Shown here: positions 1 to 38,450 of the stretch, one piece after another
Numbering within the stretch: the first letter of the stretch is position 1
Layout of the letters: each line of letters opens with the position of its first letter
Origin: a virus
IMG/VR virus record: IMGVR_UViG_3300010371_000069
Span: 1 to 38,450 of that record
Reading direction: 5' to 3' (one strand)
Length of the DNA: 38,450 bases
Program-made: the position numbers and the translations under genes
The notes under the pieces: generated by a model
What the model saw: only the letters and a program-made list of their open reading frames with translations
What the model was told of the DNA's origin: nothing
Database searches by the model: none

Positions 1-23
1 AATTGCCATTAAGCGAGGCGAAC

Positions 24-911
24 ATGATCGAGATTATCGCTCGGTCATATTGCGACGGTTACCGTGCGGCAAAGGACCCCGATACAACGCACGTTATCCC
101 CGACTTCTTAGTGGAGCCCGAAGCCGAGATTGGCCCACGCAGTAGCCGCTACGCCTTCAAGGCGATGGACTACTACAACGTGCGTGGCCTACTAGATCGT
201 GAGCAGTTGATCGTCAACGAGCGCGGGCTCGAAGAACTCCCACGCGAGAACCGCGACGAGATGCCGCAGCTTTGGAAAGATATTTGGGCCGAGGCTGCAA
301 AGCGTTCGAGCGACCCGATTATGCAAAGCGCCTTCAACGATGGTTGCCACTACATCATCGAACGCATGAAGCCGACCTTCCAGTCAGTAACTCTCGATCC
401 GGTCATGCCGAAGCTGGCGGCTTACGAAACGCTGCGCCACAAGGGCCACCTGGTTGAAGAATCGGGAGGCTGGCACGACCAGAAGGCGTTCAGCGAATGG
501 AACCGCCTCGTCACCGAAGTGCATCGCGACCTCTGTCATGCGCTCGCGCAGATCGTCGGCGAGCGCCTAATGAACGCCGTGCTCTGCATCGAAGCGAACG
601 GGTGGAGCGTGGTAGTTCACGACGATGGCGGCGAGATTGACACGCACACGCTCGGCGCTAAGTGCAAAATATGCGGCGACGACCCGAATCGGTTTGGTTC
701 TTGCGGCTGCGTCTGTGATGTTCCAAAACAAGCAAATGATGACCTTCCGCAACGCATCCGTACTAAAATCGCCAGGCTTCAGGGCTCAATGAAGGCGCAG
801 CAAAGCGTTCCCAGCACGGACCCCCAGACGCAGCGCATGATTATCAACTCGTACCGCGTGGAGATACAAGACCTCCGCGAGTTACTTGGAGAGGCCGCGA
901 TCAATGGCTGA
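24..911 (+). CDS. Hypothetical phage protein with C-terminal cysteine cluster
   Basis: A 295-residue protein of unknown function. I place the start at ATG 24 because GAGG at 15-18 sits five bases upstream of it; an in-frame TTG at 3 has no visible ribosome binding site. The body is helical and charged. Around residues 212-230 lies a cysteine cluster, CKIC followed by CGCVC, which looks like a small metal-binding knuckle. The last ~40 residues are polar and probably helical. Its stop overlaps the start of the DUF4326 gene by eight bases, so the two are translationally coupled. The position among short early genes suggests an early accessory role; I do not recognise the family. Confidence 0.75.
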   Translation: MIEIIARSYCDGYRAAKDPDTTHVIPDFLVEPEAEIGPRSSRYAFKAMDYYNVRGLLDREQLIVNERGLEELPRENRDEMPQLWKDIWAEAAKRSSDPIMQSAFNDGCHYIIERMKPTFQSVTLDPVMPKLAAYETLRHKGHLVEESGGWHDQKAFSEWNRLVTEVHRDLCHALAQIVGERLMNAVLCIEANGWSVVVHDDGGEIDTHTLGAKCKICGDDPNRFGSCGCVCDVPKQANDDLPQRIRTKIARLQGSMKAQQSVPSTDPQTQRMIINSYRVEIQDLRELLGEAAING

Positions 912-1164
912 ACCGCAAGTCGTTCACAAGCGCGAACCCCATGATGTGTACGTTGGCCGTCCGACAAAGTTCGGCAACCCATTCGTCATCGGCAAGGACG
1001 GTACACGGGAAGAGGTTATCGCGAAGTACCGGGAGTGGATTGCAACAAGCCCGACGCTACTCGCCGCTGCCAGGAAAGAATTGCGCGGCAAGGTGCTTGC
1101 GTGTTGGTGCGCTCCACAAGCCTGCCATGCCGATGTGCTTATGGAGATCGCCAATGCCGACTGA
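904..1164 (+). CDS. DUF4326 family protein
   Basis: An 86-residue protein that matches the DUF4326 pattern along its length. It begins with a VYVGRPTKFGNPF stretch (Y-I/V-G-R ... GNPF), continues with a DGTREEVIAKYREW helix, and ends with GKVLACWCAPQACHADVL, where the Cys and His residues are the family's signature. DUF4326 proteins are common in phages and have no established biochemical role; the conserved polar residues suggest nucleotide or ligand binding. ATG 904 overlaps the stop of the previous gene, and the next gene begins inside its last codons (ATG 1154), so three genes are coupled head to tail. Confidence 0.85.
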   Translation: MAEPQVVHKREPHDVYVGRPTKFGNPFVIGKDGTREEVIAKYREWIATSPTLLAAARKELRGKVLACWCAPQACHADVLMEIANAD

Positions 1165-1528
1165 ACGAAAACTAGATGAGGAACCGCTTTGCCAATACGT
1201 CTATCAGACCGAAGCGCCGCTTAAAGGCGAGTTGCTACGCTGCGAGGCTCCATTGTCGGAGCACGGGCTCGGTATGCTGCGTAAACATGGCTTCGTGCGC
1301 GAGGCGTTCACTTGTCACCATACAATCGACGGCAAGCGTTGTGGCATCCAGCAAATGCATTGGATTCACGACCCGCAGTATGGGCAGACGCATATGTTTA
1401 CGCCAAAGACGAGCATCCCTAGAAACGATTCATGTGTCCCGATCTCGTCGGAACGATTCCCCTCTCCGTTCTCGATGAAATCGTTGAAGGCCGTCTGCGC
1501 GAGATCGCCCTTTTTGCCTCAACCGTGA
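1154..1528 (+). CDS. Hypothetical Cys/His-rich small protein
   Basis: A 124-residue protein beginning at ATG 1154, overlapping the stop of the DUF4326 gene by 11 bases. Cysteines and histidines are concentrated in the first 80 residues (LRCEAP with EHG, then FTCHH, KRCG and HWIHD), suggesting one or two zinc-binding sites. The last ~40 residues are low in secondary-structure signal. I do not recognise a family. The overlap and lack of any other reading frame in this interval support it as a real gene. Confidence 0.65.
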   Translation: MPTERKLDEEPLCQYVYQTEAPLKGELLRCEAPLSEHGLGMLRKHGFVREAFTCHHTIDGKRCGIQQMHWIHDPQYGQTHMFTPKTSIPRNDSCVPISSERFPSPFSMKSLKAVCARSPFLPQP

Positions 1529-1599
1529 CATAAAGCTCAATCTCAAAAAGTAAACAGGCATTAGCGGGAATCACTGTTTCGCTTTAAGGAATTAGTAGT

Positions 1600-1629
1600 C
1601 CCAACCGCTCTCCGCACTTTGAGGTTGGG
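1600..1629 (+). promoter_or_regulatory. Hairpin covering the ribosome binding site of the 1632 gene
   Basis: CCCAACC at 1600-1606 is perfectly complementary to GGTTGGG at 1623-1629. The right arm abuts the GAGG at 1621-1624 that serves ATG 1632. If folded in the mRNA, the stem would occlude the ribosome binding site; as DNA it could be an operator. The preceding ~70 bases hold no gene. Confidence 0.35.
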
Positions 1630-1631
1630 CA

Positions 1632-2213
1632 ATGCACGACGAGTCAGTCGGCCAAGAGTCATCCCACGTCGAAATGTTCGACGCTAGTTATGGTACGCAA
1701 GGCGATTATGCCAGCGGGACCTTTTCTGCGCACCCGGACGATCGACCATTCGTCCCATCGCGTACGGCCGCAGAGCAGGCAGCGATCGACGCAGAACGCG
1801 AGATGCGCAGGATTGAGGAGCAACGCCGTTTGGCGGCCACTCCGGAAGCCAAGGCGCTGTGCGAATCCCTGAAGGATGCTCTACGTGATCGCAATGGCCA
1901 TGTAATACCGCGCAACGATGGAGCCTACCGTTACGATGCGGCTGAAGAACCATTCGTGCCTGAGGTCCGTCCCCTCACGCCCGCGGACGGAAAGCGGTAC
2001 CTCGGGACCAGCATCGAGTCGCTCATGGGGTGCGAGACGTCGTCGCCATCCGATAAGGTGGTCTACCTAACGCGGTCGTTACGCCCGAAGGAAGGCCATC
2101 AATTCATTGGTCGTGCGAGGTCGTCGCGCTCGAGTTCCGGCAGCGTTGGCCATCAAGCACCGCGCGCGCATTCACCCCGCAGCGACGAAGAACGGATGAA
2201 CCAATATGGTTAA
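1632..2213 (+). CDS. Hypothetical protein
   Basis: A 193-residue soluble protein of unknown function. ATG 1632 follows GAGG at 1621-1624. The first 60 residues are acidic and low-complexity (DESVGQESSHVEMFD), followed by a short charged helix (AAIDAEREMRRIEEQRR), and the C-terminal 50 residues are Ser/Arg-rich and probably disordered. A motif FVPE/FVPS occurs twice (near residues 40 and 108). It is preceded by a ~100-base gap and a hairpin, so this may be the first gene of a new transcription or translation unit. Its end overlaps the next start by eight bases. Confidence 0.6.
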   Translation: MHDESVGQESSHVEMFDASYGTQGDYASGTFSAHPDDRPFVPSRTAAEQAAIDAEREMRRIEEQRRLAATPEAKALCESLKDALRDRNGHVIPRNDGAYRYDAAEEPFVPEVRPLTPADGKRYLGTSIESLMGCETSSPSDKVVYLTRSLRPKEGHQFIGRARSSRSSSGSVGHQAPRAHSPRSDEERMNQYG

Positions 2214-2370
2214 AGGTCGTCGTGGTAGGCGTAAGAGCGCCCTTACGGAGATTGGGCGACTACGTATGACGAGCGAGCAGAAAGGCTTTCTCTCTTCTCC
2301 TGGGGGTACGGATGCCGTGCGCGCGATGATCGATGCGCATCTTGCCACCTCGCGAAAGAAGTCAGCATAG
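2206..2370 (+). CDS. Small basic protein, ribbon-helix-helix-like
   Basis: A 54-residue protein starting at ATG 2206 inside the end of the previous gene and ending at TAG 2368-2370, where the next gene starts. The first ten residues are very basic (MVKGRRGRRK). They are followed by RLRMTSEQKGFL, a short glycine turn, and DAVRAMIDAHL. This strand-helix-turn-helix arrangement resembles Arc/MetJ ribbon-helix-helix proteins and many short phage proteins of the form 'R-L-T-x-E-Q ... R-x-x-I-D'. A DNA-binding role is inferred, not shown. Confidence 0.6.
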   Translation: MVKGRRGRRKSALTEIGRLRMTSEQKGFLSSPGGTDAVRAMIDAHLATSRKKSA

Positions 2371-2750
2371 TGCGCAGTTCTGAGCGCTATCTAGCTGGGC
2401 ATGACCTCAGAAACTGCGACGCCGGGAAGCGGGGCGGCATAAGGGAATCGTCCCCGTTTATGAGCACCGCGCCGGGTGTATACGCGGTCGTCTGCACCAA
2501 GAGCGGAAACGCCTATGTCGGCGCGAGCGGGGACTGCAAGAGACGTCTTCGCCAGCATCAACTTGATCTCCGAGAACAGCGTCACATTTGCGCTGCGCTC
2601 ATGCGCGAGTTCAACCTACACGGCGAACTCTATTTTGAATTCCGCTTCTTGGAACGAGTGGTGGATCCGAAAGCGCTCCGGGAGCGCGAACGGCATTGGA
2701 TCCGAGAAATGGGAACACTGAACACACATGGGCGGAAAAGCGCTCGTTGA
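2370..2750 (+). CDS. GIY-YIG family nuclease
   Basis: A 126-residue protein with a GIY-YIG nuclease fold: PGVYAVV (GIY equivalent) at about residues 35-41 and NAYVGAS (YIG equivalent) about ten residues later. KRRLRQH follows with the catalytic arginine region, and ALRERERHWI supplies the acidic residue near the C-terminus. Such stand-alone nucleases in phages act as homing or DNA-processing endonucleases. Start choice is uncertain. GTG 2370 overlaps the preceding TAG and has AAAGAAG eight bases upstream; ATG 2460, directly before the domain, lacks a good ribosome binding site. No helix-turn-helix or zinc-finger specificity domain is visible. Confidence 0.8.
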   Translation: MRSSERYLAGHDLRNCDAGKRGGIRESSPFMSTAPGVYAVVCTKSGNAYVGASGDCKRRLRQHQLDLREQRHICAALMREFNLHGELYFEFRFLERVVDPKALRERERHWIREMGTLNTHGRKSAR

Positions 2751-2775
2751 CTTTTATAAAAAACTACGATAGCAT
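2747..2775 (+). promoter_or_regulatory. Sigma-70-type promoter
   Basis: TTGACT at 2747-2752 and TAGCAT at 2770-2775 are separated by 17 bases, with an A/T-rich spacer. The -35 box overlaps the stop of the GIY-YIG gene. Expected transcription start is about 2782, just before a perfect inverted repeat and 83 bases ahead of an intrinsic terminator. Confidence 0.55.
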
Positions 2776-2781
2776 CAAGGG

Positions 2782-2893
2782 CGGACAACGGACGCATTAA
2801 CGTGACACAGGAACCACGCACGAACGTGCGGTGCGAATGTGTCACGAAAATATGCAAAACAGAGGAGCGGCCGAGGCTGCTCTTTTTTATTTT
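2782..2893 (+). ncRNA. Candidate small structured RNA
   Basis: This ~110-base stretch has its own promoter (2747-2775) and ends in an intrinsic terminator. CGTGACACA at 2801-2809 pairs perfectly with TGTGTCACG at 2838-2846. Nested inside, GCAC at 2818-2821 pairs with GTGC at 2826-2829, extendable by neighbouring pairs with one bulge. The two stems form one long hairpin, followed by an unpaired A-rich linker and the terminator. No convincing protein frame with a ribosome binding site lies in it. Family unknown; it could instead be an untranslated leader with an attenuator for the downstream genes. Confidence 0.4.
2865..2893 (+). terminator. Rho-independent terminator
   Basis: GAGCGGC (2865-2871) pairs with GCTGCTC (2876-2882), with one G-U pair and a four-base loop, followed by TTTTTTATTTT. 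It lies before the GAGG and ATG of the 2907 gene, so it would attenuate transcription into the next cluster. Confidence 0.75.
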
Positions 2894-2906
2894 GAGGCGG
2901 TGTGCT

Positions 2907-3098
2907 ATGTCGCGTGGCGGCCTTCCGATCTATCGGCGGCAAGCAATGTACCGTGCGATCGAAGCAGAGAACGCCCGTGCCGAAATGGGGCGCTCGTCGG
3001 TCGCCGTCACTCCGTGCACGACGCCAGCGCCTGAAGATCACCGCGACGTCACGGAAATCGCGCGCGCCGCAAGCGCAGCGCTCAAAGGTGCCGTATGA
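2907..3098 (+). CDS. Hypothetical small protein
   Basis: A 63-residue protein. ATG 2907 follows GAGG at 2894-2897 with nine-base spacing. An upstream GTG in frame would run through the terminator hairpin and is not used here. The N-terminus (RGGLPIYRRQAMYRAIEAENARAEMG) looks like a basic amphipathic helix; the rest is Ala/Thr-rich. No family recognised. Its stop overlaps the ATG of the next gene (ATGA), so they are coupled. Confidence 0.5.
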   Translation: MSRGGLPIYRRQAMYRAIEAENARAEMGRSSVAVTPCTTPAPEDHRDVTEIARAASAALKGAV

Positions 3099-3331
3099 AA
3101 GTTTTCGACCCACTCGTAAGCGCGTGGCGAGCCCTCACGATGCTTTTTGGCAATCTGCTCGACGCGCTCTTTCGCGACGAGTACGAGGTGTTGAAGCCCG
3201 AGCTATTTCCGACCCCGATCGTGGAGCCCAAGGCCGTGGTGCCGCAAAAGCGCCGCAAGAAGACGCAAGCCAAGAAGAAGGCTCGCGCAAAGAAGATGAC
3301 GGCCAAGCCCACAAAGAAGGCGAAGCGTTGA
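3095..3331 (+). CDS. Small protein with histone-H1-like lysine-rich tail
   Basis: A 78-residue protein. The first 45 residues form a hydrophobic, helical N-terminus (VSAWRALTMLFGNLLDALF). From about residue 50 it is almost entirely Lys, Arg, Ala, Gln and Pro (QKRRKKTQAKKKARAKK and so on), resembling the C-terminal tail of histone H1 and bacterial H1-like proteins. Such tails bind nucleic acid non-specifically. A nucleoid or DNA-compaction role is inferred from composition only. It starts on an ATGA overlap with the upstream gene and its stop overlaps a TTG start downstream. Confidence 0.6.
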   Translation: MKVFDPLVSAWRALTMLFGNLLDALFRDEYEVLKPELFPTPIVEPKAVVPQKRRKKTQAKKKARAKKMTAKPTKKAKR

Positions 3332-3768
3332 AAACGCCCGTTTGCCTCATATGCCGGCTGAAATACAAGAACGCTCAAACTCGCGACCAGCACGGAAAGC
3401 GCGCGCACGGCGAGCCCAACGCTAAGTGGCAGGGCCTCGCGGAAGATTACCCGAGCGTGAAGTTCCAGCACGCGATGCCAGGTCGGCATGTGCGTCCGGG
3501 CGATAACTCGGCGCTTCCCGATCTCATTCTGGCGAAGACGCGGACAATTCCGCCGAAGGAAGACCGCGGCCAAGCCGATTTGCTCGAAGCGCTCCCGTGG
3601 GTACGCGTTCCGCGGAATCCTCAGGCTTGCGACAACGTCGCGGCGGCGTGCGGTGCGATGGCGCGTTCGTTCGACAACGTGAGCGAGACGTTCACCGCGC
3701 TTATGAGTCTGCGGGACTACTATCTCGCATGCGGTGCGCGTTTGCGCAAGCAAAAAGCGGCGGCGTAG
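3328..3768 (+). CDS. C2H2-type zinc-finger-like protein
   Basis: A 146-residue protein read from TTG 3328, which overlaps the TGA of the previous gene. Near its N-terminus is a spaced C-x2-C-x12-H-x4-H pattern (CLIC ... QHGKRAH, residues about 5-26), the spacing of a classical C2H2 finger. The usual hydrophobic positions are partly conserved. Residues 30-90 resemble a short region rich in Pro/Asp (RPGDNSALPDLILAKTRT), and the C-terminus is helical. Probably a DNA- or RNA-binding early protein. A longer frame extends upstream of 3328 but is a shadow of two other genes. Confidence 0.6.
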   Translation: MKTPVCLICRLKYKNAQTRDQHGKRAHGEPNAKWQGLAEDYPSVKFQHAMPGRHVRPGDNSALPDLILAKTRTIPPKEDRGQADLLEALPWVRVPRNPQACDNVAAACGAMARSFDNVSETFTALMSLRDYYLACGARLRKQKAAA

Positions 3769-3851
3769 CCCTCGGGTGTAACCCCTGTCATCTTCGGGGC
3801 TTGTACTTTAGGCTTGACGGCATACCGGGAGTCATTCCAAAAAGAACATCG

Positions 3852-4103
3852 ATGACCGATGAAGACTACGTTTGCCGCATCACGGACGTCGAAGCCTACT
3901 TCAACCGCCGAGCCTGGCGTTACGGCGGTCGCGGGGATCTTTATCTCCCAGACGCACGAGAAGCCATGCTCTTCGTGACTTACTGCGTCGATGCTGACTT
4001 CTGTGGCGAACCACGACCGCAGCCACACCTCACCCCGCATATCGCGCGCATCGCCCTTGAGGCGCTCGCGGAGTTCGATCGCCGCTGGACGGCGGAGGCA
4101 TAA
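3852..4103 (+). CDS. Hypothetical small protein
   Basis: An 83-residue acidic protein (MTDEDYVCRITDVEAYFNRR). The frame is open further upstream, but ATG 3852 is the first start beyond the end of the preceding gene. The ribosome binding site is weak (AAAGAAC). No domain recognised; the C-terminal 30 residues form a likely helix (ARIALEALAEFDRRW). The ~80 bases before it hold a short CCCC/GGGG hairpin and no gene. Its stop overlaps the next start (TAATG). Confidence 0.55.
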   Translation: MTDEDYVCRITDVEAYFNRRAWRYGGRGDLYLPDAREAMLFVTYCVDADFCGEPRPQPHLTPHIARIALEALAEFDRRWTAEA

Positions 4104-4354
4104 TGCAACTCGCAAAGGGCCTATGGGTGTCACCCTGGCGCAAGCGCGTCATCAAGGGTGTTCCTCACCATATTTGCGATGTCGCCCCATCGCGCAAGGA
4201 TCGCAACAAGCAGCACGTCGAGGTGAAAATCCCCGTGCATGAGCTCAGCGCGGTGCCGAACGACAAGCGGCAGGCGTTCCTTGCTGAGCAAATCGTACAA
4301 GCTGCAAAGATTCTCGGAATTGTGAAAGGCGAGCAGCAGCCCGCCGCAATCTAA
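4103..4354 (+). CDS. Hypothetical small basic protein
   Basis: An 83-residue protein starting at ATG 4103 on a TAATG overlap. It has a Trp/Arg/Lys-rich N-terminus (LWVSPWRKRVIKGV), a probable beta segment (KQHVEVKIPVHEL) and a C-terminal helix (RQAFLAEQIVQAAKILGIV). I do not recognise the family. Its place immediately before the terminase small subunit is typical of small early or packaging-associated phage genes, but no function can be assigned. Confidence 0.6.
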   Translation: MQLAKGLWVSPWRKRVIKGVPHHICDVAPSRKDRNKQHVEVKIPVHELSAVPNDKRQAFLAEQIVQAAKILGIVKGEQQPAAI

Positions 4355-4356
4355 AC

Positions 4357-4404
4357 GCGCGCTGGACGCGCTAGGAGGCGACTCGCTAGATGCGAGCGTT
4401 GTGA
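4357..4404 (+). promoter_or_regulatory. Two hairpins and a strong Shine-Dalgarno minicistron before terS
   Basis: GCGCG (4357-4361) pairs with CGCGC (4367-4371), and CTCGC (4382-4386) pairs with GCGAG (4392-4396). Between them AGGAGG (4373-4378) is a near-perfect Shine-Dalgarno sequence. The nearest ATG (4390) encodes only M-R-A-L before TGA at 4402-4404, four bases before the real terS ATG. This suggests translation coupling by a minigene, or a terminase recognition site. Confidence 0.35.
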
Positions 4405-4407
4405 AAG

Positions 4408-4884
4408 ATGGCCGGCGACTCTCGACCGAACTGGCTCGCAATCCGCACTTACTATTTCTCAAGCTCCACGATCACGTACGAGCAGTGCCATCAAAAGTTC
4501 GGAGTCTCGTCCCGAAGCATTGAATCGAAGGGCTCTAAAGAGGGCTGGGTCGATGAGCGCCGCCGTATCTTCGGTGAAGCGCAAGTTCAACTTCGGGGAA
4601 CTTCGGTGGCCGATGCGGGTGCGGGACTCGCGCAACATGCGGACCTCGCAGATCAACTCGTCGCGGCTGTAAAGACCGGCCTCGCTGAACTTCACGAGAT
4701 GAAGCCCGGACGCAGTAAAGCCGAAACACTCAAGACGCTTGCAGAGACCGCTGACAAAGCCGTGAGGCTTTCACGCGACGTTCGCGGCATTCGTCAAGGC
4801 GAGCCGTCGAAAGAGACCAACGAAGAGACTGGACTTGAGCTGCGGTACACCGTGCACGACGCCGATGAAGCGGCGAGTGGGTAG
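4408..4884 (+). CDS. terS: Terminase small subunit
   Basis: A 158-residue protein placed directly upstream of the large terminase and overlapping it by one base. The N-terminal ~50 residues read as a helix-turn-helix: W-x-A-I-R-x-Y-Y, then TITYEQCHQKFGVSSRSIESKGSKEGW. This pattern is characteristic of phage terminase small subunits that bind pac or cos DNA. The middle and C-terminal parts are helical and would mediate oligomerisation. Length and gene order fit the family. It would recognise viral DNA and load the large subunit. The ribosome binding site is weak, with a four-codon minicistron immediately upstream. Confidence 0.8.
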   Translation: MAGDSRPNWLAIRTYYFSSSTITYEQCHQKFGVSSRSIESKGSKEGWVDERRRIFGEAQVQLRGTSVADAGAGLAQHADLADQLVAAVKTGLAELHEMKPGRSKAETLKTLAETADKAVRLSRDVRGIRQGEPSKETNEETGLELRYTVHDADEAASG

Positions 4885-6407
4885 TGCCGGCAATCGATAT
4901 TCCCGTTACTCCAGGGCAAGCCGAGTGGCTGCGCTACAAGGGTAAAACGGCGGGCGTCGACGGCGGCGTCGCATCAGGCAAGACGTTTATTCATTCCGAT
5001 TGGGTCGGCGTGTTGAGGGCTGGAGAGTTTCCGCTTTCGCAGTCGCTCATCGTTGGCGCAACGCGCAAACAGGTGAAAGAAGGTACCCTTGTCACCTTCA
5101 AGCAGCGTCTCGACGACATCGGCATTAAGTATCGCGAGAATCTCAGCGATCTCTCGATCCGCTTACTCAACGGCCCGATGCGTGGCCATCGTATCCAAGC
5201 CGGTTGGGTTGAGAATCGTGCGTTCCTCCGGTTCAAGTCGATGGAATTCGACACGATCTGGTGCGACGAAGTGCAAATTTGGGGCAACGGCCATGAGGCA
5301 TTGCTCTACCTCTTCACGAGAAATCGGCCGTCGCCGTGGGTCGCGAGTTGCGTGGAGCGCGTCCGACGTGCGCACGAACTTGGAATTGAGCCGGACGCAA
5401 AGGATCTGAAGTATGCGGCGATGCAGCCGCAGCTTCGCTTCTCGTTTAATCCGCCGTGGACCACCACCCATTGGCTGCACACGACCTACATCGATCCAGT
5501 TGACGATGAGGGCAACAGCACCGAGGGCGGCAAGGACGACGTCGGCAACGAGGTTCGACTCTTTCGCTGGTCGACGCTTGATAACACGCTGCTCCCGCGG
5601 CGCGAAGAATACATCGCGAACCTCCGCAAAACGATGCCGCCCGATGTGTTTCGCATCGAAGTGCTCGGTGAGAGTGGCGACGTCGGGGTAGGCCGTGCGT
5701 ATACGTCGTTCATTAAGAGTCGGCACACGTCAGCGGTTCCTGACCTGCCGCACGTCGCGAAGGTCGGCGATCGATACGAGATCCAGTACGCTCCCGATCG
5801 TCCGCTTGTGTGGATGCACGACTTCGGTGTGAATCCGCGCGTTTACAATATCGGCCAGGTGCACCGGCTTCCAAAACCGGTAGCTGGGTATCAGGATATG
5901 CTGCTCTACATCCTTGCGGAAGCGTGGATTATGAATGGCGATACGCTCAAGGCTATCGGCGACTTCGTCGAACGCTTCCCGGCAGGCCAGTGGCCGCGCG
6001 TCTTCGTGTACGGTGACGCATCGGGTAAGAACCCGAGCGCACCAACGGGCGAAAGCGATTTCGGCCTACTGCAAAGCGATCCGCGGCTCAAGCCCTACCG
6101 TATTTCGATTCACAAGCGCGACGGTAACCCGCCGATCGTGGATCGGGTGGTCGCAGTCAACACGAAACTATTAAACGCGGACGACCAAATCGGCGTGCTG
6201 TTTCATCCGCGGGTGAAGCGCACAATAACCGACTTTCAGCAGACGCGCTGGATTGAAGGCAAGCGTAAACTCGATCATGGCTCACCAGCCAAGGGCATCT
6301 TTCTCACCCACCTTTCGGATGACGTCGGCTACATGATTGAACGCGAGTGGCCAATCAAGATCCGTAAGGCGATTCGCAGAACCGGCCAAGGGACGACGAT
6401 ACGCTAA
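4884..6407 (+). CDS. terL: Terminase large subunit
   Basis: A 507-residue packaging ATPase/nuclease that pumps DNA into the prohead and cuts it. Walker A is GGVASGKT at residues 27-34. The Walker B acid pair is in FDTIWCDE, ending at residues 128-129. The C-terminal RNase H-like nuclease shows WMHDFG (Asp near 313), VYGDASG (Asp near 378) and HLSDDVGY (Asp near 479-480). The start is GTG 4884 overlapping the stop of terS. Both ATPase and nuclease halves appear intact, and the length is normal. The next gene, portal, begins on a TAATG overlap. Confidence 0.95.
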   Translation: MPAIDIPVTPGQAEWLRYKGKTAGVDGGVASGKTFIHSDWVGVLRAGEFPLSQSLIVGATRKQVKEGTLVTFKQRLDDIGIKYRENLSDLSIRLLNGPMRGHRIQAGWVENRAFLRFKSMEFDTIWCDEVQIWGNGHEALLYLFTRNRPSPWVASCVERVRRAHELGIEPDAKDLKYAAMQPQLRFSFNPPWTTTHWLHTTYIDPVDDEGNSTEGGKDDVGNEVRLFRWSTLDNTLLPRREEYIANLRKTMPPDVFRIEVLGESGDVGVGRAYTSFIKSRHTSAVPDLPHVAKVGDRYEIQYAPDRPLVWMHDFGVNPRVYNIGQVHRLPKPVAGYQDMLLYILAEAWIMNGDTLKAIGDFVERFPAGQWPRVFVYGDASGKNPSAPTGESDFGLLQSDPRLKPYRISIHKRDGNPPIVDRVVAVNTKLLNADDQIGVLFHPRVKRTITDFQQTRWIEGKRKLDHGSPAKGIFLTHLSDDVGYMIEREWPIKIRKAIRRTGQGTTIR

Positions 6408-8011
6408 TGGATTTTCTCACTCTTCAAGAGAAACTTCAGCCGAAGCAATGTCCACGCTGGAACGATCGGCAGCGCCGTCTTCACGCGTACCATACCGTCC
6501 AGACCTACACGTTCTACGAGTTGCTCAAGGATACGCTGAAGGACTTCGACGATCGGTACGACTCGCAAGATAAGTACGTCGAACTTAATAAGCGCCGTTC
6601 GGCGGCCGAATATCGCCTAGCGCACATCATCACGCGCGACGTTGTCGCGATGCTCTTTGGCGAAGGCAAGTTCCCGACGATTCTCTTCGAGAACGAAAAC
6701 GATACCGATGCCGCGCGTGAGCTCATTCGCATCGCGAAGCTCGAGTCGCTACTCAACACCGCGGCGACCCAAGGCGCTCCCGGTGCTGTCGCGATCGTAC
6801 CGGAGATATTCGAGGACGGCGACTCCCGGCGACTCTACATCGACATTTGGGACGCGTGGGAATGCGACCCGGTCTTCGACCGGCTGCAACCCGGCAGGCT
6901 CAAGACGCTCACCCGCACATGGCTGGTCAAGCGCGAAGACCTCATCACCGATGGCTACGACATCGACAAGCTCGAAGAAAAGTGGAAGCGCAAGCTCGAA
7001 GGCGAGCACTCGCAAGAGCAGCGCCAATATCTCTTCTGGTATTGCCGTCGCCGCATCGAAGAGAACGAATCGATCTGGTTTGAGCCCGTTCCGCAGAAAG
7101 TCTACGAACGTAAGGACTGGAACGAGTGGGAGCGCGATGAAGAGCGCACGGTCGCACACAATCTCGGGCGTTGCAACGCGCGCTGGGTGGCACCGATCTC
7201 GCGCCCTGGCGCGATCGTGGGACCTTGCATCTTCGACGGTGCGATCACGAACGAGTTTCTCGTTGAGCGCATTGCAAGCGTTGGTGCCCAGGCGGTAGTT
7301 ACCGCTGGCCAACCGATTCTCGCAACCTCAACCGGGCAAGGCGATACTGGCGTTCAGGAAGACCTCACGGGTTCGGACGGCTATCCCAAGACCACTAAGT
7401 CGAACCGCATCGGTCCCGAAGACGTCATTGAAGTCTCGGAAAAAGACGGCGCGTGGCTCGTGCAACTCGATGCCGGCGCAGTCACACCGATGGATGCGCT
7501 CATTCTCCGCTTGCGGGCGCTCTCGCTCGAGAACTGCGGCGGCTCGCGCATCACTGAAGAATCGTTGGCTGGCGCAAAGTCCGGCTACGCGATGGAATTG
7601 CTCAACCAAGCATTGACCTACGTCGCGGGCGCTATGCGTCCGTCGTGGTCAGATGCGATCGTTGAACTCTTAGAACTCATCGCCTACATGATCGAAAAGT
7701 GCGGCGGTACCGTCGAAGGGCTGACCAAGAACATGAGCCCCGATGCGAAGTGGAAGTCTATTTCGTGGGGACCGTGGTACGAGCCGAGCGGACAGGATCT
7801 CGGATTCTACGTCACGGCTACCGTGCAAGCGAAAGAAGCTGGCTTGATCGATCAAGACACGGCCGTGGCTAATGTGGGCCCGCTCTACGACGTTGTCGAC
7901 GTCGATGGCATGAAGGCCAACATCGAAGCGGAGCAGACGCAAAAAGCTGCTCAAGAACAAGCGAATGCGCTTCAACTTAAGACCGCCGGCGGCTCGTCGG
8001 CAACTGCCTAG
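6407..8011 (+). CDS. Portal protein
   Basis: A 534-residue protein in the canonical place directly after terminase. It is rich in Asp/Glu/Arg helices and has the portal-like C-terminal helical region (PMDALILRLRALSLENCGG then SGYAMELLNQALTYVAG). The acidic, Gln-rich C-terminus matches many portals of the SPP1/HK97 broad group. It would form the dodecameric ring at one vertex through which DNA enters and leaves and to which the connector proteins bind. Assignment rests on order, size and overall character rather than on a single motif. It starts at ATG 6407 on the stop of terL. Confidence 0.85.
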   Translation: MDFLTLQEKLQPKQCPRWNDRQRRLHAYHTVQTYTFYELLKDTLKDFDDRYDSQDKYVELNKRRSAAEYRLAHIITRDVVAMLFGEGKFPTILFENENDTDAARELIRIAKLESLLNTAATQGAPGAVAIVPEIFEDGDSRRLYIDIWDAWECDPVFDRLQPGRLKTLTRTWLVKREDLITDGYDIDKLEEKWKRKLEGEHSQEQRQYLFWYCRRRIEENESIWFEPVPQKVYERKDWNEWERDEERTVAHNLGRCNARWVAPISRPGAIVGPCIFDGAITNEFLVERIASVGAQAVVTAGQPILATSTGQGDTGVQEDLTGSDGYPKTTKSNRIGPEDVIEVSEKDGAWLVQLDAGAVTPMDALILRLRALSLENCGGSRITEESLAGAKSGYAMELLNQALTYVAGAMRPSWSDAIVELLELIAYMIEKCGGTVEGLTKNMSPDAKWKSISWGPWYEPSGQDLGFYVTATVQAKEAGLIDQDTAVANVGPLYDVVDVDGMKANIEAEQTQKAAQEQANALQLKTAGGSSATA

Positions 8012-8020
8012 GGAGAATCG

Positions 8021-8503
8021 ATGAGCAAGCCGTTCAAGGTCAGCGCCGCTTACGAGTACGTCTCGTCGTTCACGGGAACGGTGCTCGCAGCGTCAGCAAC
8101 GCAGATCGTATTCACGCCGTTGAACTTTGCCAAGCCCGACGGACCGCCGCCCGGTGCCCCAAACGATGCGGTGCCGGCGATGCCTGCGCATGAAATCCTC
8201 ATCACGAATCCGACCGCAAATGTGCTGAAGCTCGCAGTCGCCGACGTGAATCAAGCGGGAAGCGCTAATGGCATGAAGGTCTATCCATCGATGGAAGGCC
8301 AGCAAGTGGCGTCCATGAAGCCACTCTTCATACATCCGGCCGATCTGCCCGCCATTTCGGCTGGCAATGAAATCATCGTGCCGGCTAACTGCATCGCGTT
8401 CCCGATCAAGGTTCGCGCGTACGGCCTCACGATCCAGGCGGTCTCGGCCGACGCCGCAGGCGTTTCGATTCAAGCCTACGGGCCGATCAATCTACTCGCA
8501 TGA
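8021..8503 (+). CDS. Hypothetical head-region structural protein
   Basis: A 160-residue, beta-rich protein of low charge (VLAASATQIVFTPLNF, NVLKLAVADVNQAG, IPVKVRAYG-like strands). GGGAGA lies just upstream of ATG 8021. It sits between the portal and the protease/scaffold genes, where many phages encode a head decoration or minor head protein. The sequence itself gives no family. The end overlaps the next gene by four bases (ATGA), so it is made in register with the protease. Confidence 0.6.
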   Translation: MSKPFKVSAAYEYVSSFTGTVLAASATQIVFTPLNFAKPDGPPPGAPNDAVPAMPAHEILITNPTANVLKLAVADVNQAGSANGMKVYPSMEGQQVASMKPLFIHPADLPAISAGNEIIVPANCIAFPIKVRAYGLTIQAVSADAAGVSIQAYGPINLLA

Positions 8504-8733
8504 TCCGCATCGTCGTTCATCGAGACGAAGACGGCGACACGCTTACGATTAACGGCCATGCTAACTTCGCTCCGCATGGGAAAGACATCGTTTGCGCAGC
8601 CGTAAGCGCGATTTATCAGACTGCGATTCTCGGACTCGCCGTCGTAGCGAAGCAATATCCTTCGTTCGTTGCCTTCGACGGCGACGTAACGCTGACCGAT
8701 ACCGCGGCGGGTTCCGCGCATCACCAACCATAG
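8500..8733 (+). CDS. prp: Prp-type cysteine protease
   Basis: A 77-residue protein of the Prp family (the protease that trims the N-terminus of ribosomal protein L27 in Firmicutes and some relatives). The signature GHANFAPHGKDIVCAAVS is present with the catalytic His (about residue 20) and Cys (about residue 32) twelve residues apart, as in Prp. It is shorter than cellular Prp (~105 residues), lacking part of the C-terminus. The next two genes, scaffold and capsid, both carry an L27-like LQLF motif near the N-terminus, so they are the likely substrates. In staphylococcal phage 80alpha the host Prp does this job; here the phage encodes its own. Confidence 0.85.
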   Translation: MIRIVVHRDEDGDTLTINGHANFAPHGKDIVCAAVSAIYQTAILGLAVVAKQYPSFVAFDGDVTLTDTAAGSAHHQP

Positions 8734-8747
8734 GAGATTCCACACGT

Positions 8748-9446
8748 ATGTTCGTGGGAATTCGTTCGTCGCTCGCGCAGGCCGCGGCGGCAGTGTTCAA
8801 CCTGCAACTCTTCACCGATGGAGACGACCCCGAACTCGGCCCAGCGCTCGAGATCGATGTTGACGCCCTTGGTGACGACGTCGTTAAACTCAAGACGATG
8901 CTCGGCAAAGCGTTGCACGAGAATAAGAAAGTTCGGCAGCAAGCCGGTAAGTACCGTACGGGGCTTCGTACCGCTGAATCAGAGCGGGACGCAGCGCGCG
9001 TACAAGTAACTGGCCTTGAGACCGAAAAGACCGATCTTAGCGGTAAGCTCGAAACAGCAAACCGCGCAAACGGTCAGTACAAAACGAACTTCAAGACGCA
9101 ACTGGTCGACCGAGCGTTGAAAGACGCGCTTAAGGCGGCTGGCGCGATCGATGTTGATCTCGTCGCAGGTGCAGTACCACGAGACAAGATTACCTGCGAC
9201 GACGAAACCTTCGCGCTCGGTGGCGTTGAAGACGTCGTAAAAGCCTTCCAAGAAGAGAAGGCGCATCTCTTCGGAAAACGGGCCCCTCCCCCGGTCACAG
9301 GCCGACATGGCCCTGGCCCCACAGGTGGCCCAACTGGCGCACCCACCACGACCGTCGACTATCGCGACACTTCAAAGACGCTCGAGCAACTCGAACGTGA
9401 ATCGAATATCGCGCAGTTCGGTCGACCCACCCTCGCAGGCGGCTAA
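8748..9446 (+). CDS. Capsid scaffolding protein
   Basis: A 232-residue protein starting at ATG 8748 behind TAGGAGA. A hydrophobic N-terminal leader ends in FNLQLFT (residues 17-23), the Prp cleavage motif; cutting after Phe would remove about 22 residues. Residues 45-120 are a long coiled coil (KLKTMLGKALHENKKVRQQ onwards). The C-terminus is Gly/Pro-rich then basic, as in scaffolds that bind capsid protein. It would direct procapsid assembly and leave before or during packaging. The stop codon lies in the loop of an intrinsic terminator. Confidence 0.85.
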   Translation: MFVGIRSSLAQAAAAVFNLQLFTDGDDPELGPALEIDVDALGDDVVKLKTMLGKALHENKKVRQQAGKYRTGLRTAESERDAARVQVTGLETEKTDLSGKLETANRANGQYKTNFKTQLVDRALKDALKAAGAIDVDLVAGAVPRDKITCDDETFALGGVEDVVKAFQEEKAHLFGKRAPPPVTGRHGPGPTGGPTGAPTTTVDYRDTSKTLEQLERESNIAQFGRPTLAGG

Positions 9447-9459
9447 AAGCCGCCTTTTT
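9438..9459 (+). terminator. Rho-independent terminator on the scaffold stop codon
   Basis: GGCGGC (9438-9443) and GCCGCC (9449-9454) form a 6-bp stem with loop TAAAA, followed by TTTTT. The scaffold TAA stop is part of the loop, so translating ribosomes would cover the stem. It separates scaffold from capsid gene; no clear promoter was found between them. Confidence 0.6.
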
Positions 9460-9531
9460 ACTTGCAGCGTTTGCTCGGGACAGGTGCCCGGTAGCGCGCT
9501 TCTCTCATCGACTAATGGAGGAAGACGCTTC

Positions 9532-11079
9532 ATGCGTGGCTCTCATCTCGGTGCGACGCTGCTTGCTGCTATCGCAGCGAAGTTCGATCTGCAGCTTTTC
9601 ACCAATACCAACGTCTCGCAATTCCCGGGACCGATTGCGAACGAACTTCAGCAAGGGTACCTCGAACGAGCGTACCAACCGGGTCTCGAACCCAACGAAG
9701 TCTACAACCTCGCTTGCGATCGTCTCGATGTCCCGGCGCACACCGGCGACACGCTGACGCGCACCAAGCCGGGCCTCTTGACCGCAAACGAAGATCCGGT
9801 CGATCCATCGCTCGCCACCGGCCTTACGAACGGCATGACGAACGAGCAGTACGCTAACGAACAGTACACCGTCACGATGGAACTGTTCAACGGCACGCAA
9901 ACCATCGACATCAAGACCTCGCCGATGGGTATCCTCGATCGTTGGCGCCGAGTCGTAAAGGCTGGCGTGAAACAGTCGCGCCAATCCGTCGACCGCTATC
10001 GCCGTAACCAGCTCATGGGCGGCCTGTGCGTATCGAAAGGCGGCCTCAAGCTCGTCAACGGTTACCTCGGTGGCACGACCATCGTGACTACAGCCACCAC
10101 GACGTCGACCACCTGTCATGTCGACGATGCGTCGGGCTTCACGTTCACGCTGGTAAATGGCGATCAGGTTCCGGTCAGTGGCGGCGCACCGTTGCCGTTG
10201 CTGAAGAATGGCGTGCAGATCGCGAACGTCATCGGGTTTACGCTCGATACCACGAACGCGCTCGTCAATGTCAAGACCGGTGCGGCCGTCGGTAACGGCG
10301 GTAGCTCGCTGCGCGTCATGCGTGGCACGAACGCCGCTCTGGCGTCGTCTCCGACCGTCGCACTCGGGACGAACGTCTCGGGCCGTGGCGCATCGGCTAC
10401 GCTCACGTTAGATACGGCTGTATCGTTCGCCGCCGGCGACGTGGTCCAATCCGGCTTCGCGCCGAAGATCGTCTATCCGAACGGGAAGGCGCACTTCTCG
10501 CAGCTCGGTAACTCCGATCTCTTCTCTGAAGCCGCCATCCTCGATATGGTCGCCTATCTGCGCGATGCGCAGGTGCCCCCCATCATCGACGACATGTACG
10601 CGTGCGTGCTCGACAACACCACGTGGCGTCAGCTCTACGCAGACCAAGACTTCAAGCAGGCGTTCGAAACGCGCGGCGGCGATCCGGTCTACGCAAAGGC
10701 TCGCCTCGCGTCGCACCTTGGCGTCGCGTTCTTCATGAGCACGAACGCTCCGTACACTCCGGCGCAAGCGGGGCTTTCGAATCCCGTCCGGTGGCCGGTC
10801 GTGTTTGGGCAAGGCGCTCTTGTCGACGGCATCTCGGAAATCAATGGCATGTTCGCCGACATCAACGACGAGGAGAAGAAATTCGCCTACGTCAGCGAGA
10901 CCGACGGCATCTGTACTGCGATTCGCCCGCCGATCGACAACAACGGTCGCTTCGTTCAAGTGTCGTGGGAGACGATCCGCGGCGACGTTGTGCCGACCGA
11001 CCTCACGGCCAACGGCATCGTCGAATCTGCAGGTTACGGCTACGCGAAGCGCGCCGTGTTCTGCCCGGTTCGCGGCTAA
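9532..11079 (+). CDS. Major capsid protein
   Basis: A 515-residue protein starting at ATG 9532 after GGAGGAAG. The leader (LGATLLAAIAAKFDLQLFT) ends in the same Prp motif as the scaffold, at residues 18-24; cleavage after Phe would leave ~492 residues. The body has the features of a phage capsid protein: RVVKAGVKQSRQSVDRYRR, a core beta region near DDMYACVLDNTTWRQLYAD, and ending in conserved-looking strands. Residues ~178-312 form a Thr/Val/Gly-rich beta segment (TIVTTATTTSTTC and so on) that looks like an inserted domain projecting from the shell. Position after the scaffold and the matching leader make the assignment firm. Confidence 0.85.
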   Translation: MRGSHLGATLLAAIAAKFDLQLFTNTNVSQFPGPIANELQQGYLERAYQPGLEPNEVYNLACDRLDVPAHTGDTLTRTKPGLLTANEDPVDPSLATGLTNGMTNEQYANEQYTVTMELFNGTQTIDIKTSPMGILDRWRRVVKAGVKQSRQSVDRYRRNQLMGGLCVSKGGLKLVNGYLGGTTIVTTATTTSTTCHVDDASGFTFTLVNGDQVPVSGGAPLPLLKNGVQIANVIGFTLDTTNALVNVKTGAAVGNGGSSLRVMRGTNAALASSPTVALGTNVSGRGASATLTLDTAVSFAAGDVVQSGFAPKIVYPNGKAHFSQLGNSDLFSEAAILDMVAYLRDAQVPPIIDDMYACVLDNTTWRQLYADQDFKQAFETRGGDPVYAKARLASHLGVAFFMSTNAPYTPAQAGLSNPVRWPVVFGQGALVDGISEINGMFADINDEEKKFAYVSETDGICTAIRPPIDNNGRFVQVSWETIRGDVVPTDLTANGIVESAGYGYAKRAVFCPVRG

Positions 11080-11092
11080 CCGATTCCATGAA

Positions 11093-11122
11093 GGCCGCGT
11101 AGCGCGAAGGCGTTGCGCGGCC
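11093..11122 (+). other. Hairpin downstream of the capsid gene
   Basis: GGCCGCG (11093-11099) pairs with CGCGGCC (11116-11122). There is no uridine tract directly after it, so it is not a typical intrinsic terminator; it may stabilise the 3' end of capsid mRNA. Confidence 0.4.
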
Positions 11123-11149
11123 ACCTCCTTTCACCTTTAAGAGGTAGCA

Positions 11150-11530
11150 ATGGCTCCGCATTTCGATAACGTGCTAGACGCACAGCGATTCAATGATACG
11201 CGTCGACGCGAAGTCGAAGCTGCCGTGTCGATTTATCCGAGCGATAAACTGCGCGTGCGTCCAACGCACTACCAGGCCGTCGCAACAAACACCGGACAGA
11301 TCGTTCAGTTCCGACCCACCGAGATCATCGACGACCCGCACCGTATCCGTATCATGGACGAACACGATGTGGAATACGTTGTCGTATCGCGCGAGAAGAA
11401 GTCTCGCAAGGTGGCGGAGCCTGAAGAGAAGCCGGAACCGGTTGCGGCCGAAAAGCAGGCTGACGAATTACGTGCCGGCGATGAAGGCATGCCCGACGCG
11501 CCGGAGTGGTCCCCCACAGACTCGGAGTAA
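11150..11530 (+). CDS. Hypothetical small head protein with acidic tail
   Basis: A 126-residue protein starting at ATG 11150 behind AAGAGGT. The first 80 residues contain probable beta strands (QIVQFRPTEII, EHDVEYVVVSREKK). The last 45 residues are strongly acidic and Pro-rich (EPEEKPEPVAAEKQADE), a disordered tail. Similar small proteins with acidic tails often follow capsid genes in myophages. I do not recognise a family. Confidence 0.55.
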   Translation: MAPHFDNVLDAQRFNDTRRREVEAAVSIYPSDKLRVRPTHYQAVATNTGQIVQFRPTEIIDDPHRIRIMDEHDVEYVVVSREKKSRKVAEPEEKPEPVAAEKQADELRAGDEGMPDAPEWSPTDSE

Positions 11531-11536
11531 CGCTCG

Positions 11537-12394
11537 ATGCTGACCGAACAACAAAAGGACGAGGTCGAGCGGCACCTTCGCTATCCCTCTTCGGGTGCAT
11601 CGTATAGCCAACTCGGGCCGCCGTTCCTCGCGCAATTAGGTACCGGGGCCGGCATGCTCGGCTTTCCGACAGATCCCGCGAATATCGGTCTACGCTTTCG
11701 CCTTAATAACTTGCCGATCGACATCGAAGTTAAAGTCGTTGGCGCGGATCATCCGAACTTCGACCTCTACCTCGCAAGCGGCGGCGTCGACATTCCGGTG
11801 ACGATTCCCGGGGCGATTACCGTGGGCGACCCCGCGATCGTACAGATCGATCAACAAGCCTTCACGCACACGCTAGCAGCCGGTGATACCGCAATCATCG
11901 TTGCGGCCGCGATCGCGCAGCAGATTACAAGCGACCCGATCTTGGGACCATCCTTCGTCGCTGTACCGCTCTCGAACCTTATTCAGGTTCGATCACGTAT
12001 GTATGGTTCGAAGTTTAACTCGACGTCGGTCTCGGTATTCAGCGGAGCGTCGATCACGCTCGCCGTGAATCAACCCGGCACGAGCACGCCGACGAAACGC
12101 ATTTTTGGCGGGAACGACCCGCCAGGTCCGGTGTTCGTTGACCCGAACGCCAATCCGTCGGTGCCGATCTATGGGTACTTGCCGTGGTGCCGGTTCTGGG
12201 AGAATCAAATCGGCCTCTCGGCCGATGGCATGGACACAATCAAGGCCGACGTCTTCACGCAAGAGCGCCTTGAATACGGCAAGCGGCGCAAAGCGTATTT
12301 CGATGCGTGTCGCGATCTCGCGCAAGCGCTCGGTATTCAGTACGCCGGTGGCGGAACGTTCGACGGTGGCGGCCCCCGCCGCCGTACCACCTAG
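11537..12394 (+). CDS. Probable head-tail connector protein with inserted beta domain
   Basis: A 285-residue protein. The N-terminus (LTEQQKDEVERHLRYPSSG) and C-terminus (ERLEYGKRRKAYFDACRDLAQALGI) resemble the two helical ends of phage head-tail connector or adaptor proteins. Between them, residues ~60-180 are a beta-rich insert with the pattern VGDPAIVQIDQQAFTHTLAAGDTAIIVAAAIAQQI. The same module type recurs in the tail-terminator candidate at 13516. The arrangement suggests a short ancestral connector enlarged by insertion. It would sit below the portal. The next gene has a strong AGGAGAGA before it. Confidence 0.6.
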   Translation: MLTEQQKDEVERHLRYPSSGASYSQLGPPFLAQLGTGAGMLGFPTDPANIGLRFRLNNLPIDIEVKVVGADHPNFDLYLASGGVDIPVTIPGAITVGDPAIVQIDQQAFTHTLAAGDTAIIVAAAIAQQITSDPILGPSFVAVPLSNLIQVRSRMYGSKFNSTSVSVFSGASITLAVNQPGTSTPTKRIFGGNDPPGPVFVDPNANPSVPIYGYLPWCRFWENQIGLSADGMDTIKADVFTQERLEYGKRRKAYFDACRDLAQALGIQYAGGGTFDGGGPRRRTT

Positions 12395-12402
12395 GAGAGA
12401 GC

Positions 12403-13164
12403 ATGAGCAGCATTGCCCGCTTCGATCGAAAGATTCAGCGCGGGCGCGGCAAGGCTGCGCACAAACTCGGCCAGACGTATACCGTGCAGCGCTGGACGCC
12501 CACGACGAACGTATCGGTAACCTCAAACCCGCAAGTTGTCGTTGGCCTTGAGATTATTCCCGACAAGACGTCGCGTAAGGACCTCATCGAGAACGACACA
12601 TTCGGTCTTCAGGTGTTCGTCGCTACGTGCAATAATAAAAAATTGCTCATCGGCGACGTTCTGACCGAAACCGGCTACCAGGCGCGCAAGAACAACGTCT
12701 TTACGGTTGCGCAGATCCGGCCAACAAAGGCAACGCTCCTCGTGCGCACCGAGTTCGCGTGTGGTCTCACCTGGCCACGGCCGCATGCCGGCCAGTCGTC
12801 TCAGCAGCCTGTCTCGGGATCGCAAGAAGAAACAGGATACGGCGGCAGCGACGATGCGAGCGAGTGGATACTCTCGCTGGTCAATGGTGACTATTTCTTC
12901 ACAAATGCGCTCGGTGCTACGCCGGCTACGGTTCAATGCGGAATTGTTCCACGCGAGCGCGTTCGGGACGGAAACTTTCTCGGAACTCCCACCGACTTAC
13001 CCCGTGCGCAGTTCATCGTTTATGTGCCGAACCTGAATGGTCAAGCGCTCGACGTGTATCATCGTATCAAGTTTCCAAACGGCGACAAGTACGAGATTAA
13101 GTCTTTCGGGAACAGCGACGATGCAGGCTTTGAGGGTTACGTTTGCGTCTGTGAGAAGGTCTGA
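12403..13164 (+). CDS. Hypothetical head-tail completion protein
   Basis: A 253-residue protein from ATG 12403, with AGGAGAGA just upstream. It begins with a basic segment (SIARFDRKIQRGRGKAAHK), then beta-rich regions with a possible two-part structure: residues 20-120 and, after a Gly/Ser/Gln linker near 125-145, residues 150-253 (FIVYVPNLNGQALDVYHRI and others). The place between the connector and the tail terminator suggests a neck or tail-completion role. The stop overlaps the start of the receiver-domain gene (TGATG), so they are translated together. Confidence 0.5.
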   Translation: MSSIARFDRKIQRGRGKAAHKLGQTYTVQRWTPTTNVSVTSNPQVVVGLEIIPDKTSRKDLIENDTFGLQVFVATCNNKKLLIGDVLTETGYQARKNNVFTVAQIRPTKATLLVRTEFACGLTWPRPHAGQSSQQPVSGSQEETGYGGSDDASEWILSLVNGDYFFTNALGATPATVQCGIVPRERVRDGNFLGTPTDLPRAQFIVYVPNLNGQALDVYHRIKFPNGDKYEIKSFGNSDDAGFEGYVCVCEKV

Positions 13165-13529
13165 TGGCGCGCTTTGTTGTTGTCGACGATAGCCAGCCGT
13201 TTCGCTCGATGCTCGCGCGCATTCTACGCCAAGCCGGACACCAAGTCATCGGCGAAGCCGGCGATGGCCGCGAAGGATTGGCCCTCGTTCATCGGCTGAA
13301 GCCCGACGCGGTGACGCTTGACATTATCATGCCGAGTAAGAATGGCGATGATGTTGCGCGCGAACTCCTTGATGGGGGCTTCCCGGTCAAAGTCTTTATG
13401 GTGTCATCGATGTCGCAGAGAGCGGTCTACGAGCCGCTCATGCAAGCCGGTGCGCACTTCATCTCGAAGCCATACATGCCCGATAAGGTCGTGAAGATCG
13501 TCACGCGAGGTTTGAATGGGAAGCCTTGA
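13164..13529 (+). CDS. CheY-like response-regulator receiver protein
   Basis: A 121-residue single-domain receiver protein. All catalytic residues of the family are in place: acidic pair D8-D9 in FVVVDDS, phospho-acceptor D53 in VTLDIIMP with MP at +3/+4, G61, the switch Ser S81 in MVSSMS (Thr87 of CheY), and K102 in ISKPY (Lys109). F99 occupies the Tyr106 place. No output domain follows, as in CheY. It resembles CheY of the Bacillus/Thermotoga kind (SSMSQR near the switch). It overlaps the upstream gene by one base and the downstream gene by up to 14, inside the neck/tail cluster, so it is co-translated with virion proteins. No histidine kinase is encoded nearby. Role unknown: host signalling interference or a domesticated structural part are both possible. 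Confidence 0.9.
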   Translation: MARFVVVDDSQPFRSMLARILRQAGHQVIGEAGDGREGLALVHRLKPDAVTLDIIMPSKNGDDVARELLDGGFPVKVFMVSSMSQRAVYEPLMQAGAHFISKPYMPDKVVKIVTRGLNGKP

Positions 13530-14379
13530 CATGGCGCTCGCCGCGATCCGCAGTACCGTGAACGCGACGCTCGAAGCCGCGAACCTCGTGAGCGAGCCCG
13601 ATCAAGTATTCGTTGGCTGGCCGACCGGTCAAGAACTCCACGATGTCATGCATCAACCCGGTGCTGGCTCCCAGGTTTCGATCTGGCCGTTCGATGACCC
13701 AAAGCCTTGCCCGCGCTATCACCCGACGAAGGAACTGATTTCCACGAACGCGCCGGGCGTGCAAGCATCGCTTGATTCAACGAAGCAGATCCTCACGTTT
13801 TCGGGGACGCCCAAGACGGGTGACCTCGTGCATGCCTTCTTCGGTAAGCCTCTTGTCGACGCAAATTACACCGTGATCGCGGGCGACACGCCAGCATCGA
13901 TCGCAGCAGCCATTCTCGCTAAAGCGAACACCGAGATGCCCGCCGGCGTCCACATCACGATCAGCGGCGCAGCACTTACGGTTACCGGGGCGTTCTGGCA
14001 GCGGTGCAACATCGGACAAGTCGATGCGGCGACATACTCTCGCGAGATCAATCGCATGTCGCAAACAGTGCAGGTCAATGTGTGGTCGCCAAACGCGCAA
14101 GAGCGTTCGGATATTGCGAAGGTGATCGAGACGAATCTCGGCGGCACGAATCAACCGTTTCTCATGATGGCCGACGGCACCGGACTGCGCTTTAAATATG
14201 CGGGGCCGAAATGGCGCGATCAGGCGCAGCAAGCGTACTCCGCGTATCGCGCGATCTTGCTCTTTCAAATCGAGTACGGCATCACGCAGATCATCAACAC
14301 GACCTCAGTTGAGGCAATCGAAGGCACCATCACAGCCGATGGCTCCGCACCCATTACCGTTATAACCGGAGGACCATAG
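13516..14379 (+). CDS. Probable tail terminator/tail completion protein
   Basis: A 287-residue protein. Either ATG 13516 (GAGG five bases upstream, overlapping the receiver gene) or ATG 13531 (GGGAAG upstream, giving MALAAIRS) could be the start. Ends resemble myophage tail-completion proteins: VQVNVWSPNAQERSDIAKVIETNL and YRAILLFQIEYGI near the C-terminus. A central insert (~90-155) has the pattern TGDLVHAFF then YTVIAGDTPASIAAAILAKAN, like the insert of the 11537 gene. Its position immediately before the sheath supports a role in closing the tail top. Function is inferred. Confidence 0.6.
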   Translation: MGSLDMALAAIRSTVNATLEAANLVSEPDQVFVGWPTGQELHDVMHQPGAGSQVSIWPFDDPKPCPRYHPTKELISTNAPGVQASLDSTKQILTFSGTPKTGDLVHAFFGKPLVDANYTVIAGDTPASIAAAILAKANTEMPAGVHITISGAALTVTGAFWQRCNIGQVDAATYSREINRMSQTVQVNVWSPNAQERSDIAKVIETNLGGTNQPFLMMADGTGLRFKYAGPKWRDQAQQAYSAYRAILLFQIEYGITQIINTTSVEAIEGTITADGSAPITVITGGP

Positions 14380-14603
14380 TGGAATACATCGTCACCCATC
14401 CGATGATCGTCAACGGCGTTCGTCGGCGCCGCGGAGACGTGCTCTCGGGTGCCGACGCCGAGGCCGTTCGCGACAACGCAAACCTGCACGACACGTGTGT
14501 GATAAACCCGCACGTGCCGTTCTCCGCAGCAGCACCAGCGCCAAGCACGCCACCTGCGGCACCGACAAAAGTTGCCGCTCCACCTCGCACGACGGAGGAT
14601 TAG
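14379..14603 (+). CDS. Hypothetical small protein
   Basis: A 74-residue protein from GTG 14379 overlapping the upstream stop, with GGAGG upstream. The first 45 residues are compact (EYIVTHPMIVNGVRRRRGDVLS, ADAEAVRDNANLHDTC); the last 30 are Ala/Pro-rich and disordered. Small proteins of this kind often precede the sheath gene in Mu-like and other myophages, but I do not recognise it. Confidence 0.6.
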   Translation: MEYIVTHPMIVNGVRRRRGDVLSGADAEAVRDNANLHDTCVINPHVPFSAAAPAPSTPPAAPTKVAAPPRTTED

Positions 14604-14609
14604 TTCTAA

Positions 14610-16193
14610 ATGCCAACCTTTACCGTCGTCAGTAACACGCAATCGGGGAACTTTCAATCAGACGGCGTGTATATGACGAAACTCCCCGTTGCGAGTGCTG
14701 CGCAATCGGGCCCGCCGACGAACCAAGTCGTCGTCATTGGGTCTGGCTCGTGGGGCAAACGTAACACGCCTCTTTTCTTCTCGGATGAGAAGAGCGGCGG
14801 CGCCGCTATCGGTATCCGCACCGATCTCGTGAAGTCCGCGCTGCGCGAAGCGCTTTCGGGGATGCCCGAGTGCACGCAGTTCATGGCGATTCTCGTTGAC
14901 GATGGAACGTCGACGCTCGCGACGATGACGCTCATGGACACCGCCACGCCGACCCCGGCGGCGCTCATCAACGGCACCGCCGTCTGCCCGGGAACCGATG
15001 CAAACTCCGCATCGATCGTCGCAACGCTGCAAAGCGGCACGCTCACGAACGCTCCAGTACTATCAATCACGCGGTTCTGGATCGATGGCTCGGCGCAAAC
15101 GTGGAACAACATCGTAGGTTACTCGGCCGCGAACGGCCCATTCGTCGCTGCCACGTTCCAAACGAATGCACTCGCAGCTCTGAACGGAACCGCGAGCGGT
15201 CAAGTTCCCGACCCGTACTTCGTCTACACCGCCGGATCATCAGCCACGACGCCGCAAGTTGGCGTAGCGTTCGCCGCATCGGGCGGAACGAACGGAGATT
15301 CCGGCGTAACCGACACGACCCTGGTCGGCACCGTCACTGGCTCAACGCTGAAAGGCATGCAAGCGGCTACCGGTCTCATCTGGGGCTCGCAACTTGTGCT
15401 CGCCGACTTCACGACTGCTGCGCTCTTCGCTGCGGTTGCGCAATTCGCGAATGTGGAAGGTGCCGACGGGTGGTCGACGTTCGCATCGGGCACCGACTAC
15501 ATCACGGCGATCGCGAACAAGACGTCCAACACCATGAGCGACGACAACATGAATGTCATCATGGATTGGGCTTACGTCTTCGATAAGTACCAAAAGGCGC
15601 AGATTCTCGTCTCGCCACTTGGCAAGGCCGCTGGCATCGTCGCTAGTCTCGACCCGTTCGCCTATCCGGGCAACAAGCCGCAGGATGGGGCGGAAGGTAT
15701 CTCGTCTACCGAACGTCTTGCGAAGGGTGCCATCGGTATCTCCGAGCGCGGCCAACGCGAGTCGAACAACATCAATTGGCTCGACTACGACAACGGCAAA
15801 TGGGTGCTCGCACATGGGCTTACGTCCGCCGGGCGTCAGATCAATGAGATTCGGGCGCAGAAGTACATCATGTATCGCGCGGGTCAGATCGCGAAGCTCT
15901 ACCAGGGCGGCGACGTCGAATCCACCGTTCCGTTTGCGCAAGCGGATGAGAACGACGCACGCAAGCAACTCTACACGGCGTTGCTCGGGCTGCAAACTGA
16001 ACTGCAAGGTAAGGTGAGCAGCATGGGGATCATCCTAAATGATTCCAACAACTCGCCTGCATCGTTGGCCGCCGGCTTCCTCAACTTCGAGCTCGATGTG
16101 ACGACGCGCGCAGGCGTGCAGTACATCATCGGCGCTACGAAGGTTGGCAACGCCGTCAAAGTCACCGCTCCCCCGCTTCCGCTGGCCGCTTAG
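14610..16193 (+). CDS. Tail sheath protein
   Basis: A 527-residue contractile sheath subunit, with GGAGG before ATG 14610. The N-terminal part carries the sheath-like VVVIGSGSWGKRNTPLFFSD segment, the middle domain is Thr/Gly-rich and variable, and the C-terminal domain (LAHGLTSAGRQINEIRAQKYI to the final strands) matches the conserved domain of sheath proteins that polymerises around the tube. Length is in the normal range for Mu-type gpL. Gene order sheath-tube-chaperones-tape measure confirms a myovirus-type tail. Confidence 0.85.
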   Translation: MPTFTVVSNTQSGNFQSDGVYMTKLPVASAAQSGPPTNQVVVIGSGSWGKRNTPLFFSDEKSGGAAIGIRTDLVKSALREALSGMPECTQFMAILVDDGTSTLATMTLMDTATPTPAALINGTAVCPGTDANSASIVATLQSGTLTNAPVLSITRFWIDGSAQTWNNIVGYSAANGPFVAATFQTNALAALNGTASGQVPDPYFVYTAGSSATTPQVGVAFAASGGTNGDSGVTDTTLVGTVTGSTLKGMQAATGLIWGSQLVLADFTTAALFAAVAQFANVEGADGWSTFASGTDYITAIANKTSNTMSDDNMNVIMDWAYVFDKYQKAQILVSPLGKAAGIVASLDPFAYPGNKPQDGAEGISSTERLAKGAIGISERGQRESNNINWLDYDNGKWVLAHGLTSAGRQINEIRAQKYIMYRAGQIAKLYQGGDVESTVPFAQADENDARKQLYTALLGLQTELQGKVSSMGIILNDSNNSPASLAAGFLNFELDVTTRAGVQYIIGATKVGNAVKVTAPPLPLAA

Positions 16194-16207
16194 GGAGGGG
16201 CCAATAA

Positions 16208-16660
16208 ATGTCCGACGGCTTTATCAACATCGGCACCGATCAAGCGATCATCATCACGAACGATGCGAACAAGGGCACCGTATCGCTCGATGGTCGCCGC
16301 ACGAAGTTCCGCGCGAAGGCAAAAGACCAACTCTTCACGGGAGATGCGGTCGACCAAGGCGGAAAGGTCGATCACCGCGTTCAGCCCCGTGGCTGGAACG
16401 GCTCAATCGAGTGTGAGCGAAACTCTTCAGAGTTCTCGCAGACGATGGCCGCGATCGAGAAGGCGAAGTACGCCGGCGGTGCCGAGCAATTCTTCACGAT
16501 CACGACCTACGAAGAGGACGCCGACAAGAGCGAAACCTCGATCTGGAACTACACCAAGTGCGTGTTCCACGACTTCGACTCGGGCGAGTGGGCGTTGAGC
16601 ACGGTGAAACCGATGTTCACGTTCGAGGCGCAAGAGAAACTGTTCATGGGGGTCGTCTAG
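16208..16660 (+). CDS. Tail tube protein
   Basis: A 150-residue protein in the invariant place after the sheath, with GGGAGG upstream. Beta-rich with the length and character of myophage tube proteins (VDHRVQPRGWNGSIECERNS, WALSTVKPMFTFEAQEKL). It would form the inner hexameric tube that is pushed through the envelope on sheath contraction. No oddities. Confidence 0.8.
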   Translation: MSDGFINIGTDQAIIITNDANKGTVSLDGRRTKFRAKAKDQLFTGDAVDQGGKVDHRVQPRGWNGSIECERNSSEFSQTMAAIEKAKYAGGAEQFFTITTYEEDADKSETSIWNYTKCVFHDFDSGEWALSTVKPMFTFEAQEKLFMGVV

Positions 16661-16664
16661 CTAG

Positions 16665-16988
16665 ATGGACTTCAGGACATTTGAAGTTGAATGCGAAACC
16701 GGCCGGAAGTTCTTGGTCAAAGAACTCGACGGGCTTGAGCAAATAAACGCCGACATGCTTGTGCCGGAAGAAGCCCGTAGCGATACGAGCGTGTACTTCC
16801 GGGCTGCGATGGCAGTGACGGCGATCAATGGCACCGACTTGCCGAAGGTTCATAGCCGGCTCGAGATGACCGCCCGCCTACGCATGTTCTCCGGCCGCGA
16901 ACTCGATGAGCTCGTTCGGAAATACTACGTGGAAACGCGGCCAACAAAGGGCGAACTAAAAAACGAGCCCGCTCCCGTCGCCGAATAG
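16665..16988 (+). CDS. Tail assembly chaperone, short form
   Basis: A 107-residue protein between tube and tape measure, the position of lambda G-type chaperones. It has an N-terminal beta region (FRTFEVECETGRKFLVKELD) and a helical C-terminal half. Near its end lies the heptamer A AAA AAC (16958-16964) in the correct phase for -1 slippage, and the -1 frame continues into a second chaperone-like segment. This entry is the product when no slip occurs. Confidence 0.8.
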   Translation: MDFRTFEVECETGRKFLVKELDGLEQINADMLVPEEARSDTSVYFRAAMAVTAINGTDLPKVHSRLEMTARLRMFSGRELDELVRKYYVETRPTKGELKNEPAPVAE

Positions 16989-17170
16989 CGCGGTTAATCC
17001 TCATAACGCAAAGTCCCGAGTGGGTGCTTTCTCTCTCAGAGAGTGAGCAGGTCGCTTGGGACATTGCGTTTGGTGAGGCGCGCGGCGGAGAGTACAACTT
17101 TGCCCGCATGCGGTGGGATGAAGACCCACTGCCGGCACCCGTGCTCGCGATCCCTGGGAGTACGCAATAA
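16665..17170 (+). CDS. Tail assembly chaperone, -1 frameshift fusion form
   Basis: Reading frame 0 from 16665 to 16964, then frame -1 from 16964 to the TAA at 17168-17170, gives a 168-residue protein: 100 residues shared with the short form plus 68 new ones. The new part includes SPEWVLSLSESEQVAWDIAF and GEYNFARMRW, resembling the T-type extension of phage tail chaperones. No good independent start with a ribosome binding site serves the second frame, which supports frameshifting. By analogy with lambda G/GT, a low ratio of long form would bind the tape measure and recruit tube protein. Confidence 0.75.
16958..16964 (+). promoter_or_regulatory. -1 ribosomal frameshift site A AAA AAC
   Basis: The heptamer fits X XXY YYZ exactly in the frame of the 16665 gene. 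AAAGGG at 16946-16951, six bases upstream, could act as an internal Shine-Dalgarno stimulator as in dnaX. I see no strong downstream stem-loop. Confidence 0.7.
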
Positions 17171-17658
17171 TGCCGGACTTTTCTTCAGCCGATGCGTTAG
17201 TCGATGGAATTCGCGCGCGCATGATCGCTGCGACGCGCAGCCTCGGCCCTGAATATGCAGAGATTTCCAAGATGGTCGGCGACGACGCTCGCGGACGTCT
17301 CGGTTCCTATCACGAACAGGAAGGCCCATTTCCGGGTTGGGCTCCGCTCGAAAAGAGCACGATGGACGAGCGCGAACGCCTCGGCTTTACGCGAAATGAA
17401 CCGGAACTGCGTACCGGCGCGCTCCACGACGCGATTCGCGAACTGCCGACTTCGGAAGCCGCGATCGTAGCGGTCCCCGACGAGATGGTGACGATGGGGA
17501 ACGACAAACCCGTCAATATCGCGATCGTCGCCGAGGCGCAAGAGCACGGCGATGAACACCTACCGCCTCGGCCGTTCATGGGACCGGCGTTATGGGCGAA
17601 GAGAGAAGAAGCAATCGGGCTCATCAACGTGGCGATTGCGCGAAAACTAGAGGAGTAA
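17170..17658 (+). CDS. Phage virion morphogenesis (tail completion) protein
   Basis: A 162-residue protein beginning at ATG 17170 on the stop of the frameshift product. It has the family layout of phage virion morphogenesis/HK97 gp10-like proteins: an N-terminal helix, a middle PGWAPLEKSTMDERERLGF then LRTGALHDAIREL, and a C-terminal EHGDEHLPPRPFMGPA (the P-x-R-P-F-x-G motif) before a final helix. Members join tail to head. In many phages this gene lies before the sheath; here it is between the chaperones and the tape measure. Confidence 0.75.
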   Translation: MPDFSSADALVDGIRARMIAATRSLGPEYAEISKMVGDDARGRLGSYHEQEGPFPGWAPLEKSTMDERERLGFTRNEPELRTGALHDAIRELPTSEAAIVAVPDEMVTMGNDKPVNIAIVAEAQEHGDEHLPPRPFMGPALWAKREEAIGLINVAIARKLEE

Positions 17659-17662
17659 GCGC

Positions 17663-19867
17663 ATGAGCGGATTCGACCCGTATCGGTTGTGGGTTGAGTT
17701 CCGCGTCAAAGATGAGACGTTTTCAGGCTTTGCCGAACTCAAGCGTTCGATTCAATCGTCGACTGCCAGCGTAGCCGCGCTAAAAAAAGAACTCGCCGAT
17801 GTTCGCGCCAACTCGCTTGTGCCAGCGCGTGCAATCGAAGCACGTGCCGAGATGCTGCGGCTCGCCAAACAAGAAGCCGAACTGCGCGAGCAGATGGTGC
17901 TCAGCACCAATGAAGGCGAACGAAAGGTCCTCGCGACGCGTATCAATGCGCTGGAAATCACGCAACGCGATCTAGGGCTAAAGCGCCAAACTCTCGCGAT
18001 GGACGAGCAGGCCGCAGCCGCGGAAGCGCGTGCCGCCGCAATGGCGGAGAAGAAGCGTATTGCCGAAGAACGTGCGTCCGTCGCTTCGGCGCGCAGCGCT
18101 GCACAACAACGCGAATCGGCGCTGCTCTCTGCCGGTAAGACCGCAGGTCACGTCGGCAGCAATATGATGTGGACCGGCGCTGGTATCCTTGGCACGGTCG
18201 CCTACGCGACGCAGAAGGCTGCCGACTTCGACCAAACGACGTTCGAGACAGATCTCGCTCTTGGCGGGTACAACCGCAGCGCCGCGCAACGCGATACAGA
18301 TATGCGCGCCTTACAGAAGGCTGCGTTTACGGCGTCAAATGCGACCGGCTTCTTCAGTGCCCAACAAGTGATGGACGGCCTGAAGGTTGCGGCCACGTCG
18401 GGCATGCGCCCGATCGTCGAAAAATACGGCATGAATTCGTTCACCGATATTGCGCCTGCTCTTGCGCAGTACATGGATATTCTTGGCCGTCTAAAGAACG
18501 AAGATTCTGAGACGGCTGCTAAGCAGGCTGTCCAGACTGCTCATCTCTTCGGTGCGTATAAACCCGGCGCGATGGCGAAGGTATGGAACGAAGCATCTGT
18601 CCTCTCCATGGCGATGCCCGACGAGTTCAGCCGTGCGATGACCGTGATGGGGCAACTGGGTCCGGTTGGTCAGTATCTTTCCGGAATGACGCCAGCGCAG
18701 GTCATGGCCTTTACCGCCACGGCGGACCAATCGGGATTAGGGCAGGGTCGTGCCGGTGCTCGTCTTAAGGATTATGTGCAAGCGATTGCGGTCACGCAAT
18801 CCGCTAAGCGAGAACGGGCGAAAAACCAACTTGGCCTGCAGGCAGCAATCGACAAAGATGGCCATCTTGACATCGCGAAATCCTTCGAGATTTTGCAGAA
18901 CGATCGCAAGAAATTAGGCGAAACGAAATTCCGCAACCTTGCGTCGACCGCATTTGGACAAGTCGGAATCATTCCCGCGGCCATGATGAGCGACACGTCC
19001 AAGTCGGACATGTATCATCAAAATCTCAAAGTCATCCAGGATGCCGCGAATAACGGATCGCTGGAAACGATTCAAAAGCTCCTCAAGAATTTCGGCGTTA
19101 GCGGTCAAGAAGCCATCGCGATCACGCGGTTGTCAAATGACCTGGTGGAGTTCGGTCAAGCTGGCATTCCCATTGCCACGAAATTCTTCGATGCGATCAA
19201 CCCGAAGCTCAAGGCGTTCGGGGACTGGATGGAAGCGCATCCGGACGATCTTTCTCACTTTGTCGATAATGCCGTGCATGTTGGTGAAGAGCTGCTCGCA
19301 GTGGGCGGTGCGCTCAAGGCGTTGTCGATGGTTGCGGGGGTGTATAGCAGCGTCAAGACGCTCGCCGAAGGCATCGGGTTTCTCCGGGCCGCCTTCACCG
19401 GGGCAAAACTGGCTGGCGAAGTAGAAGCTGTCGCGTCCGGAATGGAAGTCCTTGGATTTTCATTGGGGCCGGTCGCAATCGGAATTGCTGCAGTCTTGGC
19501 TACGATCCAGGAGTACAAGGACATTAAGGACATGCTCGATCGTGGCAAGCGCGGCGAGCGGGTTGTGCAAAGCGATTATGATCCTACCTCACCGCTTGGG
19601 TTTGCCGAAGACAATCCGAATAGTCCGCTCTATGTTGCACGACGCGTGGGGCTTCCGAATGTGCCCTATAACCCGCAGCATGATCTCCTGCAGCGCCTCA
19701 AGGCTGCACCGCCCCAGGTCCATATCCATGGGCCGCTTTCAGTAAATCTACCGAAGGGATCGACGCCCGATCAGGGGCGCGCCTTCCTGAACTGGCTCAT
19801 CAATCAGCACGGCGCCATTCAAACCGCACCAACCGTGCCGAACGCGCAAATGGTGCCGCTACACTAA
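17663..19867 (+). CDS. Tail tape measure protein
   Basis: A 734-residue protein, the second longest in the window, in the place of the tape measure. Residues ~20-140 are a long coiled coil (AALKKELADVRANS, then an Ala/Glu/Arg/Lys-rich stretch). A hydrophobic Gly-rich segment follows (GSNMMWTGAGILGTVAYATQ), and further hydrophobic helices lie at about 540-620. It sets tail length and is expelled on DNA ejection. GAGG precedes ATG 17663. Its stop overlaps, convergently, the stop of a minus-strand gene. Confidence 0.85.
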   Translation: MSGFDPYRLWVEFRVKDETFSGFAELKRSIQSSTASVAALKKELADVRANSLVPARAIEARAEMLRLAKQEAELREQMVLSTNEGERKVLATRINALEITQRDLGLKRQTLAMDEQAAAAEARAAAMAEKKRIAEERASVASARSAAQQRESALLSAGKTAGHVGSNMMWTGAGILGTVAYATQKAADFDQTTFETDLALGGYNRSAAQRDTDMRALQKAAFTASNATGFFSAQQVMDGLKVAATSGMRPIVEKYGMNSFTDIAPALAQYMDILGRLKNEDSETAAKQAVQTAHLFGAYKPGAMAKVWNEASVLSMAMPDEFSRAMTVMGQLGPVGQYLSGMTPAQVMAFTATADQSGLGQGRAGARLKDYVQAIAVTQSAKRERAKNQLGLQAAIDKDGHLDIAKSFEILQNDRKKLGETKFRNLASTAFGQVGIIPAAMMSDTSKSDMYHQNLKVIQDAANNGSLETIQKLLKNFGVSGQEAIAITRLSNDLVEFGQAGIPIATKFFDAINPKLKAFGDWMEAHPDDLSHFVDNAVHVGEELLAVGGALKALSMVAGVYSSVKTLAEGIGFLRAAFTGAKLAGEVEAVASGMEVLGFSLGPVAIGIAAVLATIQEYKDIKDMLDRGKRGERVVQSDYDPTSPLGFAEDNPNSPLYVARRVGLPNVPYNPQHDLLQRLKAAPPQVHIHGPLSVNLPKGSTPDQGRAFLNWLINQHGAIQTAPTVPNAQMVPLH

Positions 19868-20097
19868 GGCCAGGGGCGGCCAGCTAATTTTGCGTGACGA
19901 CGCAACGCCGACATGAGATCGCGACAGATTGAGCGGTCCATCTCGGCTTTGTATGCCGCTGCGCGAAGATCGATCGTCTCCGGCTCAGCGGGCCGGAGTT
20001 CGATCTTCCGCCCCGACGCGTCAAGAAGAACCGGCTCGCCGTCCGTCTCTTCGATCAAATCGACGAAGGGCGCGGCAAAGTCGCTGACCTGCTTCAT
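19864..20097 (-). CDS. Small minus-strand protein inside the tail cluster
   Basis: A 77-residue acidic protein on the opposite strand, filling the only gap between tape measure and the next tail gene (plus strand empty from 19868 to 20135). It starts MKQVSDFAAPFVDLIEETDGE and ends in a basic helix (DLMSALRRHAKLAGRPW). The segment with GEPVLLDASGRKIELRP loosely resembles Phd-type antitoxins, but no toxin is adjacent and the ribosome binding site is weak. It may be a moron. Identity is unknown. Confidence 0.5.
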   Translation of the reverse strand: MKQVSDFAAPFVDLIEETDGEPVLLDASGRKIELRPAEPETIDLRAAAYKAEMDRSICRDLMSALRRHAKLAGRPWP

Positions 20098-20135
20098 GGT
20101 CTTAGCTTAGCACGAACGCCCGGGGGTGGGGAAAA

Positions 20136-21083
20136 ATGGCTGGTATCGGGTCGCTTGCGAACGCCCTGGCGAACGCGCAAGACTTCGTACGAGCCTTCGG
20201 GCCGGGCCCAGACCCGGTAAAACTTGGCCCCATCACCTTCGCGGCGCTCGAGGTGTTGGACGAACTGCCGATCGGCGGATTCGAAGCCGATCTCGTCGTG
20301 AACAAGCGCATCGGCGGCGGCCGGCATGTGGCCGATATGGGGGTGCAACCGTCCCCGGTCACGTTCGGCGGCGAGCTCATGCAGCCATATATCGACGCCC
20401 GTATAAGCCAACTGACCGCACTTCAACTCTCGCGGCAAGAAGTGTTGCTCTCCTGGCGCACGCATCGCTACTACTGCCGCGTTCGGTCGTTTAAGCCAGG
20501 CCACCGGCACGCCAATCGGTGCAAGTACACGATCACCGTCGAGATCACGCGCGCAGCCAACGGGGCGATCGTACCCACCGCGCCAACGAGCATCGACAGT
20601 CAAATCTCAACCATCGCCGGCAACGCAGCGGGCCACTCGAAAGCCATTGCGACCGCCGATCCCACCGGCTCTTCCTCGGTCTTGCAACAGGTGAATTCAG
20701 CCCTTACCGCCATTGCCAAGGCCGGGCCGATCGCGCAACTGTTGGCACCGCAACTCTCGACGCTTGTGCAGACGGTTACGACCGCGTCGCAGGCAGTCTC
20801 GTCATATCAATCGACGGTCGCTCAAACCGCACCGCAGTACGTTGCGGTAACGCAATTGACGACGGCACTCACGCTCATCGCTCAATACGCGAAGAACGGC
20901 CAAAGTGTGCAAACGGTGCGCGTACAGGGCGCATCGATGTATATGATTGCTGCGCTCTATTACGACGACATCACCCTGGCACCTCAACTGACGGCCGCGA
21001 ATGGTCGCGTCTCGCCGTACACGTCTCGCAAGGCGCCGTCCGACATCGGTCTTCCGCCGCTTCAAAGCATCAAGCAGGTATGA
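20136..21083 (+). CDS. Tail hub-associated protein
   Basis: A 315-residue protein between tape measure and hub, where myophages encode Mu gpN or XkdP-like proteins. The N-terminal 140 residues form a beta-rich domain (FGGELMQPYIDARISQL, LSWRTHRYYCRVRSFKPG). Residues ~155-260 are Ala/Thr/Gln-rich helix (VLQQVNSALTAIAKAGPI), and the last 60 residues (MYMIAALYYDDITLAPQLT) resemble the short LysM-like end seen in such proteins. GGGGTGGGG precedes ATG 20136. The exact family is not certain. Confidence 0.6.
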   Translation: MAGIGSLANALANAQDFVRAFGPGPDPVKLGPITFAALEVLDELPIGGFEADLVVNKRIGGGRHVADMGVQPSPVTFGGELMQPYIDARISQLTALQLSRQEVLLSWRTHRYYCRVRSFKPGHRHANRCKYTITVEITRAANGAIVPTAPTSIDSQISTIAGNAAGHSKAIATADPTGSSSVLQQVNSALTAIAKAGPIAQLLAPQLSTLVQTVTTASQAVSSYQSTVAQTAPQYVAVTQLTTALTLIAQYAKNGQSVQTVRVQGASMYMIAALYYDDITLAPQLTAANGRVSPYTSRKAPSDIGLPPLQSIKQV

Positions 21084-22468
21084 ACGCCGCACAACTGCAG
21101 ATCGTCAAGCCGATCTTCGTGCCGACGCAGGCCGATTTTCCGCTTGTACGGCCGACATTTGTGCAAAAGAACACGACGGCAAAGCCTTACTCTGTCATCG
21201 TGCTCAACGGCAAGTCGTATGTGCCGCTCACTTGGGACATCGACAACAACGCGCACGGGGCAACGGGGTCCGCGACGGTCACGCTCGACATCGGCTCCAA
21301 CCCGGACTTCACGCAAGAACTCTTCCGTGGCGATAGCCCGCTTGTGCCGAGTGATACAAGCGGCATTGCGATCACCGACAATACTCCGGTCTATATTCAG
21401 ATTTATGCGGGGTTCCCTTCGTCTCTAGCGAGCGAGACAGACACCTCGCAACTCGTGCTCCTGTGGTACGGCACCGTCGACCAATACTCGGCGATGTTCC
21501 ATGCAGATCGCGTTACGTTCGCCTGCCGATCGTTCGCGGCTCCCTTAGTTGCGAATCGCATCACGCGCATCTCGATGTCCGAGACGAGCGTCGCGTTTCT
21601 TCAGTACGAAGCTACCCGAATCGGCATGAACTTCGTGCCGATTCTTCCGCCAGGCTACTCGCCCATCACCATCCAGCAGGTGCTCGGACAAGAGTTCATC
21701 GGGGGTGCGAACTTCGCAAGCGCGCTCTATGGCAAGCGCATTTGGGATCTCGGCATTCAATGCGCGATGTTCGACAACGTCGACCTTTGGGTGGATAAGG
21801 ACACGGTCTACTATGCCGCAACGAACCTCATCCCACGGCAAACGATCGCGCTCAGCTACGGTCGCGACATCGAAGTGGATGGTGGACTCACGGGAACCCA
21901 CTCGCCGCAATTCTCGAAGAACGTGCAGGTTGAACTGCACACGTATCAGCCCCGCACGCGTATGTCGCGCAGCGTACATATCGCCTCAACGCCCGACGGC
22001 GGTTATTCGGTAACGCCGCAAAGCCGTGAGGTAACCTCGCAGCCGATCTTTGGAACACCGGACTTGGTGACGACAGCGACGTCGGGCGACGGCACCGTCA
22101 CCGTGACGACCACGTCGAGCACTGGCGGCGCGTTCTCTTCGAAGACTGGCATTGCGAGCGAATCTGGCAAGGAGCGCTACATTTATTTCGTTCCTAATCA
22201 GAATCAAGCGGCGCTCAACAACCTTGGGCAATCGATCTGGCGTTCGATCTCGCAGCACGAGTATGCAATCGACTTCGAAATTGCGGTGACGCCCGAACTG
22301 CTCGCGCAACTCAACATCACCTCGAAAGTGAAGCTGAGCGACGTTCCCTATCGCTACTTCAACGACGTATATTTCTCGCGCACGATGCGTCTACGCATGT
22401 CGCCGCTCGAGGGATTACGCGCGAGCTTTCAAGCGGTAAATCACCTCTTGCCGCAAGGAGCGGTCTAG
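21080..22468 (+). CDS. Baseplate hub protein
   Basis: A 462-residue protein starting at ATG 21080 on an ATGA overlap with the upstream gene; the frame is open further upstream but that part is a shadow. It matches the position and character of gpD/gp44/T4 gp27-type hub proteins: beta-rich N-terminus with YVPLTWDIDNNAHGATG, a central region with FACRSFAAPLVANR, and a C-terminal region with NVQVELHTYQPRTR. It would form the trimeric hub that carries the spike and adapts the tube to the baseplate. Confidence 0.7.
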   Translation: MNAAQLQIVKPIFVPTQADFPLVRPTFVQKNTTAKPYSVIVLNGKSYVPLTWDIDNNAHGATGSATVTLDIGSNPDFTQELFRGDSPLVPSDTSGIAITDNTPVYIQIYAGFPSSLASETDTSQLVLLWYGTVDQYSAMFHADRVTFACRSFAAPLVANRITRISMSETSVAFLQYEATRIGMNFVPILPPGYSPITIQQVLGQEFIGGANFASALYGKRIWDLGIQCAMFDNVDLWVDKDTVYYAATNLIPRQTIALSYGRDIEVDGGLTGTHSPQFSKNVQVELHTYQPRTRMSRSVHIASTPDGGYSVTPQSREVTSQPIFGTPDLVTTATSGDGTVTVTTTSSTGGAFSSKTGIASESGKERYIYFVPNQNQAALNNLGQSIWRSISQHEYAIDFEIAVTPELLAQLNITSKVKLSDVPYRYFNDVYFSRTMRLRMSPLEGLRASFQAVNHLLPQGAV

Positions 22469-22469
22469 C

Positions 22470-23324
22470 ATGGCGCTTGAGCCGCAAGAATGGCAAGCGA
22501 TCATCGAGGCCATCGGCGCAGTGGTGCAGCGCTCGCTCGCAGAGCGGCAAACACCCGTCGGCGTCGATGGAACGGTTATCGGTGGGTCGTGGGACCCGGC
22601 TACCGGGACCGCTCTCGTCATCCGCGCCGACACCGCATCGATTATCCCGAACGGCTACGATCAAGCAGCGTACGCAACGCGCGTGCCGATTCACACCGCA
22701 AGTTACTGCCAGCAGTACGGCGTCGTCGGAAACGAGCGGGTCGTCTTGTACGAAACACAATCGGGACCGGCTGCGATCCTTAAGTTTGATTCGGACGACT
22801 CTATTGGGGCGCCCGCGGGCGAGCATTGGGTCGCGCATCGTAGTGCGGCCGGCTCCTTCGATGTCACTTCAAAGTGGGGAACCGATGGTGCAGCGACGGG
22901 CGACGGGCTTGGAAGCCTCAAGCATGTCGGCGGAGCCGTTCACCTCACGCAGACGAAGAACGGCCTCTCAACGCGGCACGACGACACGACGCAGCAGATT
23001 AAGCACACCGCTGCGGCTGGACTCTACACGTTGCTCGATGCCGCTGGAAACGCAATCTCGCATGTCGGCAACGTCGCGGTTGGCGATCTTTACTCGAACC
23101 TGACTTCAGCGACCAACGCTGCGGCGCGGGCGACGGACTTCGTGGCTTACGAAACGAGCCGTCAGAACGCGAACCTTCAAGACGTCATCAAGAACGCGCA
23201 ACTGCTCAATACGGTCGGCGCGATCACGGGCGCACAACTGACGACCATGCTCGCCGCGCTTGTGGCTGGTTGGGCTCATTCCATCACGCCGCCGGCGTGC
23301 TCCACGAAGGTGCTTATTAAATGA
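22470..23324 (+). CDS. Baseplate spike/assembly protein (gpV-like)
   Basis: A 284-residue protein after the hub. The N-terminus has an OB-like beta region (GTVIGGSWDPATGTALVIRAD and PIHTASYCQQYGVVGNERVVLY), followed by the repetitive strands typical of a spike beta-helix (HVGGAVHLTQTKNG, IKHTAAAGLYTLLDAAGNAI). The C-terminal ~80 residues are helical. This arrangement fits the central membrane-puncturing spike (P2 gpV, Mu gp45). GCAAGGAG lies upstream of ATG 22470. Confidence 0.75.
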   Translation: MALEPQEWQAIIEAIGAVVQRSLAERQTPVGVDGTVIGGSWDPATGTALVIRADTASIIPNGYDQAAYATRVPIHTASYCQQYGVVGNERVVLYETQSGPAAILKFDSDDSIGAPAGEHWVAHRSAAGSFDVTSKWGTDGAATGDGLGSLKHVGGAVHLTQTKNGLSTRHDDTTQQIKHTAAAGLYTLLDAAGNAISHVGNVAVGDLYSNLTSATNAAARATDFVAYETSRQNANLQDVIKNAQLLNTVGAITGAQLTTMLAALVAGWAHSITPPACSTKVLIK

Positions 23325-23764
23325 GTGTTGGTTACGCTGAGCTCGCGCTAAACTATGGCGGCACGTTTGGCGTAACTGAGCAATTCGATCTCGCGATCGT
23401 CGTGGATACGCGTGATGATCCGGCCGCTACCTCGCAATGGGTTGAGCTTATGCTCGGAACCAACCCGCGGCAGTACGACACGAACGGGAATCCGGCGCAA
23501 TGCGGCGATGATCTCTGCAACCAAAGTTTCGGCGGCGGTTGCCGTGCGATGGTCGGACAATTGCTCACGAACGAACTTATTAACGAGCGCGCGGCGACCA
23601 TCCTTAAGTTGTGCAACGAAAACCCGCAAATTTCCGCCACGCCGACGCCGAGCGTGTCCGTGGCTGAAATTGAGCCGGGTCTCGCTCAAGTGCTGGTCGA
23701 GTGCTACACGATTTCTGGCGCGCGCGTAAGCGTCAACAAAACGTATTCTGTGTTTGGAGGGTAG
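23321..23764 (+). CDS. Baseplate wedge protein, gp25/gpW-like
   Basis: A 147-residue protein starting at ATG 23321 on an ATGA overlap. Order (spike, this gene, J) and size fit Mu gp46/gpW/T4 gp25-type wedge proteins. Sequence features include FDLAIVVDTRDDPA, VELMLGTNPRQYDTNGN and LKLCNENPQISATP. It has several cysteines, unlike most homologues. It would bridge the hub and the sheath baseplate side. Confidence 0.7.
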   Translation: MSVGYAELALNYGGTFGVTEQFDLAIVVDTRDDPAATSQWVELMLGTNPRQYDTNGNPAQCGDDLCNQSFGGGCRAMVGQLLTNELINERAATILKLCNENPQISATPTPSVSVAEIEPGLAQVLVECYTISGARVSVNKTYSVFGG

Positions 23765-23767
23765 GAC

Positions 23768-25234
23768 GTGAGTTTCTTCACGCCGTTGTCGGCCGCTGCG
23801 ATCGACAACCTCCTTATCACGGAATTCGTTCAAGCGTATATGAATTTGGCCCCTGGGCAAGCGGTGCCATCGACGAACGTCGGCTCGACGCTTGGATCGG
23901 CATTCCGTGCGGTACGCACCCTCGCGCTGCAGTTACAGAATAACCAAAATGCTATCGAGAGTACCGCGCGCTTGCAGACGAGCGAAGGCGGGGACGTCGA
24001 CTCGTTTTGCCAGCAGTTTCTCGTGCCGCGCCTCGCGGCGTCGGCAGCACAAGGCTCCGTTACGTTCGCATGCGCCTCGCCGCCGCCGCAGCAGATCGTC
24101 ATCCCGGTTAACTCGGTCGTTCAGACGACCAGTGGCCTGCAGTACACCGTTATTGCCGACAATTCGCAGACGGGCTACAACGCAGGGCTGAATGGCTACG
24201 TCATCGCGGCGAATGCGAATCCCGCGACGGTGAACGCAACCGTTGTCTGCAACGAACCTGGCACGATCGGCAACGTTTCTGCCGGTGCGATCAACACGCT
24301 CGTCTCGGCGGGCGGCTCGCCTCTACCGGCGGTGCAATCCGTCACGAACGCTGCGGGCTTTACGAACGGCATCGACGACGAGCAAGACGATCCGTACAAG
24401 AATCGCTTCATGCTCAAGGAGTCGGGGCAGAACTCCGGTACCAACAACGCGATCGCGGCGGCGCTTCTTGGCATTCAACCGGGCCTCACCTACTCGATTG
24501 GCGATCTCCTAAGTTCGAGCGGACAGCTTCAGGTTGCGCCGCAGACCACGACGACCGCCGGCGTTGCGATGCCAGCCGTGAATGCGGCGGCAACGTTCCC
24601 CCTCACCGCGAGCAATGAGTTTCCCTTCGGTGCGTTCGTTGTGGTTTATGACGGTACGCGTGCGTTCTACGGCCAAGTCACGAACCTCGTGGACGCGACG
24701 CACGTTGCGATCACCAACCTCGCGACGCTGGTTGGCTCCGGCACGATGGCGAGCGGCGCGACCGTGTTGTTTGTTGGCTCGCTTGCGTACTTTGCGGCAG
24801 TCGTCAACGTGCTTGGCACGAATACCGGCGCGACGCCTGCGCTCATCGCAGCAGCAAACGCTGCCATCGGCGGCGTTGTGGCTGCGGGCACGACGTTCTG
24901 GGTGATCGGGCCGACGCTTGTGACGGTCACGCCCGCGGCGACGATTCATTTACCTTCGAGTGTCGATCCGAACGCTGCGCAAGCGGCGCTCAACGCGGCG
25001 GTCGAGACCTACATCAATAACATCGGTCTAGACCCCGCCGGGAATTCCACGATCTGCGCCCTCGGTAAAATCTATTCGGTGCTCTATACGACGATCGCAA
25101 CGCTGCCCGGTGTCGGCAACGGTGTTGCTAACGTCGATGGGCTCACGCTGAACGCAGGCACCGCGGACATCACGGCTACGTTTGCCCAGCAACTCGTTTG
25201 CGGCACGCCGGCCTTCACGTGCGTCACGCCCTAA
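23768..25234 (+). CDS. Baseplate J-like protein with inserted beta module
   Basis: A 488-residue protein read from GTG 23768 (GGAGG upstream). The N-terminal ~230 residues follow the baseplate J/gp47 pattern (FTPLSAAAIDNLLITEF; GSVTFACASPPPQQIVIPV; GTIGNVSAGAIN; DDEQDDPYKNRF). Residues ~262-340 interrupt it with a beta module (MPAVNAAATFPLTASNEFPF, FYGQVTNL, MASGATVLFVG) that recurs twice in the tail-fibre gene at 26273. The C-terminal part returns to the J pattern (INNIGLDPAGNSTICALGKI). It forms the wedge that holds the hub and triggers contraction. Confidence 0.8.
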   Translation: MSFFTPLSAAAIDNLLITEFVQAYMNLAPGQAVPSTNVGSTLGSAFRAVRTLALQLQNNQNAIESTARLQTSEGGDVDSFCQQFLVPRLAASAAQGSVTFACASPPPQQIVIPVNSVVQTTSGLQYTVIADNSQTGYNAGLNGYVIAANANPATVNATVVCNEPGTIGNVSAGAINTLVSAGGSPLPAVQSVTNAAGFTNGIDDEQDDPYKNRFMLKESGQNSGTNNAIAAALLGIQPGLTYSIGDLLSSSGQLQVAPQTTTTAGVAMPAVNAAATFPLTASNEFPFGAFVVVYDGTRAFYGQVTNLVDATHVAITNLATLVGSGTMASGATVLFVGSLAYFAAVVNVLGTNTGATPALIAAANAAIGGVVAAGTTFWVIGPTLVTVTPAATIHLPSSVDPNAAQAALNAAVETYINNIGLDPAGNSTICALGKIYSVLYTTIATLPGVGNGVANVDGLTLNAGTADITATFAQQLVCGTPAFTCVTP

Positions 25235-25249
25235 CGGAGATCAAAAACG

Positions 25250-26260
25250 ATGTTGGTCTTCACGGACGAGACGGGTATCAACCCGCTCCCCCCTGGCGTG
25301 CTCGTCACGGTATACCCCGCGGGCGCGCAGCAGGTCTCTGGCAACGTGCTCATTTCGGGATACACGCAACTCGGCGGCATCCTCAATGGCGACGTGGCTG
25401 GCGCTGTGCAATACGTTGCGACGTTCTACGGGACGCTCGCCCCGGAACTGCCGCAGGTGTTCTATGGCAACGCAAACCCCGGCCAGAACACGATCATCTC
25501 GGTTGACCAATACCGGTCGCCTTTTCTTTCACAGCAGGGCTATACGGAAGAAGCGCTGCGGCTCTACATCAACGGTTGGCTCGGTGATAGCGCACAAGCA
25601 GCCGGAGATCCGGCAAACGCGCTCTTTTCGGCATTCGCTTCGGCGCTCGGGGCGATCGATCTCGAACAGCAGCAGATTCTTGCCGCTGAACGAGTGCAAA
25701 CGTCCACGGGCTCTGCCCTCGACTCGTGGGCGTTTGACTTTTTCGGTCCCTATCTGCTTCGGTACATCGACGAGCCCGACGACGTCTATCTGAGTCGTAT
25801 CTACGCAGCCTTCGGACCGCGCGGGACGATCAATGCGATTCAGCAGGCAGTCACGCAGTTTTACGTCGCGACCGCAAATCAAGCGTTGCAGAAACTCATC
25901 GCTGAGAACCTTGCGCTCGATACGAAACTCGGTGCGCTCGACAATCTCGGCGCATTGAACAATATCATCACGCAAGCGGGCATCGCGCTTCCGGTCGTCA
26001 CGGTATGGGATGGTCGCACGCAGCCAGGGCTTGCAGCGCAGTACAATATCTATCCGCCGAAGTTCGTGATTGGCATTGGGTTTTCGGGCGGTCTCTCGGC
26101 GTGGTATCTCGACCATTCGGCTCTCGACATCGACACAGTCCTCATCGATGGAAACTTCGTTCAAACATCAACGACGCCACCTGACGCGCGTCTCGGCTTT
26201 CTTGTGAACTTTTTCAAGTGCACCGGACGCCAACCGTACTATCAGACCTACATCGTCTAG
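25250..26260 (+). CDS. Baseplate wedge protein, gp48/tail protein I-like
   Basis: A 336-residue protein after J, where myophages carry tail protein I or gp48. The N-terminal ~100 residues look like a beta domain (VLVTVYPAGAQQVSGNVLI), and the middle has the family's recognisable stretch TGSALDSWAFDFFGPYLLR, DDVYLSRIYAAFGPRGT. The C-terminal ~100 residues are beta/helix mixed. GGAGAT precedes ATG 25250. The N-terminal domain may have been added to a normal I-type protein. Confidence 0.7.
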   Translation: MLVFTDETGINPLPPGVLVTVYPAGAQQVSGNVLISGYTQLGGILNGDVAGAVQYVATFYGTLAPELPQVFYGNANPGQNTIISVDQYRSPFLSQQGYTEEALRLYINGWLGDSAQAAGDPANALFSAFASALGAIDLEQQQILAAERVQTSTGSALDSWAFDFFGPYLLRYIDEPDDVYLSRIYAAFGPRGTINAIQQAVTQFYVATANQALQKLIAENLALDTKLGALDNLGALNNIITQAGIALPVVTVWDGRTQPGLAAQYNIYPPKFVIGIGFSGGLSAWYLDHSALDIDTVLIDGNFVQTSTTPPDARLGFLVNFFKCTGRQPYYQTYIV

Positions 26261-26272
26261 CGAAAGGCCATC

Positions 26273-27943
26273 ATGGCGCAAAATACCGTGCCGGCGATTC
26301 GTCTTGCTTTTATTCAGGGCGAGATCGTCTCATATGCCGACATGCTCTCGGAGCAATCGGCAAACCGCGCCCAAATCGGCCGCGGGATCTATGCGCAGCA
26401 AGGTCTCTTCAACGCGCTCCCTAACGCTGGCGCGACGCCGCTTGTTGTAACCACGAACGGCACGATGAACATAACCGCGGGCGGCGCCGGTCAAATGGCG
26501 CTTGTGCAGGGTTTCTTTTGCGACGGCTGCCCAACGTCGTCGGTCTTCGCGGTTCCGGCTGCGCCTGGCAGCGGCACGCGCATCGATCTCATCGCCGTTC
26601 AGTACGCGCTCATCAACGTCGGTAGCGTCGCGCGTAACGTCAAGGATGGCTCTGGCAACATCACCTCACAGAATATCGCCGAGGACAACGACGGCGTCAT
26701 CTATCAGTACATTCAAGGCACCGTTGGCGGTGGCGTTCCATCGGCCCCGAGCGGTTGGGTATCCTTTGCCTCGGTAAGCGTTCCCTCCGGAACCGTTGCG
26801 ATCAACGTCGGCAACATCGCCTATCTCATGCCGACGATGAACTCGCAAGGCATCCAAGGTCTCACGGGTGCTACCGGTCCGCAAGGGCCAGCGGTCCCGC
26901 CGTTTACCGCAACGACGGCCGACTTCGTAATCCCAGCCGTAAATGCGGCCGTCACGATCGCAGTCGCGAACGGTGCCGCGTTTCCATCGCAGCAGCGCGT
27001 ACTTTTCGTATCTGCCGATACGACGAAGCAATTCTACGCAACGGTCACGGCTGGAGCGCTCACGACTTCGCCAACCGTAACGTGCACGCAGCTTGTAGCC
27101 GGCACGGTCGCTGGCGCTACGATGCCTTCCGGCGCGAGCATGATGATCTCCGGGCCTCTCGGCGCGACTGGTGCGACGGGCGCGACGGGCGCGACGGGCG
27201 CAACTGGCGCAACTGGCTCGCAAGGGCCGCAGGGCGTTGCCGGTCCGCAAGGTCCAACTGGCTCGCAAGGGCCGCAAGGCCTTACGGGTGCGACGGGCGC
27301 AACGGGTGCGACGGGCGCAACGGGTGCGCAAGGACCATCACCGCTCGCGCATACAACGAGCTCGGTGCAAATTCCGTCGATCGGAACGACCGTTTCAGTT
27401 CCCGTCGATCTTCCCGGAGCATATCCGACGGGCACGTACATCAATCTTTCGGACAATAGTAGCGCGATGTACGGATATGTTACTGTTGGTGGCTCATCGC
27501 CGCTCACCGTGAAATGCCTCAATCCCATCGCCGGAACCGTTGGCTCGGTCATTGGAAATGGCGCTACACTCTCGTTCGCCGGGCCGCCAGCATATCAAAT
27601 CGCTGTAGGCATGGCTTTGGTGAACGATGGAATCGGCGGAACGCCGAGCATCCCGTTGCCAGGGTATGGCAAGTGGCTCGTCAAGCTCGAATACGGTCTG
27701 ACGCAAACAGACAACAGCAACGGCCAGATCAACTGCTTTATCGCGGGCGGTACCGTCACCGTTTTTTCAACGAACGCAAACGGCACGGCAGCATTCAATT
27801 CGAACGCTTGGGTTCAAGTCTTGGCGAAATGTCGCGCCGACAACGATGCAAACGGCGCGCAGACCATCACGTTCAGCCTGACCATCGGTAGCGGCGCGTT
27901 CACACTTGGACCGTGGGTAATCACCGCAACCCGTTACGCATAG
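26273..27943 (+). CDS. Collagen-like tail fibre protein
   Basis: A 556-residue protein at the end of the baseplate genes. Residues 1-180 form an N-terminal baseplate-binding region. A short [11 protein letters not shown] follows, then the first beta module (~209-296, [20 protein letters not shown]), then about 60 residues of collagen-like Gly-x-y repeats (~296-358, mostly Gly-Ala-Thr), then a second copy of the module (~359-440) and a C-terminal beta domain. Collagen-like triplets trimerise fibres. The modules resemble the insert in the J-like protein. It likely contacts the host receptor. Confidence 0.8.
27161..27330 (+). repeat. Collagen-like coding repeat
   Basis: Tandem 9-base units close to GCGACGGGC encode Gly-Ala-Thr triplets in two blocks (about 27161-27217 and 27287-27330), separated by Gly-Pro-Gln-type triplets. 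Units differ mostly at synonymous positions, consistent with slippage and expansion. This is not a CRISPR array: there are no spacers. Confidence 0.85.
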
Positions 27944-27955
27944 GGAGAAATTTTA

Positions 27956-30184
27956 GTGCGAAAGATCATGAGCGCCGCTCTCGCGGCGCTTTTCGTTGTC
28001 CTCTCGATCGCGCCAGCGTTCGCCGGAAGCCGCGTCATTTGGTATCCAAACCAGAACCCGACGGCCGAAGGGCTCAATAGCATTAGCCGCTTCACGCGCC
28101 TCGCGTTGGGAACGTGGATGCGCGATGCGGCTGGCTCGAATCTTTCAGCCGGCGGATTCTATACCGACCTTACTGTCGCACCCAACGGTGGCATGTTTGT
28201 TGCAGTCTCTCCGACAACCGCGAACACGCTTGGTGCGATCTATCAGCTCGCCGTCGACGACCCGAACCCGCTTCCGCAAGGCTCGTACACGCCCCAGCTT
28301 TCTTCTGATACGACGAAGGTTATGGTGCAGGCGTTGCAAAGCGGTCCTACCGGTTCGGTTGGCCCCATCACGGCCCCGTCTTCGGGCCTTTCGCAATACT
28401 ATCTCGTCGAAGCGCAAGTGCTCACGACTGACACTGTGCCAATACCGTTCACGTTTCTCGATACGCACGGTAACCCGTCATCGCTGACGCTGAATTCGGT
28501 GCGTCAAGATCAGATCGTTTATCAACTTAAGGCCGGAACGGCTGCCTCAAGCCCTTCGCAACCCACCGTCGATACGGGATGGATTGCGATCGCGTACGTG
28601 CTGGTGCCGAGCGGTACTTCGACGATCACGTCGGGGATGATCTCAGCGGTCCCGGCGTTTCAGGGCTTCGTTGTCAACGGTAGCAACGTCACGCTTTCCG
28701 GCCTCACGATCTCGTCTTTGTCGAGCGCTGGTTGCCTTCAGAACACCGGCGCTGGCGTTGTTATCTCGTTACCGTGTACGTCTGGTCTTGGTAGCGTTGT
28801 CGGAACGAGTCCCATCAACGCGTCGACGGTAAGCGGCACCGCAACCGTTTCATGTCCGACGTGCGCTTCGGGTGTTTCCGCATCGTCGCCACTGAGTGCG
28901 AGCATTTCGAGCAACCTCCTTACGATCGCGCTGACGGGTACCGTTCCGTTTGCAAACTTGCCTTCGATTCCGACGTCGACGTGCATTGGATTTTCCGGCA
29001 CGGCGTTTACGTCGCCGGGGTGTTTGACAGGTCTCACCGCGGGCACCGGGGTCTCCGTCGGTACGGGCGCTACCCCGAGCGTCGGCCTGTCGCACGGAGA
29101 CTACGCAGATCTCGCGAGCGCGCAAACCATTGCGGGCGTGAAGACGTTTTCGAGCGCGCCTGTCATGTCGGGCGCTTCTATCTCGGCGAACACGATCGGG
29201 CAAACGTCGGTCTCCAACGGTTACGTTGATCTCTCTTCGGCACAGACGATTGCAGGCGTTAAGACGTTCTCGAACGCTCCGGTACTTTCGGGCGCTTCAA
29301 TTACGTCGTCAACGGTCGCGGCGTCATCGCTCGCCGGTGGCATCGGCCAAACGCTCATCACGAACGGCTACACCGATCTATCATCGGCGCAAACCGTTGC
29401 CGGTGCGAAGACGTTCTCGAGCGCTCCGGTCATTTCGGCGGCCACCGCTTCGGGGCTTACCATGAACGGTCAGACGACCGGAGCATCATACCTTCACATC
29501 GCAAACACAGGCGGAAGCTCCTATATTGGTATGGACAGTAGCGCGGGAACCTCAATTTGCGGTAGCGAGACGGCATACTCGCTCGCCATGTGCTCGCCTT
29601 CGACTCCTATTGCGTTTTGGTATGGCTCGACTAAGATCGCGCAAATAACAATCTCTGGGATGGCGTTCCAAAATGGCTCCTCCGTCGATGGTAATGGCCA
29701 GTTTATCTCAAATTGGGCATTTGAAAATCTCGGGGCTACGCACAATTGGCAATGGGCGGTTGGTGCGTCTGACTCAAGCCAATTCCGCTACAACGGCACG
29801 ACCCAAGTCTCGTGGGACACGTCGGGCAATGTCACGGCGACGAACTACTTCACCGGATCGCGACGAGAGTGGAAGAAGAACATCACACCATTTCGATTCG
29901 ACGCACTCGATATTCTTGGTAGCACTGATTTCGCCGAGTACGACTGCAAATCAACGCGTTGCGGACCAACCGGATTGCATAAGGTCGGCATCATTGCAAA
30001 TGATTCTCCCGCTCAAATCTCAGGCAAGGACCACGATCACTACGATGCTTTTGCTCTTGCTGCGATCGACGGAGCCGCGATAGTTGAATTACATCGGCAA
30101 GTGCTCATTCTTTATGCAATTGTGGCAGCGCTGTCGATGTGGTGCATTGGCCTAACGATTGCGGCGGTGCGTCGCAATGCGTAA
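27956..30184 (+). CDS. Fibre-like protein with signal peptide, S74 chaperone domain and C-terminal membrane helix
   Basis: A 742-residue protein starting at GTG 27956 (GGGAGA upstream). Residues 1-23 are a Sec signal peptide (MRKIMSAALAALFVVLSIAP, then AFA). The middle is Ser/Thr/Gly-rich fibre with three copies of Y-x-D-L-x-S-A-Q-T-x-A-G-x-K-T-F-S. Near residue 635 SRREWKKNI is the start of an S74 (intramolecular chaperone) domain, with the catalytic Ser and downstream Lys, followed by VGIIAND and ALAAIDGAAIVELHRQ. The last ~25 residues form a membrane helix (VLILYAIVAALSMWCIGLTI). Phage tail fibres normally have no signal peptide, so export to the envelope or a host-surface role is possible. 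Confidence 0.8.
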   Translation: MRKIMSAALAALFVVLSIAPAFAGSRVIWYPNQNPTAEGLNSISRFTRLALGTWMRDAAGSNLSAGGFYTDLTVAPNGGMFVAVSPTTANTLGAIYQLAVDDPNPLPQGSYTPQLSSDTTKVMVQALQSGPTGSVGPITAPSSGLSQYYLVEAQVLTTDTVPIPFTFLDTHGNPSSLTLNSVRQDQIVYQLKAGTAASSPSQPTVDTGWIAIAYVLVPSGTSTITSGMISAVPAFQGFVVNGSNVTLSGLTISSLSSAGCLQNTGAGVVISLPCTSGLGSVVGTSPINASTVSGTATVSCPTCASGVSASSPLSASISSNLLTIALTGTVPFANLPSIPTSTCIGFSGTAFTSPGCLTGLTAGTGVSVGTGATPSVGLSHGDYADLASAQTIAGVKTFSSAPVMSGASISANTIGQTSVSNGYVDLSSAQTIAGVKTFSNAPVLSGASITSSTVAASSLAGGIGQTLITNGYTDLSSAQTVAGAKTFSSAPVISAATASGLTMNGQTTGASYLHIANTGGSSYIGMDSSAGTSICGSETAYSLAMCSPSTPIAFWYGSTKIAQITISGMAFQNGSSVDGNGQFISNWAFENLGATHNWQWAVGASDSSQFRYNGTTQVSWDTSGNVTATNYFTGSRREWKKNITPFRFDALDILGSTDFAEYDCKSTRCGPTGLHKVGIIANDSPAQISGKDHDHYDAFALAAIDGAAIVELHRQVLILYAIVAALSMWCIGLTIAAVRRNA
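29102..29445 (+). repeat. Three imperfect repeats in the fibre gene
   Basis: Copies begin near 29102, 29222 and 29369; each encodes Y-x-D-L-x-S-A-Q-T followed by A-G-x-K-T-F-S-x-A-P-V. Spacing is about 120 to 147 bases. Such repeats are common in phage fibre shafts. Confidence 0.8.
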
Positions 30185-30908
30185 GAAACTGGCCGTTCTC
30201 TTCGCGATAGTGGTTGTGTTGATCGCAACAGTTCCGGCCGCCAATCGGGCGATCGACTACACGACGCTCGTGGCGAATCAAAGCGGTAACTTCACGTGGG
30301 CGACGACGGCACCTACCGGATCGAGCCAACTCGTCACTGCCGCTCGGTATCGCGCGCTCGTTGTAAATGCAACGCCCGGATCCTGCCCGCTTGTTGGTGC
30401 GACGGGCTCACGGATCGTTGATTGGAATGCCGTAGTTTCTTGTGCATCGTCGCATACGGCGTCGCTTCAAAGTGAGGGTGTAAGCGGCAACTACAGTACG
30501 ATCTATTACACGTCGACATTCGACTCCGGGACTGGTGAATACATTTGCCACGGCCCGTTCGGGAGCGATTCATATAGCGGATCGCCGATTACACTTCCGG
30601 CTGGTACGGTCGCTCCAAGCGGAAGTACGCCTCTGGCACTCACATTATCGTCGATAACCTACCCAGGCTCAACGTCGATCACGGTGCAACTGAAAAACCC
30701 GGCTGGTACGGCCGTGCAAACCTGGTCAACGATTTCAACCTCGTCCTGGAGTTCCGGCAATTACACAACGGCTGGCGCGGCCGGCGCGTGGTCGTGGGTT
30801 ATCACCGATAACGGGGGTAGCGGCGACGGAACATGCGATCCAGGCACCGGCGCTTCAGGCGGCGGAACGCAGATGACGTTCTCCGGAACTGCGACCTGGT
30901 ATCAGTGA
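30177..30908 (+). CDS. Exported Ser/Thr-rich protein
   Basis: A 243-residue protein starting at ATG 30177 inside the end of the S74 gene (eight-base overlap). The N-terminus is a clear Sec signal (MRKKLAVLFAIVVVLIATVP), similar to its neighbour's MRK- start. The mature part is Ser/Thr/Gly/Trp-rich and beta-like (SGNFTWATTAPTGSSQ, and a C-terminal domain with TYPGSTSITVQLKNPAGTAV). The latter resembles the proprotein-convertase-P or jelly-roll type of surface domain, without certainty. It ends convergently with the small membrane gene at 30902. It could be a surface adhesin or fibre tip. Confidence 0.65.
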   Translation: MRKKLAVLFAIVVVLIATVPAANRAIDYTTLVANQSGNFTWATTAPTGSSQLVTAARYRALVVNATPGSCPLVGATGSRIVDWNAVVSCASSHTASLQSEGVSGNYSTIYYTSTFDSGTGEYICHGPFGSDSYSGSPITLPAGTVAPSGSTPLALTLSSITYPGSTSITVQLKNPAGTAVQTWSTISTSSWSSGNYTTAGAAGAWSWVITDNGGSGDGTCDPGTGASGGGTQMTFSGTATWYQ

Positions 30909-31051
30909 AAGATAGAGAACAGGGTGAAGAGCATTCTTAGTGTGAGAAATATGAGGACGATCGCTAAGATACCATAAGCAATCCGAAAGGACGCGAGCAG
31001 GACTTGACCTAGTGCCGCGAACAGGCTCGGTCCCTTCGGATTGGGCTCCAT
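30902..31051 (-). CDS. 49-residue membrane protein
   Basis: A short ORF on the minus strand starting at ATG 31051, immediately after the TAG (31052-31054) of the lipoprotein gene, and ending at TGA inside the 3' end of the 30177 gene. The product has a Pro/Asn/Gly-containing N-terminus and then a nearly continuous hydrophobic stretch (FRIAYGILAIVLIFLTL) with room for one membrane helix, possibly two. Tight spacing suggests co-expression with the lipoprotein. Confidence 0.55.
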   Translation of the reverse strand: MEPNPKGPSLFAALGQVLLASFRIAYGILAIVLIFLTLRMLFTLFSIFH

Positions 31052-31996
31052 CTAAAACGCAAACCCGCTTACACCGGCGACCTGATACGGTCCAAAAATA
31101 TCGGTGTACGTGCAAACGCCTTGCCCGACGTTTGGACCTGCTTCGGTAATGGGCGCGAACTTCACGAGCACGCCCGCTGCGGTTTGGAAAATAAACGTAG
31201 CCGTTTCTCCCGATACGTCGCAGAGATGCACGTCGCGAATGGTCGTAACTGCGTTCGCGGCGACATAATCGGCGCTCGTCACTTGATCGATAGTCTTATT
31301 TACCTCAACGATTCCATGCGGTGCGCTTAGCGCACTCGTTGTTTGTGACGTATCGATCGATAGGTCAGGAGAAGAAGGCGCCGGCGTTGCACCAGCGGTC
31401 GTAAAGTCGAGTCCGCTCGGAGCATTGTAGCTGCTACCCGATGCGGTGCTGACACCAAGCCCCGGATAGGTATCGGCTGTAAGATTGACACTTTGACCGC
31501 CTGCGGAAAGAGTCACCGTAGTTTGGCCTGCAGCAGGCGGTGCGCCAACGCTCTCTGCACCGATGTTCGTTTTCGTTCCGGCGGTATCTCCCGGCGCTGG
31601 AACAGATCCAAGAAATTGGAGCGCTGCACCCGTTTGCGAGAATGATGGCGTTGGTAGTGGATTCGGAAGTGTGCCGCCGTTCGAAGTGTCGAGATACGCG
31701 ACGGCTTGATATGTGATCGTTGGGTTAAAGTTCGTCGGAACGTATGAGTCCGCAACGATGAACGTGGCGAACGGGATGAGTGATCCGGTAAGAATTGGGT
31801 CAGTCAACGGACGAACCGACAACGCTTGCGAGTGAACGTGCGCGTTAGCCTTAGGGCCTCCCGTTTGCGCGAAGCCCGCAGCAAGTTTTGCTGCAGCCGG
31901 TGCGCTTGTCGGCGGAGCAACCGTACCGCCTCCGCCACCACCACCGCAAGCTGCGAGTCCAGCGGCGAGCGTTGCCGCTGCAAGAAACTTTTTCAT
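31052..31996 (-). CDS. Predicted lipoprotein
   Basis: A 314-residue protein on the minus strand, ATG at 31996 with GAGGT upstream. The signal peptide ends in a lipobox L14-A15-A16-C17, followed by seven glycines and an Ala/Pro linker, so the mature protein would be lipid-anchored and exposed. The rest is beta-rich and Thr/Ser/Gly-rich (LTADTYPGLGVSTASGSS), without a recognised domain. A longer upstream frame extends to 32428 but is a shadow of the 32126 gene. With the 49-residue gene downstream it forms a separate transcription unit, a likely moron that alters the lysogen's surface, for example superinfection exclusion. This role is inferred. Confidence 0.75.
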   Translation of the reverse strand: MKKFLAAATLAAGLAACGGGGGGGTVAPPTSAPAAAKLAAGFAQTGGPKANAHVHSQALSVRPLTDPILTGSLIPFATFIVADSYVPTNFNPTITYQAVAYLDTSNGGTLPNPLPTPSFSQTGAALQFLGSVPAPGDTAGTKTNIGAESVGAPPAAGQTTVTLSAGGQSVNLTADTYPGLGVSTASGSSYNAPSGLDFTTAGATPAPSSPDLSIDTSQTTSALSAPHGIVEVNKTIDQVTSADYVAANAVTTIRDVHLCDVSGETATFIFQTAAGVLVKFAPITEAGPNVGQGVCTYTDIFGPYQVAGVSGFAF

Positions 31997-32125
31997 CGTT
32001 ACCTCAAGAGCGCGGACTGTTTGCGCTCGCCTTTCTGTTGATAGTGTACTCCTTCCGCTTCGGCGTGGGGAAAATTCAAATGCGTATAGTCCACCTGGCC
32101 CATCTTCAAGGAGCGTGCGTTCATA

Positions 32126-32551
32126 ATGGGAGCCGAAATTCCGGGCCGCATGGCCGATAGCGCACTCGGGATTCTGGACGCGATGCGTCAATGGGTAGCC
32201 GAGCCGCTTGAGCGGCAGATGGCATCCCTCGAAACACAGATCCGCGATCAACAGGTGCAGACCCGCGAGCAGCTTGCGGCCATGCGCGAGGACTTCCGTG
32301 CCGCCCTTACGGCCATGAGCGACCCACAAACCGGCTACGTCCCTCGTTCTGAAATCAATCTGCTTATGGACGGGATGAAGCAGACGATCAATTCGTTCAT
32401 TGCCTCCGTCAACGAGCAACGGGAGCAAGATTCAAAACGCGAGGCGGAGCGCATACGTGGGACCCGCTGGCTCATTGGTATCACGCTCGGCGTAGCTACG
32501 GTGATCGCTACGCTCATTTCCGCTTTTTCGCCGCTCGTTCATCACCCATAG
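32126..32551 (+). CDS. Coiled-coil protein with C-terminal membrane helix (lysis-associated)
   Basis: A 141-residue protein just before the lysozyme. Residues ~28-65 and 75-108 are charged coiled coil (LERQMASLETQIRDQQVQ, SFIASVNEQREQ), and residues ~112-133 are a membrane helix (RWLIGITLGVATVIATLISA). This layout resembles XhlA-type hemolysin/holin-associated proteins. AAGGAG lies twelve bases upstream of ATG 32126. It could help membrane lesion formation; it is not an Rz-type spanin because its helix is at the C-terminus. Confidence 0.6.
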   Translation: MGAEIPGRMADSALGILDAMRQWVAEPLERQMASLETQIRDQQVQTREQLAAMREDFRAALTAMSDPQTGYVPRSEINLLMDGMKQTINSFIASVNEQREQDSKREAERIRGTRWLIGITLGVATVIATLISAFSPLVHHP

Positions 32552-32563
32552 GGAGATTTAAGT

Positions 32564-33148
32564 ATGGACTACGCACAGCGCGTCTCGTTTATCGACGAGG
32601 TGCGGCGCCGCATTGGCGATGACGAAGGCGACGACCTGAAAGCCTATCGCGACTCGCTGGGCATCGAGACGATCGGTGTTGGTTTTAATTTAACCCGTTC
32701 CGACGCGCGCGATGCGCTGGCTAAGTGCGGGGTCACCGACGTCGACGGCGTAATGAACGGCACCACGGCCTTGACGCCTGCGCAAGATGCTGCGCTTTTT
32801 GAATACTCGTTCGCTCCGATCGAGAGCGAAGCGCGCGCATCGCTTGCGACCGGGATATACGACTCGATGACCGACGCACGCCGCTTCACGATCTGCGACT
32901 TAGTTTATAACCTCGGAAACGCCGGCTGGAACGACTTCACGAATACCCGCGCGCTACTGAACGAAGCGCAGGCCGCGAAAAACGCTGGCCAAGCGTCGGC
33001 GCACGCCCTCTTCGTGCTCGCAGCCGAGCATCTTGAAGAATCCGACTGGTATAACCAAGTTGGCCTAAGAGCAAAGCGCAACGTCGCCATGATCCGCTCC
33101 GGCGTGTGGGTTTCACCCACGGGAGACGGTTCCGACGCGCCGTCGTGA
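32564..33148 (+). CDS. Lysozyme (GH24, T4-like endolysin)
   Basis: A 194-residue muramidase that cuts the peptidoglycan sugar backbone for lysis. The catalytic triad of T4-type lysozymes is present with the correct spacing: E21, D30 and T36 in DEGDDLKAYRDSLG then ETIGVGFN. VYNLGNAGWNDFTNTR matches the conserved helix region further on. There is no signal peptide, so it depends on a holin. GGGAGA precedes ATG 32564. The C-terminal ~15 residues are a short hydrophilic tail. Confidence 0.9.
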   Translation: MDYAQRVSFIDEVRRRIGDDEGDDLKAYRDSLGIETIGVGFNLTRSDARDALAKCGVTDVDGVMNGTTALTPAQDAALFEYSFAPIESEARASLATGIYDSMTDARRFTICDLVYNLGNAGWNDFTNTRALLNEAQAAKNAGQASAHALFVLAAEHLEESDWYNQVGLRAKRNVAMIRSGVWVSPTGDGSDAPS

Positions 33149-33259
33149 TTTCAGCCTTGACGTTGTGCGCGTGTTTGCGTGCGACGCCTTCACCCGTAGT
33201 TGCTCCATTTGCCGTCCCGTGTGGGGCGGTTCTTTGTTTGCCGATTGCGAGGACTCCGC

Positions 33260-33589
33260 ATGCTCTCGAAACTCAACACTCACGGCGTTGCCTTTGCCGG
33301 GCTCGCGATTGGTGGCGGGAGTATCGTCGCCTCGGTCGCTGCGTTCTTCAGGCTGCTCAGCAACGCCGACTATTTCGATGCGCTGATTCGCGCCGTACTT
33401 CACGCGCGCAACCACGCGCTCGACAACGCTGACTATTACACGTTCGCACAGATAGCCGCGGCCGTCGTCGCGATCGTCGGTGCGATCGTCGTCGCTTTGC
33501 TCCTCTCATACTTTGGGATGCCTCGCACCGTCGATGCATCTGCAAACGCCAACGACGCGGCGCAAGCGTCGACCGTTCGAAAGGAATAA
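33260..33589 (+). CDS. Holin candidate with two membrane helices
   Basis: A 109-residue protein starting at ATG 33260 with GAGG upstream. Two hydrophobic helices lie at about residues 9-31 (GVAFAGLAIGGGSIVASVAA) and 63-86 (AQIAAAVVAIVGAIVVALLL), separated by a charged linker, with a hydrophilic C-terminal tail. Size and topology match class II holins, and it follows the endolysin. The interval 33149-33259 before it holds no convincing gene, only a possible Rz1-like overlapping frame. Confidence 0.65.
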   Translation: MLSKLNTHGVAFAGLAIGGGSIVASVAAFFRLLSNADYFDALIRAVLHARNHALDNADYYTFAQIAAAVVAIVGAIVVALLLSYFGMPRTVDASANANDAAQASTVRKE

Positions 33590-33592
33590 CAC

Positions 33593-33892
33593 GTGTTCAA
33601 CTTCTGGAAAAAGATCGCTGCCGGCGCTCTCTCGCTCTTTGCCGGCGTACTCACCGAGCACCGCACGGAGTGGGAGCCGGCCATTGACGCCGCGGGCGTT
33701 CAAGGCGTCGACGCGCTCGTCACCGCAGCGGAAACCGCCGACGAGAAGTTCGGTCCCGTTGCAACCATGTTCAACGGCTTCCTGAACGAGTACAAGGCCG
33801 AGATCGAAGCCGCGATCCCGCAGTTCGAAGGCACGCTCTTCGATAAGCTCGTCGGCGCGATCAAGTCGGTTGCCGCGACGCTATCGGCCTAG
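33593..33892 (+). CDS. Hypothetical protein of the lysis region
   Basis: A 99-residue protein from GTG 33593, four bases after the holin candidate's stop. The N-terminus is amphipathic or weakly hydrophobic (MFNFWKKIAAGALSLFAGVL), and the rest is acidic helix (DAAGVQGVDALVTAAETADE). I do not recognise it. Its stop overlaps the GTG of the next gene (TAGTG), so the two are coupled. Confidence 0.55.
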   Translation: MFNFWKKIAAGALSLFAGVLTEHRTEWEPAIDAAGVQGVDALVTAAETADEKFGPVATMFNGFLNEYKAEIEAAIPQFEGTLFDKLVGAIKSVAATLSA

Positions 33893-34203
33893 TGAACGCG
33901 CAGATCGCACAACTCCTCACGGCCTGCGAACAGGCCGTTGAGCGAGTTGGTGCAACGCTCCTCGAGAGCGACCGCGATGCGATCCTTGGCTATGTCGACG
34001 GGCTCACCGACGATGCTCTCGACAAGGCGCTCACCGTCTTTGCGGACGATCTGCCTTCTGGCGGTATCAAGTCCGAGGAATACGGGGGCGTGAAAAAGGC
34101 GCTCATCGCATCCGAGCCTGCGTTCGATCAGATCGTCAACGACAAGCTCGCGGGGATCGTCGACGCGCTCATCGCCGTCGGGAAACGCACGGCCACACCC
34201 TAG
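33892..34203 (+). CDS. Hypothetical helical protein
   Basis: A 103-residue helical protein from GTG 33892, coupled to the preceding gene and last of the late operon before the terminator. It has repeated helix-type segments (NAQIAQLLTACEQAVERVG, LSDDLP-like and KALIASEPAFDQIVNDKL). No family recognised. Both this gene and the one before have similar length and acidic character and may act together. Confidence 0.55.
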   Translation: MNAQIAQLLTACEQAVERVGATLLESDRDAILGYVDGLTDDALDKALTVFADDLPSGGIKSEEYGGVKKALIASEPAFDQIVNDKLAGIVDALIAVGKRTATP

Positions 34204-34211
34204 AAATCTAG

Positions 34212-34223
34212 AAATCTAGATTT
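34212..34223 (+). other. Palindrome AAATCTAGATTT and short direct repeats
   Basis: Perfect 12-base palindrome directly after the last late gene, preceded by two overlapping repeats of TAGAAATC from 34201. Position just before the terminator suggests a protein-binding or structural element; no function is visible. Confidence 0.3.
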
Positions 34224-34226
34224 TGC

Positions 34227-34256
34227 AGCCCCTCGGCTTCGGCCGGGGGGCTTTTT
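34227..34256 (+). terminator. Strong rho-independent terminator of the late operon
   Basis: AGCCCC-T-CGGC pairs with GCCG-G-GGGGCT around a TTCG tetraloop, followed by TTTT. It ends transcription after the lysis genes. Confidence 0.9.
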
Positions 34257-34341
34257 CATTTTCCAAAATGCGACAATTTAGCAACTCGTCGTTTCGAGCG
34301 TGCCACACGTATGGCAGAAGTGCATGCGATGATGAGTGCAT

Positions 34342-34535
34342 GGGGCGGGGCTCGGTAGCCGGGGTCACCTGTCAAGTTGCCCGAGCGGGTTCGACACCCG
34401 TCCGCTCCAAGCCAGGCGGTTCATCCCGCCAAGTATGGCGGAAGCTCCGCCACGTATGGTATCCTGGGTGCGACAGGTGACCCTGGAACCAGGCTCCCGA
34501 AGGCGCTCGCTATAGGCGGGCGCCTTTCATTTTGC
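34342..34535 (+). ncRNA. Structured intergenic region: candidate ncRNA or attachment-site element
   Basis: GGGTCACCTGTC (34362-34373) and GACAGGTGACCC (34472-34483) are perfectly complementary, 98 bases apart. Inside are a T-arm-like hairpin (stem GCGGG/CCCGT around TTCGACA, 34385-34401), GGCGG/CCGCC (34415-34430) and TGGCGGA/TCCGCCA (34436-34452). The sequence from 34342 (GGGGCGG) can also pair with CCGCTCC (34402-34408) like an acceptor stem, but no proper anticodon arm exists. It ends in the terminator at 34502-34535. The stretch 34257-34341 before it has no clear promoter. It could be a structured RNA, or carry the phage attachment site beside the recombinase. Confidence 0.45.
34502..34535 (+). 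terminator. Rho-independent terminator
   Basis: GGCGC-T-CGC pairs with GCG-G-GCGCC (one G-U pair) around a short TATAG loop, followed by TTTCATTTT. It ends any transcript of the structured region just before the 3' end of the convergent recombinase gene. Confidence 0.8.
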
Positions 34536-34537
34536 CA

Positions 34538-36016
34538 TTAGGGCTCCTGAGCGAGTGCTGCCAGGGTGAAGAGCGCCCGGTATGGCGTTTCACGTGAAAT
34601 AGTCTCGGCTTTTTTGCGCGTCTTGCCATGCGAAATAAGCAGGCGATTCTTGCGCTTTGGATCGACCCATAGGCCACCGACGAGTGCACTCACGGCCTGC
34701 GCGATCTCTTGTTGCGCCGCAACGTCCGCCGTCGCCCATGTTTGCGCGGCGAGCGCGAGCGCGTCGCTTGCGCTGCCCCAAAGTTTCGACGCGGCCTCTG
34801 CCCGCACGATCGCGCGCTCCGTTTCGGCGATCGACTGCGACAGGTGTTCGCTCTTTGAGCGCAATTCTTCAAATCGTTGTGCGACGTCGTTTTTCGGGAT
34901 GCTGCCGTCTTCGGCGAGTTCCCACACCCGCGCGCGTCGCTTCGCAACCGATTCGAGTTCGAGTTCGAGCGAATGCTTTCGGCTACGAAGGCCGGGCACG
35001 TCGGTCGCGCGCTCTTTGTACGCGGCGATCATCTCCGGGTTGGCCGCGATCTTGGCGAGCAGGTCGCCGAATTGCCGTTCGATTTCGTTTGCATTCTGCC
35101 CGGGGTAGCCACCATGCGCAGCGACGTCGACGCAGACGTAGTACCGCTGCCGCCACGGCGGCGAGCCGCTTGTGCGGCCGGTTACCGCAAGACCGCATAT
35201 GCAGCGAAGGGCGCCGCGCATCGGCCAGGGGTTCTTGGCGTCCTGGCGCGCGATCGCACCGCGACGCATGGCGACCACCTCATCGAAGAGTTCTTGCGCG
35301 ATGATGGTGCCGCGGTAAGCCTCGTTCTTGAGAATCTGCGTCAACGTCGTTGTCTGCCACTTCACCGGCTTCAGCGTACCGCTCTTGAGGCGCTTTGCCG
35401 GCGCGTGTTTTCGCGCGTGGGTTGAAAGTTGCGCGTACCCCATGCCGCGCGCCCGCAATTCAAATAACTGACGCAGGTATGCCGCCTCTGGCTCGTAGAC
35501 GTGCAAATGCTTGTCGACGACGACGAAGCCATACGGCGGAAGACCTTGGACCTCGCCGGCAGCGCGCTTGCGCGCGTGCATAGCGACGGACTTGTCGCGA
35601 CGGGCCTCGTTTTCGAGCGACCCCGTTAGGACGCGCAGAATGGGGACGAGCGCGTCAGAGGCCGTGCGAATTGATACATCACCGTCTTGACGCGTGTGGA
35701 CGATGACACCGAGGTTATAGATTTCCGCAAGCGCTGCGAGCGGTTCGATCGCTAAACCGCGGCCGGTGCGGTCAAGGCGCGTCATCAAGATGCGTTGAGG
35801 TCGCTGCGCCTTTGGGATGGCCTTCAGAGCATCGAGGAGTTCCTGGAGTAGCTTGCGGGTGCCGGCCGCACCTGAGGATGTACCCTCAAAGGTGCGAGCG
35901 ATCTCCCAGCCGTTCGTAAGAGCCGCTTCCCTCGCCCAGGACGCTTGATCCGGCAGCGTGTCGGCCTGTCGATCGGAGGAAACGACGCAGTACACCCAGG
36001 CCTTTTGCTGCGTCAA
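34538..36016 (-). CDS. Large serine recombinase (integrase)
   Basis: A 492-residue site-specific recombinase on the minus strand. Residues 1-140 are the resolvase domain with nucleophile S13 (Y-C-V-V-S-S-D-R-Q), R54 region (GTRKLL) and LDRTGRG with D82, R83 and R86. Then comes the recombinase domain (PPYGFVVVDKHLHVYEPEA ...), a zinc ribbon with RCICGLAV and VCVD, and a coiled coil with C-terminal helices. Such enzymes integrate phage DNA without host factors apart from a directionality factor. An oddity: the Arg of the Y-x-R-V-S motif is Val (residue 11). Start is TTG 36016, overlapping the stop of a small upstream gene. Confidence 0.9.
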   Translation of the reverse strand: MTQQKAWVYCVVSSDRQADTLPDQASWAREAALTNGWEIARTFEGTSSGAAGTRKLLQELLDALKAIPKAQRPQRILMTRLDRTGRGLAIEPLAALAEIYNLGVIVHTRQDGDVSIRTASDALVPILRVLTGSLENEARRDKSVAMHARKRAAGEVQGLPPYGFVVVDKHLHVYEPEAAYLRQLFELRARGMGYAQLSTHARKHAPAKRLKSGTLKPVKWQTTTLTQILKNEAYRGTIIAQELFDEVVAMRRGAIARQDAKNPWPMRGALRCICGLAVTGRTSGSPPWRQRYYVCVDVAAHGGYPGQNANEIERQFGDLLAKIAANPEMIAAYKERATDVPGLRSRKHSLELELESVAKRRARVWELAEDGSIPKNDVAQRFEELRSKSEHLSQSIAETERAIVRAEAASKLWGSASDALALAAQTWATADVAAQQEIAQAVSALVGGLWVDPKRKNRLLISHGKTRKKAETISRETPYRALFTLAALAQEP

Positions 36017-36162
36017 TTCGAGCGCACAATCCAGGGCGCGTAAACGAGGCCGCTGGGGCCGACGACACCGACCGGTATCGAGTCGCAGTCGCCAAGATTG
36101 AGTGCGACCGTTAATGCGGTAAACATTTCATCGAAGTCTATCATGCTCGCGGCGGTGCCCAT
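36013..36162 (-). CDS. Hypothetical small protein
   Basis: A ~49-residue protein on the minus strand, if started at ATG 36162; ATG 36144 would give 43 residues and an upstream start at 36249 would overlap the neighbouring gene. It has a hydrophobic acidic body (IDFDEMFTALTVALNLGDC) and ends on the TTGA overlap with the recombinase. The ribosome binding site is weak. It might be a recombination directionality factor by position, but nothing in the sequence shows this. Confidence 0.4.
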   Translation of the reverse strand: MGTAASMIDFDEMFTALTVALNLGDCDSIPVGVVGPSGLVYAPWIVRSN

Positions 36163-36182
36163 ATGTTGGGTTTTGTGGCCGC

Positions 36183-36500
36183 TTAATTCCCGTCGTCGCG
36201 GACGAACGTCATGGCTTTTAGCGCGTCGCCAGGGTTTGCCCAGGTGCACTCGTCGTTTTGTTCGTCGCCGGCAAAGCTGAATTTCTTACCATCGACGACA
36301 AGGAACATCGAGCAGCGATTAAATGCGTAAAAATCGGCGCCAGAGTCATAGGCTCGCAGCGGAAGATAGGGGTTCTTGTTGGCGTTGTGGTGCTGAATAT
36401 CGCTTTCGCTAAAGGGGCGAGTCCAAACCAGATACCCAGCGGCAACGATCACGATCAGCGCGATCAAAATAAAGAAAGCGAAACCAGATTCTTTATTCAT
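36183..36500 (-). CDS. Small membrane-anchored protein
   Basis: A 105-residue protein with a single N-terminal membrane helix (residues ~6-26, GFAFFILIALIVIVAAGYLV) and a soluble, Asp/Asn-rich exterior domain with two cysteines. It starts at ATG 36500 on an ATGA overlap with the 23-residue micro-ORF. Located in the lysogeny block between repressor and integrase, it could be a superinfection-exclusion or lysogenic-conversion protein, which is an inference. Confidence 0.6.
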   Translation of the reverse strand: MNKESGFAFFILIALIVIVAAGYLVWTRPFSESDIQHHNANKNPYLPLRAYDSGADFYAFNRCSMFLVVDGKKFSFAGDEQNDECTWANPGDALKAMTFVRDDGN

Positions 36501-36568
36501 GCCACACCGGCCTTAATGAAGGCAGCGCCAAAACTCGCAAACCCTAATATCAGAAGAATCCAACCCAC
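36497..36568 (-). CDS. 23-residue membrane micropeptide
   Basis: A very short ORF starting at GTG 36568 with an excellent ribosome binding site (GGGAGG, seven bases upstream) and ending on the ATGA overlap with the next gene. The product, MGWILLILGFASFGAAFIKA plus three residues, is a single membrane helix. The strong ribosome binding site and coupling argue that it is translated. It resembles in size the small holin-like or type I toxin peptides; function unknown. Confidence 0.55.
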   Translation of the reverse strand: MGWILLILGFASFGAAFIKAGVA

Positions 36569-36588
36569 GATTTAGCCTCCCAAGGACC

Positions 36589-36602
36589 CGAACGCACGTT
36601 CG
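36589..36602 (-). promoter_or_regulatory. LexA/DinR-like SOS box
   Basis: CGAACGCACGTTCG is a near-perfect match to the palindromic CGAAC-N4-GTTCG operator of Gram-positive-type LexA. It lies 21 bases before the start of the 23-residue micro-ORF (minus strand), the first gene of the set leading to the recombinase. Confidence 0.6.
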
Positions 36603-36617
36603 CTGAAAGTCGCGCGT

Positions 36618-36656
36618 GCAGGCCGGCCCCGCCTGCCGCCGTCGCGGGTGACGCGA
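36618..36656. other. Two GC-rich hairpins between repressor and membrane genes
   Basis: GCAGGC (36618-36623) pairs with GCCTGC (36631-36636), and TCGCG pairs with CGCGA around GGTGA a few bases on. Without a uridine tract they are not typical terminators. The region 36569-36711 holds no convincing gene. Confidence 0.4.
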
Positions 36657-36711
36657 TGCCCAGGGGCGGGGAGGCCAATGGCCGACCAGGACCCGCTTCC
36701 GCTCGACCGTA

Positions 36712-37137
36712 TCACGCGAGCTTCTTTACTTTCGGCGGACGTGCTTTCGCGCTTACGAGCTGCTGCAGTTGCGGTTCGATCTCTTTCAAGATCTCCCTCA
36801 TCTCGCGCAGTTCGGCCTCCACCCGCGCCAATCGTTGGTCCTCTTGCTGAGGTAGTGGAATTGACTCCCTATCTCGTCGCGAGACGTCGTCGGAAAACAT
36901 CGAAAACGCAGGCTGATTCGGCGTAGCAGATCGCTCTTTCCCGAACGCCAAGTACCACGGGTCAATCCCCAGGCGCGAGCAAAGACGCAAGGCGCCATCA
37001 AGCTTCAATGTCTGAGTCTCGCCGGAACGCAACTTGCGAACTGCGCTGATAGATAGGTCCAGCACGAGGGCTAGCTCAGTCTCAGAAATGGAAGCCGTGA
37101 CGGCGTTAAACCGCTCAGTAAACGGGAGTTCGGGCAC
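36712..37137 (-). CDS. CI-like repressor (XRE-type helix-turn-helix)
   Basis: A 141-residue protein on the minus strand if GTG 37137 is used (MPELPFTERFNAV); an upstream GTG at 37191 lies inside the divergent promoter and is less likely. Residues ~15-60 form an XRE helix-turn-helix (SETELALVLDLSISAVRKLRSGETQTLKLD). The C-terminal half is a coiled-coil oligomerisation segment (RLARVEAELREMREILKEIEPQ). No peptidase domain is present, so it would not be self-cleaved by RecA as lambda CI is. It would bind operators in 37138-37208 and repress the Cro-like gene. Confidence 0.75.
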   Translation of the reverse strand: MPELPFTERFNAVTASISETELALVLDLSISAVRKLRSGETQTLKLDGALRLCSRLGIDPWYLAFGKERSATPNQPAFSMFSDDVSRRDRESIPLPQQEDQRLARVEAELREMREILKEIEPQLQQLVSAKARPPKVKKLA

Positions 37138-37160
37138 CTCTCGAAAATAGCCGAAACCGG

Positions 37161-37173
37161 CACCCGAAAGGTG
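37161..37173. promoter_or_regulatory. Candidate operator
   Basis: CACC-CGAAA-GGTG inverted repeat just upstream of the -35 box, with the direct repeat AAACCGG on both sides (37154 region and 37180 region). Likely binding sites of the repressor or the Cro-like protein, by position. Confidence 0.4.
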
Positions 37174-37202
37174 TTGACAAACCGGGTACACTTTCCTATA
37201 CT
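37174..37202 (+). promoter_or_regulatory. Strong sigma-70-type early promoter
   Basis: TTGACA (37174-37179), 17-base spacer, TATACT (37197-37202), near consensus. The expected transcription start is about 37209, which is the first base of the Cro-like ATG, so the mRNA is probably leaderless. Confidence 0.8.
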
Positions 37203-37208
37203 TGGTCC

Positions 37209-37412
37209 ATGGACTTCAAAGACGCGCTTCGACAAGCGGCATCGGCCGCCGGTTGGACGCCTACCGAAATCGCGTACCACGCGGGCGTGTCGACTTCAGC
37301 GGTGGCTAAATGGCTCGCCGGTGAGACGGAACCGCGTTTTTCAGCCGTGCAAAAATTGCGCACAAAGCTTCCGGGGTTTGCCGACATGGTGGACCGCGGA
37401 GTGACGGCTTAG
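37209..37412 (+). CDS. Cro-like helix-turn-helix protein
   Basis: A 67-residue XRE-type DNA-binding protein (FKDALRQAASAAGWTPTEIA, YHAGVSTSAVAKWLAGE, then a short C-terminal helix), transcribed divergently from the repressor. It is the size of Cro proteins and would switch off repressor synthesis. No ribosome binding site precedes ATG 37209 and the promoter's start point coincides with it, indicating a leaderless message. Confidence 0.75.
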   Translation: MDFKDALRQAASAAGWTPTEIAYHAGVSTSAVAKWLAGETEPRFSAVQKLRTKLPGFADMVDRGVTA

Positions 37413-37420
37413 TTGCTTTC

Positions 37421-37642
37421 ATGGAACAGACACTATCACGCAACGCCCCGAGTGGGGGAAAAACGCGCGGTCGTGGTCGTCCAGAATCTGCACTTCGCAT
37501 CGACGCGGAGACCGTGATGAACGCGATCGCTGCGCTCGACGATGCCATTCGCACCGCAGCAAATGCGCGCAGAGCGTTAGTCGCAGGCATCGCGCACTAC
37601 GAAATTCCCAATGGCCCACGCGGCCCCAAGCGTGCCGCATGA
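37421..37642 (+). CDS. Small basic protein
   Basis: A 73-residue basic protein. The first 20 residues are Arg/Gly-rich (SGGKTRGRGRPESAL), resembling an AT-hook (GRGRP). A helix follows (DAETVMNAIAALDDAIRTAA), and the end is basic (GPRGPKRAA). It would bind DNA or RNA. Coupled to the next ORF by an ATGA overlap. Function unknown. Confidence 0.6.
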   Translation: MEQTLSRNAPSGGKTRGRGRPESALRIDAETVMNAIAALDDAIRTAANARRALVAGIAHYEIPNGPRGPKRAA

Positions 37643-37782
37643 AAATGCAAGCGCCGACTGACCTTGTTTCCGTCGATTCGATCGACGGCATCGAGTTACA
37701 AAACGAGCCGCGCGCGCACCGACTCATTGATGCGCTACGCGACGCGCAAGCCCAACAACTTTCACCAGCCGTAAACGAGTAG
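37639..37782 (+). CDS. 47-residue hypothetical protein
   Basis: A short ORF from ATG 37639 (overlapping the preceding TGA) to TAG 37780-37782. Acidic N-terminal half (DLVSVDSIDGIELQNE) and a helical C-terminal half (HRLIDALRDAQAQQ). Tight packing supports it; no homologue recognised. Confidence 0.5.
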   Translation: MKMQAPTDLVSVDSIDGIELQNEPRAHRLIDALRDAQAQQLSPAVNE

Positions 37783-37789
37783 GTACATC

Positions 37790-38185
37790 ATGACGATCAC
37801 TGCGACTCTTCACGACCATAAAGCAGACCAGCCCCTAACCGATTGCCGCGAAGCCTGTGCCAAACAAGATTCGATTTCGGAATCGCAGAGCGATCACCGT
37901 CATTGTGAGTGCGGAGCAGTCCTTCGCATCGAATGGGATGGTGAAGGCCCCTATTCGCTCGACGGAGAGGATGGCGGTGGCAAGTGGTTTTGTCATCGCT
38001 GCCTCATCCCAAGCGAAACGCCCGCGCAGCTTATCGCGCGAGTGAAGAAGCTCGTGCAACAGATTCCGTGTGCAGCGATTGAGTTTCGCGAGTTTGGCGC
38101 GGAGTGCAGCATCAATACCTGCGACCGCGCTCGGGTGGAATACGCGCTTGAAGAACTCGCTCGCAAAATCAAGGCGGCTGCATAA
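37790..38185 (+). CDS. Zinc-ribbon-like hypothetical protein
   Basis: A 131-residue protein. Residues ~37-70 contain HCECG then WFCHRC, a two-knuckle zinc-binding arrangement; the rest is a helical C-terminal half (AQLIARVKKLVQQI, VEYALEELARKIK). A possible early regulatory or DNA-binding protein. AGGT precedes ATG 37790. Confidence 0.6.
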   Translation: MTITATLHDHKADQPLTDCREACAKQDSISESQSDHRHCECGAVLRIEWDGEGPYSLDGEDGGGKWFCHRCLIPSETPAQLIARVKKLVQQIPCAAIEFREFGAECSINTCDRARVEYALEELARKIKAAA

Positions 38186-38186
38186 A

Positions 38187-38450
38187 ATGGCAGCGCTTCC
38201 TGCGCTCACGCTTTTCGGGTTAACCGAATTCGAGCGCATATGCCAGCATTGGCAAGTGAATCATTCCGAGTATATCGAGATGCTTCGCCGCCACGCTCTG
38301 CGACTCGTTGAGAAGAACGGGCGCGTGACGATCGACGACGTCCGCGATGAGATGGAAGCGCTCCACATTCCGATGCCAAGCGACATTGGTGCGGATGATC
38401 GCATCTTCGGCCATGTCCTTCGTGGGTGCAAAGAACTCCGCATTGTTGGT
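38187..38450 (+). CDS. Partial early gene, helical/winged-helix-like
   Basis: At least 88 residues from ATG 38187, open to the end of the window. N-terminal helices (FERICQHWQVNHSEYIEML, RHALRLVEKNG) are followed by VTIDDVRDEMEALHIPMPSD and a turn-helix-strand end (IFGHVLRGCKELRIVG). This follows a common pattern of small phage proteins with a winged helix, ending in G-x-V-x-R ... V-G. If the genome is circular and joined to base 1, the frame would end after three more codons. Confidence 0.6.
   Translation, partial: MAALPALTLFGLTEFERICQHWQVNHSEYIEMLRRHALRLVEKNGRVTIDDVRDEMEALHIPMPSDIGADDRIFGHVLRGCKELRIVG

Follow-up and report, generated by a model that had tools for sequence, protein, structure and literature searches.

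A linear, 38,450-base virus record from IMG/VR (IMGVR_UViG_3300010371_000069), here analyzed in its entirety and referred to as the window, encodes a single-domain CheY-type receiver in a fixed slot between two genes of the neck region, and receivers occupy the same slot in three deeply diverged phages. The phospho-acceptor half of the domain is held in all four proteins whereas the output half has moved. On the strength of these sequence comparisons, we tentatively propose, with somewhat less than even confidence, that the receiver obtains its phosphate from a host kinase and acts as a decoy, a phosphate sink or a retargeted switch on host signaling.

The phage and its morphogenesis module

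The record encodes a terminase, a portal protein, a major head protein, a tail sheath, a baseplate J protein, a phage lysozyme and a serine recombinase, and hence represents a phage with a contractile tail that is probably temperate. The part of the morphogenesis module that is relevant here consists of the following genes:

9430..11079, + strand: major head protein (phrog_1357); the exact start is uncertain
11537..12394, + strand: gene of the head-completion region, conserved on the upstream side of the receiver slot (weak match to phrog_14539)
12403..13164, + strand: phrog_14605-like gene of the neck region, upstream of the receiver; its stop overlaps the receiver ATG, and its start codon is uncertain
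13164..13529, + strand: CheY-type receiver, single domain, 121 aa (D8, D9, D53, S81, K102)
13516..14379, + strand: phrog_13532-like gene downstream of the receiver; predicted fold similar to neck/tail-terminator proteins, weak TM scores
14379..14603, + strand: small gene between the phrog_13532-like gene and the sheath gene, syntenic in relatives too
14610..16193, + strand: tail sheath (phrog_23, E 1.5e-8)
16208..16660, + strand: probable tail tube (phrog_12993-like), with the function predicted from the position after the sheath

A Foldseek search with the model of the phrog_13532-like product retrieved neck and terminator proteins of phages 812, P1 and E217 and a PVC cap protein, with good probabilities and low TM scores; this gene likely encodes a neck protein, probably the tail terminator. 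A profile search against solved structures with the product of the upstream gene (12403-13164) gave no match.

Elsewhere in the window, a GIY-YIG endonuclease, possibly a homing endonuclease, is encoded near the terminase region (2370-2750, + strand), and ARAGORN calls a tRNA-Asp (34334-34408, + strand) that adjoins the serine recombinase gene (34538-36016, - strand) and could indicate an attachment site, unless the call is spurious. Opposite to the late genes, a lipoprotein-like protein without a Pfam match is encoded (31052-31924, - strand) in which a poly-Gly stretch follows a lipobox-like Cys (LAACGGGGGGG). The gene may serve lysogenic conversion and may hint at the host; an Eremiobacterota host, the idea that we drew from it, is a guess.

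An intact receiver coupled to neck-region genes

The receiver gene starts with ATG, preceded by the SD-like motif GAGAAGG, and its product matches the Pfam profile Response_reg (PF00072) with E 4.2e-19 and 69.2 bits, compared to a cut-off of 30.2; no other receiver is encoded in the record. The active-site set of PF00072 is complete, with the acidic pair (D8, D9), the phospho-acceptor Asp (D53), the Ser/Thr (S81) and the Lys (K102) all aligned with invariant or near-invariant positions of related CheY proteins. An open reading frame of 121 codons with a full receiver profile and every catalytic residue is far beyond chance, in agreement with the first-pass annotation, which had described an intact CheY-like receiver. 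The codon usage of the gene is mid-range among the structural genes of the phage.

The receiver ATG shares 1 nt with the TGA of the upstream gene (TGATG). The downstream gene starts either at ATG 13516, which yields a 14-nt overlap, or at ATG 13531, 1 nt past the receiver stop; the former is favored because one of the relatives (L193) has an identical 14-nt overlap between the receiver and downstream genes and a similar N-terminus of the downstream protein. The first-pass annotation had the gene overlapping both neighbors, which holds for the upstream one and, for the downstream one, depends on the choice of start (14 nt or none), and its conclusion that the receiver is translationally coupled to its surroundings within the neck/tail cluster is borne out by the upstream overlap and by the downstream one favored through L193.

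The AlphaFold model of the receiver (pLDDT 94.5) has the (beta/alpha)5 fold of PF00072, with Thermotoga CheY as the best fold match (TM 0.89). Among solved structures, the CheY proteins of archaea and Thermotoga are closest in sequence, and the closest proteins in the sampled genomes are stand-alone CheYs from Bacillota (44% identity), from the group around L005 (42%) and from Thermococcus (42%), so that the top matches in both PDB and genomes are stand-alone CheY-type receivers. The receiver reaches no NCBIfam equivalog cut-off. No copy close enough to represent a recent donor was found among the sampled bacteria, in which the host phylum may not be represented, and a search of the Chloroflexota class for the host returned only an already-known receiver-free prophage and marginal matches.

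Receivers in the same slot of three diverged phages

A scan of IMG/VR with a CheY alignment identified three phages (L187, L188 and L193) with a receiver gene between homologs of 12403-13164 and 13516-14379, in morphogenesis modules that are syntenic with that of the window. In L187, the slot additionally accommodates an endonuclease-like gene plus a small gene; in L188, the receiver gene is directly followed by a small gene. The upstream gene scores 125-169 bits in these three phages compared to at most 32 bits in receiver-free loci. In the tree of phrog_13532-like proteins, the four receiver phages form one deep clade (SH-aLRT 94, approximately 30% identity), and in the receiver tree the four phage receivers group together with support of 91/87, which is not decisive; the supports are moderate and the branches long. 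The single clade on the neighbor gene together with the grouped receivers points to one old acquisition, which appears to be the simplest reading of the sequences. The three relatives were found by a receiver query, and head-protein scans did not reach their clade; accordingly, the clade may include receiver-free members, and conservation of the receiver in all members cannot be claimed.

These findings overturned our own initial view of the gene as a singleton insertion, which had been drawn from about 100 receiver-free loci before the receiver-profile scan revealed the three same-slot phages; exact-peptide scans with the receiver, sheath, terminase, downstream gene product and baseplate J protein of the window had retrieved no relatives. 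They also answer the check suggested by the first-pass annotation, which was to search related phages for the gene and to assess D53: the receiver is in the same slot in L187, L188 and L193 with D53 and the lysine kept, and neither of the outcomes that the annotation had set against its own reading was observed, namely absence from all relatives with relaxed D53/K102 or a recent insertion from the host. Receiver matches in INPHARED came mostly from unannotated records that likely hold bacterial DNA, and the match in Pseudomonas phage Komp_PAO1_1 is a LuxR-type regulator encoded outside the tail block.

In two relatives, small proteins of 74 and 76 aa directly adjoin the receiver, at L198:12898-13122 and L188:4356-4586 (G1512 29388-29618), respectively. 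The two are possibly weakly similar (17 of 2000 shuffles reach the score), and such a small protein could be a receiver partner.

The same junction in receiver-free relatives

In the wider family, for which loci were gathered through head-protein scans of IMG/VR and through phrog_13532 in genomes, the phrog_14605-like/phrog_13532-like junction contains a receiver in none of the 93 distinct loci that have both genes. The two genes are separated by less than 150 nt in 86 of these loci and by more in the remaining 7, and whole-record searches of 20 related records detected no receiver anywhere. The Komagataeibacter phage phiKX1 and prophages of Acetobacterales (the order sampled around G351) and Chloroflexota show the same gene order as the window from the head protein to the baseplate but, unlike the window phage, have the phrog_14605-like and phrog_13532-like genes adjacent, without a receiver.

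Other ORFs or longer spacers are present at this junction in L063:7561-8502, L125:7653-8066, L131 (L052 contig, 15377-16050), L017:8228-8683 and L147. Pfam names none of the junction ORFs that were tested, and the glycosyltransferase assignment considered for the L063 ORF was a guess without support. The junction may mildly favor insertions. The phrog_13532 gene itself is found in 165 of the 397 genomes of the G351 order, mostly in one copy each, a frequency that suggests either that such prophages are very common or that a tail device has been domesticated.

Retention of the phospho-site and divergence of the output half

The phage receivers show approximately 32-36% identity to the window copy, and all four retain D8, D9, D53, S/T81 and the lysine. 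The spacing between the conserved Gly and this Lys is 6 in all four (L193 and L188 by hand alignment) compared to 7 in 44 of 44 other receivers; the phage proteins thus appear, in these alignments, to be one residue short before the catalytic lysine (between G96 and K102 in the window). With the scan-pattern columns removed, identity across the phage receivers is 0.24 in the C-terminal half versus 0.39 in the N-terminal half; among 3948 matched quartets of other receivers, only 31 reach so low a value. The phage receivers thus depart from CheY in both the conserved output face and the G-to-K spacing of 7. The greater divergence of the C-terminal half along with the intact catalytic residues indicates that the phospho-acceptor half has been held while the output half has moved, a divergence that adaptation to a phage partner might also explain.

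Possible functions of the phage receiver

The three roles put forward by the first-pass annotation, namely interference with host signaling, sensing of the host through a borrowed kinase and a domesticated virion part, are all compatible with the sequences. Under the scenario that we propose, a CheY-class receiver gene would have been acquired once, long ago, by a contractile-tail phage ancestral to the clade, and this gene would have settled between the phrog_14605-like and phrog_13532-like genes, to be translated with the neck proteins. No HATPase_c (histidine kinase) domain was detected in the four phage records, which may be incomplete, so that a kinase could still be encoded elsewhere in these phages; this negative result is what would be expected if the phosphate on D53 came from a host kinase or a small phosphodonor. 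Given the CheY ancestry of the receiver, the kinase would be CheA-like. Because the alpha4-beta5-alpha5 face is shortened and diverged, the flagellar switch is probably no longer driven as it is by CheY, and the receiver would most likely drain a host kinase, as a decoy or phosphate sink, or else switch another host protein. Phages are known to target host kinases and motility: the phage protein PIT4 acts on host two-component kinases and on motility (PMC10714779). The late structural block is an odd place, with respect to timing, for a gene that reprograms the host, and this counts against a role in host signaling.

Late expression is better suited to assembly than to host control, and the main alternative, possible if on the unlikely side, is that the receiver is a virion or assembly part that binds the flanking neck/terminator proteins and serves as a scaffold or phospho-switch in head-tail joining, or else travels in the virion and is injected. 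Co-translation with neck genes on either side, the resemblance of the downstream gene product to neck proteins and the retention of the slot across deep divergence in four phages all favor such a role. However, vertical inheritance alone would produce the synteny, and the 93 receiver-free loci show that necks can generally be built without the receiver. A particular variant, in which phosphorylation set by a host kinase gates head-tail joining, either in neck assembly or through a neck-carried protein destined for the next host, seems to us rather improbable; if it were true, the phage would read host signaling during virion morphogenesis. We give about as little credence to a working CheY mimic, a phosphorylated receiver that engages the flagellar switch, or the type IV pilus machinery, of the host and alters swimming or twitching: the closest cellular relatives are indeed stand-alone chemotaxis CheYs (42-44% identity), and the switch aromatic F99 and T/S81 are retained, but divergence is strongest in the CheY output face, which is also one residue shorter.

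That the gene is passenger cargo in a permissive junction, with no strong present function, is very unlikely. In 7 of the 93 relatives, unrelated spacers or ORFs do occupy this junction, which indicates that the site tolerates insertions; yet the codon usage matches that of the phage, and a neutral gene would have decayed, whereas four deeply diverged copies are all open with all catalytic residues kept. An artefact of assembly or host contamination has a negligible probability, even though many receiver matches among the collected phages seem to come from bacterial DNA within phage records: the gene lies in mid-cassette with overlapping reading frames, and the shared, syntenic arrangement on four independent contigs refutes this explanation. 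The proposed action on host signaling and its alternatives raise the question of what a phage gains from host-kinase phosphate during neck building; late draining of host signaling or phosphorylation-gated assembly would, if true, be new for this phage group.

Comparison with known receivers

The phage receiver shares with the CheY proteins of Thermotoga maritima and archaea (PDB 1tmy, 4qyw, 6er7) the fold, the length, D8/D9/D53/S81/K102 and membership in the CheY subfamily. It differs from them in sequence (approximately 40% identity), in being one residue shorter before beta5, in its diverged alpha4-beta5-alpha5 output face and in its context, being phage-borne within a neck cassette, with no che genes adjoining. 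Phosphate-sink receivers are a known design (PMC4214558) and, like the phage receiver, stand alone, lack an output domain and have an intact phospho-site; for the phage receiver, the draining of a kinase shared with another regulator, which defines a sink, is putative.

The closest precedents for the location are the CheY-like genes reported in late tail/host-recognition modules of the Alteromonas phages V22 (gp30) and A5 (gp11), which are annotated as auxiliary metabolic genes of putative function (PMC7289586, PMC10579305). The first-pass annotation knew of no established role for a single-domain response regulator in a tail-assembly cassette; as far as the class of location is concerned, these phages show that it is not unprecedented. 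The V22 and A5 proteins are nevertheless only about 22% identical to the phage receivers described here, lie on a very long separate branch and do not group with them, and the A5 gene adjoins tail-fiber chaperone and lysis genes rather than neck genes; a homologous receiver in the same late module is thus not what the window contains. CheY-like genes of phages usually appear in annotations as auxiliary genes. Those described here stand out because, in four deeply diverged phages, they occupy one fixed position between neck genes and combine a retained phospho-site with a remodeled output face.
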